Shown here one piece after another: positions 1 through 64,000 of a stretch of 64,000 nt of DNA (its first letter is position 1; every line of letters starts with the position of its first letter). The notes under the pieces were generated by a model. It did no database searches and was not told the origin of the DNA. It saw only the letters and a list, made by a program, of their open reading frames with translations. Source of the stretch: Ancylobacter gelatini (lineage in GTDB: Bacteria; Pseudomonadota; Alphaproteobacteria; Rhizobiales; Xanthobacteraceae); contig NZ_JAKVIL010000005.1 of the NCBI RefSeq assembly GCF_022601675.1, forward strand, positions 248,001-312,000. The letters run 5' to 3'. The position numbers were made by a program, and so were the translations under genes.

Positions 1-1
1 C

Positions 2-241
2 GAGGTCGACGTGCTCTACACCTCGCTGTTCCGCGAACTGCTCACCTATATGATGGAAGACCCGCGCAACATCTCGCTGTGCACCCACCTGCTGTTCTGC
101 GCCAAAAACATCGAGCGCATCGGCGACCACGCGACCAACATCGCCGAGACCGTGCACTACCTCGCGACCGGCACGCTGCTCACCGAAGAGCGGCCCAAGC
201 AGGACACTTCCAGCCTTACTTCCGTGGCGTTCCCGTCCTGA
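2..241 (+). CDS. phoU: Phosphate uptake regulator PhoU, C-terminal part (5' end outside window)
   Basis: The window opens inside this reading frame, so only the last 79 residues are present. The tail carries the second PhoU helical repeat, including NIERIGDHATNIAE, the family signature whose acidic and histidine residues form the metal-binding surface. PhoU is a cytoplasmic adaptor between the Pst phosphate transporter and the PhoR kinase and keeps the Pho regulon off when phosphate is plentiful. phoB follows 37 bases downstream on the same strand, which matches the alphaproteobacterial order pstSCAB-phoU-phoB and supports the call. The upstream pst genes should lie just outside the window. 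Confidence 0.93.
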   Translation, partial: EVDVLYTSLFRELLTYMMEDPRNISLCTHLLFCAKNIERIGDHATNIAETVHYLATGTLLTEERPKQDTSSLTSVAFPS

Positions 242-278
242 TCGTCAGGCGCAGAGCGGCGTGCGGCGAGGATAGACG

Positions 279-980
279 ATGCCGACCAATATTCTGATCG
301 TGGAGGATGAGGAGCCCCTCACCCTCCTTCTGCGCTACAATCTCGAATCCGAAGGCTACGCGGTGGAAAGCGTGGCGCGCGGCGACGAGGCCGAGACACG
401 GCTGCGCGAGAGCGTGCCGGACCTCGTGATCCTCGACTGGATGCTGCCGGGCCTGTCGGGCATCGAGCTGTGCCGGCGCCTGCGCGCCCGGCCGGAAACC
501 GAGCGCATGCCGGTGTTGATGCTCACCGCCCGCGGCGAGGAGACCGAGCGCGTGCGCGGCCTCGCCACCGGCGCCGACGACTATGTGGTGAAGCCGTTCT
601 CTGTGCCGGAGCTGGTGGCGCGGGTGCGCGCGCTGCTGCGCCGCGCCAAGCCGGATCACATCTCCACTTTGCTGCGTGCCGGCGACATCGAACTCGACCG
701 AGAGACCAAGCGGGTTCACCGCTCGGGCCGCGAGCTTCATCTGGGGCCGACCGAGTTCCGGCTGCTGGAGTTCCTGATGCAGTCGCCCGGCCGGGTCTAT
801 TCCCGCGAGCAATTGCTCGATGGCGTGTGGGGCCAGGACGTCTATATCGACGAGCGCACCGTCGACGTGCATGTCGGCCGCCTGCGCAAGGCGCTGAACC
901 GCCCGCGCCAGCCCGACCCGATCCGCACCGTGCGCGGCTCCGGCTATTCGTTCAACGAAATGTTCGCCCGCGCCCATTGA
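279..980 (+). CDS. phoB: Phosphate regulon response regulator PhoB
   Basis: OmpR/PhoB-family response regulator of 233 residues. The N-terminal receiver domain shows the acidic pocket (E9, D10, E11), phospho-acceptor D53 in ILDWMLPG and K105 in DDYVVKPF. The C-terminal half is a winged helix ending in VDVHVGRLRKALN and RTVRGSGYSF, the usual DNA-recognition and wing segments. PhoB phosphorylated by PhoR activates phosphate-scavenging genes through Pho boxes. It lies directly after phoU and is probably co-transcribed with it. The last eight codons and the stop lie in a short tandem repeat that continues past the stop codon (see the repeat at 953-1067). Confidence 0.95.
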   Translation: MPTNILIVEDEEPLTLLLRYNLESEGYAVESVARGDEAETRLRESVPDLVILDWMLPGLSGIELCRRLRARPETERMPVLMLTARGEETERVRGLATGADDYVVKPFSVPELVARVRALLRRAKPDHISTLLRAGDIELDRETKRVHRSGRELHLGPTEFRLLEFLMQSPGRVYSREQLLDGVWGQDVYIDERTVDVHVGRLRKALNRPRQPDPIRTVRGSGYSFNEMFARAH

Positions 981-1067
981 GGGCGCAGGCGCCGCAACGA
1001 AATGTTCGCCCGCCCCATTAAGGGCACAGGCGCCGCAACGAAATGTTCGCCCGCGCCCATTGAGGGC
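953..1067 (+). repeat. Tandem repeat copying the 3' end and stop codon of phoB
   Basis: A unit beginning CAACGAAATGTTCGCCCGC occurs at 953, 995 and 1036. The periods are 42 and 41 bases and the third copy is partial, losing similarity after about 1067. Copy 1 encodes the natural C-terminus NEMFARAH and the stop. Copy 2 is in the same frame as copy 1 but has lost one base (CCCGCCCC instead of CCCGCGCCC) and no longer carries a stop at the same place. Copy 3 again reads GCCCATTGAGGGC. This looks like replication slippage that duplicated the gene end. The extra copies lie beyond the first stop and should not be translated. Confidence 0.9.
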
Positions 1068-1083
1068 TCGCTTCGACAAGATG

Positions 1084-1114
1084 ATCGCCCGCGCGTGACC
1101 AACGCGCGGGCGAT
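1084..1114. terminator. Perfect hairpin between convergent phoB and SDR gene
   Basis: A perfect 12-base inverted repeat, ATCGCCCGCGCG (1084-1095) and CGCGCGGGCGAT (1103-1114), is separated by a 7-base loop TGACCAA. It lies between the 3' ends of phoB (+) and the SDR gene (-), so it could end transcription from both sides. There is no T tract on either side, so intrinsic termination is not assured. It may instead be an RNA 3'-end stabiliser. Confidence 0.6.
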
Positions 1115-1135
1115 GTCGTCAGGCGGGCATTGCCG

Positions 1136-1900
1136 TCAGGTCCTTGTGATCGACAGCCCGCCATCGACCAGATGCGCGGTGCCGGAGACGAAGGACGCGT
1201 CGTCCGAGGCGAGATAGAGCACCGAGCGCGCCAGTTCCTCCGGCCGCGCCACGCGCTTCAGCGCGTGCAGTCCGGTGATGAACGATTGCGCTTCGGGCGT
1301 GTCGTTGGCTTCCTTGTACATCTCGGTCTCCACCGCGCCGGGCAGCACCGCATTGACGCGGATGTTCTGCGGCCCGAACTCGGAGGCCAGTGCCTGGGTG
1401 AGGCCGATCAGGCCGGATTTCGAGGCGGCATAGGCGGCGAGCCCGGGAAAGGCCGTGGTGTAGCCGACGAAGGTCGAGGTGAAGATCACCGACCCGCCGC
1501 CGGTCTTCAGCATCTGCGCGATCTGGTGCTTGGCCCCGAAGAACGAGCCGGTGAGATTCACCGCGAGCGCGTCCTCCCAGCCCCCGGCCGAGACGCCGGT
1601 GCTCGGCCCCTTCTCGCCGAGCGTGCCGGCATTGTTGAACGCGATGTCGAGCCGGCCGAAACGCTCCACCGCCAGCGCCACCAGCGCCTGCGCATAGTCT
1701 TCGGAACGCACGTCGCCCGCGAGCGCGACCGCCTCGCTGCCGGCGGCGGCGATCTCGGCAACCGCCGCATCGAGTTCCTCCTTGCGGCGGGCGCCGAGCA
1801 CCACCTTCGCGCCCTCCCGCGCGAACAGAAGCGCGGTGGCGCGGCCAATGCCGGAACTGGCGCCGGTAATCAGCGCGACCTTGTTGCTAAGACGGGGCAT
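1136..1900 (-). CDS. SDR family NAD(P)-dependent oxidoreductase
   Basis: Short-chain dehydrogenase/reductase of 254 residues starting MPRLSNKVALITG. Classical SDR features are present: cofactor-binding TGASSGIG near the N-terminus, NNAG, a catalytic Ser region (FTSTFVGYT), the catalytic Tyr/Lys pair in YAASK, and the substrate-loop segment LPGAVETEMY. The C-terminus SGTAHLVDGG is typical. The frame stays open further upstream, but only this start aligns with the family. The gene is divergent from a LysR-type regulator 120 bases away, a layout that often means the regulator controls the enzyme. The substrate cannot be predicted. Confidence 0.92.
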   Translation of the reverse strand: MPRLSNKVALITGASSGIGRATALLFAREGAKVVLGARRKEELDAAVAEIAAAGSEAVALAGDVRSEDYAQALVALAVERFGRLDIAFNNAGTLGEKGPSTGVSAGGWEDALAVNLTGSFFGAKHQIAQMLKTGGGSVIFTSTFVGYTTAFPGLAAYAASKSGLIGLTQALASEFGPQNIRVNAVLPGAVETEMYKEANDTPEAQSFITGLHALKRVARPEELARSVLYLASDDASFVSGTAHLVDGGLSITRT

Positions 1901-1970
1901 CAAACTTCTCCGTGGATCAATGAACGGCCGCCGGGGCCGGTGTCGCGCAGGAATATGGCGCGGCAGCCTC

Positions 1971-2019
1971 GTTCGGATTAGCCTACCAAAAATGGAAACG
2001 ATGTCCGGAAACTCCGAAC
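1971..2019. promoter_or_regulatory. Inverted repeat in the SDR/LysR divergent promoter region
   Basis: GTTCGGA (1971-1977) and TCCGAAC (2013-2019) are exact inverted repeats 35 bases apart, and a TCCGGA palindrome lies inside. They fill the end of the 120-base intergenic region and reach the base before the LysR ATG. LysR-type regulators usually bind two sites in the shared promoter of a divergent target gene, so this is a plausible autoregulatory region. The arms are only 7 bases, so chance is possible. Confidence 0.3.
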
Positions 2020-2020
2020 G

Positions 2021-2923
2021 ATGAAACTCGATGGCATCGCCGCCTTCGTCACGATCGCGGAGGCCGGCTCGATCAGCGAGGCCGCCCGCCGGCTGCGCCT
2101 GTCGAAATCGGTTGTCAGCGACCGGCTGGCGCAACTCGAACGCCGGCTTGGCGCCAGCCTGGTGCATCGCTCGACCCGCAGTCTGTCGCTGACCGAGGAC
2201 GGCCTCGCCTTTCTGGAACTCGCCTCACAGGCGTTGCGCGACCTCGATTCGGCGGCCGCCGCGCTTGCGGAACGGCGCGGCACGCTGAGCGGACCGTTGC
2301 GGATCTCCGCGCCTGTGACGCTGACGGTCCTGCATGCCGGGCCCGCGCTCTACCGGTTCCTGCGCCGCCATCCGCAGATTGAGCTGAGCATCGAACTCGA
2401 CGACCGCGTGGTCGACGCGCAGGCTGAGGGCTTCGACGGCGTGATCCGCCATGGGCCGATGCGCGACAGCCCGCTCACCGCGTGGCAGATCGCCCGCAGC
2501 CGCCGCGTGCTGGTCGCCTCACCCGACTATCTGGAACGGCAGGGCACGCCGCGCGACCTGGTCGAACTGGAGGCGCATCGCGGGATCTTCTACACCCATC
2601 GCGGCCTCGCCGACTGGCGGTTCGAGACCGACGCCGGCATGCGGCAGGTACGCGCCAGGCTGGGGCTGCAGGTGAACAACGGCATGGTGATGCGCGACGC
2701 GGCGATGGCCGGCCTCGGCATCGCCATGCTGCCGCTGTTCATCGCCGGGCCGCACATCCGTGACGGCGCGCTAAGGGTGATCGAGGTCGGCGCCGAAACG
2801 GAGCCGGAATTCATCCATGTCGCCCATCCCGAGGGGCGTAATCCCACGGCCAAGCTGCGCGCGCTCGCCGACTGCCTGCGCGAGGCTTTCGGCGATCCGC
2901 CCTATTGGGAAGCCGGATTATGA
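2021..2923 (+). CDS. LysR family transcriptional regulator
   Basis: LTTR of 300 residues. The N-terminal winged helix-turn-helix runs through FVTIAEAGSISEAARRLRLS and the typical STRSLSLTEDG segment. It is followed by a linker helix and a periplasmic-binding-protein-like effector domain beginning around GPLRISAPV. The sequence style (LVHRSTRSLSLTEDG, GVIRHGPM) resembles the CrgA/AaeR-like subgroup. It is transcribed away from the SDR gene, which is its most likely target. The inducer is unknown. The start ATG follows immediately after an inverted repeat, consistent with self-repression. Confidence 0.92.
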   Translation: MKLDGIAAFVTIAEAGSISEAARRLRLSKSVVSDRLAQLERRLGASLVHRSTRSLSLTEDGLAFLELASQALRDLDSAAAALAERRGTLSGPLRISAPVTLTVLHAGPALYRFLRRHPQIELSIELDDRVVDAQAEGFDGVIRHGPMRDSPLTAWQIARSRRVLVASPDYLERQGTPRDLVELEAHRGIFYTHRGLADWRFETDAGMRQVRARLGLQVNNGMVMRDAAMAGLGIAMLPLFIAGPHIRDGALRVIEVGAETEPEFIHVAHPEGRNPTAKLRALADCLREAFGDPPYWEAGL

Positions 2924-2944
2924 GCCGGCGAATGAACGTTCCAC

Positions 2945-4300
2945 TCACGCCCCGCCCTGGTTGTGCCCCTTGCGCGACCAGTTGTGCGACAGCGTGAAAT
3001 CGGCGATGCGCGGGGCGATCTCCGAGCGGAAGCGCGAACCGTTGAACACACCGTAATGGCCTACGGTCGGCTGCAGGTAGTGCGCCCGCATGTCCTCCGG
3101 CAGGCTGGAGCACAGCGTCTGCGCCGCGCGGGTCTGGCCGACGCCGGAAATATCGTCGTTCTCGCCCTCGATGGTCAGCAGCGCCACGTTGCGGATCTTC
3201 GAGGGATCGACCGGCGCGCCGCGATGCATCATCTCGCCCTTCGGCAGGGCATGGTCGATGAACACGGTCTGCAGCGTCTGCAGGTAATATTCAGCCGGCA
3301 GATCCATCACCGACAGATACTCGTCGTAGAATTCCCGGTGCTTGGCCGCGGAATCGCCGTCGCCCTTCACCAGATGGCCGAACATGTCGGCATGGGCACG
3401 CAGATGGCGCTCCAGATTCATCGAGACGAAGCCGTGAAGCTGGAGGAAGCCGGGATAGACCTGCCGCATGACGCCGGGATGCGGCCACGGCACGGTGGTG
3501 ATGACATTGCGGCGGAACCAGTCGAGCCCGCGCTCCTGCGCGAAATCGTTCACCGCGGTCGGGTTCTCGCGCGTGTCGATCGGCCCACCCATCAGGATCA
3601 TCGAGGCCGGGACCTGAGGGTCGCCTTCCGCCTCCATGCGCGCGACCGCCGCCAGCACCGGCACGGCCGGCTGGCACACGCCCACCACATGCATGCCGCC
3701 ATCCATGTGGCGGAACATCTCGATCAGATAGTCGATATAGTCGTCGAGATCGAAGCGCCCCGCGCTCAGCGGCACCTCGCGCGCGTCCGTCCAGTCGGTG
3801 ACATAGAGGTCGTGGGTCTCCAGCAGCGTCTGCACCGTGCCACGCAGCAGAGTGGCGTAATGGCCGGAGAGCGGCGCCACGATGAGCATGCGCGGCTGCG
3901 GCCGGCGCGGGGGACGGGCAAAGTCGCGCCGGAAATGCAGCAGCCGGCAGAACGGGCGTTCCCACACCGTCTCCACCGTCACCGGCACGCGCACGGCACC
4001 GATCGTCACCTCCTCGATGCCCCAGCCCGGCTTGCCATAGCGCCGCGTGGTGCGCTCCAGCATCTCGAACGCGGCGGACATCGAGCGGCCGACCCCGGTG
4101 TGCGACAGCGGATTGACCGGGTTGCGGTAATAGAGCCGGCCGGCATCGGCCATGATCCGCACCGGCTCCAGCGCCGCCTGCCCCATCTCGAACATCCAGT
4201 AGAGCGGCCGGGTGAAGGCCGATGCGAGCTGCACCTGCGCCTCGGGCGTGCGGACCGCGTCCTCCGCCTCGTAGACATCTCCGAAAACACCGATCGCCAT
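2945..4300 (-). CDS. phaZ: Intracellular polyhydroxybutyrate (PHB) depolymerase
   Basis: Protein of 451 residues that matches the intracellular PHB depolymerase family throughout (LYWMFEMGQAALEP near the start; LSGHYATLLRGTV; YVTDWTDAREVP). The catalytic nucleophile should be C209 in GVCQP, the Cys that replaces Ser in this alpha/beta hydrolase family. A catalytic Asp near GENDDISG and a His in VGHYGVFNG complete the triad. It has no signal peptide, as expected for an enzyme that mobilises the cell's own PHB granules to 3-hydroxybutyrate oligomers. A PhaR-like site lies 108 bases before the start. It is divergent from regB. Confidence 0.93.
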   Translation of the reverse strand: MAIGVFGDVYEAEDAVRTPEAQVQLASAFTRPLYWMFEMGQAALEPVRIMADAGRLYYRNPVNPLSHTGVGRSMSAAFEMLERTTRRYGKPGWGIEEVTIGAVRVPVTVETVWERPFCRLLHFRRDFARPPRRPQPRMLIVAPLSGHYATLLRGTVQTLLETHDLYVTDWTDAREVPLSAGRFDLDDYIDYLIEMFRHMDGGMHVVGVCQPAVPVLAAVARMEAEGDPQVPASMILMGGPIDTRENPTAVNDFAQERGLDWFRRNVITTVPWPHPGVMRQVYPGFLQLHGFVSMNLERHLRAHADMFGHLVKGDGDSAAKHREFYDEYLSVMDLPAEYYLQTLQTVFIDHALPKGEMMHRGAPVDPSKIRNVALLTIEGENDDISGVGQTRAAQTLCSSLPEDMRAHYLQPTVGHYGVFNGSRFRSEIAPRIADFTLSHNWSRKGHNQGGA

Positions 4301-4407
4301 GCATGCCTCCGTGGGGAAATCCCGACTGCCGGCCGACGCGCCTGCGCGGCTCTGGCCGCCTTCCGGGGCCGCGAGCCCCCTCGCGCCGAGGGCCGCACCT
4401 TACATTG

Positions 4408-4419
4408 TGCGCTGCAGCA
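4408..4419. promoter_or_regulatory. Candidate PhaR-binding site upstream of phaZ
   Basis: TGCGCTGCAGCA in the phaZ/regB intergenic region agrees at every position with the motif TGCRNYGCASMA that I recall for PhaR of Bradyrhizobium diazoefficiens. PhaR represses phasin and PHB-metabolism genes and is released by PHB. The site is 108 bases upstream of the phaZ start and lies in a small AT-richer patch (CAGCATAAATAG), where a promoter could sit. The assignment rests on one motif match recalled from memory, so it is a hypothesis. Confidence 0.4.
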
Positions 4420-4599
4420 TAAATAGCCGCTTTCTTCGCCAGTTCAATGACCGCCCCGCAGTGACCGCGTGCGCGACGGCGACAGGCAGGCGGCAACGCG
4501 CGGCCGCGCCACCGGTTCCGCCGGTCGCGACAGGGTTCCTGAGACCCTTCGCGCCCCGGCGCTTCGGCGCTATAGAGGGAGCGCGACGGCAGGAACTCC

Positions 4600-5994
4600 A
4601 TGACGCTCTCTCTCGACCGCCCCATCGGGGAACGCTATTTCGGCCTCAGGCTCGACACGCTGATCCGGCTGCGCTGGCTCGCCATTGGCGGACAGACGCT
4701 GGCCATCGTGGTGGTGCAGGGCCTGCTCGGCTTCACCCTGCCGCTCGGCGCGTGCCTCGCCGTGGTCGCGCTCTCGGCCTGGCTCAATCTTGCCTTGCGC
4801 CTGCGCAATCCCGGCGCGCGGCGGCTGTCGGATGTCGAGGCGGCGTGGCTGCTGGCCTATGACATCCTCCAGCTCACCGCGCTGCTGTTCCTCACCGGCG
4901 GCCTCGCCAATCCGTTCGCGCTGCTGTTTCTCGCTCCGGTGCTGATCTCGGCCACCGCGCTCTCGCCGCGCACCACCATCCTGCTCGGCATGCTGGCCAG
5001 CCTGTGCGCGGCGCTGGTCGGGCTGTGGCAGATGCCGCTGCCCTGGTCGCACAGCGACGCGCTGGGCGGCGGCCCGGTGCTGCCGCCGGTCTATCTCGCC
5101 GCGATCTGGTGCGCGCAGGCCATCGCCATCGGCTTCATCGGCGTGCACACCTGGCGGGTGGCGGAAGAGACCCGCGAACTCTCCGAAGCCCTCGCCGCCA
5201 CCGAGCTGGTGCTGGCGCGCGAGCAGCATCTCTCGGCGCTGGACGGGCTGGCCGCGGCCGCCGCCCATGAGCTCGGCACGCCGCTCGCCACCATCACCGT
5301 GGTGGCCAAGGAGCTGGCCCGTGCGCTGCCGCCCGACAGCCCGATTGCCGACGACATCAAGCTGCTGGGTGAACAGTCCGAGCGTTGCCGCGCGATCCTG
5401 CGCACGCTGACCTCGCTCGGCGCGGGCGACGCGCCGTTCGACCGCATGCCCATTTCCCACCTTCTGGAGGACGTGGTCGCCCCACACCGCAATTTCGGCA
5501 TCGTGATCAACGTCGCGCTCCCCTCCGGCTCGACCGACGTGCCGGTGCTCGCCCGCAATCCCGGCCTGCTCTACGGGCTGGGCAACATCGTCGAGAACGC
5601 GGTCGACTTCGCGCAAGGCCGCGTCGACATCGTCGCGAGCTGGAGCGAGGACGTCATCACCATCAACGTCACCGATGACGGCCCGGGATTTCCGTTGGAG
5701 CTGATCGACAGCATCGGCGCACCCTATGTGACCAGCCGGGGCCGCCAGCGCTGGCGCCGGGAGGTCGATGAGGGCGACGAGCCCAGTGGCGAGGGTCCGC
5801 GCGAGGGCCTGGGGCTCGGCGTGTTCATCGCCAAGACGCTGCTGGAGCGCACCGGCGCGACGCTGAGCTTCGTCAACCGCCACGCTCCCGCCCATGGCGC
5901 CGAGGTCGTGGTGCGCTGGCCGCGCCGCCTGATCGACATTTCGGGCGAAGCCGAGCGCGAGATGCTGGAAAACGCCGCGTCGGACGGACTATAA
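4600..5994 (+). CDS. regB: Redox-sensing histidine kinase RegB/PrrB/ActS
   Basis: Sensor kinase of 464 residues. An N-terminal block of hydrophobic helices (about residues 20-185) contains GGLANPF (100-106), the conserved ubiquinone-sensing heptad of RegB. The H-box is AAAHELGTPLATI with phospho-acceptor H223. C263 in SERCRAIL is the redox-active cysteine position of this family. The ATPase domain shows N (GNIVENAVDFA), DDGPGF and a glycine box with GLGLGVFIAKTLLERTGA. RegB/RegA controls photosynthesis, CO2 and N2 fixation, respiration and acid response in alphaproteobacteria. regA follows 110 bases downstream. Confidence 0.95.
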   Translation: MTLSLDRPIGERYFGLRLDTLIRLRWLAIGGQTLAIVVVQGLLGFTLPLGACLAVVALSAWLNLALRLRNPGARRLSDVEAAWLLAYDILQLTALLFLTGGLANPFALLFLAPVLISATALSPRTTILLGMLASLCAALVGLWQMPLPWSHSDALGGGPVLPPVYLAAIWCAQAIAIGFIGVHTWRVAEETRELSEALAATELVLAREQHLSALDGLAAAAAHELGTPLATITVVAKELARALPPDSPIADDIKLLGEQSERCRAILRTLTSLGAGDAPFDRMPISHLLEDVVAPHRNFGIVINVALPSGSTDVPVLARNPGLLYGLGNIVENAVDFAQGRVDIVASWSEDVITINVTDDGPGFPLELIDSIGAPYVTSRGRQRWRREVDEGDEPSGEGPREGLGLGVFIAKTLLERTGATLSFVNRHAPAHGAEVVVRWPRRLIDISGEAEREMLENAASDGL

Positions 5995-6019
5995 GACCAA
6001 AGAAGATGCGACAATTTTG

Positions 6020-6039
6020 CACTGTCCGGCCTGACAGTG
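6020..6039. promoter_or_regulatory. Dyad symmetry between regB and regA
   Basis: CACTGTC (6020-6026) and GACAGTG (6033-6039) form an exact 7-base inverted repeat around a 6-base GC-rich centre. It lies in the 110-base gap upstream of regA. It resembles an operator more than a terminator, because it has no T run. It could allow regA to be expressed separately from regB. No specific regulator can be named. Confidence 0.35.
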
Positions 6040-6104
6040 TAACCTGCGCCGAAACGAAAAGAGAGGGGCCGCGCCGCCGGATTGTCGGCCCCAAGGGATA
6101 CGTC

Positions 6105-6653
6105 ATGCTTGATGCCACCGCTGAAACGCTCGACCGGACGCTGCTGATCGTCGATGACGACAAGCCGTTCCTGCAGCGCCTCGCCCGCGCCATGGAAATG
6201 CGCGGCTTCACGGTGGTCACCGCCGAGACCGTGGCGGACGGCCTCGCCCGCGTCGAAGGCGGCGCGCCGGCCTATGCGGTGGTCGACATGCGGCTCGGCG
6301 ACGGCAACGGGCTCGACGTCATCTCCGCGCTCAAGCGCCGCCGGCCCGAAGCGCGCGGCATCATCCTCACCGGCTATGGCAACATCGCCACCGCCGTGAA
6401 CGCGGTGAAGATGGGCGCGGTGGATTATCTCGCCAAGCCCGCCGACGCCGACGACATCTGCGCCGCGCTGAACGCGCAGGGCGACTTCAAGCCGCAGCTC
6501 CCCGAGAACCCGATGTCGGCCGACCGGGTGCGCTGGGAACACATTCAGCGGGTCTATGAATTGTGCGGGCGCAATGTCTCGGAGACCGCGCGCCGCCTGT
6601 CGATGCACCGCCGCACCCTCCAGCGCATCCTCGCCAAGCGCGCCCCGCGCTGA
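6105..6653 (+). CDS. regA: Redox response regulator RegA/PrrA/ActR
   Basis: Response regulator of 182 residues, the usual RegA length. The receiver has D61 in VVDMRLGDG as phospho-acceptor and the lysine in DYLAKPAD. A short Pro-containing linker (LPENPMS) leads to a Fis-type helix-turn-helix, NVSETARRLSMHRRTLQRILAKRAPR, which is almost invariant in RegA orthologs. The start at 6105 is preceded by AAGGGA. The same frame is open further upstream, but that part does not match the family. RegA receives phosphate from RegB encoded just upstream. Confidence 0.95.
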   Translation: MLDATAETLDRTLLIVDDDKPFLQRLARAMEMRGFTVVTAETVADGLARVEGGAPAYAVVDMRLGDGNGLDVISALKRRRPEARGIILTGYGNIATAVNAVKMGAVDYLAKPADADDICAALNAQGDFKPQLPENPMSADRVRWEHIQRVYELCGRNVSETARRLSMHRRTLQRILAKRAPR

Positions 6654-6736
6654 GGCGGGCTTTTTCGCCGCTATAGCCAGCATCCCGATGGCAAGGGCCG
6701 GACCATCAGCTTGTCAACGGGCGCGGCTATACAACT

Positions 6737-6752
6737 TTTAATTGCAATTAAA
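6737..6752. promoter_or_regulatory. 16-base perfect AT-rich palindrome upstream of the low-GC gene
   Basis: TTTAATTGCAATTAAA is a perfect 16-base palindrome in a GC-rich genome. It lies 52 bases before the preferred TTG start of the next gene, where a promoter or operator would sit. It marks the left edge of a low-GC island that runs to about 7.6 kb. It may be a repressor site or part of an AT-rich promoter. Confidence 0.45.
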
Positions 6753-6803
6753 GCCTAAAATCGCAACCTTACGATGCCACACCAGCATCGAGGGGGACGC
6801 GCG

Positions 6804-7649
6804 TTGATTGAGGCTCTCAAAACCGTCATTGACCTGTTCAAAACCAAGCCTTTCAAAATCGCCTTTACCGCCTTCGTGCTTTCGACGCTGATATTCGGCG
6901 TTCTCTGGGCCCTTCTCCATCTGCAATTTGCCGACGGTGGCATTAATCAGATCCCGAACACCGAGGAGGCCGCCCTCACACGCTATGTTCTCGCAGCGAC
7001 GTTTCCTGTTTGCCTGATTGTTGTCTGGTTCATTTTCTACGTGACGACCAACAACGACGCTTCGGATGTCTATACCGAGGTCAGAAATTTGCTCGAAGGT
7101 GACTGGATCGTCGAATACGAAGCCAATCATGGCCCGATCTCGAATATCACGATTGTCGATCAACGAATCGTCAGTTGTGAAATTTCAATAAATCCTGAAA
7201 ATCTGAAGCTCGAAATGCGCTTCAATATAACGAATAATCCGATTTTCTCTGACAAAAGCGGTCAGATTATAAATGATGTCGCCATCAGATACGACACATC
7301 TGGTGAGTATATAATGTTTTATTACTTCAAAGCTGACCGAAAAATTTTACCGCACCTCGCGCAACATATCGTTCCGGAAGCAGAGCATCATGATCCGGCG
7401 GATCTCGAAGTAGAGATTTTCGGCCGGGTCTCCTTCAAGAAACCCGCCGGCAGGAACACCATTACCGATATGCAGGGCGAATGGTTCGATTTGAACGGAA
7501 ATACCAGCCGGCTTCTGGCGCTGATTGACCACCACATGATGGCCGCGTTGCAGAAACAACCCTTCTCGCCGCTCAAGCTGTCGGAAGTGCCAATCCACCA
7601 CCGCTATTTCGACGCGCGGATGGGAGCGGTTCATTTCCACCGCTCCTGA
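6804..7649 (+). CDS. Two-TM, beta-strand-rich membrane protein of unknown function; probably acquired
   Basis: I do not recognise a characterised family. From the TTG at 6804 the protein has 281 residues. It shows an amphipathic helix (LIEALKTVIDLFKTKPFK), two membrane helices (AFTAFVLSTLIFGVLWALL and YVLAATFPVCLIVVWFIFYV), then a cytoplasmic domain opening LLEGDWIVEYE and continuing with alternating strands. The TTG is preferred over an ATG at 6774 because AGGGGG lies 7 bases before it. G+C is far below the neighbours: 7201-7320 has 44 G/C in 120. The 2TM plus beta-rich layout recalls the S-2TMbeta/Cap15 effectors of CBASS defence, but no nucleotidyltransferase gene is adjacent, so this is only an architectural likeness. 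Confidence 0.75.
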   Translation: MIEALKTVIDLFKTKPFKIAFTAFVLSTLIFGVLWALLHLQFADGGINQIPNTEEAALTRYVLAATFPVCLIVVWFIFYVTTNNDASDVYTEVRNLLEGDWIVEYEANHGPISNITIVDQRIVSCEISINPENLKLEMRFNITNNPIFSDKSGQIINDVAIRYDTSGEYIMFYYFKADRKILPHLAQHIVPEAEHHDPADLEVEIFGRVSFKKPAGRNTITDMQGEWFDLNGNTSRLLALIDHHMMAALQKQPFSPLKLSEVPIHHRYFDARMGAVHFHRS

Positions 7650-7694
7650 GGGCGCCCCGCCGCGTTCGGGCACCCCATCCCGGCTGTCCGAAAG

Positions 7695-8693
7695 CTAGAC
7701 CCGCAGCCCCTGCTCGCGCGCCAGCTCCTTCAGCGCCTTCTCGGGGCGGGCGCCGATGTGGCTGATGATCTCACTCGCGCACAGCGCGCCGAGCTTCAGC
7801 GACTCTTCGGGCGAAAAACCCTTGGCGAAGCCGTGGAGATAGCCGGCGGCGAACAGGTCGCCGGCGCCGGTGGTGTCCACCACCTTCGCCACCGGGTGAG
7901 CCGGCACCGCGACCAGATCGTCGCCGCACACCGCGAGCGCGCCCTTCTCCGAGCGCGTGACCACCGCCCGCGTCACATCGCCCCGGATCGCCGCCAGCGC
8001 GGCGTCGAAGCCGGTCTCATAGAGCGAGGTCAGCTCGGCCTCGTTGGCGAACACCAGATCGACCACGCCCGAGCGCATCAGGTCGAGGAATTCCGCCCGG
8101 TAGCGGCCGACGCAGAACGCGTCCGACAGCGTCAGCGCGACGGTGCGGCCATTGGCATGGGCGATGCCTGACGCCTTCAGAAACGCCTCCTTGGCCGCCG
8201 GCGGGTCCCACAGATAGCCTTCGAGATAGGTCACGCCTGCGAGCGCGACCGCCGTCTCGTCGACATCGGCCGGGGAAAGATCCTGCGCGGCACCGAGATA
8301 GGTGTTCATGGTGCGCTCGCCGTCCGGCGTCACCAGAATGAGGCAGCGCGCCGTGGCCGGGCCGGCCGTCGCGGCCGGCGTGGCGTAGGCGACGCCCGCC
8401 GCGCGGATGTCGTGGGCAAAGATGCCGCCCAGCTCGTCGTCGCGCACCTTGCCGACGAAGCCGCCGCGCCCGCCCAGCGCGGCAATGCCGACCATTGTGT
8501 TGGCCGCCGAGCCGCCGGAAATCTCCACGCCCGGCCCCATCGCGCCATAGACCGTTTCGGCCCGCGCCTCGTCGATCAGCGTCATGGCGCCCTTCTGCAT
8601 ACCGTGGCTGGCAAGGAACGTCTCTTCCGAACGGGAGATCACGTCCACGATGGCATTGCCGAAGCCGATCACGTCGAGCGGTTGCACGGTCAA
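7695..8693 (-). CDS. Adenosine kinase, PfkB family
   Basis: PfkB/ribokinase-fold sugar kinase of 332 residues. It opens LDVIGFGNAIVDVI, has the substrate-binding ISGGSAANTM segment, and ends with the PfkB signature VDTTGAGDLFAAGYL, whose D279 is the catalytic base. The overall pattern is that of alphaproteobacterial adenosine kinases, which phosphorylate adenosine to AMP in purine salvage. A specific alternative purine or sugar nucleoside substrate cannot be excluded. The gene is convergent with the low-GC gene and divergent from murJ. Confidence 0.88.
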   Translation of the reverse strand: MTVQPLDVIGFGNAIVDVISRSEETFLASHGMQKGAMTLIDEARAETVYGAMGPGVEISGGSAANTMVGIAALGGRGGFVGKVRDDELGGIFAHDIRAAGVAYATPAATAGPATARCLILVTPDGERTMNTYLGAAQDLSPADVDETAVALAGVTYLEGYLWDPPAAKEAFLKASGIAHANGRTVALTLSDAFCVGRYRAEFLDLMRSGVVDLVFANEAELTSLYETGFDAALAAIRGDVTRAVVTRSEKGALAVCGDDLVAVPAHPVAKVVDTTGAGDLFAAGYLHGFAKGFSPEESLKLGALCASEIISHIGARPEKALKELAREQGLRV

Positions 8694-8784
8694 GGGTCTG
8701 GCCTTTCACGAGGGAGCGGGAGGTGAAACCGCGGTAGCAGAGCGCGCCGGGCCCCGCAACGCATTCCGGTTCGGCATAGTTGCG

Positions 8785-8806
8785 GCCGGGCGCTTCCCCG
8801 CCCGGC
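8785..8806. other. GC hairpin in the murJ 5' region
   Basis: GCCGGGCG (8785-8792) and CGCCCGGC (8799-8806) form a perfect 8-base stem with loop CTTCCC, 59 bases before the murJ start in the 172-base divergent region. It could fold in the murJ leader RNA. No T tract follows it, and its role is unknown. Confidence 0.3.
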
Positions 8807-8865
8807 GCTCCGCGGCTATTGCTGGGCGGCGGCCTGCCGCTTCTCCCGCCGCTTCCTGGGATCTC

Positions 8866-10416
8866 ATGGCCCTGTTCCGGCATGCCTCGACCGTTGCCGC
8901 CCTCACGCTGACCTCGCGCGTGCTCGGCTTCGCGCGGGACGCGGCGATCGCAAGCCTGTTCGGCACCGGCGTGGTCGCGGATGCGGCGGTGGCCGGCCTT
9001 GCCCTGCCCCAGCTGGCGCGGCGGCTGCTCGGCGAGGGCGCGCTCAACGGCGCCATCGCCCCGCGCCTCGGCAGCGGGGCGGCAGCGGCGCAGCGGGCGT
9101 CGGGTGCGCTGGCGCTGTTCGCTCTGGTGGCGAGCGCGCTCGCACTGCTGGCCTATGTCTTCATGCCGTGGGTGGTCGCTGTGATGATGCCGGGCTTTCC
9201 CGCGGACGGGCCGCGCGAGGCCGGCGCGGTACTCGCCGGGCGGCTGGCGGTGATCTGCCTGCCGCTGGCGGCGGTCGCCGGGGTGCTCGCCGCGCTCGCC
9301 AATGCCGCCGGGCGCGTCACCCGCCCCGCCATGGCGCCAGCGCTCGCCAATGTCGCGGTGATCGCGGTGATCGCGCTGCTTTATCTGAGCGGCGCGGTCG
9401 AGACCGGCAGCGAGGTGACCAACCTCGCCTGGCTGGCCGGCGCCACCGTGGCCGGCGCCGTGGTGCAGCTCCTCGTCATGGTGTCGGCGCGGCCGGACGG
9501 CGCGCTCGCGGCGGGGCTGCCCCGCGCGGCGCGGCGCGCGGGAGTGTTCGCCCAAGCGCTGCGCGCGGCCTTGCCCATGCTCGCCGCCGCCGGCCCCAGC
9601 CTGTTCGCCGCCGCCCTGCCGCAGCTGCGTTTCCTGCTCGCGGCAGCGGCGGCCTCCGCGCTCAGCGGCGGCGTCGCGGCGCTGTTCTTCGCGACCCGGC
9701 TGGTCGAGCTGCCGCTCGGGCTGGTCGGCGCCAGCGCCGGTGCGGTCCTGCTGCCCGCGCTCGCGGCCGGCGGCACGGACGGCACCGAACTGCGCACGCG
9801 CAGTGTCGAGGCCGCGCTGGCGCTCGCCCTGCCCGCCGCGCTCGGGCTTGCCGTGCTGGCCCACCCCATCGTCAGCGTGCTGTTCCAGCGCGGGGCGTTC
9901 GACGCGTCCGCCACCGAACTGACCGCCCGTGCGGTCGCGCTGCTGGCGCTGACCATCCCCATTCAGGCGCTGGAGAAGGTGCTCGCGGCCATCGCCTTTG
10001 CCCGAGGCTTCGGTCGCCTCGTCATCCGCGCCAATCTGCTGGCGCTTCCGGCCGGCGCGGCGGCGGGATTTCTGGGCGCCGGCGCGCTGGGCATTGCCGG
10101 CCCCGCACTGGGCGTGGTGGCCGCCAGCCTGCTCGGCACCGCGGGCCTCGCCCTCGCGCTGGCGCGCCGCGGCCTTGTGACGCTCGATCGGCCAGCCCGG
10201 CGCCGGGTGCTGGCGCTGGTGGGCTCCGCTGTCGCGATGGCGCTCCTGCTGATGCTGGCCGCGCGGGCGCTGGACGGGCCGCTGGCGGCCGGCGGACTGC
10301 GCGCGGCGCTGGTACTTGCCGGGCTGGTGGGTCTCGGTGTCGCAGTGTATGGCACGCTGGCAGCCCGGCTCGGCGCGGTGCGGCTTCCCGCGCTGCGGGC
10401 GGCGCTGCGCGAGTGA
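8866..10416 (+). CDS. murJ: Lipid II flippase MurJ (MviN)
   Basis: Integral membrane protein of 516 residues with about 14 hydrophobic segments, as expected for MurJ. Conserved opening SRVLGFARDAAIASLFGTG and LARRLLGEGALNGA match the MOP-superfamily flippase. RLVELPLGLVGASAGAVLLPAL is another hallmark. It moves lipid II across the inner membrane for peptidoglycan synthesis. I chose MALFRHAS because the family alignment begins there, although the frame is open upstream. trpS follows 129 bases downstream. Confidence 0.94.
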   Translation: MALFRHASTVAALTLTSRVLGFARDAAIASLFGTGVVADAAVAGLALPQLARRLLGEGALNGAIAPRLGSGAAAAQRASGALALFALVASALALLAYVFMPWVVAVMMPGFPADGPREAGAVLAGRLAVICLPLAAVAGVLAALANAAGRVTRPAMAPALANVAVIAVIALLYLSGAVETGSEVTNLAWLAGATVAGAVVQLLVMVSARPDGALAAGLPRAARRAGVFAQALRAALPMLAAAGPSLFAAALPQLRFLLAAAAASALSGGVAALFFATRLVELPLGLVGASAGAVLLPALAAGGTDGTELRTRSVEAALALALPAALGLAVLAHPIVSVLFQRGAFDASATELTARAVALLALTIPIQALEKVLAAIAFARGFGRLVIRANLLALPAGAAAGFLGAGALGIAGPALGVVAASLLGTAGLALALARRGLVTLDRPARRRVLALVGSAVAMALLLMLAARALDGPLAAGGLRAALVLAGLVGLGVAVYGTLAARLGAVRLPALRAALRE

Positions 10417-10545
10417 GGCCGGCCCGACCGAACCCCCGCCGCACGAAAACCTTGCGAGCGCCGGGATCGCATGCCATGAGGCCCGCGAATGGCACGGCTC
10501 TAGCGGGACCGACGGGACGTCGCCGGTCGTCGAGGACGTAACGAT

Positions 10546-11577
10546 ATGGCTTTCCAGCAGCGTGTGTTTTCCGGCGTTCAGCCGAGCGGCAACCTCCACC
10601 TCGGCAATTATCTCGGCGCCATCAAGCGCTTCGTCGAGATGCAGGCGGATTATGACTGCCTGTATTGCGTGGTCGACATGCACGCCATCACCGTGTGGCA
10701 GGACCCGGTGGAGCTGAAGCGCTGCATCCGCGAGGTCACGGCCGCCTTCCTCGCCGCCGGCATCGACCCGACGAAGCACATCGTGTTCAACCAGAGCCAG
10801 GTCTCCGGCCATGCCGAGCTGGCCTGGGTGTTCAACTGCGTGGCGCGCCTGGGCTGGCTGAACCGCATGACCCAGTTCAAGGAAAAGGCCGGCAAGGACC
10901 GCGAGAACGCCTCTGTCGGCCTCTATGCCTATCCGAACCTGATGGCCGCCGACATCCTGCTCTACCGCGCCACCCATGTGCCGGTGGGCGAGGACCAGAA
11001 GCAGCATCTCGAACTGACCCGCGACATCGCGCAGAAGTTCAACAATGATTTCAGCCCCTCCATCGCCGAGCTGGGCCTGGGCGACGCATTCTTCCCGCAG
11101 CCCGAACCGCTGATCGGCGGGCCCGCGGCGCGGGTGATGAGCCTGCGCGACGGTTCCAAGAAGATGTCGAAGTCCGACCCGTCGGACAATTCGCGCATCA
11201 ACCTCACCGACGATGCCGACGCCATCGCCTCCAAGGTGCGCAAGGCCAAGACCGACCCCGAGCCGCTGCCCTCGGACGTTGAGGGGCTGAAGCCGCGCCC
11301 GGAGGCGGAGAACCTCGTCGGCATCTACGCCGCCCTCGCCGACACCACCAAGGACAAGGTGCTGGCGGATTTCGGCGGCGGCCAGTTTTCGACCTTCAAG
11401 TCGGCGCTGGTCGATCTCGCCGTCGCCCGGCTCGGGCCGATCGGGTCGGAGATGAAGCGCCTCGTTGCCGATCCCGGCTACATTGACGGCGTGCTGCGCG
11501 ATGGCGCGTCCCGCGCGCGGGTGCTGGCGGACGAAACCATGGGCCACGTCAAGGATATCGTCGGCTTCGTGCGCTGA
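10546..11577 (+). CDS. trpS: Tryptophan-tRNA ligase
   Basis: Class I aminoacyl-tRNA synthetase of 343 residues, the normal bacterial TrpS length. The HIGH-equivalent is GNLHLGN (residues 15-21) after VFSGVQPSG, and KMSKS is at 206-210. The sequence between matches the Rossmann fold and the tryptophan pocket ([24 protein letters not shown]). It charges tRNA-Trp in the cytoplasm. It lies after murJ and before uspA, a conserved alphaproteobacterial order, and a GC hairpin follows its stop. Confidence 0.97.
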
Positions 11578-11581
11578 GCCC

Positions 11582-11605
11582 GGCTGGGGGGTGCGCTCCC
11601 CAGCC
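11582..11605 (+). terminator. Hairpin after trpS
   Basis: GGCTGGGG (11582-11589) pairs perfectly with CCCCAGCC (11598-11605) around an 8-base loop, 5 bases after the trpS stop. No T run follows, so it may be a weak or Rho-assisted terminator. Confidence 0.5.
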
Positions 11606-11680
11606 ATGCCCGCTTGTGCTAAGAGCGGCGGCATGCCTCGCAGCCCGGCTGCGCCCCTCCCCTCGCACGGGCGAGTTTCG

Positions 11681-12190
11681 ATGCCGCGCAAGCGCCAAAG
11701 TCATGAGCCCGGCCACCGCCGCAAGTTCCTGGTGGTGATCGACGACACGCCGGAATGCGACCGCGCGGTCTATTACGCCGCCCGCCGCGCCGCGCGCACC
11801 CATGGCGGCGTGGTCATGCTCTCCGTGCTGGAACTCGCCGACGTGCAGAGCCAGTGGCTCGGCGTCGCCGACCTGATGCGCGCCGAGGCCACCGACAAGG
11901 CGGAGGCGCAACTCGCCCATTTCGCCGCCCGCGCTCGCCTGCTGTCGGGAATGGAGCCCGAACGGGTGATCCGCGAGGGCAAGGTTGCCGACGAGATCCT
12001 AAAGGTCATCGAGGCCGACGAGGACATCGCCATCCTCGCGCTCGCCGCCGGGGCCGGCAGCGAGGGGCCCGGCCCGCTGGTCGCCATGCTCGCCGCCGGC
12101 ATGGGTGCGGGAAGCTGGGCGCATCTGCCGATCCCGATCACCATCGTGCCGGGCGCGCTCGAAGACGCCGAACTCGACGCGCTGGCCTGA
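11681..12190 (+). CDS. Universal stress protein, UspA family
   Basis: Protein of 169 residues with a single Usp domain: KFLVVIDDTPECDRAVYYAARRAA at the start, a central ERVIREGKVADEILK segment and EDIAILALAAGAGSEGPG, a form of the nucleotide-binding G-rich loop. Usp proteins bind ATP or nucleotides and act under stress and growth arrest. The start MPRKRQSHEP is chosen over an in-frame upstream ATG (11633) because family members begin close to it. It lies between trpS and cobC and is followed after 62 bases by the TTG-initiated cobC. Confidence 0.88.
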   Translation: MPRKRQSHEPGHRRKFLVVIDDTPECDRAVYYAARRAARTHGGVVMLSVLELADVQSQWLGVADLMRAEATDKAEAQLAHFAARARLLSGMEPERVIREGKVADEILKVIEADEDIAILALAAGAGSEGPGPLVAMLAAGMGAGSWAHLPIPITIVPGALEDAELDALA

Positions 12191-12252
12191 GCGGCCTTCA
12201 CAGCCCCGCACCCGGCCGCTGGAGCCGGCGCAGGCCGACAAGAGGACGTCAC

Positions 12253-13290
12253 TTGGACGCGCGCCACGATCCCGCCCCTGCCTCGGCAGCCAGCCGCCCC
12301 CGTCATGGCGGCGAGCTGGACGCGGCACGCGCCCGCTTCCCGCAGGCGCCCGAGCCGTGGATCGACCTGTCCACCGGCATCAATCCGCGACCCTACCCCT
12401 TCGACGCCGGCACGCTGGGCGAAGAACGGTGGACCCGGCTGCCGGAACGCGCGGCGATCGACCGGCTGGAGGCGACGGCCGCGCGGGCCTATGGCGTCGC
12501 GCCGCATGGCCGCGTGGTGGCGGCGAGCGGCACCCAGCCGCTGATCGCGGCGCTGCCGGCGCTGTTTCCCGCGCGCCGCGTCGCCATTCTCGGCTTCGGC
12601 TATCAGGAACACCCGGCCCGCTGGCACGCCGCCGGCGCGCAGGTGCGGATCGTCGAGGAGGTGGAGGCGCTGTGCGCGCAAGACATCGACCTCGCGGTCG
12701 TGGTCAACCCCAACAATCCCGACGGGCGGCTGGTGGAGCCGGGCGACCTCGCCACGGTGGCGGCCCGTCTTGCGGCACGCGATGGCGCGCTGGTGGTGGA
12801 CGAGGCGTTCATGGATGTGGTCGCCCCCTCGCGCAGCCTCATCCCCGCCCTGCCCCCGCGTACGATCATCCTGCGCTCCTTCGGCAAGGCCTATGGCCTC
12901 GCCGGGCTGCGCCTGAGCTTCGCGGTCAGCGAGCCGGACCTTGCCGGGCGCCTGCGCGCCGCGCTCGGCCCTTGGCCGGTATCGGGGCCGGCGCTCGCCA
13001 TCGGAACGCAGGCGCTCGCCGATGCCGGCTGGCTCGTGCGCACCCGCGCGCAACTCGATCACGACGCCGCGCGGCTGGACGGCCTGCTGCGCGCCACCGG
13101 GTTCCAACCGCTGGGCGGGACCAGCCTGTTCCGCCTCGCCGCCGCGCCCGATGCCGCCCACAGCTTCGAGCGCCTCGCCCGCGCCGGCATTCTGGTGCGG
13201 TCCTTCCCCGAGCGGCCGCACTGGCTGCGCTTCGGCCTGCCGGGCGACGATGCCGCCTGGCGACGGCTGGAAGCGGCGCTCGCCGGGTAA
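12253..13290 (+). CDS. cobC: Threonine-phosphate decarboxylase CobC (cobalamin biosynthesis)
   Basis: PLP-dependent fold-type I aminotransferase-like enzyme of 345 residues. It opens GGELDAARARFPQAPEPW then IDLSTGINPRPYP, typical of alphaproteobacterial CobC (CobD in Salmonella). NPNNPDGR binds PLP, DEAFMD carries the pyridine-ring Asp and K212 in SFGKAYGLAGLR is the Schiff-base lysine. The product, (R)-1-aminopropan-2-ol phosphate, forms the aminopropanol linker of cobalamin. The start is a TTG at 12253 with AGAGGA 6 bases upstream; no ATG fits. It is isolated from other cob genes here. Confidence 0.88.
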   Translation: MDARHDPAPASAASRPRHGGELDAARARFPQAPEPWIDLSTGINPRPYPFDAGTLGEERWTRLPERAAIDRLEATAARAYGVAPHGRVVAASGTQPLIAALPALFPARRVAILGFGYQEHPARWHAAGAQVRIVEEVEALCAQDIDLAVVVNPNNPDGRLVEPGDLATVAARLAARDGALVVDEAFMDVVAPSRSLIPALPPRTIILRSFGKAYGLAGLRLSFAVSEPDLAGRLRAALGPWPVSGPALAIGTQALADAGWLVRTRAQLDHDAARLDGLLRATGFQPLGGTSLFRLAAAPDAAHSFERLARAGILVRSFPERPHWLRFGLPGDDAAWRRLEAALAG

Positions 13291-13395
13291 CGGCGGCATT
13301 CGCGCCCACTTCCCCTTCCGCGGGCGAGAGCTTATTTAGATTCCAGATCCCCACGTCGCCGGGGCCTTGACCCCCGGTAGGCAGGAGCCAGACCC

Positions 13396-13950
13396 ATGTT
13401 CATCCAGACCGAAGCCACGCCGAACCCCGCCACGCTGAAGTTCCTCCCCGGCCGCACCGTGCTGGGCGACGGCACCTTCGAGGCGCGCGACCCCTCCGAG
13501 GCCGGCCGCTCGCCGCTCGCCAGCCGCCTGTTCGAGATCCCCGGTGTCTCCGGGGTGTTCTTCGGCTCGGACTTCGTCACCGTGACCAAGCAGAACGCGG
13601 AATGGCCGCATCTCAAGCCGGCGATTCTCGGCGTGATCATGGAGCATTTCGTCTCCGGCCAGCCGGTGCTGCCCGGGACCCATGAGCATGCCGAGGACGA
13701 CGCCTTCTTCGAGGCCAAGGACGAGGGGCTGGTCGACACCATCCGCGAGCTGATCGACACCCGCGTGCGCCCGGCCGTGGCCAATGACGGCGGCGACATC
13801 ACCTTCCGCGGCTACAAGGACGGCGTGGTGTTCCTCGCCATGAAGGGCTCCTGCGCGGGCTGCCCGTCCTCGACCGCGACGCTGAAGAACGGCATCGAAA
13901 ACCTGCTGCGCCATTTCGTGCCGGATGTGGTCGAGGTGCGCGCGGTCTGA
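13396..13950 (+). CDS. NifU-family Fe-S cluster scaffold/carrier protein
   Basis: Protein of 184 residues with an N-terminal Nfu-N domain (MFIQTEATPNPATLKFLPG) and a C-terminal NifU domain. The cluster-binding CXXC is C153-A-G-C156 in GSCAGCPSS. It should carry a [4Fe-4S] cluster between subunits and pass it to client enzymes; MiaB, encoded downstream, is one of the Fe-S enzymes in this neighbourhood. An upstream CAGGAG is the ribosome binding site. The 105-base gap before it contains a GC hairpin but no clear promoter. tsaB follows after 81 bases. Confidence 0.93.
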   Translation: MFIQTEATPNPATLKFLPGRTVLGDGTFEARDPSEAGRSPLASRLFEIPGVSGVFFGSDFVTVTKQNAEWPHLKPAILGVIMEHFVSGQPVLPGTHEHAEDDAFFEAKDEGLVDTIRELIDTRVRPAVANDGGDITFRGYKDGVVFLAMKGSCAGCPSSTATLKNGIENLLRHFVPDVVEVRAV

Positions 13951-14031
13951 TCCGCGTCCTCGCGCGCCGGCCGCCACTTTCCTTCGCCCGCCGGCCGTGC
14001 GCATGGTGAGGCGAGATGTGACGGAAGGCCC

Positions 14032-14715
14032 ATGCTGATTCTCGCCATCGATACCGCTCTGGAAGCGTGCTCCGCCGCGCTCCACGACATCGCCGAGGAC
14101 CGCACCCTCGCCAGCGAAAGCCTGGCGATGGAGCGCGGCCATGCCGAGGCGCTGATTCCGCTGGTGCAGCGGCTGATGGACGGCGCCGGCATGGACTTCC
14201 GCGACATCGACCTGTTCGCGGTCACGGTAGGTCCCGGCAGCTTCACCGGGCTGCGCGTCGGCCTCTCCGCCGCCCGCAGCTTCGGCCTCGCGACCGGGCG
14301 TCCGGTGATCGGCATCTCGACGCTGGCGACGCTCGCCGCCCCGCTCTTCGCCACCGATGACAGCATCCCGGTCGCGGCGGCGATCGATGCCCGGCACGGC
14401 AATGTCTACCTCCAGATGATCGGCCCCGGCGGCCGCCTGCTGGTCGGTCCGCGCGCCATGGCGCTGCGCGACGCCGCGCGGGCGGTGTCCAATGGCCCGG
14501 TGCGACTGGTCGGCTCCGGGGCGGCGCTGCTGGCCGAGCACTGGCCCTCCGGCGAGCGCCCGCCGGTGCTGGTCTCGCCCGAGGCGGTGCCAGATCCGGT
14601 GTGGCTGGCGCGCCTCGCCTCCGTCGCCGATCCCGCGCGCTCCGAGCCGCGCCCGCTCTATCTGCGCGACGCCGACGCCAAGCCGCAGACGGCGGCGCGG
14701 ATCGCAAGGCGATGA
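14032..14715 (+). CDS. tsaB: tRNA threonylcarbamoyladenosine biosynthesis protein TsaB
   Basis: Protein of 227 residues in the ASKHA/Kae1-like fold. It begins MLILAIDTALEACSAAL and contains ERGHAEALIPLVQRLM and VTVGPGSFTGLRVGLSAARS, all diagnostic for TsaB. TsaB is the scaffold partner of TsaD in adding the threonylcarbamoyl group to A37 of ANN-decoding tRNAs. rimI follows 13 bases later, the usual tsaB-rimI pairing, so they are probably one transcript. Confidence 0.95.
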   Translation: MLILAIDTALEACSAALHDIAEDRTLASESLAMERGHAEALIPLVQRLMDGAGMDFRDIDLFAVTVGPGSFTGLRVGLSAARSFGLATGRPVIGISTLATLAAPLFATDDSIPVAAAIDARHGNVYLQMIGPGGRLLVGPRAMALRDAARAVSNGPVRLVGSGAALLAEHWPSGERPPVLVSPEAVPDPVWLARLASVADPARSEPRPLYLRDADAKPQTAARIARR

Positions 14716-14728
14716 TCGGCAGGTCCCG

Positions 14729-15238
14729 ATGATGAGCCGGGCGCTGGCGTGGCTGGGCGGCCGGCTCGGCTTCCCGCGCCGCGCCCTGCACCTGCGCGGG
14801 GCCTCGCCCGCCGATGCCGACAGCTTCGCCCGGCTCCACGCCGAGGGGTTTCACATCGCGTGGGACAGCGCCGAGTTCGAACGCCTGCTCGCCGATCCGC
14901 TCGCCCGCGCCTTTCTCGCCACGGCGGGAGCCGGCGGCCCGGCGGTCGGCTTCGTGCTGTTCAAGGGCGTGCGGCCGGAGACCGAAATCCTCTCGGTGGC
15001 CGTGGCCCGCGCCCGCCGGGGCGAGGGAATCGGCCGAAAGCTGCTGGAGCGCGGTTTTTCCCTGCTGGCGGCAGAGGGATTCCGCACCGTGTTCCTGGAA
15101 GTCGAGGACGGCAACGCATCGGCCCTGCGGCTATACGAGCATCTCGGCTTTCGTGAAATCGCCCGGCGGCGGGATTATTATCGCACCGCCACGGGCGCGT
15201 CCGCCACGGCGATCGTGATGCGGCGGGACATCGCCTGA
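14729..15238 (+). CDS. rimI: GNAT acetyltransferase RimI-like
   Basis: GNAT-fold N-acetyltransferase of 169 residues. The acetyl-CoA-binding motif A is seen in ILSVAVARARRGEGIGRKLLERG, and motif B in VFLEVEDGNASALRLYEHLGF. RimI acetylates the N-terminal alanine of ribosomal protein S18 in E. coli; alphaproteobacterial orthologs next to tsaB are annotated the same way, but the substrate here is inferred. Two consecutive ATG codons open the gene and the first is used. Confidence 0.88.
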   Translation: MMSRALAWLGGRLGFPRRALHLRGASPADADSFARLHAEGFHIAWDSAEFERLLADPLARAFLATAGAGGPAVGFVLFKGVRPETEILSVAVARARRGEGIGRKLLERGFSLLAAEGFRTVFLEVEDGNASALRLYEHLGFREIARRRDYYRTATGASATAIVMRRDIA

Positions 15239-15325
15239 GGCGCAGGCCTCGACGAGCCGAGCCAAGGGTTGCCCTCGCGGGCTCCCCTGTTCCATAAGGC
15301 GCCGGAGACGGGAGACCCGCCGGAT

Positions 15326-15760
15326 ATGAACGACGAGAAGCCGACCGCCATCGAGGATGCCTGCGTCACGCTCGGCCTGCGCATGACCGACCAGCGGCGC
15401 GTCATCGCGCGCGTGATCGCCGACGCGCAGGACCATCCCGATGTCGAGGAACTGCACCGGCGCGCGGCGGCGGTCGATGACCGGATCTCCATCTCCACCG
15501 TCTACCGCACGGTGAAGCTGTTCGAGGATGCCGGCATCATCGAGCGCCACGATTTCCGCGACGGCCGCTCGCGCTACGAGCCGGTGCCCGACGAGCACCA
15601 TGACCATTTGATCGACATCCGCTCCGGCCATGTCGTCGAGTTCCGCTCCGAGGAGATCGAGCATCTTCAGGAAGAGATCGCCCGCAAGCTCGGCTACAAG
15701 CTGATCGGCCACCGGCTGGAGCTTTACGGCGTGCCGCTCGACGCCAAGAAGAAGGGCTGA
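15326..15760 (+). CDS. Fur-family metal-responsive regulator (Fur/Mur)
   Basis: Fur-family repressor of 144 residues. It has the N-terminal winged helix (LRMTDQRRVIARVI; SISTVYRTVKLFEDAGII) and a C-terminal metal-binding dimer domain with EHHDHLIDIRSGHVVEF. In rhizobia the ortholog in this place, between rimI and plsC, acts as Mur, a manganese-responsive repressor of Mn/Fe transport, rather than as an iron sensor. That function is inferred from position. The start at 15326 has GGAGAC upstream. plsC begins 6 bases after the stop. Confidence 0.9.
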   Translation: MNDEKPTAIEDACVTLGLRMTDQRRVIARVIADAQDHPDVEELHRRAAAVDDRISISTVYRTVKLFEDAGIIERHDFRDGRSRYEPVPDEHHDHLIDIRSGHVVEFRSEEIEHLQEEIARKLGYKLIGHRLELYGVPLDAKKKG

Positions 15761-15766
15761 GCCCCC

Positions 15767-16552
15767 GTGCGCACGGCCAGCCTTCGTGCCTGGCTGGTGC
15801 TGGTGCCGGTCGTGGCGCTCACCCTTGTCGGCATTCCCCTGCAGGCCGGCGCCGTGGCGCTGAAGCTGAAGGCGCGGCGGCGGATTCCGGTGCTCTATCA
15901 TCGCGCGGTGCTGGCGCTGATCGGGATAAGGGTGCGCGTCACCGGCGCGCCGGTGCCGGCCCGGCCGCTGCTCCTTGTCGCCAATCACGTCTCCTGGCTC
16001 GATATCTGCGTGCTCGGCGCGCAGTTCCCGCTGTGCTTCGTCGCCAAGAGCGAGGTCGGCCGCTGGCCCGGCATCGGGCTGCTGGCCAGGCTGCAGCGCA
16101 CGGTCTTCGTCGACCGCACGGCGCGCGCCGCCACCGGCCGCGCGGCTGGGGAGATCGCCGGCCGGCTCGGCGACGGCGACCCGGTGGTGCTGTTCGCCGA
16201 GGGCACCTCCAGCGACGGCAACCGTGTGCTCGCCTTCCGCTCCGCCCTGCTCGGCGCGGCGAGCCGGGGCGCCGGCGAGCACGCGGCCGTCCAGCCGCTG
16301 GCCATCGCCTATGTCGCGCAAGGCGGGGTGTCGCTCGGGCGCACGCGCCGCCCGCTGGTCGCCTGGTATGGCGACATGGACCTCGCCGCGCACCTGATGG
16401 AAGTGCTGCGGCGCGGCACGCTCGATGTCGAACTGCGCTTCGGCGAGGTGATCGACGCTGGCAACCGCAAGGCGGCGGCGGGCGAGGCCGAGCGCCGGGT
16501 GCGCGCCATGCTCGCCCGCTCGCTGAACCCGCGCGTCGATTCAGGGCATTAA
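15767..16552 (+). CDS. plsC: 1-acyl-sn-glycerol-3-phosphate acyltransferase
   Basis: Membrane-bound acyltransferase of 261 residues. It has an N-terminal hydrophobic helix (AWLVLVPVVALTLVGIPLQ) and the catalytic HX4D box in NHVSWLD, followed by the VFVDRT region and FAEGTSS, the EGT substrate-binding motif. It acylates lysophosphatidic acid to phosphatidic acid in phospholipid synthesis. The start is GTG, 6 bases after the Fur-family stop, so the two are probably co-transcribed. Some relatives transfer acyl chains to other lipids such as ornithine lipids. Confidence 0.9.
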   Translation: MRTASLRAWLVLVPVVALTLVGIPLQAGAVALKLKARRRIPVLYHRAVLALIGIRVRVTGAPVPARPLLLVANHVSWLDICVLGAQFPLCFVAKSEVGRWPGIGLLARLQRTVFVDRTARAATGRAAGEIAGRLGDGDPVVLFAEGTSSDGNRVLAFRSALLGAASRGAGEHAAVQPLAIAYVAQGGVSLGRTRRPLVAWYGDMDLAAHLMEVLRRGTLDVELRFGEVIDAGNRKAAAGEAERRVRAMLARSLNPRVDSGH

Positions 16553-16564
16553 CCCCCGCTTTAC
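16549..16564. promoter_or_regulatory. CtrA-like motif upstream of miaB
   Basis: TTAAC-N6-TTTAC overlaps the plsC stop codon. CtrA, the alphaproteobacterial cell-cycle regulator, binds TTAA-N7-TTAA, and this site differs at one base. It lies 210 bases before the miaB start in a 221-base gene-free stretch. A single near-match is weak evidence. Confidence 0.2.
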
Positions 16565-16773
16565 TTCTGGCGGCCGCATTCCCTTTTGGCGGGAATCCGG
16601 CTACACAGGAATGAGGTGTCACCGATCGGAGACGTGGACGATCTCAAGCTGGGAACGAGCGGCGAATAGCGGGGGCGCCTCATTGGCGGCGCATCTGACG
16701 CGCGCAATGTTTTCAAGGGATTTGACCGGCCTCTCGCTTGCCGAGACGGTGCGGCACAGCTCGATCGACACGC

Positions 16774-18207
16774 ATGAGTGAACCGCGCAAACTTTATATC
16801 AAGTCCTTCGGCTGCCAGATGAACGTCTATGACGCCCAGCGCATGACGGATCAGCTCGCGCATGAGGGTTATGTCGAGACACAGACGGCGGAGGACGCCG
16901 ATCTGGTCATTCTCAACACCTGCCATATCCGCGAGAAGGCCGCCGAGAAGGTCTATTCCGAGCTTGGCCGGCTGCGCAAAAGCCAGGACGAGCTGGGCCG
17001 CCGCCAGATGGTCGCGGTCGCCGGCTGCGTGGCGCAGGCCGAAGGCGCGGAAATCATCAAGCGCGCCCGCTCGGTCGACCTGGTGGTCGGCCCGCAGAGC
17101 TACCACAAGCTGCCCGAGCTGATCGCGCAGGCCGAGCTTCGCGGCTCGAATCGCCGCGCGGGCATCGTCGAGACCGAGTTCCCGGTCGAGGACAAGTTCG
17201 ACCATCTCGCCGCCCCCTCGCGCGCGGCCATCGCCAAGCGTGGCCCCACCGCCTTCGTCACCGTGCAGGAAGGCTGCGACAAATTCTGCACCTTCTGCGT
17301 GGTGCCCTATACGCGCGGGGCGGAAGTCTCGCGGCCGGTGGCGAAGATCGTCGAGGAAGTGCGCCGCCTCGCCGATGGCGGCGTGCGCGAGGTCACGCTG
17401 ATCGGGCAGAACGTCAACGCCTATCACGGCGAGGACGCGGCCGGCCGGCCGGTGAATCTTCCGGGGCTCATCCGCGCCATCGTCGAGGTGCCGGGCATCG
17501 CCCGCGTGCGCTACACCACCAGCCACCCGCGCGACATGGACGAGGAACTGATCGCCGCCCATCGCGATCTGCCCCAGCTCATGCCCTATCTGCACCTGCC
17601 GGTGCAGTCCGGCTCCAACCGCATTCTGGCGGCGATGAACCGCAAGCATGACCGCGAGCTGTTCTTCGAGACCGTGGAGCGCGTGCGCGCGGCGCGTCCC
17701 GACATCGCCTTCTCCTCGGATTTCATCGTCGGCTTCCCCGGCGAGACCGACGAGGATTTTGCCGACACCATGGACCTCGTGGAGAAGGTGCGCTTCGCTG
17801 GCGCCTTCTCGTTCAAATATTCCCCGCGTCCCGGCACGCCGGCCGCGACCATGGCCGGCCAGCTTCCCGAAGAGGTGAAGTCGCAGCGCATCTACGCGCT
17901 GCAGGCCCTGCTCGACCGGCAGAAGGCGGAATTCGACGCAGCCTGCCGTGGCCGGCGCTTCGACATTCTGCTGGAAAAGCACGGCAAGCTGCCGGGCCAG
18001 CTCATCGGCCGCTCGCCCTGGCTCCAGTCCGTGGTGGTGCTGGCGCCGCCGGAGGCGATCGGCACGCTCGCCACCGTCGAGGTGCGCGAGGTGTCCACCA
18101 AGAGCATGTCGGGGCAGATCCTCGGCGGCGAATTCTTCGACGGCCGCGGCGAACCCGCGGCCCGGTTCATGGGTTCCATTGGGCAGAGCGAGAAAGTGGA
18201 GGCATAA
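16774..18207 (+). CDS. miaB: tRNA-2-methylthio-N6-dimethylallyladenosine synthase MiaB
   Basis: Radical-SAM methylthiotransferase of 477 residues. The N-terminal domain holds three cysteines for the auxiliary [4Fe-4S] cluster ([24 protein letters not shown]). The radical-SAM triad is C168, C172 and C175 in CDKFCTFC. The C-terminus is a TRAM domain. It adds the methylthio group to i6A37 of tRNAs that read U-starting codons. phoH starts 2 bases after the stop, so the two are one transcription unit. Confidence 0.97.
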
Positions 18208-18209
18208 GC

Positions 18210-19349
18210 GTGCGTCGATCCGGGTCTGATTCCGATCGTGCCTTGGTAAGTGCCCGTGCGGGAACCACAACGGCCGGGACCCGCCCGCCCCGAACGCCCG
18301 CCTCCTCCTCCGACACAACGGCACGCTGGATGACACCCACCGTCGACGCCACCAACCAGACCGTCCTCGCCTTCGACGACAACAGGCTCGCCAGCCTGCT
18401 GTTCGGCCATTACGGCCAGAACCTCGCTTTGATCGAGCGTCGGCTGGAAATCGTGGCCGAGCAGCGCGGCAACCATGTCACGCTGGAGGGCCCGCGCGAG
18501 GCCTGCGATCAGGCGCGCCATGTGCTGGAGACGCTCTATGCCCGGCTGAAGAAGGGCGGCGAGATCGCCCCCGGTGATGTCGAGGGCGTGCTGCGCGAGG
18601 CCGCCAGCCAGGGCTTCCTGTTCGATTTCGACCCCGCCGCGCGCAAGCAGAGCTTCGACGAGATCCAGCTCCGCCGCCGCCCGGTGCGCGCCCGCACCGC
18701 CGCGCAGGACGCCTATATCCGCGCGCTCAAGCGCCAGACGCTGGTGTTCGGCGTCGGCCCGGCCGGCACCGGCAAGACCTGGCTCGCCGTCGCCTATGCC
18801 GTGCACCTGCTGGAGCGGCGGGTGGTGGACAAGATCATCCTGTCGCGCCCGGCGGTGGAGGCCGGGGAACGGCTCGGCTTCCTGCCCGGCGACATGAAAG
18901 AGAAGGTCGACCCCTATCTGCGTCCGATCTATGATGCGCTCCACGACCTGATGGACCGCGCCTTCGTCGAGCGGGCGCTGACCTCCGGCGAGATCGAGAT
19001 CGCGCCGCTGGCCTTCATGCGCGGCCGCACGCTGGCCAATGCCTGCGTCATCCTCGACGAGGCGCAGAACACGACGTCGATGCAGATGAAGATGTTCCTG
19101 ACCCGTCTGGGCGAGAATTCGCACATGATCATCACCGGCGACCCGAGCCAGATCGACCTGCCTCCCGGCCAGACCTCGGGCCTTGCCGAGGCCGTCGGGC
19201 TGCTCGGCGAGGTCGAGGGTGTCGAGGTGTGCCACTTCAACGCCGCCGACGTGGTGCGCCACGAACTGGTCGGGCGCATCGTCGCCGCCTATGACACCAA
19301 GGCCGCGACCGACCGCGCCGCCGCCATCGCGAAGGTGCCGCCGCGATGA
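18210..19349 (+). CDS. phoH: PhoH-family ATPase
   Basis: P-loop protein of 379 residues with Walker A GPAGTGKTWLA (K189) and a Walker B-like VILDEAQN. An N-terminal KH-like region (LFGHYGQNLALIERRL; NHVTLEGP) suggests RNA binding. PhoH lies beside ybeY in most bacteria, and both are linked to RNA and ribosome metabolism. The GTG at 18210 has TGGAGG 7 bases upstream. An in-frame ATG at 18330 would remove a 40-residue low-complexity lead and is the alternative start. Confidence 0.93.
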   Translation: MRRSGSDSDRALVSARAGTTTAGTRPPRTPASSSDTTARWMTPTVDATNQTVLAFDDNRLASLLFGHYGQNLALIERRLEIVAEQRGNHVTLEGPREACDQARHVLETLYARLKKGGEIAPGDVEGVLREAASQGFLFDFDPAARKQSFDEIQLRRRPVRARTAAQDAYIRALKRQTLVFGVGPAGTGKTWLAVAYAVHLLERRVVDKIILSRPAVEAGERLGFLPGDMKEKVDPYLRPIYDALHDLMDRAFVERALTSGEIEIAPLAFMRGRTLANACVILDEAQNTTSMQMKMFLTRLGENSHMIITGDPSQIDLPPGQTSGLAEAVGLLGEVEGVEVCHFNAADVVRHELVGRIVAAYDTKAATDRAAAIAKVPPR

Positions 19350-19864
19350 GCGAGCGCCCCGCCATCGAGATCGACGTGCTGGTGGAGGCGCCCGCCTGGG
19401 ATGCCGTGCCCGACGCCGAAAGTCTCGTGACGCGGGCGGTGATCGCGGCCTGCGAGGGCGCGGCCACCGAGTATGAGCTGGACATCGAGGGGGCGGAGAT
19501 CGCGGTGATGCTCACCGACGATGCCGGCATCCGCGCGCTCAACCGCGACTGGCGCGGCAAGGACAAGGCGACCAATGTCCTGTCCTTCCCCACGCCGGAG
19601 GTGGCGCGGCGCGGCGGCGATCCCCATCTCGGCGACATCGCCATCGCCATCGAGACCCTTGAGCGCGAGGCGACGAGCGAGGCCAAGCCCTTCGCCGACC
19701 ATCTCGTGCACCTCGCGGTGCACGGCACGCTGCACCTGCTCGGCTATGACCACGAGGTCCCCGAGGAGGCGGAGGAGATGGAGGCGATGGAGCGCGCGGT
19801 GCTCGCATCGCTTGGCGTGCCCGATCCCTATGCCGAAACCGAACCCGTATCTCAGGCGTCCTAG
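19346..19864 (+). CDS. ybeY: Endoribonuclease YbeY (rRNA maturation factor)
   Basis: Single-domain metalloprotein of 172 residues. The zinc-binding signature is in VHLAVHGTLHLLGYDH, three histidines in the HX3HX5H pattern, preceded by NVLSFPTPE. YbeY acts in 16S rRNA 3'-end processing and 70S quality control. Its ATG overlaps the phoH stop by 4 bases (ATGA), which implies translational coupling. Confidence 0.95.
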   Translation: MSERPAIEIDVLVEAPAWDAVPDAESLVTRAVIAACEGAATEYELDIEGAEIAVMLTDDAGIRALNRDWRGKDKATNVLSFPTPEVARRGGDPHLGDIAIAIETLEREATSEAKPFADHLVHLAVHGTLHLLGYDHEVPEEAEEMEAMERAVLASLGVPDPYAETEPVSQAS

Positions 19865-19888
19865 AAGAAGGCCAGAAGAAGCAAGGCT

Positions 19889-21127
19889 ATGTCCGACCCC
19901 GTTCCCCATACCTCGCCCTCCGCTGCCGACAATTCCGGCAGCGAGGGGCCAAGTAGTCCCACCGCCGGCCCGCGACGCACCGGCGAGGTTCGCGCGACCG
20001 ACCCTCGCGGCGGCCTGATCGATCGGCTTCGCGGCCTGATCGGCGGCTGGCGCTCCACCGGCTCGCTGCGCAGCGACCTCGCCGAGGTGCTTGCCGCCAA
20101 CTCCGATGCCGGCGCGGACCTGACCGCGACCGAGCGCTCCATGCTCAAGAGCATTCTGGAGCTGCGCGAGCTGCGCATCGGCGACGTGATGGTGCCCCGC
20201 GCGGACATCGTGGCGGTGCAGAAGGACATTTCGCTGGGCGAACTGCTCGCCGTCTTCGCCGATGCCGGCCATTCCCGCCTCGTGGTCTATGACGACACGC
20301 TCGACGACCCGGTCGGCATGGTCCACATCCGCGACCTCGTGACCTATCTCACCCAGCGCGCCATGTCCGCCCGCCCCGGCGCCGCCCGCTCCGCTGCCAG
20401 GGACGCCGTCACGCGGGACGCGGCCCCCCGGGACAGCGACGAGCGCGTGGGCGAGCGCGCGCCGCGCGGCAAGGCGCTGGTGCCCGCCTTCAATCTCAAG
20501 GCGATCGACCTGTCGGCCTCGCTGTCTTCCGCCAAGCTGATCCGCCGCCTGCTGTTCGTGCCGCCCTCCATGCCCTCGATCGAGCTGCTGGCCAGCATGC
20601 AGGCGAGCCGCATCCATCTGGCCTTGGTCATCGACGAATATGGCGGAACCGACGGCATCGTCTCGATGGAAGATCTGGTCGAGGAGATCGTCGGCGACAT
20701 CGAGGACGAGCACGATGACGACGAGACCCCGCTGATCGCCCGCCAGCCGGACGGCAGCTTCATCGCCGACGCCCGCGCCAATCTCGAAGACGTGGCCGAG
20801 GAGGTCGATCCCGCCTTCGCCGCCGGTGAAGAGGCCGAGGAGGTCGACACGCTGGGCGGCCTTCTGGTCACGCTCGCCGGCCGCGTGCCGGTGCGTGGCG
20901 AGATCGTCGCCGGGCCCGGCGGTTTCGAGATCGAGGTGCTGGACGCCGATCCGCGCCGGGTGAAGCGCCTGCGCATCGCCGCCGCGCGCGGCGCGGCCGA
21001 CCGGGTGGCCGTCCGCGAGGACGAGCCCGCCCTGCGCGGACGCCCGGTTCCCGGCAGCCTGCCGCCGCCCGCCGAACAGGCCGGCGCGCATCATTCGGCA
21101 TCCGCGCGCGGCCCGGATGCCGCCTGA
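19889..21127 (+). CDS. corC: CorC/HlyC-family CBS-domain protein
   Basis: Protein of 412 residues without membrane helices. A first CBS domain starts at ELRIGDVMVPRADIVAV and a second at LLFVPPSMPSIELLASMQ. They are followed by the acidic VSMEDLVEEIVGDIEDEHDDDE and a C-terminal CorC_HlyC domain. It was linked to magnesium/cobalt efflux with CorA in Salmonella; the role in alphaproteobacteria is unclear. An insertion rich in Ala, Arg and Asp (about residues 160-190) separates the CBS repeats. Its end overlaps lnt by 11 bases, so expression is likely coupled. Confidence 0.93.
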   Translation: MSDPVPHTSPSAADNSGSEGPSSPTAGPRRTGEVRATDPRGGLIDRLRGLIGGWRSTGSLRSDLAEVLAANSDAGADLTATERSMLKSILELRELRIGDVMVPRADIVAVQKDISLGELLAVFADAGHSRLVVYDDTLDDPVGMVHIRDLVTYLTQRAMSARPGAARSAARDAVTRDAAPRDSDERVGERAPRGKALVPAFNLKAIDLSASLSSAKLIRRLLFVPPSMPSIELLASMQASRIHLALVIDEYGGTDGIVSMEDLVEEIVGDIEDEHDDDETPLIARQPDGSFIADARANLEDVAEEVDPAFAAGEEAEEVDTLGGLLVTLAGRVPVRGEIVAGPGGFEIEVLDADPRRVKRLRIAAARGAADRVAVREDEPALRGRPVPGSLPPPAEQAGAHHSASARGPDAA

Positions 21128-22805
21128 AGCGCCGGGCGAGGCCGGGCGGGTGGCCCTTGAAGCCCCGCGCCCGGCTCCGGCCACCGGGCGGATCGGCCGT
21201 GCCCTGATGGGCCTGCCGCAGCGCCTGCGCCGCCTGTCGACGCGAAAGCGCGGCGGGCTGGCTTTTCTGGCCGGCGCGGTCTCCGCGCTTGCCATGCCGC
21301 CCTTCTCGCTCTGGCCGCTGCTGGCGCTGACACTGCCGCTGCTGGTGCTGCTGCTGGACGTCGCGCTGGAGGGTCGCCCGGCGCGCGCGCGGCTATGGCC
21401 CGGCTTCGCCACCGGCTGGCTGTTCGGCATGGGCTATTTCCTCGCCGGCCTGTGGTGGATCGGGCAGGCCTTCCTGGTTCAGGCCGACGCCTTCGCCTGG
21501 CTGATGCCGTTTGCGGTGCTGGCGCTGCCGGCGGGGCTGGCCTTGTTTACCGGCCTTGGCTGCGCGCTCGCCGCGCTGGGCTGGGGCGGAAGCCGGGGCC
21601 GCATCCTGCTGCTGGCGGGCGCGCTCACCCTTGCCGAGTGGCTGCGCGGCACCGTGCTCACCGGCTTCCCCTGGAACAATTTCGGCTATGCGCTGGCGAA
21701 TGATCTGAGGCTGGCGCAGGCGGCTTCCGTGGTCGGCCTTTACGGCCTGTGCGTGATCGCGCTGGCGACGCTGGCCTCTCCCGCGGCGCTGTTCGGCGCC
21801 CGAGGCGGCATCAAGGCCCGCCTTGGCCCGCCGCTGCTCGCCGCGCTGGTGCTGGCCGTCCTGTGGGGCGCCGGCGCCTGGCGGCTCGCCACCACGCCCA
21901 CCACCTTCGTGCCGGATGTGAAGCTGCGCCTGATGCAGCCCGACCTGCCGCAGGACCAGAAATTTCGCTACGACGCCCGCCGCTCGGTGATGGACCTCTA
22001 CATCGCCACCAGCCAGCAGCCGGGCGGGCTTGCCGGCATCACTCATCTGATCTGGCCGGAATCGGCGTTTCCGTTCTTTCTGGAACGTGAGCCCGAGGCG
22101 CTGGCGCGGCTGCGCGGCCTGCTCGGGCCGACCGGCACCCGGCTCATCACCGGCGCCGCCCGCATGGAGCCGCGCCCGGGCCAGCCGAGGCCGGACGCCT
22201 ATAACAGCCTGCGCGTGCTGGGCCCGGACGGCACCTTCCTCGCGACCGCGGACAAGGTGCATCTCGTTCCGTTCGGCGAATATCTGCCGTTCCAGGACAC
22301 CATGGAATGGCTCGGCTTCGAGCAGCTGACCCGCCAGCGCGGCGGCTTCTCGGCGGCGCCGCGCCGCGAGCTTATGGCGATTCCCGGCCTGCCGCCGGCG
22401 GTACCGCTCATCTGCTACGAGGCGATTTTCCCCGGCCGGATCCTGCCCGACGACCTGGCTCCGGACGCCCGCCCCGGCTTTCTTCTCAATGTCAGCAACG
22501 ATGCATGGTTCGGCATTACGCCGGGTCCCTACCAGCATTTCGAGCAGGCGCGCCTGCGTGCCGTAGAGGAAGGCCTGCCTCTGGTGCGGGCCACGAATAA
22601 CGGTATTTCCGCGATCGTCGATCCGCTGGGTCGAATCACCGGGATGCTACCATTAGGTGTACGCGGCACCCTCGATGGAGCGCTCCCGGAACCGGGGAAA
22701 ACGACTATTTATTCGAGAGTTGGCAGCTCGATACCACCGCTTCTTGTACTTTTGTGCCTAATCGTGACAATTATGCTGCAACGCCGTTATGCACGCGGAG
22801 ATTGA
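21117..22805 (+). CDS. lnt: Apolipoprotein N-acyltransferase Lnt
   Basis: Inner-membrane enzyme of 562 residues. Several N-terminal hydrophobic helices are followed by a periplasmic nitrilase-fold domain. The catalytic triad includes Glu in WPESAFPFF and C433 in PLICYEAIFPG. It adds the third acyl chain to lipoproteins, completing the pathway that LspA (encoded at 47.8 kb) takes part in. The ATG at 21117 overlaps corC. An internal ATG at 21207 (MGLPQRLRR) is an alternative that lies closer to the first membrane helix. The last 150 bases are noticeably AT-richer than the rest. Confidence 0.95.
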   Translation: MPPEAPGEAGRVALEAPRPAPATGRIGRALMGLPQRLRRLSTRKRGGLAFLAGAVSALAMPPFSLWPLLALTLPLLVLLLDVALEGRPARARLWPGFATGWLFGMGYFLAGLWWIGQAFLVQADAFAWLMPFAVLALPAGLALFTGLGCALAALGWGGSRGRILLLAGALTLAEWLRGTVLTGFPWNNFGYALANDLRLAQAASVVGLYGLCVIALATLASPAALFGARGGIKARLGPPLLAALVLAVLWGAGAWRLATTPTTFVPDVKLRLMQPDLPQDQKFRYDARRSVMDLYIATSQQPGGLAGITHLIWPESAFPFFLEREPEALARLRGLLGPTGTRLITGAARMEPRPGQPRPDAYNSLRVLGPDGTFLATADKVHLVPFGEYLPFQDTMEWLGFEQLTRQRGGFSAAPRRELMAIPGLPPAVPLICYEAIFPGRILPDDLAPDARPGFLLNVSNDAWFGITPGPYQHFEQARLRAVEEGLPLVRATNNGISAIVDPLGRITGMLPLGVRGTLDGALPEPGKTTIYSRVGSSIPPLLVLLCLIVTIMLQRRYARGD

Positions 22806-22852
22806 TCGACGATGCCCCACGCTTTGCCTAGACTAGCCGGGTATGAGGCAGC

Positions 22853-22891
22853 GCTTCCCTTCTCCTTGCCGGAGCAGGGGGGCATTTTTTT
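22853..22891 (+). terminator. Strong intrinsic terminator or attenuator just before the XRE gene
   Basis: GCTTCCCTTCTCC (22853-22865) pairs with GGAGCAGGGGGGC (22871-22883) in a 13-position stem with one mismatch and two G-T pairs around the loop TTGCC. It is followed by ATTTTTTT. This is the clearest Rho-independent terminator in the window after that of metK. It begins 48 bases after the lnt stop, but the following gene starts only 18 bases after the T tract. That leaves no room for a promoter between, so it may be a conditional attenuator. Confidence 0.75.
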
Positions 22892-22908
22892 GCTTGAGGC
22901 TGGGGAAG

Positions 22909-23319
22909 ATGATGACCAAGAAGTCTCCCAATCCAATTGACAGACATGTCGGAAGTCGCGTCCGGATGCGGCGGATGATGGTCGGGATGAGTCAGGAGAA
23001 ACTTGGAGAGAGCTTGGGAATCACTTTCCAGCAGATTCAAAAATACGAAAAAGGCACCAATCGCATCGGCGCGAGCCGCCTGCAGAACATTTCCAGCGTG
23101 CTGAGCGTCCCCGTGGCTTTCTTCTTCGAGGGCGCACCGACCGGCACCGCTGGCGACGGCTTCGCCGAGGATGCCTCGCCCGCCTATGTCAACGATTTCC
23201 TCGCGACCTCCGAGGGCCTCGCCTTGACCCGCGCCTTTACCCGGATCGCCGATCCCAAGGTGAGGCGGCGCATCGTCGACCTCGTGGAATCCCTCGCGGA
23301 CGCTCCCGCCGCCGGCTGA
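22909..23319 (+). CDS. XRE-family helix-turn-helix regulator
   Basis: Protein of 136 residues with one XRE/Cro-type HTH: RVRMRRMMVGMSQEKLGESL, then ITFQQIQKYEKGTNRIGASRL. A low-complexity linker and a short C-terminal helical segment (RRRIVDLVESLAD) follow. This regulator occupies the slot between lnt and metK throughout Hyphomicrobiales. Its targets are not known to me. Two ATG codons overlap at 22909 and 22912. A terminator-like hairpin precedes it closely, so transcription may depend on readthrough from lnt. Confidence 0.9.
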   Translation: MMTKKSPNPIDRHVGSRVRMRRMMVGMSQEKLGESLGITFQQIQKYEKGTNRIGASRLQNISSVLSVPVAFFFEGAPTGTAGDGFAEDASPAYVNDFLATSEGLALTRAFTRIADPKVRRRIVDLVESLADAPAAG

Positions 23320-23365
23320 GGCGTTCTTTTTTCCGAACGCGTTCGCCAAAATTCTTGACCCTTCC

Positions 23366-23412
23366 GCCGGCGCTTGCCAGAACACCAGCGCCGGCTTTCC
23401 CTTTGCGCCGGC
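23366..23412 (+). promoter_or_regulatory. Candidate alternative-pairing leader of metK
   Basis: GCCGGCGCT (23366-23374) pairs perfectly with AGCGCCGGC (23387-23395) around a 12-base loop, followed by TTTCCCTTT. A second copy of the right arm, GCGCCGGC, lies at 23405-23412. The left arm could therefore pair with either copy, and the second choice brings the helix close to the metK ribosome binding site (GAGGAG at 23421). This could be a regulatory switch or simply the terminator of the XRE gene. It does not look like any SAM riboswitch class I can recall. Confidence 0.4.
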
Positions 23413-23433
23413 AGATATCCGAGGAGCCGACGC

Positions 23434-24627
<1,194 letters not shown>

Positions 24628-24665
24628 GCACCGGCCGATTGCCTGATCCGGCAACGACGTTTAAG

Positions 24666-24697
24666 CGGGGCGGACCCAGATCCGCCCCGTTTCGTTT
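24666..24697 (+). terminator. Rho-independent terminator of metK
   Basis: CGGGGCGGA (24666-24674) and TCCGCCCCG (24681-24689) form a perfect 9-base stem with loop CCCAGA, followed by TTTCGTTT. It lies 38 bases after the metK stop and separates it from trmB. Confidence 0.88.
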
Positions 24698-24732
24698 ATC
24701 GACCGTCTCAAGAGCCGCCGCCGCTTCGTGAC

Positions 24733-25443
24733 ATGACCGCCGATCCCGACGACACCGCCCCCGCCCGCCGCGACGCCGCCTTCTATGGACGGCGCAAGGG
24801 CAAGCCGCTGCGCGCCGCGCAGGCCGCGAGCATGGACAGCGACCTGCCGCGCCTCGCCGTGCCGCTGGACGCACTCGCCGGCCAGCCGCTCGCCGCGCTG
24901 TTTCCCCGCCCCATGACCGCGTTCCGGCTGGAAATCGGCTTCGGCGGCGCCGAGCACCTGATGAGCGAGGCCAAGCGCCATCCCGATATCGGCTACATCG
25001 GCGCGGAAGCCTTTCTCAACGGCATCGCCAAGGCGACGGTCGCGGTCGCCGAGGCCGGGCTCGACAATATCCGCCTGCATGGCGACGATGTGGTGCCGCT
25101 GCTGGAGCGCCTGCCGGACGCCTGCCTCGACCGGGTGGACCTGCTCTATCCCGATCCGTGGCACAAGCGCCGGCACTGGAAGCGTCGCTTCGTGCAGGCC
25201 GACAATATCGGGCGCATCGCCCGGGTGCTGAAGCCGGGCGGGCGCTTCCGCTTCGCCACCGACATCGAGAGCTACGCCGCCTGGACGCTGCGCCAGATGC
25301 TGGCCGATCCGCGCTTCGAATGGACCGCGCGCCGCGCCGACGACTGGCGCCTGCCCTGGGCCGGCTGGCCCGGCACCCGTTATGAGGCCAAGGCCATCCG
25401 CGAGGGCCGCACGCCCGGATATTATGAGTTCCTGCGCACCTGA
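24733..25443 (+). CDS. trmB: tRNA (guanine-N7-)-methyltransferase
   Basis: Rossmann-fold SAM methyltransferase of 236 residues. The SAM-binding segment is LEIGFGGAEHL, and the TrmB signature LYPDPWHKRRHWKRRF is intact, with GTRYEAKAI near the end. It methylates G46 in the tRNA variable loop. It follows metK after a terminator, in the order usual for this group, and probably has its own promoter in the 105-base gap. Confidence 0.95.
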   Translation: MTADPDDTAPARRDAAFYGRRKGKPLRAAQAASMDSDLPRLAVPLDALAGQPLAALFPRPMTAFRLEIGFGGAEHLMSEAKRHPDIGYIGAEAFLNGIAKATVAVAEAGLDNIRLHGDDVVPLLERLPDACLDRVDLLYPDPWHKRRHWKRRFVQADNIGRIARVLKPGGRFRFATDIESYAAWTLRQMLADPRFEWTARRADDWRLPWAGWPGTRYEAKAIREGRTPGYYEFLRT

Positions 25444-25526
25444 ACACCGCCTATCATGGCGGAACCTACCGTGATGCCGCCGCGTTGAAGGGACAGCATC
25501 ACCGATGATTGCTCAGGAGAACCATC

Positions 25527-25877
25527 ATGGCCGAACCCGACGCGCAGAATGATTTCGCCAAGTTGAGCGAGGATCTGGCGGTCCTGAGGGCGGATGTCGC
25601 CAAGCTCGCCGAAACCCTGTCGCTCATGGCCAAGGCCGAGGGCGAAGCCGTTACCGACGCGGTGAGGCAGAAGGTTCGCGCCGGCGCGGCGAGGGCCGAA
25701 GCCACCGCCTCCGGCCTGCTCGAAGAAGGCACCGCCGCCTATGAGGAAGCCAAGGCCCGCGCGCAGGGGCTCACCAGCGAGCTCGGCTCCACCATCGAGC
25801 GCAACCCGCTCAGCGCCGTCGCCGCGGCGCTCGGCATCGGCTTCCTGTTCGGCCTGCTGACGCGGGGCCGCAACTGA
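25527..25877 (+). CDS. DUF883-like membrane-anchored protein
   Basis: Small protein of 116 residues. The N-terminal three quarters form a charged helical coiled coil (DFAKLSEDLAVLRADVAKLAE; ARAEATASGLLEEG). The end is a single membrane helix, NPLSAVAAALGIGFLFGLLTRGRN, the layout of the YqjD/ElaB (DUF883) family. In E. coli such proteins bind ribosomes at the membrane in stationary phase; function here is not shown. The start at 25527 has CAGGAGA upstream. The next gene overlaps its stop by one base. Confidence 0.8.
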   Translation: MAEPDAQNDFAKLSEDLAVLRADVAKLAETLSLMAKAEGEAVTDAVRQKVRAGAARAEATASGLLEEGTAAYEEAKARAQGLTSELGSTIERNPLSAVAAALGIGFLFGLLTRGRN

Positions 25878-26311
25878 TGCTGCGCTTCATCCTGTCGCTT
25901 GCCGGCGTCGAGCTCGACCGCGCCCTGCGCCGGGCGGCGGGAACCGCGATTCTGTTCGCGATCGGCGCGCTGCTGCTTGGCGGCGCGCTGGTTGCGCTTC
26001 TGGTCGCTCTGTTCATCGCGCTGGCCGATGCCTATGACCCGGTGGTCGCGGCATTGCTCATCGCCGCCATCTCCTTCATCGGCGCAACCGTGCTGCTGAT
26101 TCTCGGCTATGCGCGGCTGCGCCGTCCCGCTCCGCGCCCGGGCTATGGCTTCAACCCGCTGGCCGGTCTCGGCCCGGTGGCGCCTCCGCCGACGGCGGCC
26201 CCGCTCACCGGCGAGCTTCCGCCGTCCACCCCGCGGGTCGGCAGCGGCACCATTCTCGGCATTGCAGCCGGCGCGGCACTGCTCGGCCTTATTCTTGGCC
26301 GACGCATCTGA
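25877..26311 (+). CDS. Phage-holin-family (Holin-X like) membrane protein
   Basis: Small membrane protein of 144 residues. It has two close hydrophobic helices (GTAILFAIGALLLGGALVALL and AALLIAAISFIGATVLLILGYA), a Pro-rich linker (PAPRPGYGFNPLAG, APPPTAAPLTG) and a glycine-rich C-terminal hydrophobic segment. It resembles the putative actinobacterial Holin-X family, which usually sits after a DUF883-type gene as here. Despite the name, nothing nearby suggests a phage. The two proteins probably act together in the envelope. Confidence 0.75.
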   Translation: MLRFILSLAGVELDRALRRAAGTAILFAIGALLLGGALVALLVALFIALADAYDPVVAALLIAAISFIGATVLLILGYARLRRPAPRPGYGFNPLAGLGPVAPPPTAAPLTGELPPSTPRVGSGTILGIAAGAALLGLILGRRI

Positions 26312-26461
26312 AATCCTGCACGCTCGGCAGTGCGGATTGCTTGGTACCGGCGCGCGGCTTGCGGTTGCGGGCGCGCGCAAAAAGGACCAATCTGCCCGCG
26401 AGCGCCGAACCGCGAACCGTCAAGGGTTCGCGGTGCCCATGCGCTGCAGGAGGTTTCCGAC

Positions 26462-28300
26462 TTGACGTCTCGACGTTTGCCGCTGCGGCCGGGAGCGGCC
26501 ATCATCGCCGCGCTCATGGGGCCGGTTTTCGCGTTCGGCTCCATCAGCCCCGCCTTTGCCGAAGCTCCGCCCCCCGGATTGATCGCGCGCTCCTCGCCCG
26601 CCGGTAATTACCTTGCGGCACGCCTGGCCGTGTCCGAACGCGATACCACTGCGGCGGCGGCCTATTACCGTGCGCTCGTGCAGGCCTTCCCGCGCAATGG
26701 CGAGATTCTGGAACGCGGTTTCCTGATCATGCTCGCCGACGGCTCGATCGACGAGGCCGTCGACCTCGCACAGCGCATCGTGCGCATCGATCCCGAGCAC
26801 GGGCTGGCGCGGCTGGTGCTTGGCGTGCGCGCCATCAAGGCCAAGCAGTACATCACCGCGCGCTCCAATCTGAAGCGCGCCGGTCAGGACGCCATCGCCA
26901 AGCTCAACGAGACGCTGCTCACCGCCTGGAGCCAGTACGGCTCCGGCAATCCGCGCGCCGGCGTCACCGCCATCGAGGCGCTGCAGGGCCCGGAATGGTA
27001 TTCCGGCTTCAAGGACTACAATGCGGGCCTGCTGCTGGAGCTTGCCGGTTCCAAGAAAGAGGCCGGCCAGAAGCTCGCCGAGGCGCTGAAGATCGATTCG
27101 CGCACGCTGCGCGTGGTCGACGCCTATGCCCGCTGGGCCTCGCGCAGCGGCAACAAGCAGCTCGCCATCGAGACCTATGAGAATTTCGACAAGCTGCTGC
27201 CGGACGATCCGCTGGTTAGCCAGTCGCTGGAGGCGCTGCGCGCCGGCAAGACGTTGCCCGCGCTGATCACCTCGCCGCAGGCCGGCGCCGCCGAGGTGTT
27301 CTACGGCCTCGGTTCCGCGCTCGGCCGGCAGGGCGAGGAGGACCTCGCGCTGATCTATCTCCAGCTCGGCCGCTGGCTCGATCCCTCGCACCCGCTGATC
27401 AACATCACGCTGGCCAATCTCTACGAGAACCTGAAGAAGCACGACGAGGCGATCGCGCTGTTCCGCGCGGTGCCCAAGGATTCGCCGTTCCGCGAGAACG
27501 CCGACATCCAGCTCGGCCTCAATCTCGACGCCGCCGGCGATTTCGCCGCGGCCCGCACCGCGCTGGAGACGGTGGTCGCCAACAACCCGAAGGACGTCCG
27601 CGCCAAGATGGCGCTCGGCGACGTGCTGCGCGCCAATGACAAATATGCCGAGGCGGCCGAGGTCTATACCCACGCCATCGACCTGCTTGGCACGCCGTCG
27701 GGCAATAACTGGATGCTGTTCTATTTCCGCGGCACCGCCTATGAGCGCACCAAGCAGTGGGACAAGTCCGAGGCGGATCTGCGCAAGGCGCTGGAACTGC
27801 GCCCCGACCAGCCGCATGTGCTGAATTATCTCGGCTATTCGTGGATCGACCAGGGCGTCAATCTCGACGAGGGCATGGAGATGATCCGCAAGGCGGTGAC
27901 GCTGCGTCCTGATGACGGCTTCTTCATCGACAGTCTCGGCTGGGCCTATTACCGCACCGGCAAGTACAATGAGGCGGTCGAGGAACTGGAGCGCGCGGTC
28001 GAGCTGAAGCCGAACGAATCGGTGATCAACGACCATCTCGGCGATGCCTACTGGAAGGTCGGGCGCCGGCTGGAAGCCAAGTTCAAGTGGAACCACGCCC
28101 GCGATCTCGGCGCGGAGCCGGCCGATCTGGCGCGTATCGAGCGCAAGATCGCGGTCGGGCTCGACGAGGCGGACAAGGCCGACAAGGCCGATCCCGACGC
28201 GCCGGTGATGCAGAAGACCGAACAGCCCTCGACCGAGGCGCAGAAGGCCGCGGTCGAGCCGCCGGCCGCGCCGGCAACCGAAAAGGGCGGCGGCGGCTGA
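26462..28300 (+). CDS. Exported tetratricopeptide-repeat protein
   Basis: Protein of 612 residues. A signal peptide (PLRPGAAIIAALMGPVFAFG to SPAFA-EA) is followed by multiple TPR units across most of the length; the clearest are in the C-terminal half (DKSEADLRKALELRPDQPHV; NEAVEELERAVELKPNESVI). A lysine/alanine tail ends the protein. The start is a TTG at 26462 with AGGAGG 8 bases upstream, which places the signal peptide directly at the N-terminus. No upstream ATG gives this. It probably scaffolds envelope proteins; no specific role can be given. Confidence 0.88.
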   Translation: MTSRRLPLRPGAAIIAALMGPVFAFGSISPAFAEAPPPGLIARSSPAGNYLAARLAVSERDTTAAAAYYRALVQAFPRNGEILERGFLIMLADGSIDEAVDLAQRIVRIDPEHGLARLVLGVRAIKAKQYITARSNLKRAGQDAIAKLNETLLTAWSQYGSGNPRAGVTAIEALQGPEWYSGFKDYNAGLLLELAGSKKEAGQKLAEALKIDSRTLRVVDAYARWASRSGNKQLAIETYENFDKLLPDDPLVSQSLEALRAGKTLPALITSPQAGAAEVFYGLGSALGRQGEEDLALIYLQLGRWLDPSHPLINITLANLYENLKKHDEAIALFRAVPKDSPFRENADIQLGLNLDAAGDFAAARTALETVVANNPKDVRAKMALGDVLRANDKYAEAAEVYTHAIDLLGTPSGNNWMLFYFRGTAYERTKQWDKSEADLRKALELRPDQPHVLNYLGYSWIDQGVNLDEGMEMIRKAVTLRPDDGFFIDSLGWAYYRTGKYNEAVEELERAVELKPNESVINDHLGDAYWKVGRRLEAKFKWNHARDLGAEPADLARIERKIAVGLDEADKADKADPDAPVMQKTEQPSTEAQKAAVEPPAAPATEKGGGG

Positions 28301-28324
28301 GGCCGCCACCACCCCCTTCTCGTG

Positions 28325-28759
28325 TCACGCCGCCGCAGGGCGGCCGACGAAAAACAGCGGGCGCGAGCGCAGGGCGAACGCGCCGTCGCCCAGCAGCCAG
28401 AGCGCGAAGGAGGCGGCGATCAGGAAGCCGGGATATTCCCAGCCGCCGCCAGCCGCCGAGAACAGCCAGCCATTGCCGAGATGCGCGCTCATGGCGCCGA
28501 CCATCACCGGGATCATCAGCAGCGCGACATGGCGCGCATAGATGCCGGCGACGATGAGGACGCCGCCGATCAGCTCGGCATAGATCACCGGGCCGGCCAG
28601 CGCGGCGGGCAGGCCGAGGCTGGAAAGATAGCCGGCAAAGCCGGGAATCGTGAACATGATGTACTTCAGCAGCGCATGGGAAATCCACATGGCGCCCAGC
28701 GCCAGGCGAAGCACGAACACCCCGTAAGGGGCAGAGTGAGTGTCGATCATCGTCGTCAT
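28325..28759 (-). CDS. DoxX family membrane protein
   Basis: Protein of 144 residues with four hydrophobic helices. Conserved DoxX features include VLRLALGAMWISHALLKY at the start, GPVIYAELIGGVLIVAGIYAR, and PVMVGAMSAHLGNGW. DoxX proteins are integral membrane proteins sometimes tied to quinone or thiosulfate oxidation and oxidative stress; most remain uncharacterised. It converges with the TPR gene with 24 bases between them. The upstream region is unusually AT-rich around 28840-28900 and contains several short inverted repeats, where its promoter is likely. Confidence 0.85.
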   Translation of the reverse strand: MTTMIDTHSAPYGVFVLRLALGAMWISHALLKYIMFTIPGFAGYLSSLGLPAALAGPVIYAELIGGVLIVAGIYARHVALLMIPVMVGAMSAHLGNGWLFSAAGGGWEYPGFLIAASFALWLLGDGAFALRSRPLFFVGRPAAA

Positions 28760-28964
28760 CCGTTGCGAGGATTTTGAGGGCGATCGCCCCGTCGGGAGCG
28801 GTCAGTGAAGATGCCCTTTGATAGCCCCGCCCATTTCGCAATGCGATAGACGATATCGAACGATCATTATTGCGTTTTTGCAATTATCGCGTCAAATGCG
28901 TACCGACGGCATCGCGCTGCTCCCGCGCCACCGACTGCCGGCATCCGCCCGTTCCGTCGTATGT

Positions 28965-29456
28965 TCAGTGTTGGTCGTCGCCCTGCGTGGTCGCCACGCG
29001 CTCGGTGCCGGCGCCCGGACGGCGGCTCTGCGCGGCGAGCTTGGTTCGCCCGCTGCCGCCGCGCTGGAACTCGCACCACAGCCGGTCGGCACCGGCGAGA
29101 TTGCCGCGGAAGCTCTGCTCGCTGGTCTTCTCCAGGTCGAAGCAGGGCTGGAACATCATGCCCTTCAGCTTGGCGCACACCGCCTCGCCCTTCACCACCA
29201 GCGTGCCGGCCGGCAGCGTCACATAGCGGGCCTTGCCCTTGCCGCGCATCTGGATGGTGCCGGCGACCGACCCGTCCTTGAGAATGCGCCCGGAACCGAC
29301 CGTGCCCTCGTAGCAGCTATAGGAGAAGGTGCGGCCGATCACGAAACGCTGCGCCGTCTGCGCATCGAGCGGCTCCGCCATCGCCGGCACGGCGGGGGCG
29401 ATCGCGAGGAACAGGCCCGACAGGGCAAGAGACACGGAACGCATGCGCAGGTCCAT
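28965..29456 (-). CDS. Conserved exported protein of unknown function
   Basis: Protein of 163 residues with a Sec signal peptide (MRSVSLALSGLFLAIAPAVPAMA-E). The mature part has several cysteines (YSCYEG, AVCAKL, QPCFDL, LWCEF) in a beta-rich pattern, so disulfides in the periplasm are likely. The RTFSYSCYEGTVGSGRILKDGSVAGTI region resembles small periplasmic proteins common in Hyphomicrobiales without assigned function. A second ATG four codons in is an equally good start. Confidence 0.72.
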   Translation of the reverse strand: MDLRMRSVSLALSGLFLAIAPAVPAMAEPLDAQTAQRFVIGRTFSYSCYEGTVGSGRILKDGSVAGTIQMRGKGKARYVTLPAGTLVVKGEAVCAKLKGMMFQPCFDLEKTSEQSFRGNLAGADRLWCEFQRGGSGRTKLAAQSRRPGAGTERVATTQGDDQH

Positions 29457-29615
29457 CGATGCTGGTGAGCCTTCACGATGCGCTGCGAAAGCCCTGCCTT
29501 GTCAAGGCAAAGCAACCCCGGCCGGGCGCGGGAGAAGCGCGCGCGGCCCGCACTGTGGCGCATGCGCAACGCCCCCCTGCACCACAGCACCGCCATGATG
29601 AACGGATCTGGTTAA

Positions 29616-29642
29616 GGACCGGCAAACAGGGCGCGCCGGTCC
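29616..29642 (-). terminator. Hairpin after the MFS gene
   Basis: GGACCGGC (29616-29623) and GCCGGTCC (29635-29642) form a perfect 8-base stem with an 11-base loop. On the minus strand it lies directly after the MFS stop codon. It has no clear T tract, so it is only a candidate terminator. Confidence 0.4.
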
Positions 29643-29649
29643 GGGCCGC

Positions 29650-30882
29650 TCACGCCGTCTGCGGACGGGCCGCGACCGGGCGCTCGACGATCGGCAGGTT
29701 GATGATCGCCGAGGCGAAGCTCAGCGCCACCGCCAGCCACCACACGAAGTCATAGGAGCCGAGCCGCTCATAGAGCACGCCGCCGAGCCACACGCCGAGA
29801 AAGCCCCCGACCTGATGGCTGAAGAAGGCGAAGCCGTAGAGCATGGCGAGGTAGCGCGTGCCAAACATCAGCATCACCAGCCCCGAGGTCGGCGGCACGG
29901 TCGACAGCCACAGCAGGCCGAGCACGATGCCGAAGCCGATCGAGGTCACCGGGGATGCCGGCAGCAGCACGAAGGCGGCGATGGCGAGCCCGCGCGCGAA
30001 ATAGATGATCGCCAGCAGCCAGCGCCGCGACATCCGGCTCGACAGCCAGCCCGAGGACAGCGAGCCCACCATATTGGCGAGGCCGATCACCGCCAGCGTC
30101 CAGCCGCCGACCTGGATCGAGAGCCCGCGATCGATGAGATAGGCCGGCAGATGGGTGGTGACGAAGGCGAGCTGGAAGCCACAGGTGAAGAAGCCGAGCA
30201 CGAGATAGACATAGCTCGGGTGGCGGAACGCCTGCCCCAGCGCCTCGCCGATCGACTGCCGGGGCTCGTCCAGCCTGGCCGGGGCCGGCGCCGGACTGGC
30301 GAGAGCGAGGGCGAACGGCATCACCAGCAGCATGGCGAGGCCGAAGATGGTCAGCGTCTCCTGCCAGCCGACGCTGGAGATCAGCCCGGTCGCCAGCGGC
30401 GGAAACAGGAACTGGCCGAACGAACCCGCCGCCGTCCCCGCGCCGAAGGCGATCGGCCGCATCCGCTCCGGCAGCATCTTGCCGAACGCCGCCAGCACGA
30501 TGTTGAACGAGCAGCCGGACAGGCCGAAGCCGACCAGCACGCCGGCCGACAGATGCAGCAGGCCGGGCGTCGAGGCATAGGCCATCAGCCCCAGCCCGAG
30601 CGCATAGATCAGCGCGCCGACGCACAGGACGCGCACCACGCCGAACCGGTCCGCCACCGCCCCGGCGAACGGCGTGCCGAGGCCCCAGAGCAGGTTCTGG
30701 ATCGCGATGGCGAGGCCGAACGTGTCGCGGCCCCAGCCATATTCACCGGTCATCGGCAGCATGAAGATGCCGGAGGAGGCGCGCGGGCCGAAGGTCAGCA
30801 TGGCAATCATGCAGCCGCAGAGCAGCACGAAGAGCGGGGCGCGGGTGGCGAGGCTGGCGCGGGGCGGCGAGGCGGCGGTCAT
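29650..30882 (-). CDS. MFS transporter
   Basis: Major facilitator protein of 410 residues with 12 hydrophobic segments. The loop after helix 2 (FAGAVADRFGVVRVLCVGALIY) carries the MFS motif A in the form GAVADRFG. A central loop (PAPAPARLDEPRQSIGEALG) separates the two six-helix halves. The sequence resembles monocarboxylate/oxalate-formate antiporter-like MFS proteins, but the substrate cannot be told. It is a single-gene unit by spacing, with 342 bases upstream before the next gene in the opposite direction. Confidence 0.88.
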   Translation of the reverse strand: MTAASPPRASLATRAPLFVLLCGCMIAMLTFGPRASSGIFMLPMTGEYGWGRDTFGLAIAIQNLLWGLGTPFAGAVADRFGVVRVLCVGALIYALGLGLMAYASTPGLLHLSAGVLVGFGLSGCSFNIVLAAFGKMLPERMRPIAFGAGTAAGSFGQFLFPPLATGLISSVGWQETLTIFGLAMLLVMPFALALASPAPAPARLDEPRQSIGEALGQAFRHPSYVYLVLGFFTCGFQLAFVTTHLPAYLIDRGLSIQVGGWTLAVIGLANMVGSLSSGWLSSRMSRRWLLAIIYFARGLAIAAFVLLPASPVTSIGFGIVLGLLWLSTVPPTSGLVMLMFGTRYLAMLYGFAFFSHQVGGFLGVWLGGVLYERLGSYDFVWWLAVALSFASAIINLPIVERPVAARPQTA

Positions 30883-31224
30883 GCGGGACTCCGGCGCGGA
30901 TCGGGAGGCGGCGCGGAACAGGGCGCCCGGCCCTTTTAGATAGCGGCTCCGGGACGGGGCTGGAAAATGAATAATTTAGCGGACGGCCATCAGCAATGTT
31001 CATGCATCGCGCGCCACCCCTGCGGCGCCCGGCGCGGCCTGTCCCGCCATCCTTTTGGCCGAAAAGCGTTTTCAGATACCGTCCGCGCCCCTTAATCGCG
31101 CGTTTATGATGAATCCGCGTTCATAACTTGTAGACGCGAATCATGGCATGCCGCGTTTAGGACACGGCTCATGACCAACCTCCCGGTCATGACTCTCGTC
31201 GTAAACCGAATGCCAGGATGCCTC
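30883..31224. other. Divergent intergenic region, MFS / L,D-transpeptidase
   Basis: Gene-free stretch of 342 bases between two divergent genes. It is AT-richer than the flanks around 30960-30985 (AAAATGAATAATTTAGC) and 31090-31150, as expected for promoters. It contains the CtrA-like motif at 31092. I see no RNA gene, repeat or conserved coding frame in it. Confidence 0.5.
31092..31106. promoter_or_regulatory. CtrA-like motif upstream of the L,D-transpeptidase gene
   Basis: TTAA-N7-TTTA differs by one base from the CtrA consensus TTAA-N7-TTAA and lies 119 bases before the start. Control of a peptidoglycan enzyme by CtrA would make sense. One near-match in an AT-richer region may be chance. 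Confidence 0.22.
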
Positions 31225-31896
31225 ATGCCGCTCGACCGTCGCCTGTTCCTGCTCGCCGCCTCCGCCGCGCTCGCCGGCTGCACCGCGCGGCGTGGCCCCC
31301 AGCCGCAGGCCATTGCGCCGGTCAATGCCCAGTTCGCCTCGATGTATGCCGCGATCGACACCGAGCCGTTCCCGGTGCCGGCGATCGACGTCTCGGAGAT
31401 GGACCCGCGCTTCCTGAGGCAGGAGGTCGCCTATCCCACCCGCGAGCAGCCCGGCACCATCGTGGTCGACCCCAATGAGCGTCACGCCTATCTGGTGCTG
31501 GAGGGTGGCCGCGCGCTCCGCTACGGCGTCGGTGTCGGCCGCGAGGAAGGCTTCAATTTCCGCGGTGACGCGACGATCGCGCGCAAGGCGGCCTGGCCGC
31601 GCTGGACGCCGACGCTCGACATGATCCGCCGCGAGCCGGACCGCTACGGCCCCTATGCCGGCGGCCTGGCGGGCGGCCCGACCAATCCGCTCGGCCCCCG
31701 CGCGCTCTATCTCTATTCGGGCGGCAAGGACACGCTGTACCGCCTGCACGGCACCACCGAGCCGCAGACCATTGGCACCATGGTGTCCTCCGGCTGCGTG
31801 CGCTTCCTGAACCAGGACATCATCGACCTCTACAACCGCGTGCCGGTCGGCACCAAGGTCGTGGTGCTGCCGGCCGCCGCCGCTGCGGTGAGCTGA
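31225..31896 (+). CDS. L,D-transpeptidase lipoprotein (YkuD domain)
   Basis: Protein of 223 residues. A twin-Arg-like n-region and the lipobox LAGC (C19) mark it as a lipoprotein. The YkuD domain runs from PGTIVVDPNERHAYLVL to the catalytic pair H175 in YRLHGT and C191 in SSGCVRF. It cross-links peptidoglycan 3-3 or attaches proteins to the wall in the periplasm. The start at 31225 has AGGA 7 bases upstream and gives a compact lipoprotein signal; upstream in-frame ATGs would lengthen it. Such enzymes are numerous in polar-growing Hyphomicrobiales. Confidence 0.9.
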   Translation: MPLDRRLFLLAASAALAGCTARRGPQPQAIAPVNAQFASMYAAIDTEPFPVPAIDVSEMDPRFLRQEVAYPTREQPGTIVVDPNERHAYLVLEGGRALRYGVGVGREEGFNFRGDATIARKAAWPRWTPTLDMIRREPDRYGPYAGGLAGGPTNPLGPRALYLYSGGKDTLYRLHGTTEPQTIGTMVSSGCVRFLNQDIIDLYNRVPVGTKVVVLPAAAAAVS

Positions 31897-31900
31897 GCCC

Positions 31901-32407
31901 TCAATCGAGCCGGATCTCGAACGGCTCGTTCTCCATCGCCTCCGCCCCGCGCCCGATGGCGGCGATCGCCTCGACCATCCGCCCGTTGCGCCCGAGCGCG
32001 GCGTCGGCCAGCGACACCAGCAGCGCGTTGGGCGTGGCGATAGGCGAGGCCGCGCGCAGGGCGAGCGCAAGCTCCCGTTCGTCGCGTTGCGGGGCGAGCG
32101 CGCAGGCGGCGACATAGGCCGAGGCGGTGGAGCGGCTGATTCCGGCATAGCAGTGCACCACCAGCGGCGCCGCGCGGTCCCAGCGGCGGGCAAAGCCGAG
32201 GATCGCCTCGACATGCTCGGCCGAGGGGTGCACCAGCCCGTCCTGCGGCGCCACGATGTCGTTGAAGCCCACGAACAGATGGTTCTCGCGCGGAAATTCC
32301 GCCGGCAGCGTCACCGGCGTCGCGATGTTGATCACGCTCAGCACATGGCGCGCCCCGGTGCGGGTCACGGTTTCCGAAAGGCGGGAGAGCGGGCAGATAT
32401 GAATCAT
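31901..32407 (-). CDS. Tyrosine/dual-specificity phosphatase-like protein
   Basis: Protein of 168 residues with the cysteine-phosphatase P-loop VHCYAGISRSTA (C86 to R92, CX5R). The upstream HVLSVIN and the acidic region FNDIVAPQDG fit the phosphatase fold. It is the last gene of a minus-strand operon with the HD hydrolase, tag and ygfZ; its start overlaps the HD gene by 4 bases. The substrate may be protein phosphotyrosine, or a small phosphate ester, as for other members of this fold. Confidence 0.82.
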   Translation of the reverse strand: MIHICPLSRLSETVTRTGARHVLSVINIATPVTLPAEFPRENHLFVGFNDIVAPQDGLVHPSAEHVEAILGFARRWDRAAPLVVHCYAGISRSTASAYVAACALAPQRDERELALALRAASPIATPNALLVSLADAALGRNGRMVEAIAAIGRGAEAMENEPFEIRLD

Positions 32408-33069
32408 GGCTGGGGTCCGGCGGTTTCCTCGCCGGCAATCGCGGCAAAGCGTTCGAGAAATCGTGTCTTGGCTTCCTCCGCGCTCCAGGGCGCGAGCAGG
32501 TCGCGCTCGGTGGCGGGATCAAGCGGGAAGGGCTGACCGAAGAAGCGCCGGGCCTCGCCGACCTCGAAACCGGCCAGCCGCGTCGCCTCCAGAAAGGCGC
32601 TGGCGCGGTCGGCGGCCTTGACCAGGCGGACCAGCGGCGCCGGCCAGGTCGCCGGCAGGCCGAAACGCAGGCTCACCGCCACCAGCAGCCGTGCCTCCAC
32701 CGCCTTGTAGTCGCCGCCCAACACCGCCTTGAACGGCGAGATCATGTCGCCCACCACATATTCCGGCGCGTCATGCAGCAGCGTGGCGAGCCGCCAGCGC
32801 CGGTCAAGCTCTGCGCCCCGCGCCCGCGCCTGCCGTTGCGCGATCAGTTCCACCAGCACGGAATGCTGCGCGACCGAGAAGGCGTGCGGGCCACCGGTCT
32901 GCCCGTTCCAGCGCGCGACGCGGGCGAGGCCATGGGCGATGTCCTCGATCTCGATGTCGAGCGGCGAGGGGTCGATCAAATCGAGCCGCCGCCCCGACAG
33001 CATGCGCTGCCACACCCGCGCGGAAGCGGCGCGCGGGGCCGCCGGCGCCCGCGTCACGCGCGCTTCCAC
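32404..33069 (-). CDS. HD-domain hydrolase (YfbR-like)
   Basis: Protein of 221 residues with the HD metal-dependent phosphohydrolase pattern: H69 in VAQHSVL, H99-D100 in LLHDAPEYVVGD, and a later D in KAADRASAFLEA. The closest characterised relatives are 5'-deoxynucleotidases such as YfbR. The region before residue 35 has no domain. It overlaps tag by 16 bases and the phosphatase by 4, so the three are translated in a coupled way. A nucleotide-pool role next to a DNA repair gene is plausible but inferred. Confidence 0.82.
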   Translation of the reverse strand: MEARVTRAPAAPRAASARVWQRMLSGRRLDLIDPSPLDIEIEDIAHGLARVARWNGQTGGPHAFSVAQHSVLVELIAQRQARARGAELDRRWRLATLLHDAPEYVVGDMISPFKAVLGGDYKAVEARLLVAVSLRFGLPATWPAPLVRLVKAADRASAFLEATRLAGFEVGEARRFFGQPFPLDPATERDLLAPWSAEEAKTRFLERFAAIAGEETAGPQP

Positions 33070-33665
33070 GGGACGTCCTCCCCCGCATGGGCGCCGTGGC
33101 GGTGGCAGGTGGCGAGATGGTCGTCGACCATGCCGACCGCCTGCATGAAGGCATAGACGATGGTCGGCCCGACAAAGTTGAAGCCGCGCTTCTTCAGCTC
33201 CTTCGACATGGCGAGCGCGGTCGGGGTCGAGACCACCGGCGTGTCGCCCTCCTTCAGCGCGCCGTCGCGCGGCGGGCCGTTCATGTCCCAGAGCAGGGCG
33301 GCGAAGCCCGGGCCCTTCTCCATGATGTCGAGGAAGACCTGCGCCGAGCGCACCGTGGAGACGATCTTGGAGCGGTTGCGCACGATGCCGGGGTCCTGCA
33401 TCAGCGCCTCGATCTTTTCCGGCGAGTAGCGGGCGATGATCTCCGGCTGGAACCCGTCGAAGGCGGCGCGAAAACCGTCGCGCTTGCGCAGAATGGTGAT
33501 CCAGGCGAGCCCGGCCTGGAAGCCGTCGAGGATCAGCTTCTCGAACAGCGCGCGGTCGTCATATTCCGGCACGCCCCATTCGGTGTCGTGATAGGCGACA
33601 TAGAGCGGATCGCTGCCGCACCAGGCGCAGCGCGTCACGCCGTCGGGATGGAGATGGGCCTTCAC
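33054..33665 (-). CDS. tag: DNA-3-methyladenine glycosylase I
   Basis: Protein of 203 residues that matches Tag from end to end: RCAWCGSDPLYVAYHDTEWG at the start, then LILDGFQAGLAWITILRKR and FNFVGPTIVYAFMQAVGMV. The C-terminal HLATCHRH provides the zinc ligands together with the N-terminal Cys and His. Tag removes 3-methyladenine from alkylated DNA. The start is a GTG at 33665 with GGAG 8 bases upstream, one base after the ygfZ stop; residues encoded further upstream belong to ygfZ territory and do not fit. Confidence 0.93.
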   Translation of the reverse strand: MKAHLHPDGVTRCAWCGSDPLYVAYHDTEWGVPEYDDRALFEKLILDGFQAGLAWITILRKRDGFRAAFDGFQPEIIARYSPEKIEALMQDPGIVRNRSKIVSTVRSAQVFLDIMEKGPGFAALLWDMNGPPRDGALKEGDTPVVSTPTALAMSKELKKRGFNFVGPTIVYAFMQAVGMVDDHLATCHRHGAHAGEDVPWKRA

Positions 33666-33666
33666 G

Positions 33667-34512
33667 TCAGCGCTCCGTACCGGGAATGGGGAAACTCGCC
33701 CAGGCGAGCGGCTCGGGAACCAGCGCGGCGCCGGCGGCCTCGATGCCGAGCCCGGCCTCGCGCGCTTCCGCGAGACGGTCAAGCCGCACCGTCGCCAGCA
33801 CGCGCCCATCGGCCCCGGAGCCGACCTGCCCCAGCGTCTTTGCCCCCGCGACCACCGGCGTGCCCGGCGCCGGGACCGGCCCGTTCACCGCGAAGGGGAT
33901 CACCCGCGTGCGCGCGGTGCCGCGATGCTGCATGCGGCTGACGATTTCCTGCCCGACATAGCACCCCTTGTCGAAATCGATGCCGTGGAGCTGGTCCATG
34001 TCCGCCTCGTGCGGGAAGGCGTCGCCATAAGCGAAATCGCGCCCGCCCTCCGGCACGCCGAGTGCGATGCGGTGCGCCTGCCAGTCGGCCTCGGGCACGG
34101 TGGCAAGCCCGCCCGCCGCGCCGGCCTCGATCAGGAAGCGCCGGCCGAGCGCGGGCAGCCGCGGGTCCTCGAAGGCCGGCGCGCCCTCGGGCACCGCCGC
34201 CCCATCCCAGGCGACGCCGGCGACGAGACCGTCCACAGCCTCGATCTCGACCCTGGCGCGCAGGCGATAGAGCTTCAGCTTCTTCAGGAGTTCGGCGAGC
34301 AGCGGCGCCGGCACATCGAGCCGGAATCCGTCCTCGGGCACGGCGAGCACGAACATGTCGGCGAGAATCTTGCCCTGCGGCGCCAGCAGCGCGGCATAGC
34401 GCGCCGCGCCCGGCGCGGGCGCGCGGGCGGTGAGCAGATTGTCGAGGAAATGCGCGGCCTCGGGTCCGGCGACCCGCGCCACCGCACGGCCCTCAAGAAG
34501 CGCGATCGGCAT
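33667..34512 (-). CDS. ygfZ: Folate-binding YgfZ/GcvT-like protein
   Basis: Protein of 281 residues with the YgfZ signature DKGCYVGQEIVSRMQHRG, whose Cys is the conserved functional residue, and an N-terminal GcvT-like domain (HFLDNLLTA). YgfZ uses tetrahydrofolate and helps Fe-S enzymes such as MiaB keep activity. The start MPIALLEG aligns with the family; the longer frame upstream does not. It heads a four-gene minus-strand operon with tag, an HD hydrolase and a phosphatase. Confidence 0.93.
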   Translation of the reverse strand: MPIALLEGRAVARVAGPEAAHFLDNLLTARAPAPGAARYAALLAPQGKILADMFVLAVPEDGFRLDVPAPLLAELLKKLKLYRLRARVEIEAVDGLVAGVAWDGAAVPEGAPAFEDPRLPALGRRFLIEAGAAGGLATVPEADWQAHRIALGVPEGGRDFAYGDAFPHEADMDQLHGIDFDKGCYVGQEIVSRMQHRGTARTRVIPFAVNGPVPAPGTPVVAGAKTLGQVGSGADGRVLATVRLDRLAEAREAGLGIEAAGAALVPEPLAWASFPIPGTER

Positions 34513-34627
34513 GGAGCATGCGTCCTCGCCCGCCCGAAGCGGCGGGGTGAGGGCAGAGGTAAGCACTGAGGCCGGCAGGAGCAAGGGTGCGAGATGGGTG
34601 CAACGCGGCTTGCCGGTGCGCGCCGGC

Positions 34628-35425
34628 TCAGGGCCGGAAGGACGGACCGTTGGTGATGATCATGCCGTGGCCCGCCACGTCGTTGCCGGTGGGATAGACC
34701 CCTTCCAGCACGGTCTCGAAGTGCTGGCGCACCACCGCGTGGCACTGGCAGCTCATCGCCTCCAGCATCTGCGGGTCGCGGATGCGCAGCCGGGCCCGGC
34801 GCGTGTCGATCGCGCCGCTGCTGCGCAGCTCGCGGATCACCCGCCCGATATAGGAGCGGCCCACCGCGAGCATCGAGGCGAGCTGCTCCTGGGTCAGCGT
34901 CACCTCCTCGTCGCCCGTGCGGTCGAGCGCGGCGAGAAGCCATTTGGCGGTGCGCTGCTCGATGCTGTGAGCCGCGTTGCAGGCGACCGACTGGAAGATC
35001 TGCGCCAGCAGGCAGTCGGCATATCGTGCGAACAGATGACGCAGCGCGGCGGATTGGTCCTTCGCGCGTTCCAGTTCGGCGCTGTCCAGCCGCAGCATCG
35101 GCCCGCCGATCTGCACCACGGCGCGGGCATAGGCCGGCAGGCGCCCCTGGGACACGATGCCCCCCACCGCGCCCTCGCGGCCGACCAGCCCGATCTCCAC
35201 CAGCCGGCCATCCTCCAGCATCACCATGAATGACACCACGGTCTGCGCGCAGGGAAAATACACCGTGCGCACGTCGTCGCCGGGCTCGTACAGCACGGCC
35301 CCGGCCGGGCGGTCCAGGCGCCGCAGACTGGATTTCAGCAGGGCGAAGTCCGCCGCGCGCAGCGCGCCCAGCAGATTATTGCCGCCGGACGAGACCGCAG
35401 CATTGGCCTGCACCACCTGATCCAT
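34628..35425 (-). CDS. Crp/Fnr-family transcriptional regulator
   Basis: Protein of 265 residues. An N-terminal cyclic-nucleotide-binding-like beta barrel (GAVLYEPGDDVRTVYFPCAQTVV) is followed by a long dimer helix and an Hth_Crp domain (LTQEQLASMLAVGRSYIGRVIRELRSSGAI). It lacks the N-terminal cysteine cluster of FNR-type oxygen sensors. The RTVYFP and VSFMVMLEDGRLVEIGLVGREG segments are typical of a large rhizobial Crp-like subgroup of unknown ligand. It is divergent from a HisKA_2 kinase, with 242 bases between. Confidence 0.88.
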   Translation of the reverse strand: MDQVVQANAAVSSGGNNLLGALRAADFALLKSSLRRLDRPAGAVLYEPGDDVRTVYFPCAQTVVSFMVMLEDGRLVEIGLVGREGAVGGIVSQGRLPAYARAVVQIGGPMLRLDSAELERAKDQSAALRHLFARYADCLLAQIFQSVACNAAHSIEQRTAKWLLAALDRTGDEEVTLTQEQLASMLAVGRSYIGRVIRELRSSGAIDTRRARLRIRDPQMLEAMSCQCHAVVRQHFETVLEGVYPTGNDVAGHGMIITNGPSFRP

Positions 35426-35667
35426 CCCCGCTCCCCCAAATGATACCTGTCACCATGTACTCTGCTATGGAGACTTAACGCGGCGGATCGGGATATGTTC
35501 ACTAGTGGCCAAAACTTCCGGTGCGTTGGCTCTACAAGCATACCCATGGCAGCGACCTCTTTCATATCGGCAAGCACAGACATGATCGGCAACGGCTCAG
35601 GCCCGGTCGCGGCCCCGGCCCGTACGCGGGGCTGGGCGCTAGGTTGGGCGCGGGTTGGGGCGCGTCG

Positions 35668-36708
35668 ATGACGAAACCACCTGCCGACTCCTTCCAGCCT
35701 CCCGTCTTCTGGCGCCTGATGGACGCGGTCGAGCCGCTGCGCCGCAACCGCCTGCTCGGCGATGTCTGCGGGATCGGGCTGTTCGCCCTCGCGCTAGCCC
35801 TTCGCGCGCTGGTGGACGACGTGCTGCCGGCGGGCTTTCCGTTCCTCACCTTCTTCCCGGCCGTCATCCTGTCGACCGTCATGTTCGGGCTGCGGCCCGG
35901 CATCGTGTGCGCCGTCCTCTCCGCATTGGCGGCGTGGTACTTCTTCATCGGTCCGGCGACCGGCATGGTGCTCACCGGGCAGGCGGCGCTGGCCCTCGGC
36001 TTCTTCGCGTGCATCGCGGCGATCGACATCGCGCTGGTCCATGTCAGCTTCGCCGCCGCCGAGCGGCTGCGGCAGGAGAAGGCGGTGACCGCCAAGCTCT
36101 ATGAGGAACAGCGCACCATGTTCCAGGAGCTGCAGCACCGCGTCGCCAACAACATGCAGTTCGTCGCGGCGCTGCTGATCCTGCACCGGCGCGAGGCCGC
36201 GCAGGCGCCGGAGCGCGCGCTCACCACGCTGGACGAGGCCCGCCGGCGGCTGGAGACCATCGCCCGCCTGCATCGCCGGCTTCATGATCCCGACCGGCTG
36301 GCCCTGCCGATGGAGCCCTATCTGCGTGAGCTGTGCCGCGACCTGCTGGAAGCCGCCGGCGCACGCGCCGTGGTGTGCCACGTCTCGGCCCCGGACGTCA
36401 CGCTGGGCGTCGCGCGCCTCACCACCCTGTCGCTGCTGGTGGCGGAGATCGTCACCAACAGCCTGAAACATGCGTTCGGGCCGCATGGCGTCGGCGCGCT
36501 CGACGTCACGCTGAGCCGCCTCTCCTCCGGCCGCCTCGAACTCGTCATCGTGGATGACGGCCCGGGACTGCCGGATGATTTCGATCTGGAACGCAGCCCG
36601 AGCCTCGGCCTGCGCATCATCCAGGGATTGGCCGGGCAGCTCGACGGCGCGGTCCGCTTCGAAAATCGCAACGGCACGGCCGTTCTGGTCGAGTTCAGCG
36701 CGGCCTGA
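35668..36708 (+). CDS. Membrane sensor histidine kinase, DUF4118 + HisKA_2
   Basis: Protein of 346 residues. Four hydrophobic helices in about residues 20-135 form a DUF4118 module like that of KdpD (GFPFLTFFPAVILSTVMFGL). The dimerisation domain is HisKA_2 with phospho-acceptor His in ELQHRVANNMQF, and the ATPase has EIVTNSLKHAFG, DDGPGLP and SLGLRIIQGLAGQL. Kinases of this class often feed the general stress response through PhyR. No response regulator is adjacent. The start MTKPPADS is chosen because the 49 codons upstream are low-complexity and lack a ribosome binding site. Confidence 0.88.
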   Translation: MTKPPADSFQPPVFWRLMDAVEPLRRNRLLGDVCGIGLFALALALRALVDDVLPAGFPFLTFFPAVILSTVMFGLRPGIVCAVLSALAAWYFFIGPATGMVLTGQAALALGFFACIAAIDIALVHVSFAAAERLRQEKAVTAKLYEEQRTMFQELQHRVANNMQFVAALLILHRREAAQAPERALTTLDEARRRLETIARLHRRLHDPDRLALPMEPYLRELCRDLLEAAGARAVVCHVSAPDVTLGVARLTTLSLLVAEIVTNSLKHAFGPHGVGALDVTLSRLSSGRLELVIVDDGPGLPDDFDLERSPSLGLRIIQGLAGQLDGAVRFENRNGTAVLVEFSAA

Positions 36709-36806
36709 CACGGGGGCAGGCCGTTCGCGGCTCGCAAAAAGCGGTGCGCCCCGGCCCGACATGTTCTAGAAGCGCGAGCGTCACGTTGCCAACGCAGGAG
36801 CGCACC

Positions 36807-38180
36807 ATGCCTGAGACCTTCGACCTCCTCCTCAAGGGCGGCACCGTGGTCAACCAGGATGGCGAGGGGGTGCGCGATATCGGCGTGAAGGCCGGCCGCA
36901 TCGCCGGCATCGGCTCGTTCCATCCCGACCAGGCCGGCGAGACCATCGACTGCACCGGCCTGCACATATTGCCCGGCGTGATCGATACCCAGGTCCATTT
37001 CCGCGAGCCGGGACTGGATCACAAGGAAGACCTCGAATCAGGCTCCCGCGCCGCGGTGATGGGCGGCGTCACCGCCGTGTTCGAAATGCCGAACACCAAC
37101 CCGCTCACCATCTCGGCGAGCGCGCTGGAAGACAAGCTCGCCCGCGCGCACGGCCGCATGCATTGCGACTTCGCCTTCTTCGTCGGCGGCACCCATGACA
37201 ATGTGAAGGACCTGCCGGAGCTGGAGATGCTGCCCGGCGCGGCCGGCATTAAGGTGTTCATCGGCTCCTCCACCGGCTCGCTGCTGGTGGCCGACGATCC
37301 GGGCGTGCGCGCCATCCTGAAAGTCATCCGCCGCCGGGCCTCGTTCCATTGCGAGGACGAGCCGCGCCTCGAAGAGCGCAAGCACCTGCGCGTGGCCGGC
37401 GATCCCTCCTCGCACCCGGTGTGGCGCGACGAGATCGCCGCGCTCACCGCCACCACCCGCCTCGTCAACCTGGCGCGCGAGGTCGGCAAGCGCATCCACG
37501 TCCTGCACATCACCTCACAGGAGGAGATGGAGTTCCTGCGCGGCGCCAAGGATGTCGCCACCGTCGAGGTGACGCCCCATCACCTGACCATGGACGACAG
37601 CTGGTATGGCCGCCTTGGCTCGATGGTGCAGATGAACCCGCCGGTGCGGGCCGCCCATCACCGCGCCGCCATCTGGCGAGGCCTGTCGGAAGGCGTGGTC
37701 GACGTGCTCGGCTCCGACCACGCGCCCCACACGCTGGAGGAAAAGGCCAAGCCCTATCCGAACAGCCCCTCGGGCATGACCGGCGTGCAGACGCTGGTGC
37801 CGATGATGCTGGACCATGTGAATGCCGGCCGGCTCTCGCTCGCCCGCTTCGTCGACCTCTCCAGCGCCGGCCCGGCGCGCATCTTCAACATCGCGACCAA
37901 GGGCCGGATCGCGGTCGGCTACGATGCCGATTTCACCATTGTCGACCTCAAGCGCCGGCAGACCATCCGCAACGAATGGATCGCCTCCAAGCCCGGCTGG
38001 ACGCCCTATGACGGCGTCGAGGTCACCGGCTGGCCGGTGGGGACGCTCATTCGCGGCAACAAGGTGATGTGGGAAGGCGAGCTGACCGGCCCCTCCGGCG
38101 GCGCCCCCGTGCGCTTCATGGAAGCGCTGGAGCCGACCCGCCCCACCCGCACCCCGACCCTGCTGGAGCGGCTGGGCTAG
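36807..38180 (+). CDS. Dihydroorotase-like amidohydrolase
   Basis: Protein of 457 residues of the class I dihydroorotase group. The metal site is largely intact: K149 (carbamate, AGIKVF), H181 (FHCEDE), H234 (VLHITS) and D304 (GSDHAPHT). The first motif, normally HXH, reads DTQVHFREPG, with Q62 replacing the first His and H64 kept. Either the enzyme works with an altered site or it is a PyrC-like paralog. CAGGAG precedes the start. The last 16 bases including the stop are duplicated in tandem. Confidence 0.88.
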   Translation: MPETFDLLLKGGTVVNQDGEGVRDIGVKAGRIAGIGSFHPDQAGETIDCTGLHILPGVIDTQVHFREPGLDHKEDLESGSRAAVMGGVTAVFEMPNTNPLTISASALEDKLARAHGRMHCDFAFFVGGTHDNVKDLPELEMLPGAAGIKVFIGSSTGSLLVADDPGVRAILKVIRRRASFHCEDEPRLEERKHLRVAGDPSSHPVWRDEIAALTATTRLVNLAREVGKRIHVLHITSQEEMEFLRGAKDVATVEVTPHHLTMDDSWYGRLGSMVQMNPPVRAAHHRAAIWRGLSEGVVDVLGSDHAPHTLEEKAKPYPNSPSGMTGVQTLVPMMLDHVNAGRLSLARFVDLSSAGPARIFNIATKGRIAVGYDADFTIVDLKRRQTIRNEWIASKPGWTPYDGVEVTGWPVGTLIRGNKVMWEGELTGPSGGAPVRFMEALEPTRPTRTPTLLERLG

Positions 38181-38196
38181 GGAGCGGCTGGGCTAG
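38165..38196. repeat. Exact 16-base tandem duplication over the stop codon
   Basis: GGAGCGGCTGGGCTAG occurs at 38165-38180 and again at 38181-38196. The first copy ends with the TAG stop of the dihydroorotase-like gene. The second copy contains the stop codon of truA on the other strand (CTA at 38193-38195). The duplication therefore links the two convergent gene ends. Confidence 0.92.
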
Positions 38197-38930
38197 TACG
38201 TCACTTCCGCCAGATACAGCCCGGCGGAGGGGGCCATCGGGCCGCAGCGTGTGCGGTCCTTCGCTTCCAGCGCGGCGCTCACATCGTCCGGCGTCCACGC
38301 GCCCTCGCCGACCTTCACCAGCGTGCCGACCATGGAGCGCACCTGGTGGTGGAGGAAGGAGCGCGCCGCCGCGTGGACGCGGATTTCGCCGTCCAGCGTC
38401 TCCACCTCCAGCCGGTCCAGCGTCTTCACCGGCGAGGCGGACTGGCAGCCAATGGCGCGGAAGGTGGTGAAGTCGTGCCGCCCGACCAGCCGCGCCGCGC
38501 CCAGCGCCATCGCCGCGACATCGAGCGGCCGGCGGATGCGCCACGCCCGGTCGCGCTCCAGCGCGAGGTCGGCGCGGCGCACGATCAGCCGGTAGACATA
38601 GCGCCGCCCCGTCGCCGAGAACCGGGCGTGGAAATCATCCGCCACCCGCTCGGCCGTCAGCACCGCGACCGGGTGCGGGCGCAGATGCGCGTTCATGGCG
38701 TCGCGCACCGTGTCGGCGCGCCACTCCTTCGCCAGTTCGACATGGCCGACCTGCCCGGTGGCGTGCACCCCCGAATCGGTGCGCCCCGCGCCATGGACCG
38801 GCGCATCCTCGCCGGAAAAGCGCCGCACGGCGTCGGCCAGCACGCCTTGCACACTCGGCTGGCCGTCCTGGATCTGCCAGCCGGCGAAGGGCGTGCCGTC
38901 ATATTCGATGGTCAGCTTGTAGCGGGGCAT
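38193..38930 (-). CDS. truA: tRNA pseudouridine(38-40) synthase TruA
   Basis: Protein of 245 residues. It opens [18 protein letters not shown] and has the catalytic Asp in [14 protein letters not shown], the TruA signature. [19 protein letters not shown] near the C-terminus also matches. It isomerises U38-U40 in tRNA anticodon stems. It converges with the dihydroorotase-like gene; the tandem duplication there reaches its stop codon. It is divergent from polA. Confidence 0.96.
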
Positions 38931-39032
38931 GGTTTCATCCTCGCGGGTTCTCTAAGCCCGCCGCCGCGCGCGGGCAATGGTTGCCCCCCTCTCCCGCTTG
39001 GGGCATCGTGCCGGCCCGAAACGGAGCCCCCC

Positions 39033-41999
39033 ATGTCCGAGACCTCCAGGGAAGAGCCGGTCGATGCCGGCGACCATGTCGTCCTCATCGACGGCTCGGC
39101 CTATATCTTCCGCGCCTATCATGCCCTGCCCCCGCTCACCCGCTCCTCGGACAAGCTCCCGGTCGGCGCGGTGGCGGGGTTCTGCAACATGCTGTGGAAG
39201 CTGGTGCGGGCCGGACAGAATGGCGGCGGGTTCTCGCCCAGGCCCACCCATCTCGCCGTGGTGTTCGACAAGAGCGAACAGACCTTCCGCAAGGACATCT
39301 ACCCGCTCTACAAGGCGCAGCGCCCGGAGCTGCCGGAGGATTTGCGCCCGCAATTCCCGCTGATCCGCGAGGCCACCCGCGCATTCGACCTCGCCTGCGT
39401 CGAGCAGGCCGGCTTCGAGGCCGACGACCTGATCGCGACCTATGCCGAACAGGCCAAGGCGCGCGGGGCGCAGGTCACCGTCATCTCCTCCGACAAGGAC
39501 CTGATGCAGCTCGTCGACCGTCTGGTGCGCATGTACGACCCGATGAAGGACAAGGCCATCGGCACGGAGGAGGTATTCGAGAAATTCGGCGTCGCGCCGG
39601 AAAAGGTGGTCGACGTGCAGTCGCTGGCCGGCGATTCGGTGGACAACGTGCCGGGCGTGCCGGGCATCGGCATCAAGACCGCCGCGCAGCTTCTCGCCGA
39701 ATATGGCGACCTCGACACCCTGTTGGCCCGCGCCGGCGAGATCAAGCAGACCAAGCGCCGCGAGAACCTGATCGAGTTCGCCGACCAGGCCCGGTTGTCG
39801 CGCGAATTGGTGACGCTGAAGCGCGACGTGCCGCTCGACGTGCCGCTCGACGACATCGCGGTGGTGGAGCCCGAGGGCAAGCGGCTGATCGCCTTCCTCA
39901 AGGCGATGGAGTTCACCACCCTCACCCGCCGCGTCGCGGAAGCCTATGAGATCGAGGCCGCCGCCGTCGAGCCGGACCCGGCGCTGAAGGCGGGGGGGGC
40001 GGAGAGCGACGCCCTCGCCAGCCTCGCCGACCCGGCGGATGGCACCAAAACCGCCGACGGCGCGCCGAAATCGCCGGTCGGCGCGGCGGGCAATGCCCTC
40101 ACCCCGCAAGCGCTCTCCGCCGCCCGCGTGGCCGAGGGCACCGCGACCCCGGTCGACCGCGCGCGCTACGAGACCGTCACCACCCTCGCCCGGCTGAAGG
40201 AATGGATCGCACGCGCCGCCGACCTCGGTGTGGTCGCGGTCGATACCGAAACCACCGGGCTCGACGCCATGGCGGCCGATCTGGTCGGCATCTCGCTGGC
40301 CACCGCACCCAACGAAGCCTGCTACATCCCGCTCACCCACAAGGGCGGCGATGAGGGGCTGTTCAGCGAAGGCCTGCTGCCGGGCCAGATTGCGCTCGAA
40401 GACGCGATCACCGCGCTGAAGCCGCTGCTGGAGCATCCCGGCGTGCTCAAGATCGGCCAGAACATGAAATATGACTGGCTGATCTTCGCGCGCTACGGCA
40501 TCGAGGTCGGCCCCTATGACGACACGATGCTGATCTCCTACGTGCTCGATGCCGGCGCCTCGCCCCATGGCATGGACCCGCTCTCGATCCGCTGGCTCGG
40601 CCACACGCCGATCAAATATGAAGAGGTCGCCGGCAAGGGCAAGAACGCCGTCACCTTCGACCGCGTGACCATCGAGAAGGCGGTCGAGTACGCCGCCGAG
40701 GATGCCGACGTCACGCTGCGGCTGTGGCGCGTGCTCAAGCCCCGGCTGGCATCGGAAGGCAAGGTCGCGGTCTATGAGACGCTGGAGCGCCCGCTGGTCG
40801 CGGTGCTCGGCAACATGGAGCGGCGCGGCATCCTCATCGACCGGCAGATGCTGTCGCGGCTCTCGGGCGAATTCGCCCAGGGCATGGCGCGGCTGGAGGC
40901 GGATATCTCGCAAATGGCGGGCGAGAGCTTCAACCCCGGCTCGCCCAAGCAGCTCGGCGACATCCTGTTCGGCAAGATGCAGATTCCCGGCGGCCGCAAG
41001 ACCCCGACCGGGGCATGGTCCACCGGCGCCGACGTGCTGGAAGAGCTGGCGGAGGCGGGCCACGAACTGCCGCGCCGCATCCTCGACTGGCGCCAGTTGC
41101 AGAAGCTCAAATCAACCTATGCCGACGCGCTGCCGACCTATGTGAACCGCGACACCGGGCGCGTGCACACCTCCTTCGCCCTCGCCGCCACCACGACGGG
41201 CCGGCTCTCCTCCTCCGAGCCTAACCTGCAGAACATCCCGGTGCGCACCGAGGAAGGCCGCAAGATCCGCAAGGCCTTTATCGCCGAGCGCGGCCACAAG
41301 CTGGTCTCGGCGGACTATTCGCAGATCGAACTGCGCCTGCTTGCCGAGATCGCCGACACCCCGTCCTTGCGTCAGGCGTTCCAGGACGGGCTGGACATCC
41401 ATGCCATGACCGCGTCGGAGATGTTCGGCGTGCCGATCGAGGGCATGCCGGGCGAGGTGCGCCGGCGTGCGAAGGCGATCAATTTCGGCATCATCTACGG
41501 CATTTCGGCCTTCGGGCTGGCCAACCAGCTCTCGATCCCGCGGGAGGAGGCGGGGGCCTATATCAAACGCTATTTCGAGCGCTTCCCCGGCATCCGCGCC
41601 TATATGGACGAGACCCGCGCCTTCGCCCGCGAGCACGGTTATGTGGAGACGCTGTTCGGCCGGCGCTGCCACTACCCGGACATCAACGCCAAGAACCCCT
41701 CGATCCGCGCCTTCAACGAGCGCGCGGCGATCAATGCCCGGCTTCAGGGCTCCGCCGCCGACATCATCCGCCGCGCCATGGCGCGCATGGACGCCGCGCT
41801 GGAAACCGCGCGCCTTTCCGCCCGCATGCTGCTGCAGGTGCATGACGAACTGATCTTCGAGGTGCCGGACGAGGAGATCGAGGCGACGCTGCCCGTGGTG
41901 CGCGAGGTGATGGAACAGGCGGCGCTGCCGGCCGTCGCGCTCGCCGTGCCGCTGAAGGTCGATGCCCGCGCCGCGCAGAACTGGGACGAGGCACATTGA
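39033..41999 (+). CDS. polA: DNA polymerase I
   Basis: Protein of 988 residues with all three domains. The 5'-3' exonuclease (about 1-300) shows VLIDGSAYIFRAYHAL, FEADDLIATYA and VPGVPGIGIKTAAQLL. A Pro/Ala-rich linker (about 310-370) leads to the 3'-5' exonuclease with VAVDTETTGLDAM. The polymerase has DYSQIELRLLAEI, RRAKAINFGIIYGIS and HDELIFEVP. It fills gaps and removes primers. The linker DNA contains a run of eight G at 39992-39999 and a 12-base tandem repeat giving VPLDVPLDD. The ORF is open far upstream, but the start at 39033 fits the family. Confidence 0.97.
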   Translation: MSETSREEPVDAGDHVVLIDGSAYIFRAYHALPPLTRSSDKLPVGAVAGFCNMLWKLVRAGQNGGGFSPRPTHLAVVFDKSEQTFRKDIYPLYKAQRPELPEDLRPQFPLIREATRAFDLACVEQAGFEADDLIATYAEQAKARGAQVTVISSDKDLMQLVDRLVRMYDPMKDKAIGTEEVFEKFGVAPEKVVDVQSLAGDSVDNVPGVPGIGIKTAAQLLAEYGDLDTLLARAGEIKQTKRRENLIEFADQARLSRELVTLKRDVPLDVPLDDIAVVEPEGKRLIAFLKAMEFTTLTRRVAEAYEIEAAAVEPDPALKAGGAESDALASLADPADGTKTADGAPKSPVGAAGNALTPQALSAARVAEGTATPVDRARYETVTTLARLKEWIARAADLGVVAVDTETTGLDAMAADLVGISLATAPNEACYIPLTHKGGDEGLFSEGLLPGQIALEDAITALKPLLEHPGVLKIGQNMKYDWLIFARYGIEVGPYDDTMLISYVLDAGASPHGMDPLSIRWLGHTPIKYEEVAGKGKNAVTFDRVTIEKAVEYAAEDADVTLRLWRVLKPRLASEGKVAVYETLERPLVAVLGNMERRGILIDRQMLSRLSGEFAQGMARLEADISQMAGESFNPGSPKQLGDILFGKMQIPGGRKTPTGAWSTGADVLEELAEAGHELPRRILDWRQLQKLKSTYADALPTYVNRDTGRVHTSFALAATTTGRLSSSEPNLQNIPVRTEEGRKIRKAFIAERGHKLVSADYSQIELRLLAEIADTPSLRQAFQDGLDIHAMTASEMFGVPIEGMPGEVRRRAKAINFGIIYGISAFGLANQLSIPREEAGAYIKRYFERFPGIRAYMDETRAFAREHGYVETLFGRRCHYPDINAKNPSIRAFNERAAINARLQGSAADIIRRAMARMDAALETARLSARMLLQVHDELIFEVPDEEIEATLPVVREVMEQAALPAVALAVPLKVDARAAQNWDEAH

Positions 42000-42044
42000 G
42001 GGTACCGGCGACAAGCCGGCTAACCGAGCGCGCAAATCGAGCAG

Positions 42045-42078
42045 CCCCATCCTCTCCCCGCGGGGGGAGAGGATGGGG
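42045..42078. terminator. 15-bp perfect palindromic hairpin between polA and ohr
   Basis: CCCCATCCTCTCCCC (42045-42059) and GGGGAGAGGATGGGG (42064-42078) pair perfectly around GCGG. It lies between the convergent 3' ends of polA and ohr and could stop transcription from both sides. Its CTCTCCCCGCGGGGGGAGAG core resembles short palindromic repeats scattered through many Hyphomicrobiales genomes, so it may be a dispersed element used as a terminator. Confidence 0.75.
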
Positions 42079-42087
42079 TTCGGTGCC

Positions 42088-42504
42088 TTACGCCACCGCG
42101 AGCTCGACCGGAATGTTCCCGCGCGTCGCCTTGGAATAGGGGCACATCTGGTGCGCGGCCTCGATCACTTCCTGCGCCTCGTCCTTGGAGAGCGCGGGCG
42201 CCTTGAGTGTGAGCTTCACGGCGAGGCTGAAGCCGTCATCGCCCTTTACCAGAGAGGCCGCGACCGTCACGGCGGCGCCCGTCACATCCAGCTTCTTCTG
42301 CCGGCCGACCGCCTCGACCGCCGAACCGAAACAGGCCGCATAGCCGGTCGCGAACAAATGCTCGGGCGTGGTCTTGCCGGAATCGAGCACGCCATTATTC
42401 GGCATGGCGAGATCGACGGAAACCGAGCCGTCGCTGGTCTGCGAATGGCCGTTGCGGCCGCCAATGGCGGTGGCGGTTCCCGTGAACAGAACAGTGCCGG
42501 ACAT
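42088..42504 (-). CDS. ohr: Organic hydroperoxide resistance protein, Ohr/OsmC family
   Basis: Protein of 138 residues, the usual Ohr length. The two catalytic cysteines are C58 in GYAACFGSAV and C121 in HQMCPYSKATRGN. It reduces organic hydroperoxides with lipoyl or thiol donors in the cytoplasm. The start has GGGAGA upstream on the minus strand. It is usually controlled by a MarR-type OhrR, but none is next to it here. Confidence 0.95.
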   Translation of the reverse strand: MSGTVLFTGTATAIGGRNGHSQTSDGSVSVDLAMPNNGVLDSGKTTPEHLFATGYAACFGSAVEAVGRQKKLDVTGAAVTVAASLVKGDDGFSLAVKLTLKAPALSKDEAQEVIEAAHQMCPYSKATRGNIPVELAVA

Positions 42505-42654
42505 GATGTGTCTCCCTTTGGGTTTTGACCGAGAATGACAGCCTCCTGCTAAAATGGTGCGACAGGCCGACACGACAACCGCCCCCTGTCCGAACCGCAC
42601 GCCGCTCCTGCATGCGCGCCCTGCATCCGCGGCTCTTGTGCGGCAGGCGGAGGC

Positions 42655-43563
42655 ATGGCACTTGGCCGTTCCATGAAAGCTGAAGCCGCTCCCGCTCTGC
42701 CGCCCTGCCTTCCCTTCTCGGAACTCGCGCCGCGCTATGACGTGCTGCTGTGCGACGTGTGGGGCGTGCTCCACAACGGGGCGCAGGGCCGCCCGGACGC
42801 CGCCAATGCCTTGGAACGCGCCCGCGCGGCCGGCGCCACGGTCATCCTGGTCTCCAACGCCCCGCGTCCGCCCGATGGCGTGGCGAAGATCCTGGACGGC
42901 TTCGGAATTCCGCGCAGCGCCTATGACGCCATCGTGACCTCCGGCATGGTCACGACAGCGCTGCTGGCGGAGCGGCCGGGCGTGCGGATGTGGCATCTCG
43001 GCCCCGATCGCGACCTCGGCATCTATGTCGGGCTCGACCTCGTGCTCACCGATCTGAAAAGCGCCGAGCTGATCGTCTGCACCGGCCTGTTCGACGACAC
43101 GGTGGAGACACCGGAGGATTATCACGACACGCTGAAGGCGGCGAAGGCGCGCGACCTTCCCTTCATCTGCGCCAACCCGGACATCGTGGTGGAGCGCGGC
43201 GGCGAACTGATCTGGTGCGCCGGGGCCATCGCGGAAGCGTATGAAGCGCTCGGCGGTTCCGCGGTCTATTGTGGCAAGCCGCACCGGCCGATCTACCAGA
43301 CCGCCTTCGACACCGCCCGCGCGCTCAGGGGCAGCGACACACCGCGCGAAAGATTCCTCGCCATCGGCGACGCGCTGCGCACCGATCTCGCTGGCGCGCT
43401 GGGCGCGGGCATTGACTGCCTGTTCGTCGCCGCCGGCATCCATGCCGGCGAGCTTGGGCTGGAAGACACTGGCACACTCGATCCGCACGCGTTGGCGCGC
43501 CTGCTGGAAGACGGCCCCGGCCGGCCCGCCGCCGTCACCACCCGGCTGGCCTGGGGCGCGTGA
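42655..43563 (+). CDS. HAD-IIA hydrolase (TIGR01459-like)
   Basis: Haloacid dehalogenase-type phosphatase of 302 residues. Motif I is LLCDVWGVLHNG (the catalytic Asp pair in DVWGV), motif II is VILVSNAPRP, and motif III/IV includes GKPHRPIYQTAF and AIGDALRTDLAGA. This branch is related to NagD-type nucleotide and sugar phosphatases; the substrate is not known. In this group the gene typically lies before ribF, as here. A second ATG at 42673 could be the true start. Confidence 0.88.
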   Translation: MALGRSMKAEAAPALPPCLPFSELAPRYDVLLCDVWGVLHNGAQGRPDAANALERARAAGATVILVSNAPRPPDGVAKILDGFGIPRSAYDAIVTSGMVTTALLAERPGVRMWHLGPDRDLGIYVGLDLVLTDLKSAELIVCTGLFDDTVETPEDYHDTLKAAKARDLPFICANPDIVVERGGELIWCAGAIAEAYEALGGSAVYCGKPHRPIYQTAFDTARALRGSDTPRERFLAIGDALRTDLAGALGAGIDCLFVAAGIHAGELGLEDTGTLDPHALARLLEDGPGRPAAVTTRLAWGA

Positions 43564-43662
43564 TGAACAGCGGGGGCGGCGTCGGTTCCGGCCTTGACGG
43601 CACGCCACCCTGTCGCCTTCCATGCCCACCGGCCCGCACGGACGGGTGCCGAGCGTAGCGAC

Positions 43663-44616
43663 ATGACCCACCCCACCGTTTCCCTGAAGCCTTTCATGGT
43701 ACTGCGCGGCGGCGACACGCTGCCGGCAGCGCTCCACGGGCCGGTGGTGGCGATCGGCAATTTCGACGGCGTGCATCGCGGCCACCGCGCGGTGATCGGC
43801 ACCGCGATCGAACAGGCCCGCTCCTTCGGCAAGCCGGCGCTGGCGCTGACCTTCGAGCCGCACCCGCGCGCCTTCTTCCGCCCGGACGAGCCGATGTTCC
43901 GCCTCACCCCCGAGCCGATGAAGCTCGCCCGCCTCGCCGAGACCGGGCTCGACGGCGCGGTGGTGCTCGGCTTCGATGCGGCGCTGGCCGCCCGCGATGC
44001 CGAGAGCTTCGTCGCCGACATTCTGGTCGGCCAGCTCGGCGTCGCCATGGTGGTGGCCGGGTTCGACTTCCATTTCGGCAAGGGCCGCTCGGGTTCGCCC
44101 GCCTTTCTGCGCGAGGCCGGGGCGCGGCACGGCTTCCGGGTCGAGATCGTGCCGCCGCTGCTGGACGAGGGCGCGCAGATTTCCTCTTCCGCGATCCGCG
44201 CCGCGCTGGCGCAGGGCCGTGTCGAGCAGGCCGCCGACATGCTCGGTGCGCCATGGGAGATCGAGGCCGAGGTGATCCATGGCGACAAGCGCGGGCGCGA
44301 GTTCGGCTATCCCACCGCCAATATGCGGCTCGACCCCTCGATCCAGCTCGCCCACGGCATCTACGCCGTGACGCTGGAGATTGACGGCGCGCGTCGCCCC
44401 GGCGTCGCCAGCTTCGGCCGGCGCCCGACCTTCGACGACGGCGCGCCCCGGCTGGAGAGCTTCGTGTTCGACTTCACCGGCGATCTTTACGGCCGGCGGC
44501 TGCGCGTCGCCTTCCACGCCTATCTGCGCCCCGAGCTGAAGTTCGACAGCATCGAGGCGCTGATCGCGCAGATGGACATCGACAGCGCCAAGGCGCGGGC
44601 CGCGCTCGGGTCGTAG
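43663..44616 (+). CDS. ribF: Bifunctional riboflavin kinase/FAD synthetase
   Basis: Protein of 317 residues. The N-terminal FAD synthetase (adenylyltransferase) domain has [18 protein letters not shown] with the nucleotide-binding GVHRGH, and [15 protein letters not shown]. The C-terminal riboflavin kinase domain shows [15 protein letters not shown]. It converts riboflavin to FMN and FAD. The order ribF-ileS-lspA is conserved in alphaproteobacteria. The chosen ATG is the first that fits the family. Confidence 0.96.
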
Positions 44617-44702
44617 CGTTTGAAGGCGTCCGGCAGGCTTCCACGCCCTTGCACCGCCCCGTCGCTGCGCTTAAACCGTGCGGCGAGAACGAGGAGCGCG
44701 TC

Positions 44703-47700
44703 ATGACGAGCCGCAACAGCGACGGTCGCGAGACCAGCGGGACCACGGGCAAGGCCGCACAGGGGGCCGAGACGGAGGCCGCGCGCGACTATTCGTCGAC
44801 CCTGTTCCTGCCGCAGACCGATTTCCCGATGCGCGCGGGCCTGCCCCAGCGCGAGCCGGAAATGCTGGCGCGCTGGAAGGCGATCGACCTTTATGGCCGC
44901 CAGCGCAAGGCCGGCGAAGGCCGCCCGCGTTTCGTGCTGCATGACGGCCCGCCCTATGCCAATGGCAACATCCATATCGGCCATGCGCTCAACAAGATCC
45001 TGAAGGACGTGGTGGTGCGCTCGCAGGGAGCGCTGGGCCACGATTCCAACTATGTGCCCGGCTGGGACTGCCACGGCCTGCCGATCGAGTGGAAGATCGA
45101 GGAACAATACCGCGCCAAGGGCCGCAACAAGGACGAGGTGCCGGTCGTCGAGTTCCGCCAGGAATGCCGCGCCTTCGCGCAAGGCTGGCTCGACATCCAG
45201 CGCGAGGAATTCAAGCGGCTCGGCGTCGAAGGCGACTGGGCGCACCCTTACGTCACCATGAGCTTCGACGCCGAAGCGCAAATCGCGCGCGAGATCATGA
45301 AGTTCGCCGCCAACGGCCTGCTCTATCGCGGCTCGAAGCCGGTGATGTGGTCGGTGGTGGAGAAGACCGCGCTCGCCGAGGCCGAGGTCGAGTATCACGA
45401 CCACCAGTCCACCACGATCTTCGTCAAGTTCCCGGTCACGGGATACCGCAAAAGTGCCGCCACCGCCGGTGGCCTGCCCAAGGGGCTGGAACCGGCCGAC
45501 AATGCCGCCGACATCCACCTCTTCCCCTCCTATGAGGGGGCGAATGTGGTGATCTGGACCACCACGCCCTGGACCATCCCCGGCAACCGCGCCATCGCCT
45601 TCTCGAAGGATGTCACCTATGCCGTCTACGAGGTGACCGAGGCCGCGGCCGACAACTGGGCCAAGGTCGGCGAGCACTTCATCCTCGCCGACAAGCTGGC
45701 GCCCGAGGTGTTCAAGGCCGCCCGCGTGACGGGCTATGAGCGCCACCGCGAGGTGGACCCCACCCATCTGGTCTGCGCCCATCCGCTCAAGGGCGTCGAG
45801 GGTGCCGGTCATTATTTCGACTTCGCCGTGCCGGTTGTGGCGGGCGATTTTGTCACCGACGACACCGGCACCGGCTTCGTCCACCTGGCTCCCGGCCATG
45901 GCGCGGACGACTTCAACCTCTACATCGCCGAAAAGCTCGGCGAGGTGCCGCACACGGTTGGGCCGGACGGGCGCTATTACGATCACGTCCCGCTTTTCGC
46001 CGGCCATCGCGTGATGGATGACAAGGGCAAGGACGGCGACGCCAACGACGCGGTGATCAAGGCGCTGGCCGCGGCCGGCAAGATCATCGCGCGCGGCCGG
46101 CTGAAGCACCAATACCCGCATTCATGGCGCTCCAAGGCCCCGATCATCTTCCGCAACACGCCGCAATGGTTCATCGCGATGGACAAGGACATCGCGGCGT
46201 CCGACGGCTCGAAGACCAGCGGTGACACGCTGCGGGCGCGGGCGCTTTCGGGCATCGCCGGCGTGGACTGGGTGCCGGCCAGCGGGCGCAACCGCATCAA
46301 TGGCATGATCGAGAACCGCCCGGACTGGGTGGTCTCGCGCCAGCGCGCCTGGGGCGTGCCGATCGCGGTGTTCGTCAAGGACAAGGGCGACGGCACGGTC
46401 GAAATCCTGAAGGACGACAAGGTGAACGCGCGCATCGCGAGCGCCTTCGCGGCCGAGGGCGCCGACGCCTGGTATGAGGAGGGCGCCGCCGCCCGCTTCC
46501 TCGGCAATGATTACAGCCCGGACGAGTGGTCCAAGATCGACGACATTCTCGATGTCTGGTTCGATTCCGGCTCCACCCACGCCTTCACGCTGGAAGTGCG
46601 CGACGACCTCAAGGTCGACCGCGCCTTTAATGGCGGGCCGGACCGGGTGATGTATCTCGAAGGCTCGGACCAGCATCGCGGCTGGTTCCATTCCTCGCTG
46701 CTGGAGAGCTGCGGCACGCGCGGGCGCCCACCCTATGACGTGGTGCTCACCCACGGCTTCGTGCTCGACGAGGACGGGCGCAAGATGTCGAAGTCGCTCG
46801 GCAACGTCGTCGCCCCGCAGGAGGTCATCAAGTCCTCCGGCGCCGACATACTGCGCCTCTGGGTCTGCGCCTCCGATTATTCCGACGATCTGCGCATCGG
46901 CCCGGAAATCCTCAAGACCACGGTCGAGACCTATCGCAAGCTGCGGAACACGCTGCGCTGGCTGCTCGGCTCGCTGCATCATTACCGCGAGAGCGAGCGC
47001 GTGGCTTTCTCCGACATGCCGGCGCTGGAGCGCATGGTGCTGCATCGTCTCGTCGAACTCGACGCCGTGGTGCGCGAGGCCTATGCGAGCTTCGACTTCA
47101 AGCGGGTGCACGCCGCGCTGTCGTCCTTCATGACCACCGAGTTGTCCGCCTTCTATTTCGACGTGCGCAAGGACGCGCTCTATTGCGACCCGATTTCGTC
47201 GGTGACGCGCCGCGCCTGCCTGACCGTGCTCGACGAGGTGTTCAACCGCCTTGTGGTCTGGCTCGCCCCGATCCTGCCTTTCACCGCGGAAGAGACCTTC
47301 CTGGCCCGCTTCCCGTCCGACACCAGCTCGGTGCATCTGGAGACCTTCCCGGATACCCCGGCCAAGTGGCGCAACGAGGTGCTGGCGGATGAGTGGCGCA
47401 AGATCCGGCTGGTCCGCCGCGTGGTCCTCGGCGCGCTGGAAGTGGAGCGCGCCGCCAAGCGCATCGGCTCCAGCCTGGAGGCGGCGCCGGTGATCCATGT
47501 CTCCGACCCGAAGCTGTTCGCCGCGGTGAGCGCGGTTGACCTCGCGGAGGTCTGCATCACCTCCGACGCGCATCTGATGCCCGATGAAGGTCCGGCCGAG
47601 GCGTTCCGGCTAGAAGAGGTGCCGGGCGTCAGCGTGGTGCCGAACCGCGCGCAGGGTCACAAATGCGCCCGCTCGTGGAAGATCTCTCCGCTGGTCGGCA

Positions 47701-47783
47701 CCGATCCCGACTACCCGGACGTGACGCCTCGCGACGCGCAGGCGCTGCGCGAACTGGCGGTCGCGCGCCGCGCGGCCGAGTGA
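44703..47783 (+). CDS. ileS: Isoleucine-tRNA ligase
   Basis: Class Ia synthetase of 1026 residues. The HIGH motif is at 91-94 (GNIHIGHAL) and KMSKS at 694-698. The editing CP1 domain contains [16 protein letters not shown]. The C-terminal zinc-binding cluster of typical bacterial IleS is degenerate: only C988 (GHKCARSW) remains of the expected four Cys. This seems to be an alphaproteobacterial form. GAGGAG precedes the ATG. lspA begins 34 bases after the stop. Confidence 0.97.
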
Positions 47784-47817
47784 GGCTTCCCGCGAACGGG
47801 GCCGGCAAGGGACATCG

Positions 47818-48306
47818 ATGAAACTGCGTCTGGCCGGCCCCCTCTCGCTCTATGGCGGCGTCTATGCGCTGGCGGCGCTGGTCATCGATCAGGCGTCGAA
47901 GCTCCTGGTGCTGAATCGGGTGGATTTTGGCGATGAGGGCATGGTCCGCGTCCTGCCGTTCCTCGACATCGTGCGCGCCTGGAACACCGGCATCAGCTAC
48001 GGGCTGTTCTCACAGGGCGCGAATGGATGGTGGCTGCTTGGCGGGCTGAAGATCGCGGCGGCGGTCTTCTTCACCTTCTGGCTTGCCCGCGTGGAGCGGC
48101 GGCTGGAGGCGGCGGCGCTCGGCCTGCTGATCGGCGGCGCGCTTGGCAATGCCATTGACCGCGTGGCCTATGGCGCGGTGTTCGACTTCGTGTCGCTGCA
48201 CGCTTTCGGCTTCTACTGGTACGTCTTCAACCTGTCGGATGTCGCCATAGTTGCCGGTGTCGCCCTGCTTTTGTATGACTCGCTTAAGGGCGATGCCGTA
48301 AAATAG
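47818..48306 (+). CDS. lspA: Lipoprotein signal peptidase (signal peptidase II)
   Basis: Membrane aspartyl protease of 162 residues with four hydrophobic helices. The two catalytic Asp lie in GNAIDRVAYGAVFDFV, and VRAWNTGISYGLFSQ matches the family's third conserved block. It cuts the signal peptide of diacylated prolipoproteins, the step before Lnt. Its substrates in this window include the lipobox proteins at 31.2 and 52.3 kb. It follows ileS closely and is probably co-transcribed. Confidence 0.96.
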   Translation: MKLRLAGPLSLYGGVYALAALVIDQASKLLVLNRVDFGDEGMVRVLPFLDIVRAWNTGISYGLFSQGANGWWLLGGLKIAAAVFFTFWLARVERRLEAAALGLLIGGALGNAIDRVAYGAVFDFVSLHAFGFYWYVFNLSDVAIVAGVALLLYDSLKGDAVK

Positions 48307-48401
48307 CCGTCCTGAAATGAGAACCGAGCTTTCCGCACCTTGAGCGGATCGTCGCGGGAGCGGCTTTGCCCTTCCGTGCCGGGTCGGCAGGAGATGACCG
48401 G

Positions 48402-49097
48402 ATGATCACACGACTGGACACCACGCGCCTTGCCAGCCGCCGCCCGGCGCTGGCTTTGGCGGCGGCCACCGGCTTCGCAATGGCTCTTCTTGCCGGCGGT
48501 GCACCGGCACAGGCGCAGGAAGATACCAGCTTCACCGAGCAGTTGTTCACCACACTCGGCCTCGTTCCCCCGGCGCCTCCCGCGATCGATTATCGCGAGC
48601 GCGCCCCGCTGGTGGTGCCGCCGAGCGGCGATATCCTGCCGCCGCCGCGCGACCAGTCGGCGCTGGCCGAAAATCCGGCCTGGCCCAAGGATGTCGATCA
48701 GGAAGAGCGCAAGAAGGCCGCCGCCGCCGCCAAGTTGCCGAGCTTCGTCAACGATCGCGACGACACCCGCGCCCTGACCCCGCGCGAGGTTGCCACCGGC
48801 CGGCGCTCCGGCGCCGGGCTGAACACCAGCGCGCCGCAGCCCACCAGCCTGCGCGAGAAGGAGGGCTGGATCCAGCCCAAGAATCTCGGCTTCACGGGCT
48901 GGATGAACAAGACGGAAGAGAAGCCGATTCCCTTCGACGGCGAGCCCGAGCGCCAGGCGCTGACCGAGCCGCCGCCCGGCTACCAGACGCCCGCGCCAAA
49001 CGCGCCCTATGGCGTCGTGGCCGAGCGCGAGGAGGATAAGGGCTTCAAGCTTCCCAACCTGTTCGACCGCACGCAGAAGAACAACGACCGTCACTGA
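48402..49097 (+). CDS. Conserved exported Pro-rich protein of unknown function
   Basis: Protein of 231 residues. A signal peptide (ALALAAATGFAMALLAGGAPAQAQ-ED) is followed by a mostly disordered, Pro/Asp/Lys-rich chain (LVPPAPPAIDYRERAPLVVPP; DVDQEERKKAAAAAK). No domain is recognised. It sits between lspA and the M16 peptidase pair, a position kept in related genomes as far as I recall. The start at 48402 is chosen because CAGGAG lies 8 bases before it. A hairpin follows the stop. Confidence 0.75.
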   Translation: MITRLDTTRLASRRPALALAAATGFAMALLAGGAPAQAQEDTSFTEQLFTTLGLVPPAPPAIDYRERAPLVVPPSGDILPPPRDQSALAENPAWPKDVDQEERKKAAAAAKLPSFVNDRDDTRALTPREVATGRRSGAGLNTSAPQPTSLREKEGWIQPKNLGFTGWMNKTEEKPIPFDGEPERQALTEPPPGYQTPAPNAPYGVVAEREEDKGFKLPNLFDRTQKNNDRH

Positions 49098-49103
49098 CGG
49101 CTG

Positions 49104-49125
49104 CCGCGCAGCATCCGGCGCGGCT
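49104..49125 (+). terminator. Hairpin after the exported Pro-rich protein gene
   Basis: GCCGCGC (49104-49110) and GCGCGGC (49119-49125) form a perfect 7-base stem with an 8-base loop, 6 bases after the stop codon. No T tract follows, so it is a weak candidate. Confidence 0.38.
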
Positions 49126-49308
49126 CCCGGGCGTGCGCGCCATCACACGGGATTGATCGGCTGCCGCACATTCGCCGGATGGAGTGTGGCAAGGTTCCAC
49201 CTCCGCGCCTCCTGGGATGGCGCGGAACGGCCGGTGGAATCGTGTCCCCGGCTCCTCCCGTCAAACGCGTGCCCGTCGGGCGCCCACGCCTGGATAAACG
49301 TGACCGGA

Positions 49309-50709
49309 ATGCCGACTCGAAAGCCGACTGGAAAGTTCATGCCCGCCCTCATGCTTCTCGCCGCCGCCGGCGCTGCCACGCTTGCCTCCTCCCGGCCCTC
49401 GCAAGCGGCGGAGATTTCGCAGTTCACGCTCGACAACGGCATGCAGGTCGTGGTGGTCCCCGACCATCGCGCGCCGGTGGTCACCCATATGGTGTGGTAC
49501 CGCGTCGGCTCGGCGGATGAGCAGCCCGGCAAGTCCGGCATCGCCCATTTCCTCGAACACCTGATGTTCAAGGGGACCGAAAAGCACCCGACCGGCGAGT
49601 TCTCGCAGGTGGTGGCCAAGCTCGGCGGGCAGGAGAACGCCTTCACGTCGCAGGACTACACCGCCTATTTCCAGCGCGTGGCCAAGGAACACCTGCCTGT
49701 GGTGATGGGCTTCGAGGCCGACCGCATGACCGGTCTCGTGCTCACCGATGAGGTGGTGCTGCCCGAGCGCGACGTGGTGCTGGAGGAGCGCCGCATGCGC
49801 ACCGACAACGACCCGGCGTCGCAGCTCTCCGAGGCGTCGCAGGCCGCGATGTTCACCAATCACCCTTACGGCCATCCGATCATCGGCTGGGAAGACGAGA
49901 TCAAGCAGCTCAACCGCGAGGACGCGCTGGCCTTCTATCGTCGCTTCTACACGCCCAACAACGCCATCCTCGTGGTGGCGGGCGATGTCGATCCGGACGA
50001 GGTGAAGAAGCTCGCGCAGGAAAGTTACGGCAAGGTTCAGCCGCGCGCCGAAACCGCGGCGCGCGTGCGCCCCGCCGAGCCGACCCCGCGCGCCGAGCGC
50101 CGGCTGGTGCTCGCCGATGCCCGCGTCGGCCAGCCGAGCCTGTCGCGCTCCTATCTCGTGCCGTCCTATCGCGGCAACCAGCAGGAGAGCGTGGCGCTCG
50201 ACGTGCTGTCGCAGGTGCTCGGCGGCGGTTCGACCGGCCGGCTCTACCGCAGCCTGGTGGCGGAGAAGGGCCTCGCCGCCAATGCCGGCGCCTGGTACCA
50301 GTCGACCGCGCTCGACGATGCGCGCTTCGGCCTTTCCGCCTCGCCGCGTCCCGACGTTCCGCTTGAGAAGCTGGAGGCCGCGCTCGACGAGGTGATCGCC
50401 AGCATCGCCGCGAACGGCCCCGATGCCGGCGAACTGGAGCGCGCCAAGACCCGCCTCGTCGCCGACGCGATCTACGCCCAGGACAATCAGGCTACGCTCG
50501 CCCGGATCTATGGCGCGGCGCTCGCCACCGGAAGCACCGTGGACGATGTGCAGAACTGGCCGGAAATGGTGAAGACCGTCACGGCCGACCAGGTGCGCGA
50601 GGCCGCCAAGCGCTACCTTGTCACCTCGCGCTCCGTCACCAGCCAGTTGCTTCCGGCCAAGACCGAGGCGCAGGGCACGCAAAAGCCGGCGCCGGAGAAG
50701 CGTTCATGA
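49309..50709 (+). CDS. M16-family zinc peptidase (active subunit)
   Basis: Protein of 466 residues with a signal peptide (FMPALMLLAAAGAATLASSRP to SQAA-E). The inverted zinc motif HXXEH is H80-F-L-E83-H84 in IAHFLEHLMFKGT, and the third ligand should be a Glu near 159-160 (VLEERRMR). It is a periplasmic pitrilysin-type peptidase. The next gene encodes its partner without the motif, and the two overlap by 4 bases; such pairs act as heterodimers. The precise substrates are unknown. Confidence 0.93.
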   Translation: MPTRKPTGKFMPALMLLAAAGAATLASSRPSQAAEISQFTLDNGMQVVVVPDHRAPVVTHMVWYRVGSADEQPGKSGIAHFLEHLMFKGTEKHPTGEFSQVVAKLGGQENAFTSQDYTAYFQRVAKEHLPVVMGFEADRMTGLVLTDEVVLPERDVVLEERRMRTDNDPASQLSEASQAAMFTNHPYGHPIIGWEDEIKQLNREDALAFYRRFYTPNNAILVVAGDVDPDEVKKLAQESYGKVQPRAETAARVRPAEPTPRAERRLVLADARVGQPSLSRSYLVPSYRGNQQESVALDVLSQVLGGGSTGRLYRSLVAEKGLAANAGAWYQSTALDDARFGLSASPRPDVPLEKLEAALDEVIASIAANGPDAGELERAKTRLVADAIYAQDNQATLARIYGAALATGSTVDDVQNWPEMVKTVTADQVREAAKRYLVTSRSVTSQLLPAKTEAQGTQKPAPEKRS

Positions 50710-52106
50710 GCGGTTCCGCGCGCAGCATCGGCGCCCGCGCCGGAATTTCTCGCCCCGGATCTTTCCGTTCCCTGTCCCACCTCGCCGCCGCGGTCCTGAC
50801 CCTGATGACCATTGCCCTGATCCCGACCGCCCCTGCCCAGTCCGAGACCACGCGCATCCAGCGCGTCGTCAGCCCGGGCGGCATCGAGGCGTGGCTGGTG
50901 CACGACACCACCCTGCCGCTGGTGGCGATGGAGTTTGCCTTCCTCGGCGGCGCAGCGCAGGACCCGGCCGACAAGCCCGGCGTCGCCTCGCTCGCCTCCT
51001 CCCTGCTCGACGAGGGCGCCGGCGATCTCGATTCCCAGGCGTTCCAGGACAAGCTGGCCGAGAAGGCGATCGAGCTGCGCTTCGACGCCTCGCGCGACAT
51101 GCTCGGCGGCTCGCTGCGCACGCTCTCCGAGAATGTCGATCCGGCCTTCGAGCTGGTCCGGCTCTCGGTCAACGAGCCGCGCTTCGACGACGAGGCCGTG
51201 GAGCGCATCCGGCAGGGCGTGCTCGCCTCGCTGCGCCGGCGCGCCAATGATCCCTCCGCGCTCGCCAATCTCGGCTGGTCGGCCGCCGCTTTCCCGAACC
51301 ACCCCTATGGCCGCCCGGTCTCCGGCACGCTGGACAGCGTGCTCACCATCACCCGCGAGGATCTCGCGAGCTACGCAAAGAAGGTGATGGCGCGCGACAA
51401 CCTCAAGATCGCGGTGGTCGGCGACATCACCCCCGAAGCATTGGCGCCCAAGCTCGACGCCATGTTCGGCGCGCTGCCGGCCAAGGCCGAACTGACCCCG
51501 GTGCCGGACGTCACCCCGCAGGGCCTCGGCACGGTGGTGGTGAAGGAAGTCGACGTGCCGCAGACCTCGGTGGTGTTTGGCGGCATCGCGCTCAAGCGCA
51601 ATGACCCGGACTTCATCCCGGCCTTCGTGCTCAACCACATGCTCGGCGGCAGCGCTTTTTCCTCGCGGCTGTTCCGGGAAGTGCGCGAGAAGCGCGGCCT
51701 CGCCTATTCGGTCTACAGCCACCTCGCCCCGCTCGACCATGCCGGCCTCATCCTCGGCGGCACCGCGACCAAGAACGACCGCACGGCCGAGTCCATCGAT
51801 CTGATCCGCGCCGAATACCTCAAGCTGCTCACCGAGGGGCCGAGCGAAGAAGAGCTGCAGGATGCCAAGGACTATCTGACTGGCAGCTTCGCCCTGCGCT
51901 TCGATTCCTCGGCGAAGGTCGCCGCCCAGCTGCTGCAGATCCAGATGGACGATCTCGGCATCGACTATATCGACAAGCGCAACGAGCTGGTCGCGGCGGT
52001 GACGCTGGATGATGTGAAGCGCGTCGCCGCCCGGCTGAAGGAGCACCCCGACCTGCTGTTCAGCCTGTCCGGCAAGCCGGCGGGTATCGCGCCCAACGGC
52101 GGCTGA
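50706..52106 (+). CDS. M16-family peptidase-like protein (inactive partner)
   Basis: Protein of 466 residues with a signal peptide (LAAAVLTLMTIALIPTAPAQS). It has the M16 fold throughout (LGGSAFSSRLFREVREKRGLAYSVYS; GDITPEALAPKL), but the HXXEH position reads ASLASSLLDEG, so the zinc site is absent. Paired active/inactive M16 subunits are common, and the inactive one shapes the substrate cavity. Its ATGA overlap with the active subunit implies translational coupling and equal production. Confidence 0.93.
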   Translation: MSGSARSIGARAGISRPGSFRSLSHLAAAVLTLMTIALIPTAPAQSETTRIQRVVSPGGIEAWLVHDTTLPLVAMEFAFLGGAAQDPADKPGVASLASSLLDEGAGDLDSQAFQDKLAEKAIELRFDASRDMLGGSLRTLSENVDPAFELVRLSVNEPRFDDEAVERIRQGVLASLRRRANDPSALANLGWSAAAFPNHPYGRPVSGTLDSVLTITREDLASYAKKVMARDNLKIAVVGDITPEALAPKLDAMFGALPAKAELTPVPDVTPQGLGTVVVKEVDVPQTSVVFGGIALKRNDPDFIPAFVLNHMLGGSAFSSRLFREVREKRGLAYSVYSHLAPLDHAGLILGGTATKNDRTAESIDLIRAEYLKLLTEGPSEEELQDAKDYLTGSFALRFDSSAKVAAQLLQIQMDDLGIDYIDKRNELVAAVTLDDVKRVAARLKEHPDLLFSLSGKPAGIAPNGG

Positions 52107-52158
52107 ACGCGATCCCGCCGGAGCGCCCGGCGCGGTTTCGCCCGAACACAGGTGGTCT

Positions 52159-52190
52159 TGGCGCGCGCCGGGTGTTCCCCCCGCGCGCCA
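52159..52190 (+). terminator. Hairpin after the M16 operon
   Basis: TGGCGCGCG (52159-52167) and CGCGCGCCA (52182-52190) form a perfect 9-base stem with a 14-base loop, 53 bases after the M16 stop. It has no T tract. It is the most likely end of the peptidase transcript. Confidence 0.45.
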
Positions 52191-52249
52191 TGGCCTGCTA
52201 TAAGGTCCGCCGGCCGGAGGAATGCCGCACCACCGAACGGGGATAGCGT

Positions 52250-53272
52250 ATGCGAGTAGCCGACACTGGAGCCCATGGACACCCTGGATCTGGACCTGTT
52301 GGGTCTGGACGCATCCGCACCGCGCTCGCCTTCCCGCTGATCGCCCTGCTGCTGGCGGGTTGCGCGGGGATCGACGGCACCGGCGGCGGCGGCAATGAGG
52401 GCCCGCTCGGTGCCGGCAATTCCGGCAGCCAGGGCGGCTTCGGCTCCACCATGGAGACCACCACGGTCGCCGCGTCCCCACGCGCCGCGACGACGCCGGC
52501 GGCTCCCGCCGCGACCACCCTGCCCGCGAGCGCCATCTCCACCCAGGTCGTCCAGTCCGGCAGCGATGGCGGCGGCGCCAGTACGGGCGACACCTCGGAC
52601 TTCACCTGTCCGGGCGTGCAAGTGCGCGGCGGCGCAGCGGCCTGGCAGGTTACCGATCCCGGCGATGGCGGGCTGCGCTATCAGGCGACGCTCGGCCAGT
52701 TCTCCCGCGAATGCCACTACACCACCCCGGACATGACCATGCGCGTCGGCATCCAAGGCCGCGTGCTGCTCGGCGCCAAGGGCGGCCCCGGCCGGGTCAG
52801 CGTGCCGATCCGCCTCGCTTTGGTCGAGGAAGGCCCGGTGCCCAAGCCGGTCTGGACCAAGTTCTATTCCGTGCCGGTCGAAATCGGCGAGGGCGTGATG
52901 CAGGTCGATTTCGGGCTCGTCGCCAGCGACGTTACCTTCCCGCGCCCGTCGCCGGCGACGCTGGAGCGCTATGTGCTCTATGTCGGCTTCGATCCGCAAG
53001 GCGCCACCGAGAAACCGACGAGGCCGCGCCCGGCCAAACCGAAGCCGGCTCAGGCGGCGGCGCCCCGCCCCGCGCAGAGCGCGCCCGCCGCGGCCCGCAC
53101 CACTCCGGTACAATCAACTCCCGTGCAGTCCGCGCCGATCGAGGTCGAGCCCGCTCAGGCCGCTCCCGCCGCCGCGCCGGCACCGGTCGCGGTCCAGCCC
53201 GCCCCGGCGGCTCCGGCCCAGAACCAGTGGATCGGCACGCCCGCCCCGTCGACGGGCGGCTTCTCGCAGTAA
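52250..53272 (+). CDS. Putative lipoprotein with Ala/Pro-rich tail, unknown function
   Basis: Protein of 340 residues. A hydrophobic segment ending in the lipobox LAGC (C38) is preceded by an unusually long 24-residue n-region, but no later in-frame start exists and GGGGA lies 6 bases before this ATG. The central part (TCPGVQVRGGAAAWQV to LYVGFDPQG) looks like a folded beta domain. It is flanked by Thr/Ala/Pro-rich and Pro/Ala/Val-rich low-complexity stretches. No known function. It probably stands as a single gene. Confidence 0.78.
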   Translation: MRVADTGAHGHPGSGPVGSGRIRTALAFPLIALLLAGCAGIDGTGGGGNEGPLGAGNSGSQGGFGSTMETTTVAASPRAATTPAAPAATTLPASAISTQVVQSGSDGGGASTGDTSDFTCPGVQVRGGAAAWQVTDPGDGGLRYQATLGQFSRECHYTTPDMTMRVGIQGRVLLGAKGGPGRVSVPIRLALVEEGPVPKPVWTKFYSVPVEIGEGVMQVDFGLVASDVTFPRPSPATLERYVLYVGFDPQGATEKPTRPRPAKPKPAQAAAPRPAQSAPAAARTTPVQSTPVQSAPIEVEPAQAAPAAAPAPVAVQPAPAAPAQNQWIGTPAPSTGGFSQ

Positions 53273-53293
53273 GGTCAGCCTGGGGCACGCGTG

Positions 53294-53321
53294 GACGAGG
53301 CGTCTCAGCTTACGCCTCGTC
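53294..53321. terminator. 10-bp hairpin shared by convergent genes, overlapping a stop codon
   Basis: GACGAGGCGT (53294-53303) and ACGCCTCGTC (53312-53321) pair perfectly around CTCAGCTT. The right arm lies in the last codons of the DUF3422 gene, whose stop is at 53310-53312. It also lies 22 bases after the lipoprotein gene stop, so it can serve both. Confidence 0.6.
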
Positions 53322-54644
53322 GAAATGGCCCTTGCGGATCCGTCGCACCACGGCCCAGATCGACAGCACCACCACCGGCACACCGAGCGCCGTGGCGGTG
53401 CCGACGTCGTAGTGAACGCCCATCGCCTCCGCCTTGTGGTGCAAGCCCTCCAGCACATAGTGCAGCAGGCTCACCACATAATAGGAGATCGCCGCCACCG
53501 AGAGCCCCTCGACCGTCTGCTGCAAGCGGAGCTGCATGCGGGTGCGCTCGTTCATGGAGCGCAGCAGGTCGCGATTCTGCTGTTCCAGCTCGACGTCGAC
53601 GCGGGTACGCAGCAGGTTGGCGGCGCTGGTGAGCTTCAGCGACATATTGGCCTGCCGCTGCTCGATGGCGTGGCAGGTGCGCATGGCCGGCTGCATGCGG
53701 CGGGCGAGAAACTGCTGCCAGGTCGGAAAGCCCGCGACAGGCCGCTCGCCGATGGTGCGCAGGCGCAGCTCGACGATCTCCTCATAGGCCCGGCTGGCGC
53801 CGAAGCGGAACAGCGAGGCCGCCGCATCCGCCTCCAGCTCGGCGGCGAGCGTGGTCAACTCGTCCAGCAGCTTGTTATTGGCCGCCAGCCCTTCGGAATT
53901 CTTCATCTCCTCGGTCAGCGCGCCGAGCCGGCCCTCGATATGGGCGACCTTGGGCGCAAGGCGCTGCGCCTCCGGCAGACCCAGCAGCGCCAGTGTGCGG
54001 TAGGTCTCGATCTCCAGCACGCGCTGCACGAGCGCGCCGGCCGCGTCGTCGGTCATGCCGCGGTCGCGCACCAGAATGCGCACGAAACCGGACGGGTCGG
54101 GCTGAAAATCGGTGGCGATCTCCGCGAAACCGTCTTCGACATCCGAGCGCGCGAGGCTGGCGCGGTCGAACAGCCGGTCGAGCGGCAGAGCGTCGGCGGT
54201 ATCGGTCACCAGATGCAGGTCGACCGCGACCAGCAGCGGACCGGGCTGCGGCATCTGCAAGAGCGTGGCACCGAAGCTCGCCGAGGAGGGCTGGAACGGC
54301 AGGCCACCCTCCATCAGGTCCTCCGCCGGCAGCTCCCAGGTATAGGTCGTGAACTCGGCATGTCGCTCCCAGCGCAGCACCGCTCCGCCGAAGGCCACGC
54401 GATGCTGCTTGGCATCCGCCGCCGGACCGGGGTGCCCGCGCGAGGCGCAGAACGCCGCGAAGGCCGAGCGGTCGGCACGGGCCGCATCGCGATCCACCAG
54501 AAAAGCGACGTGCAGGATGCGCGCGGGCGTCGCGATCGAGACGAAAGGCCGCGCGTGAAGCTCCGCCAGCACGGGCGCACGCAGCGGATGGTCGGTGAAA
54601 CCGAGGGCCAGCATCGAGGGTGCGGTGGTCTCGCTGGACGACAC
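53310..54644 (-). CDS. DUF3422 family membrane protein
   Basis: Protein of 444 residues. The family opening is clear: DHPLRAPVLAELHARPF. The middle is soluble and helical. Two C-terminal hydrophobic helices (AAISYYVVSLLHYVLEG and ALGVPVVVLSIWAVV) anchor it, following a long amphipathic coiled-coil region (LLRSMNERTRMQLRLQQTVEGLSV). The layout resembles divalent-cation channel-like proteins, but the function is uncharacterised. It is transcribed alone. Confidence 0.85.
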   Translation of the reverse strand: MSSSETTAPSMLALGFTDHPLRAPVLAELHARPFVSIATPARILHVAFLVDRDAARADRSAFAAFCASRGHPGPAADAKQHRVAFGGAVLRWERHAEFTTYTWELPAEDLMEGGLPFQPSSASFGATLLQMPQPGPLLVAVDLHLVTDTADALPLDRLFDRASLARSDVEDGFAEIATDFQPDPSGFVRILVRDRGMTDDAAGALVQRVLEIETYRTLALLGLPEAQRLAPKVAHIEGRLGALTEEMKNSEGLAANNKLLDELTTLAAELEADAAASLFRFGASRAYEEIVELRLRTIGERPVAGFPTWQQFLARRMQPAMRTCHAIEQRQANMSLKLTSAANLLRTRVDVELEQQNRDLLRSMNERTRMQLRLQQTVEGLSVAAISYYVVSLLHYVLEGLHHKAEAMGVHYDVGTATALGVPVVVLSIWAVVRRIRKGHFDEA

Positions 54645-54849
54645 GATGTTGCCTCCGGGTCACAGGTCTCGCGGCGCTCCGTCGCCCGTCCGAAACCGGG
54701 GGAACCATGCGCGGGCCCAATCGGTTGCATGAGGGATGGCGCGCTGGCAACCCCTGCCGCCGGTCGCGGGCTGTGGCCAATTAGCATCAACGGCGCGACA
54801 AGTCTGAGGTATTTCAAAATTCGTTTGCCATGACGAACATGGCAGATGC

Positions 54850-55629
54850 ATGAAGGCTGTTGGGTTTTTCGGGATTCGCGACATGACCAAATTCGCGCGG
54901 GCGCTGTGCCTTGTTGTTCTCTCCGTCGTCGCCCTCGCCCTGACCGTGCCGGAGGCTTCCGCGCAGTCCAAGGGTCCCCAGCCGCGGGTCTACCTGTTGC
55001 GTGGCCTGGCCAATATCTTCTCGCTCGGCATGGACGATCTGGCCGCGAAGATGAACCAGCAGGGCATCAAGGCGAGCGTACATTCCTATTCCGACTGGCA
55101 GGTGCTGGCCGAGCAGGCGGTCGAGCAGGCGAAGGCCGGCGGCACCAAGCGCCGTCCGCAGCCGGTGATCATCATCGGTCATTCGCTCGGTGCGGATGCC
55201 GCGGTCTATATGGGCAACAAGGTCGGCGCCGCAGGCGTGCCTGTGCCGCTGGTCGTGACCTTCGATCCCGTCACCCCGACCATCGCCTCGGCGCGGATCG
55301 GCCGCGTGGTGAATTATTACAAGCCCGGTGGCGCGGGCAAGGCGGTCTCCGGCCCCCGGGTCGAGAATGTCGACCTCACCAGTTCCGACACCATCGGCCA
55401 TTTCAACATCGACAAGGTGGCCTCGTTGCACGCCAAGGTGATCGCCATGGTGAAGCAGCCCACGCCCCCCGTGCGCAAGAAGCCGCGCCCCGTCGCCCCG
55501 GTGGCGACGCCGGCTAGCCCGGTCGCCCCCGCCGCCACGCCGGCCTCCGCGGCGGTACCCGTCCCTGCGGCCGTCGTCGCGCCGGCTCCGACTGAAACCG
55601 CGGCGGCTCCCGCCGGCCCCGTCAACTGA
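54850..55629 (+). CDS. Exported lipase-like alpha/beta-hydrolase protein
   Basis: Protein of 259 residues. A signal peptide (ALCLVVLSVVALALTVPEASA-Q) is followed by a short alpha/beta-hydrolase-like domain with the nucleophile motif IIIGHSLGADAA and a later Asp (LVVTFDPVTP) and His (TIGHFNIDK), which could complete a triad. The end is an Ala/Pro/Val-rich tail (about residues 205-259) with no domain. An in-frame ATG at 54883 is an equally likely start and keeps the signal peptide. A good terminator follows. The substrate is unknown. Confidence 0.8.
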   Translation: MKAVGFFGIRDMTKFARALCLVVLSVVALALTVPEASAQSKGPQPRVYLLRGLANIFSLGMDDLAAKMNQQGIKASVHSYSDWQVLAEQAVEQAKAGGTKRRPQPVIIIGHSLGADAAVYMGNKVGAAGVPVPLVVTFDPVTPTIASARIGRVVNYYKPGGAGKAVSGPRVENVDLTSSDTIGHFNIDKVASLHAKVIAMVKQPTPPVRKKPRPVAPVATPASPVAPAATPASAAVPVPAAVVAPAPTETAAAPAGPVN

Positions 55630-55652
55630 CGGCACGCGGTACTTCCCGTTTG

Positions 55653-55685
55653 AAAGCCGCTCCCAGGCCGGGGAACGGCTTTTTT
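55653..55685 (+). terminator. Rho-independent terminator after the lipase-like gene
   Basis: AAAGCCG (from 55653) pairs with CGGCTTT, continued by TCCC/GGGA across one mismatch and a short loop, and ends in six T. It lies 23 bases after the stop codon. Confidence 0.8.
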
Positions 55686-55708
55686 ACATTGAGGCCGGCA
55701 CGAAGGGG

Positions 55709-56107
55709 TCAGGCCGGATTGACGGTGAACACCTGGAAGGTGTGCATGTCGCCATCCTCCTCGCGCAGCGACACATATTCCCCCGGCACGAAGGCATGGT
55801 CGGCGAAGCGATAGCCGGTCTCGTCGTCCTCGATCTCGCCCTGCTCGTAGTCGAACACCCAGCTCGCCCCGTTCACGCCGCCGGCGCGATGCACCAGCAA
55901 GCCCTGTTCGGGCGCATCATTGCCCCAGAAGCGCTCCACCGTGCAGGCCGCGCGCACCGTGCGCCAGGCGTCGAGATCGATATGGCCGCTCCCGTCCAGC
56001 GGGGCCACGAATTCGTAGCCATGGCGTGCGCTGCCCTCGGGAAACTCCTTAGAACGCGCCAGATGAAGCCGGATGCGGCTGAGCGCGGGTGCAGTACTGT
56101 CGGTCAT
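55709..56107 (-). CDS. Conserved hypothetical protein
   Basis: Cytoplasmic protein of 132 residues without signal or membrane helix. The sequence is beta-rich and acidic (WVFDYEQGEIEDDETGYRFADH; GEYVSLREEDGDMHTFQVFTV). Similar small proteins occur across alphaproteobacteria, without a function I know. The start MTDSTAP is chosen since the 17 codons before it are Arg/Pro-rich and do not look coding. It converges with the lipase-like gene. Confidence 0.75.
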   Translation of the reverse strand: MTDSTAPALSRIRLHLARSKEFPEGSARHGYEFVAPLDGSGHIDLDAWRTVRAACTVERFWGNDAPEQGLLVHRAGGVNGASWVFDYEQGEIEDDETGYRFADHAFVPGEYVSLREEDGDMHTFQVFTVNPA

Positions 56108-56329
56108 GCGTGTCTCCCTGGGCAATCGCGGGCGTGTGGCAGGCCAATGGGCCGGCACATCGGCGCCCTGCAGTCGGTCATGGCTCCGGCCTTGTCGCCG
56201 GCCTTCTTGCCAGCCCGAAGGTGCCCGCCGCCTTGATCCGGCGCAAGGGTCTCGCGCGAGGCGCCTCCTACATCAGGAGGCCCGACGGTTTGGCGACCGC
56301 GCGTTGATGCCGCTACGCCCCATGCGTCG

Positions 56330-56350
56330 ATGGTCTAGTTTTTTTACCAT
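56330..56350. promoter_or_regulatory. Inverted repeat with T tract upstream of glcD
   Basis: ATGGT (56330-56334) and ACCAT (56346-56350) flank a run of seven T. GntR-type regulators of glycolate genes bind TGGT/ACCA half-sites, but with closer spacing. It lies 75 bases before the glcD start, in the promoter region. Confidence 0.25.
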
Positions 56351-56424
56351 ATCGCGCGTAAAGGCTTTTCCCTAGAATGGATCGAAACGGCCGGAAAGGC
56401 CGGAACGATGACAGGGAGAACGCC

Positions 56425-57921
56425 ATGTCCGCTCTCGTGATGCCGGAACTCAAGGCCGACGTGCTGGCCCGGCGGGCCGAGATCATCGCCGATCTCCGCG
56501 CCATCGTGCCCGGCGAGGGCGTTATCGATGCGGTCAACGAGATGCGCCCCTATGAGAGCGACGGCGTGACCGCCTATCGGCAGCTGCCCCTCGCCGTGGT
56601 GCTGCCATCCACCACCGAACAGGTTTCGAAGATCCTCGCCTATGCCCACGCCAACGGCATTCCGGTGGTGCCGCGCGGCGCCGGCACCTCGCTGTCCGGC
56701 GGGGCGCTGCCGCTGGCGGACGGCATCCTGCTCGGCATGGGCAAGTTCAACCGCATCCTCGACATCGATTTCGAGAACCGCACCGTCACCGCCCAGCCCG
56801 GTGTCACCAATCTCGGCATCACCAATGCGGTGGTGAATAACGGCTTCTATTATGCGCCCGACCCATCCTCGCAGATCGCCTGCACCATTGGCGGCAATGT
56901 CGCGGAGAACTCCGGCGGCGTGCACTGCCTGAAATACGGCCTCACGACCAACAATGTGATGGGTGTCGAAATGGTGCTGATCACCGGCGAGGTCATCCGC
57001 CTCGGTGGCCAGCATCTCGATTCGGGGGGGCTGGACCTGCTTGGGCTGATCGTCGGCTCGGAAGGCCTGCTCGGCGTCGTCACCGAGGTGACCGTGCGCA
57101 TCCTGAAGAAGCCGGAAACCGCGCGCGCGGTGCTGGTGGGCTTCCCCTCCTCCGAAGCGGCGGGTGCCTGCGTCGCCGCCATCATCGCTGCCGGCATCAT
57201 CCCGGGCGGCATGGAGATGATGGACAAGATGATGGTCCACGCCGCCGAGGCCTTTCTCGGCGTCGGCTATCCGCTCGACGTGGAAGCCCTGCTCATCGTC
57301 GAACTGGATGGCCCGGAGGCGGAGGTCAACCACCTCATCGACCAGGTGGCCAAGATCGCCGGCGGCCTTGGCTGCACGACGCTGCGCGCCTCCACCAGCG
57401 AGGAAGAGCGCCTGGCGTTCTGGGCCGGGCGCAAGGCGGCGTTCCCGGCGGTGGGCCGGCTCTCACCCGACTATCTGTGCATGGACGGCACCATTCCGCG
57501 CAAGGCGCTGCCGCTGGTGCTGACCCGCATGGAGGAGATGTCCGCGAAGTACGGCCTCAAATGCGGCAACGTCTTCCATGCCGGCGACGGCAATCTCCAC
57601 CCGCTGATCTGCTACGACGCCAACAAGCCCGGCGAGCTGGAAAAGGCCGAGGCGTTCGGCGCCGACATCCTGCTGCTGTGCGTGGAAGTCGGCGGCGTGC
57701 TCACCGGCGAGCACGGCGTCGGCGTCGAGAAGCGCGACCTGATGGGCTCGATGTTCAACGAGATCGACCTCGCCCACCAGCAGCGCCTCAAATGCGCCTT
57801 CGACCCGGACTCGCTGCTCAATCCGGGCAAGGTGTTCCCCCAGCTCCATCGCTGCGCCGAGCTGGGCAAGATGCATGTGAGCGGGGGCAAGCTGCCCTTC
57901 CCCGATATTCCCCGGTTCTGA
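56425..57921 (+). CDS. glcD: Glycolate oxidase subunit GlcD, FAD-linked
   Basis: Flavoprotein of 498 residues. The FAD-binding PP-loop is PRGAGTSLSGGALP, and the C-terminal FAD-oxidase domain carries HAGDGNLHPLICYD and GEHGVGVEKRDLMG. It oxidises glycolate to glyoxylate, passing electrons to GlcF and then to the respiratory chain. CAGGGAGA precedes the ATG. It heads the glc cluster, but glcE and glcF follow only after an inserted deaminase-like gene. The (S)-2-hydroxy acid used may be glycolate or D-lactate. Confidence 0.93.
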   Translation: MSALVMPELKADVLARRAEIIADLRAIVPGEGVIDAVNEMRPYESDGVTAYRQLPLAVVLPSTTEQVSKILAYAHANGIPVVPRGAGTSLSGGALPLADGILLGMGKFNRILDIDFENRTVTAQPGVTNLGITNAVVNNGFYYAPDPSSQIACTIGGNVAENSGGVHCLKYGLTTNNVMGVEMVLITGEVIRLGGQHLDSGGLDLLGLIVGSEGLLGVVTEVTVRILKKPETARAVLVGFPSSEAAGACVAAIIAAGIIPGGMEMMDKMMVHAAEAFLGVGYPLDVEALLIVELDGPEAEVNHLIDQVAKIAGGLGCTTLRASTSEEERLAFWAGRKAAFPAVGRLSPDYLCMDGTIPRKALPLVLTRMEEMSAKYGLKCGNVFHAGDGNLHPLICYDANKPGELEKAEAFGADILLLCVEVGGVLTGEHGVGVEKRDLMGSMFNEIDLAHQQRLKCAFDPDSLLNPGKVFPQLHRCAELGKMHVSGGKLPFPDIPRF

Positions 57922-58111
57922 CGCGGCGCGGGACGGACGGCGCGGGTGGAATGGCGGACGCAGCAAACATGACGCTAGGTGAGGCAACGACGTGCAAGGC
58001 GCTCGCCAATGCGTGCAGGCGCGGTAATCTCAGGGCTTCCGGCCTCGCCGGGGGCCGGGGCGGGAGCTGCCGGCTCTCCCTCTCCGCTCCAGCCCTGATG
58101 GCGGCCCGCTC

Positions 58112-59527
58112 ATGACCACGCTGCTTGCACGCAATGCCACCGTACTCGTCACCATGGACGGCGCCCGCCGGGAGATTCCCGGCGGTGGACTGTTCGCCCG
58201 CGACGGGCGCATCGAGGCCGTCGGCCCGAGCGAGACCCTGCCCGCCACCGCCGACACGGTGATCGACCTTTCCGGCCATGTGGTGATGCCCGGGCTGGTG
58301 AACTGCCATCACCATCTCGACCAGACGCTGACCCGCAACCTGCCGGCGGCGCAGAACACCAACCTGTTCCGCTGGCTCAAGGCGCATTACCTGATCTGGG
58401 CCGCACGCACGCCGGAGGCCTCGCGCACCTCGACGCTGGTCGGCCTCGCCGAACTGGCGCTCTCGGGCTGCACCACCGCGTTCGACCACGCCTATGTATT
58501 CCGCAATGGCTGCAAGGTCGACGACCAGATCGCGGCCGCGCGCGAGATCGGCATGCGCTTCATGGTCTCGCGCGGCTCTATGTCGCTCGGCCAGTCGCGC
58601 GGCGGCCTGCCGCCCGACTCCTGCGTCGAGCAGGAGGACGACATCCTCGCCGACTCCGAGCGGGTGATCGGCGCCTATCACGACCCGAATCCGGGCTCGA
58701 TGCTGCAGATCGCGCTGGCGCCGTGCTCGCCCTTCTCGGTTTCGGCCGAGCTGATGCGCGAGAGTGCGGCGATCGCCCGCCGGCACAAGGTGAAGCTTCA
58801 CACCCATCTGGCCGAGACCGTGGACGAGGAGCGCTACACGCTGGAGCGCTTCGGCAAGCGCCCCGTCGCCTATATGGAGGAATTGGGCTGGCTCGGTGAC
58901 GATGTGTGGTTCGCGCACGCTGTGCATGTCGACGACCACGAGATCGGCTGCTTTGCCGGCGCGGGCGTCGGCGTCTGCCATTGCCCGTCCTCGAACATGC
59001 GGCTCGCCTCCGGCATCGCGCCTGTGATGAAATATCGCCGCGCCGGGGTGAAGGTCGGCCTCGGCGTCGACGGCTCGGCCTCGAACGACGGCAACCACAT
59101 GCTCGGCGAGGTGCGCCAGGCCATGCTGCTGGCGCGGCTCCAGATTTCGCTGCGCCCGCCGGAAGGCCCGGACACGGAGCTCTCCACCTCCGATCCCTCG
59201 CGCGATGCCGAATGGATGACCGCGCGCCAGGCGCTGGAACTCGGCACGCTGGGCGGCGCCAGCGTGCTCGGCCGCTCCGACATCGGTGCGCTCGCGCCCG
59301 GCATGTGCGCGGACTTCTTCGCGGTGAAGCTCGACGATGTCGGCTTTGCCGGCGGCCTTTCCGATCCCGTCGCCGCGAGCGTGTTCTGCGCGCCGGCCCG
59401 CGCCAACTGGACCGTGGTGAACGGTCATCCGGTCGTGGCCAATGGCGCGATCACCACCATCGACCTGCCCGCCATCGTCGCCGAGCACAACCGGCACGCG
59501 GCGCGGCTGGCCGCCCTATCGGAGTGA
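58112..59527 (+). CDS. 8-oxoguanine deaminase-like amidohydrolase
   Basis: Amidohydrolase of 471 residues in the TrzN/AtzB/8-oxoguanine deaminase group. Metal ligands are seen in LVNCHHHLDQTL (HXH), KLHTHLAETVDEERY, FAHAVHVDDHE and GLGVDGSASNDGNHM. The overall pattern matches 8-oxoguanine deaminase, which converts 8-oxoguanine to urate; related enzymes act on other purines, cytosine or s-triazines. It lies between glcD and glcE, with glcE starting 10 bases after its stop, so it is part of the glycolate transcript or its second half. Confidence 0.88.
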   Translation: MTTLLARNATVLVTMDGARREIPGGGLFARDGRIEAVGPSETLPATADTVIDLSGHVVMPGLVNCHHHLDQTLTRNLPAAQNTNLFRWLKAHYLIWAARTPEASRTSTLVGLAELALSGCTTAFDHAYVFRNGCKVDDQIAAAREIGMRFMVSRGSMSLGQSRGGLPPDSCVEQEDDILADSERVIGAYHDPNPGSMLQIALAPCSPFSVSAELMRESAAIARRHKVKLHTHLAETVDEERYTLERFGKRPVAYMEELGWLGDDVWFAHAVHVDDHEIGCFAGAGVGVCHCPSSNMRLASGIAPVMKYRRAGVKVGLGVDGSASNDGNHMLGEVRQAMLLARLQISLRPPEGPDTELSTSDPSRDAEWMTARQALELGTLGGASVLGRSDIGALAPGMCADFFAVKLDDVGFAGGLSDPVAASVFCAPARANWTVVNGHPVVANGAITTIDLPAIVAEHNRHAARLAALSE

Positions 59528-59537
59528 AGCTGAGACC

Positions 59538-60749
59538 ATGAGCGACCGCCTGTGCCCGAGAGACGAGGCCGAAGTCGTCGAGACCGTCCGCTGGGCGATA
59601 TCGGAAGGCCGCACCCTGGAGGTGGCCGGCACCGGCTCCAAGCGGCGTCTCGGCCGGCACGTCCAGACCGATGCCACGCTGGACCTGTCCTCGCTCACTG
59701 GCGTCACCCTCTATGAGCCCGAGGAACTGGTGCTCAGCGCCCGCGCCGGCACCCCGCTCAGCGAAATCCGCGAGCTGGTGGCCGGCTCCAAGCAGATGCT
59801 GGCCTTCGAGCCGATGGATTACGGCCCGCTCTTCGGCAAGCCTTCCGGCGGCGGCACGCTTGGCGGCATGATGGCGACCAATCTCGCCGGCCCGCGCCGG
59901 CCGAGCGCGGGCGCGGCGCGCGACCATGCGCTGGGCCTGCGCGGCGTTTCCGGGCGCGGCGAGGCGTTCAAGGCCGGCGGGCGGGTGGTGAAGAACGTCA
60001 CCGGCTACGACCTGCCGCGCGGCCTAGCCGGCTCCTACGGCACGCTCGCCGCCTTCACCGAGTTGACCATCAAGGTTCTTCCGCGTCCGGAAACGCAGGA
60101 GACCCTGCTGATCCTCGGCCTCGACGAAGCCGCCGGTGCCAGCGCCATGAGCGCGGCGGTCGGCTCCTATTACGACGTCTCCGGCGCGGCGCACCTGCCG
60201 GCCGAGATCGCGGCAACGATCCCCGTCGTGGCGGAGGCCGGCACCTCGATCACCTGCCTGCGGCTTGAAGGCGTGCTGCCCTCCATCGTCCATCGCCGCG
60301 CCAAGCTGGAAGAAATGCTCGGCGCGCGCGGCACGCTGGGCTTCCTCACCGCGGAGAAATCCGCCGCGCTATGGGAGGCGCTGCGCGACGCGCTGCCATT
60401 CGCCATCGACACCACGCGGGCGCTATGGCGCGTCTCCACCGCCCCAATGGCCGCGCCGACGCTCGGCGCCGCGATGCGCACGCTCGGCGCCGCCTGTTTC
60501 TACGACTGGACTGGCGGGCTGGTCTGGATCGAGATGCCAGACGGGGAGCCGCGCGCCGGGACGCTACGCACTGCGTTGCGTGAGTTCGGTGGCCACGCCA
60601 CGCTGATCCGCGCCTCCGAGTCCGCCCGTGCCGCGCTCGACGTGTTCGAGCCGCTCGACGCGGTGACCGGGGCGCTGGTGACGCGCATGAAGAACAGTTT
60701 CGACCCGAGCCGGGTGCTGAACCCCGGCCGGATGTATGCGGGAGTGTGA
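59538..60749 (+). CDS. glcE: Glycolate oxidase subunit GlcE, FAD-binding
   Basis: Protein of 403 residues in the FAD-binding_4 family. It opens with the FAD domain (LEVAGTGSKRRLGR) and contains GLFGKPSGGG-type residues seen here as GPLFGKPSGGGTLGG, plus GGRVVKNVTGYDLPRGLAGSYG, a hallmark of GlcE. The C-terminus KNSFDPSRVLNPGRMYAG is typical. It works with GlcD and GlcF in the membrane-associated complex. It lies 10 bases after the deaminase gene and 6 before glcF. Confidence 0.95.
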   Translation: MSDRLCPRDEAEVVETVRWAISEGRTLEVAGTGSKRRLGRHVQTDATLDLSSLTGVTLYEPEELVLSARAGTPLSEIRELVAGSKQMLAFEPMDYGPLFGKPSGGGTLGGMMATNLAGPRRPSAGAARDHALGLRGVSGRGEAFKAGGRVVKNVTGYDLPRGLAGSYGTLAAFTELTIKVLPRPETQETLLILGLDEAAGASAMSAAVGSYYDVSGAAHLPAEIAATIPVVAEAGTSITCLRLEGVLPSIVHRRAKLEEMLGARGTLGFLTAEKSAALWEALRDALPFAIDTTRALWRVSTAPMAAPTLGAAMRTLGAACFYDWTGGLVWIEMPDGEPRAGTLRTALREFGGHATLIRASESARAALDVFEPLDAVTGALVTRMKNSFDPSRVLNPGRMYAGV

Positions 60750-60755
60750 GGCGCC

Positions 60756-62075
60756 ATGCAGACCAATTTCTCCCTGGCGCAGCTCGCCGATCCCCATGTC
60801 GCCCGTTCCGAGCAGATTCTCCGCGCGTGCGTCCATTGCGGCTTCTGCACCGCGACCTGCCCGACCTACACGCTGCTGGGCGACGAGCTGGATTCCCCGC
60901 GCGGGCGCATCTACCTGATCAAGGACATGCTAGAGAATGACCGGCCAGCGACGGCCGAGGTCGCCAAACATGTCGATCGCTGCCTGTCCTGCCTGTCCTG
61001 CATGACCACCTGCCCCTCCGGCGTGCACTACATGCACCTCGTCGACCATGCCCGCGCGCATATCGAGGAGACCTACCGGCGCCCGTTCATGGACCGGATG
61101 ATGCGCGCCCTGCTGGCGCAGGTTCTGCCGCATCGCGGCCGCTTCCGGCTCGCCATTGCCGGCGCCATGGTCGCGCGGCCCTTCGCCGGCATCATCGGCT
61201 CGATCCCGGGCCTTGCACCGGTGGCGGCGATGCTGAAGCTCGCCCCGGCCCGCCCGGCCTCGCGCTCGGCCAGCGAGGGCGAGCGGCACTTCCCCGCCGC
61301 CGGCCCGCGCCGCGCCCGCGTCGCGCTGCTCGACGGCTGCGCCCAGCCCGTGCTGCGCCCGGAGATCGACGAGGCGGCCATCCGCCTCATGACTCGCATG
61401 GGTGTGGAAGTGGTACGGCCCAAGGGCGGCGGCTGCTGCGGCTCGCTGACCCATCACATGGGCAAGGAAGAGCCCGCGCTCGCCAATGCCCGCGCCAATG
61501 TCGATGCCTGGTGGCGCGAGATCGAGGGCGAGGGGCTAGACGCCATCATCATCACCACTTCGGGCTGCGGCACCACCATCAAGGATTACGGCCACATGCT
61601 GCGGCTTGAGCCGGCCTATGCCGAGCGCGCGGCCAAGGTCTCAGCGCTCGCCAGGGACATCAGCGAGTTCCTGGTGGAGCGCGAACTGCCTGTGCCGGTG
61701 ATCGATGCGGGCACCCGCGTCGCCTATCATTCCGCCTGCTCGCTCCAGCACGGGCAGAAGGTGAAGACCGCGCCCAAGACCCTGCTGCAGCGCGCGGGCT
61801 TCACGGTGCTGGAGCCGGCGGAAGGCCATCTGTGCTGCGGCTCGGCCGGCACCTACAACATTCTCCAGCCGGAGATCGCCGGCCGCCTGCGCGACCGCAA
61901 GGTCGCCAATATCGAGCGTACCGATCCGCAGATCATCGCCGCCGGCAATATTGGCTGCCTGACGCAGATCGGCGGCGGCACAGCCATCCCGGCCGTCCAC
62001 ACGGTGGAACTGCTGGACTGGGCGACCGGCGGGCCCAGGCCCGACACGCTCGGCGAGATGAACCGCGCGGCCTGA
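60756..62075 (+). CDS. glcF: Glycolate oxidase iron-sulfur subunit GlcF
   Basis: Protein of 439 residues. Two ferredoxin-type [4Fe-4S] motifs are at CVHCGFCTATCP and CLSCLSCMTTCP. Two CCG domains, with CCGSLTHHMG and CCGSAGTYNIL, follow in the C-terminal two thirds. It transfers electrons from the GlcD/GlcE flavins to the quinone pool. It closes the glc cluster, and a structured region follows it. Confidence 0.96.
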   Translation: MQTNFSLAQLADPHVARSEQILRACVHCGFCTATCPTYTLLGDELDSPRGRIYLIKDMLENDRPATAEVAKHVDRCLSCLSCMTTCPSGVHYMHLVDHARAHIEETYRRPFMDRMMRALLAQVLPHRGRFRLAIAGAMVARPFAGIIGSIPGLAPVAAMLKLAPARPASRSASEGERHFPAAGPRRARVALLDGCAQPVLRPEIDEAAIRLMTRMGVEVVRPKGGGCCGSLTHHMGKEEPALANARANVDAWWREIEGEGLDAIIITTSGCGTTIKDYGHMLRLEPAYAERAAKVSALARDISEFLVERELPVPVIDAGTRVAYHSACSLQHGQKVKTAPKTLLQRAGFTVLEPAEGHLCCGSAGTYNILQPEIAGRLRDRKVANIERTDPQIIAAGNIGCLTQIGGGTAIPAVHTVELLDWATGGPRPDTLGEMNRAA

Positions 62076-62145
62076 GGTTCGCATCGCTCTCATCGACCAG
62101 GAGTGCCGGAGTGAGGGGGTGTTAATCGCGCCGCGAGCGAGCGCC

Positions 62146-62209
62146 CCTCGCCGACCGGCATCACAGGACGGAACCGGACTCGGGCAGCGACCGAGTTCGG
62201 ACGGCGAGG
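62146..62209. other. Nested stem-loop in the glcF/asparaginase gap
   Basis: An outer stem CCTCGCCG (62146-62153) with CGGCGAGG (62202-62209) encloses a 10-pair hairpin CCGGACTCGG (62174-62183) with CCGAGTTCGG (62191-62200), loop GCAGCGA, with one G-T pair. The gap is 276 bases. This may be the terminator of glcDEF without a T tract, or a small structured RNA. The rest of the gap shows nothing I can name. Confidence 0.4.
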
Positions 62210-62351
62210 CACAATGAGCCGGCCGCCTCCCCGCTTCCGTACGGCCCGTCAGGGCCGGGCAGGCAGCACAAGCCCCCCGTGATCATTGCCGCGTGACGCC
62301 ATCGGGCGCCGGGGGCTATCTTCGGTGCGCCCTTCGTCAGGATTCGCCTCC

Positions 62352-63338
62352 ATGCCCCTGCCCCGCCTGCTCATGCTGTCGCTCGGCGGCACCATCACCA
62401 TGACCGCCTCGACCGGCGGCGGTATCGCGCCGACGCTCGGCGCCGAGGATCTGATAGCCGCCGTGCCCGGCCTTGGCACGGTGGCGCGGATCGAGGCGCG
62501 CTCCCCGCTGCGCCTGCCGAGCCCGTCGCTCTCCCTCAATCACATCGCGGCGGTGGCGAACGACATCCGGGCGGCCTTCGCCGCTGGCGTCGACGGCGCG
62601 GTGGTGATCCAGGGCACCGACACCATTGAGGAAACCGCCTTCGCGCTTGATCTGCTGGTGCGCGGCGAACAGCCGGTGGTGGTGACCGGCGCCATGCGCG
62701 GCCCGCAGTCGCCGGGCGCGGAGGGCCCCGCCAACCTGCTCGCCGCCGCCCTCGTCGCGGCCTCGCGCGAGGCGCGCGGGCTGGGTGCGCTCGCGGTGCT
62801 CAACGACGAGATCCACGCCGCGCGCTTCGTGCGCAAGGGCCACACCGCACTCACCTCCGCCTTCGTCTCCGACAATGGCGGCCCGCTGGGCATCGTCGCC
62901 GAAGGCCGGCCCCGGCTGTTTTCCCGCGTTGCCCCGCTCGACCTGCCGCCGCTGGGCAGTGACGACGCGCTGCCGGCGGTTGCGCTGGTCAAGATCGCCA
63001 TGGGCGACGACGGAAGGCTGCTGCGCGCCGTGCCGCAGCTTGGCTTTAGCGGCGTCGTGATCGAGGGACTGGGCGCGGGCCATGTGCCGGCCGGCATGGC
63101 CGATCTGGTCGGCGAGATCACGGCAGCGATGCCGGTCGCGCTCGCCACGCGCACGCTGTCGGGCCCGGTCTTCACCGGCACCTATGGCTATGCCGGTTCG
63201 GAAATCGACCTCATCGGGCGCGGCGTCATGCCCACCGGCTTCCTTTCCCCGGTCAAGGCGCGGCTGCTGCTGACGCTGGCGCTGGCCGCCGGGCTGGAGC
63301 GCGAGGCGATCGCGGGTGCCTTCCGGGCGTTCGGCTGA
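62352..63338 (+). CDS. Asparaginase family protein
   Basis: Protein of 328 residues. The first catalytic Thr is in LSLGGTITM and the second in VIQGTDTIEETAFAL, the two signature regions of bacterial asparaginases; a Lys lies in ARFVRKGHT. There is no signal peptide, so it should act in the cytoplasm on L-asparagine, with aspartate and ammonia as products. It may instead be glutaminase-asparaginase. The start at 62352 aligns with the family. It converges with the histidine phosphatase gene with 6 bases between the ends. Confidence 0.9.
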   Translation: MPLPRLLMLSLGGTITMTASTGGGIAPTLGAEDLIAAVPGLGTVARIEARSPLRLPSPSLSLNHIAAVANDIRAAFAAGVDGAVVIQGTDTIEETAFALDLLVRGEQPVVVTGAMRGPQSPGAEGPANLLAAALVAASREARGLGALAVLNDEIHAARFVRKGHTALTSAFVSDNGGPLGIVAEGRPRLFSRVAPLDLPPLGSDDALPAVALVKIAMGDDGRLLRAVPQLGFSGVVIEGLGAGHVPAGMADLVGEITAAMPVALATRTLSGPVFTGTYGYAGSEIDLIGRGVMPTGFLSPVKARLLLTLALAAGLEREAIAGAFRAFG

Positions 63339-63344
63339 GGCGGC

Positions 63345-63959
63345 TCAAGGCGCTGGCGTTACGTTCCAGCTGGAAATGACGCGCATATCGGGGTGACTCG
63401 GGTCGAAGCCGAGAATGCTGTAGGTCGCGGTGCCGAGCATGAAGTGCTGCGCCTCGATCAGCGGGAGTCCGGCCCAGCGGGTGACGAAGCTGCGCCCGAG
63501 ATGGCCGTGCGAGAACAGGGCGACGGTCCCGCTCAGCAGGCTGAGTTTTCCGATCAGCCGGTCGACGCGGGCGGTCATGTCGGCGACCGATTCGCCCCCC
63601 GGGCAACCATCGCGAAAGACCTCCCATGCCGGCCAGTCCTTGCGGATGTCGACCGAGCGCCGACCCTCGAACTCGCCATAGTCCCATTCCGCCAGATCCG
63701 GCTCGGTCTCGATCGGCACGTTCATTCCGGCGAGCTCGGCGGTGCGCCGGGCGCGGATGCGCGGGCTGCACAGCACCCGGTCGAAGGTCACGGCGCCGAG
63801 CGGGGCGGCCAGCCGGCGCGCCTCCTCCTCGCCATGCGCGGTCAGCGGAATGTCGGTGCGTCCGGTGTGCTGGCCGGAGAGCGACCATTCGGTCTGGCCG
63901 TGGCGGATGAGGTAGAGGCGGAGGGGCGCGGAGCGGGCGGGCACGGGAGGCGTCGACAT
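63345..63959 (-). CDS. Histidine phosphatase family protein
   Basis: Phosphoglycerate-mutase-like protein of 204 residues. The phosphohistidine is in LYLIRHGQTEWS, the second catalytic His is in LFSHGHLGRSFV, and SPRIRARRTAEL and EWDYGEFEGRR provide the other residues. Such proteins act on small phosphate esters in the cytoplasm, for example sugar or nucleotide phosphates; the substrate is unknown. The last 41 bases of the window upstream of it hold no gene. Confidence 0.9.
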   Translation of the reverse strand: MSTPPVPARSAPLRLYLIRHGQTEWSLSGQHTGRTDIPLTAHGEEEARRLAAPLGAVTFDRVLCSPRIRARRTAELAGMNVPIETEPDLAEWDYGEFEGRRSVDIRKDWPAWEVFRDGCPGGESVADMTARVDRLIGKLSLLSGTVALFSHGHLGRSFVTRWAGLPLIEAQHFMLGTATYSILGFDPSHPDMRVISSWNVTPAP

Positions 63960-64000
63960 GGCGGGGATTCCATCGCGATGGTGGCGGCAGCCCCTGCGGG

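Follow-up and report, generated by a model that had tools for sequence, protein, structure and literature searches.

PraR is a regulator of the XRE family, and its homologues are known from other Alphaproteobacteria as regulators of biofilm, quorum-sensing or R-body genes, as set out in parts of two reports (PMC4149787, PMC5527310). Two levels of control over PraR are described in those parts: autorepression and ExpR act at the promoter, and CinS and 2-oxoglutarate act on the protein. The published PraR consensus is CAAC-N5-GTTG (PMC5527310). In Rhizobium leguminosarum, a regulator of the identical family represses its own transcription; this control is placed at promoter DNA, and the word 'terminator' is absent from the main text of the report (PMC4149787). 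Control after initiation is known from other leaders. In Escherichia coli, RNA 3′ ends inside 5′ UTRs were taken, in the sections concerned, to indicate that premature termination has a regulatory role (PMC7815308). In Sinorhizobium meliloti, which is also an alphaproteobacterium, the leader of a DUF1127 gene is described as undergoing conditional premature termination that needs a translated upstream open reading frame and is thought to be Rho-dependent; in that account a candidate hairpin proved to be no terminator (PMC12218461). For the Ancylobacter locus analysed here, we judge it somewhat probable that a clade-specific terminator in the leader limits praR expression after initiation.

The window, that is, the whole 64-kb stretch of DNA analysed, comes from a 4.3 Mb genome; among its named relatives, Ancylobacter species are the closest. 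All features are given on its + strand. The gene order at the locus is lnt, the XRE gene and metK. The open reading frame of lnt (apolipoprotein N-acyltransferase; Pfam LNT_N and CN_hydrolase) was placed at 21117–22805 by its stop position, and metK (Pfam S-AdoMet_synt N, M and C) at 23434–24627, with a GTG start assigned by similarity to relatives. Between them, the XRE gene (22912–23319; Pfam HTH_3, 1.9e-11) encodes 135 aa, with both the protein and its start conserved. Among the matches listed, the protein shares 78–89% identity with Ancylobacter, Aquabacter, Azorhizobium and Xanthobacter loci; over residues 1–129, identity to Azorhizobium doebereinerae (L076) and A. oxalatiphilum (L086) is 80%. 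By orthology, and by its position between lnt and metK, the XRE gene is identified as praR, a name taken from passages in the literature (PMC10688885, PMC5527310, PMC4149787) and not from a named sequence record. In the comparison of lnt stops and metK neighbours, the filter retained 42 of 46 sequences.

A first-pass annotation of this DNA had described a hairpin followed by seven T, ending 18 bases before the ATG of the XRE gene. The hairpin and the T-run were both recovered, at 22853–22883 and 22885–22891, and they do lie just before the start codon. The distance, however, had been counted to an ATG at 22909 that is found in only four of the 30 genus sequences (L009, L026, L027 and L028). 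An ATG at the place of 22912 occurs in 29 of the 30, the start in L021 lying nine bases upstream, and the praR start codon is thus likely to be ATG 22912, not 22909. Since this is the conserved start, the gap from the T-run is 20 bases rather than 18. A Shine–Dalgarno-like GGGG, identified by sequence and conservation, is located within the gap at 22902–22905.

The hairpin has the sequence GCTTCCCTTCTCC-TTGCC-GGAGCAGGGGGGC, with 12 pairs and one mismatch, and a folding energy of −18.5 kcal/mol, or −20 kcal/mol in a 53-nt context. A G+C-rich stem-loop of 12 pairs, followed by one A and then seven T, is the make-up of an intrinsic (Rho-independent) terminator. Folding energy or a consensus match alone is weak evidence for such an element. 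The 145-nt region folded no better than its shuffles (z = 0.15), the 53-nt stretch folded slightly better (z = −1.34, with 20 of 200 shuffles as good), and a generic consensus scan returned five terminator-like sites in 6 kb where 2.6 were expected. A hairpin and T-run of this quality together arose in one of 100 dinucleotide shuffles of the leader. When the 64-kb window was scanned for hairpins with a T-run, five sites per strand were found, and the site in the praR leader had the longest unbroken T-run. Further along, in the gap that separates metK from the following gene (Methyltransf_4), a strong hairpin with a T-rich tail at 24666–24689, CGGGGCGGACCCAGATCCGCCCCG, is likely to be the metK terminator.

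Upstream of the hairpin lies a conserved promoter-like block. Its first part, TTGATCGACG (22802–22811), is present in all 30 genus sequences, and the last six bases (TCGACG) would serve as the −35 element. After a spacer of 17 bases follows a −10-like TAGACT (22829–22834), which was found in 28 of the 30 sequences; L029 has TAAAGT and in L032 the element is shifted by a base. The pattern TTGATCGACG-N15–19-TANNNT occurred once per genome in five out of five genomes. We infer that the block at 22802–22834 is praR's own promoter and is active, and the position of the −10 element predicts a transcription start at 22841 (about 22841–22843). A general sigma-70 scan of 20000–26000 reported no promoter; its consensus is that of E. 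coli, and the two hexamers score too low to pass it. Outside the genus and its sister groups, inspection by eye found TTGATCGACG absent in 25 of the 27 non-genus loci of a first locus set, and in 21 of the 36 loci listed of 80 in a second; L106 (Aurantimonas) carries a similar block, TTGATTGACA. A literature search returned nothing on transcription start sites in Ancylobacter.

The annotation had also held that no promoter could fit between the terminator and the ATG, and that transcription of the gene must pass the terminator. The first statement is right, and the promoter-like block upstream of the hairpin supports the second: because the terminator sits between this block and the gene, transcription from the predicted start would have to cross it. 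One other placement, a promoter overlapping the T-run with TATTTT as its −10, was rejected; by eye no matching −35 was seen, and the T-run is lost in four of the 30 sequences.

The lnt stop codon, TGA, falls within the promoter block of the window. This raises the possibility that the terminator is simply the ordinary end of the lnt operon, with the praR promoter overlapping the end of lnt, room only downstream of it, and praR tolerating the loss. The position of the stop in the window is in keeping with this explanation, as it leaves no space for a terminator upstream of the promoter. In the sister genera, however, the promoter block and metK are kept without a terminator, so lnt needs none there. 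Moreover, a strong terminator placed 3′ of praR's own promoter would still affect praR, and attenuation would stay compatible with such an origin. We consider an ordinary lnt terminator an unlikely explanation.

Next to the −35 element, CACG-N5-ATTG (22792–22804) is a candidate autoregulatory operator. It resembles the PraR consensus, with three changes in the window and two where the second half is GTTG, and CACG-N5-[AG]TTG adjoins TTGATCGACG in 27 of the 30 genus sequences, as well as in 14 of the 16 from the sister clade. On account of this resemblance, praR may also be subject to autorepression at its promoter.

Comparison across the genus was used to assess the hairpin as a structure. A hairpin was found in all 30 genus sequences, a count that is partly by construction, as the script sought the best hairpin. 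Swapping arms between species removes this bias. For 23 distinct hairpins, the mean energy of matched arms was −17.9 kcal/mol, compared with −13.8 kcal/mol for permuted arms (sd 0.55), and none of 5000 permutations reached the matched mean, with the matched pair being the best in its row for only six of the 23. With the arms alone (22 distinct pairs), the values were −18.26 and −13.82 (sd 0.52), again with none of 5000 permutations as good. In a MAFFT alignment of 27 distinct rows, 84.3% of cells paired versus 76.9% in shuffles, double-change cells numbered 20 versus 6.8, and the covariation score was 0.368 versus 0.266, each value reached by none of 500 shuffles. Two of the five measures were ordinary (121/500 and 108/500 shuffles). 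When the partner was slid by one column, 81.3% of cells were still paired and 15 double-change cells were still counted. RNAalifold assigned this alignment almost no covariation term (−0.08), probably because stem lengths vary, and for this reason the arm-swap test was used as well. Permutations and shuffles alike ignore kinship; with kinship so ignored, the hairpin appears to be kept as a structure by compensatory change. This comparison of related genomes, a check that the first-pass annotation had named, confirms that the hairpin is real.

A terminator-grade T-run was present in 26 of the 30 species, starting 0–2 bases from the stem, and its seven columns contained T in 23, 27, 27, 28, 27, 28 and 30 of 30 rows. 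This conservation suggests that the cell uses the terminator to limit or gate PraR production. In L018, L026, L027 and L036 the hairpin is kept and the T-run is absent. A tree of the lnt–praR–metK region, with the midpoint root between L039/L040 and the genus, joined L027 to L036 in a pair that branches first within the genus (support of the fork above the pair, 93/91), and nested L018 and L026, each beside a species that bears the T-run. A simple reading of this tree would be one gain of the T-run and two losses.

Because these four species keep the hairpin without a T-run, a function of the hairpin apart from termination is possible. The hairpin and the U-rich stretch might, for example, affect mRNA stability or ribosome loading (through 5′ protection, a standby site or an S1 site) and not termination at all. 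Leaders of the sister clades, in which a hairpin, a pyrimidine-rich stretch and a Shine–Dalgarno sequence follow one another with no terminator, are consistent with such a role, as is the hairpin retained in the four species. The close spacing of T-run and stem in the other 26 is, however, the signature of an intrinsic terminator, and a plain U-rich ribosome site need not abut a stem. An effect on stability or ribosome loading in place of termination seems to us rather improbable.

With a covariance model of the leader, each of the 25 same-genus genomes searched had a single strong match, located at praR; the leaders of these genomes had also built the model. Of the 30 genus genomes the search took in 25, and it left aside the seven same-family genomes G030–G036; 116 candidates per genome were scored, with stricter filters. 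Other matches were at the level of noise, with second matches in three of the 25 genomes and matches in four of 16 genomes of the order (best E 0.021). A plasmid collection queried with 181 bases of the region gave no match. As there is no second strong copy in any of these genomes, the leader element looks specific to praR. Another conceivable reading is a small RNA gene, about 50 nt long, whose transcript would finish at the terminator, praR being expressed only through leakage. In its favour are the lack of a second strong copy per genome and the layout of the leader, which resembles an sRNA in that the promoter-like block is followed by a short 5′ segment, the hairpin and a U-tail. The 5′ segment is only moderately conserved, however, and we hold a separate small RNA gene to be extremely unlikely.

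Leaders of the sister clades were compared in the same way. The set comprised 16 leaders from Xanthobacter, Azorhizobium, Aquabacter and related bins (L039, L040, L075–L080, L082–L088, L097 and L112, from which L087 was dropped since its contig is identical to that of L039). TTGATCGACG was exact in 15 of the 16 and had one change in the other, in a set that was chosen by eye for this block; the −10 element is TATCTT or TATGTT, at the same 17-base spacing as in the genus. Despite the identical promoter block, the terminator is absent from these leaders. In its place they carry CTTCGC-N3-GCGAAG downstream of the block and, beyond it, UUUUCCGA ... CCGGAGAG, a pair predicted to mask the Shine–Dalgarno sequence (UUUUCCG with CGGAGAG). 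When the leader was folded at 30 °C as far as the ATG, the masking hairpin formed in 16 of 16, although L075 and L112 folded otherwise, as judged by eye, once nine coding bases were added. Mean modelled accessibility of the Shine–Dalgarno sequence between 15 and 45 °C was 0.01–0.03 in the sister leaders versus 0.44–0.49 in the genus. The sister stems hardly vary, and they therefore allow little test of covariation. In these models, the two elements together look like a device for translational control.

The predicted UUUUCCG/CGGAGAG pairing at the Shine–Dalgarno sequence has a likeness to RNA thermometers of the fourU type; the predicted masking, however, barely changes between 15 and 45 °C, and the leader of the window has no such hairpin. 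CTTCGC-N3-GCGAAG was also considered as a widespread operator and rejected, with one site per genome in the three genomes searched (3/3); in the genome of the window the motif is on another contig than praR. A broader proposal sees the praR leader of the Xanthobacteraceae as a regulatory RNA that has switched its output between clades, from masking of the ribosome binding site in Xanthobacter, Azorhizobium and Aquabacter to a stop of transcription in Ancylobacter, with one promoter and perhaps one signal. We offer this tentatively, as a doubtful extension. Because four of the 30 genus sequences are without a T-run and the sister genera are without a terminator, the terminator is not essential for praR across the family.

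If RNA polymerase passes the terminator, the passage may be constant or controlled. The first-pass annotation had suggested RNA switching or translation of a leader as routes of read-through, and neither found support. A switch would have the 5′ arm pair with either the 3′ arm of the terminator or the Shine–Dalgarno sequence, and a ligand, temperature or a protein would decide between the two states. GCUUCCC is indeed able to pair with GGGGAAG. In the full-leader model of the window the Shine–Dalgarno sequence is nearly all paired (unpaired 0.00–0.01, 15–37 °C), the pairing with the 5′ arm being strong enough in the model to hide it in this species, and in L009, L010, L018 and L025 (four of 30) it is unpaired at 0.06 or less at 37 °C. 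The genus mean of its accessibility at 37 °C is nevertheless 0.47, and both states of the switch would be off. Permutation gave no sign of coevolution in any combination. Pairing of the 5′ end with the tail beyond the hairpin was equalled by 1950 of 5000 permutations, that between the 5′ arm and the Shine–Dalgarno region by 2534 of 5000, and that of the 5′ end and 5′ arm together with this region by 3511 of 5000. A mutually exclusive antiterminator was thus not found for the two pairings; other pairings, and factors acting in trans, lie outside this test. Rfam gave no match at the gathering score in the window, with one weak hit nearby (E 3.7). An RNA switch of this kind is, in our estimation, very unlikely.

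Leader columns conserved in at least 90% of rows comprised the base of the hairpin, its G-rich arm, the T-run and the next base, the Shine–Dalgarno sequence, the start codon and one 5′ G; no conserved aptamer was seen, as such columns are confined to the terminator, the translation signals and that single G. Counting ATG starts only, no leader open reading frame was common to the genus: an ATG between the predicted start and the end of the hairpin occurred in seven of 30 sequences, at differing places. The length from the block to the praR ATG ranges from 106 to 113 nt and varies by non-multiples of three, which makes the stretch look non-coding. A leader peptide was accordingly set aside. Two further candidates were discarded. 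A SAM riboswitch, considered because metK is the next gene, had no Rfam match, and metK has a promoter-like CTTGACC of its own. A thermometer suggested by data on reb genes in Azorhizobium was dropped since, in the section concerned, the temperature effect persists without praR (PMC5527310). Candidates for control at the terminator that remain are a protein, an RNA acting in trans, or simple constant attenuation, and we hypothesise that read-through of the praR terminator could be regulated.

Any gate in the praR leader need not act on metK, because of the promoter-like motif in front of the latter. CTTGACC (23354–23360) is likely to be part of the metK promoter; it was found in 27 of the 30 genus sequences, or 29 of 30 when CTTGACC or CTTGACG was counted. 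Right after the praR stop, and before this motif, the window has an inverted repeat, CGTTC-N8-GAACG (23322–23339), a possible operator. GTTC-N8-GAAC was present after praR in 28 of 30 genus sequences and, by eye, also in the distant locus L041. L018 and L021 have no such repeat in the 150 bases after praR, L021 is also without CTTGACC, and in both metK is farther from praR than in most relatives.

We return to the leader terminator as a limit on praR expression after initiation. In this mechanism, praR would be transcribed from its own sigma-70-type promoter (22806–22834), starting at about 22841, and some 50 bases on RNA polymerase would meet the intrinsic terminator (22853–22891) in the 5′ leader. 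Some of the transcripts would end there, giving a leader RNA of about 50 nt, and the remainder would enter praR. The terminator would thereby cap PraR output after initiation, acting like a transcription attenuator, and would also block transcription running on from the lnt operon. We infer a terminator that functions in vivo and halts only part of the transcription. Such a checkpoint in the leader, if true, adds a post-initiation layer to the control of PraR.

What is new here is the comparative picture: a terminator conserved in one genus, absent in a few of its members, and a differing predicted device in the sister clades. A literature search found nothing on a phrR leader in Sinorhizobium, nor on the lnt/XRE/metK arrangement in Alphaproteobacteria; a praR leader may conceivably have been described earlier, and we make no claim to a first description. 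With a terminator in one genus and predicted Shine–Dalgarno masking in the sister genera, these leaders form a natural experiment on changes in the output of bacterial leaders. Compared with known systems, the praR leader shares with transcription attenuators that carry an intrinsic terminator the predicted order of promoter, short leader, terminator, Shine–Dalgarno sequence and gene; it differs from them in having no common leader open reading frame, no coevolving antiterminator and no aptamer. The 5′ UTR ends of E. coli, as presented in the sections cited above, were mapped by 3′-end sequencing (PMC7815308), whereas the praR terminator is predicted from sequence comparison. Unlike the S. meliloti DUF1127 leader, as described in the relevant part of that report (PMC12218461), the praR leader has no common open reading frame and carries a canonical intrinsic terminator.
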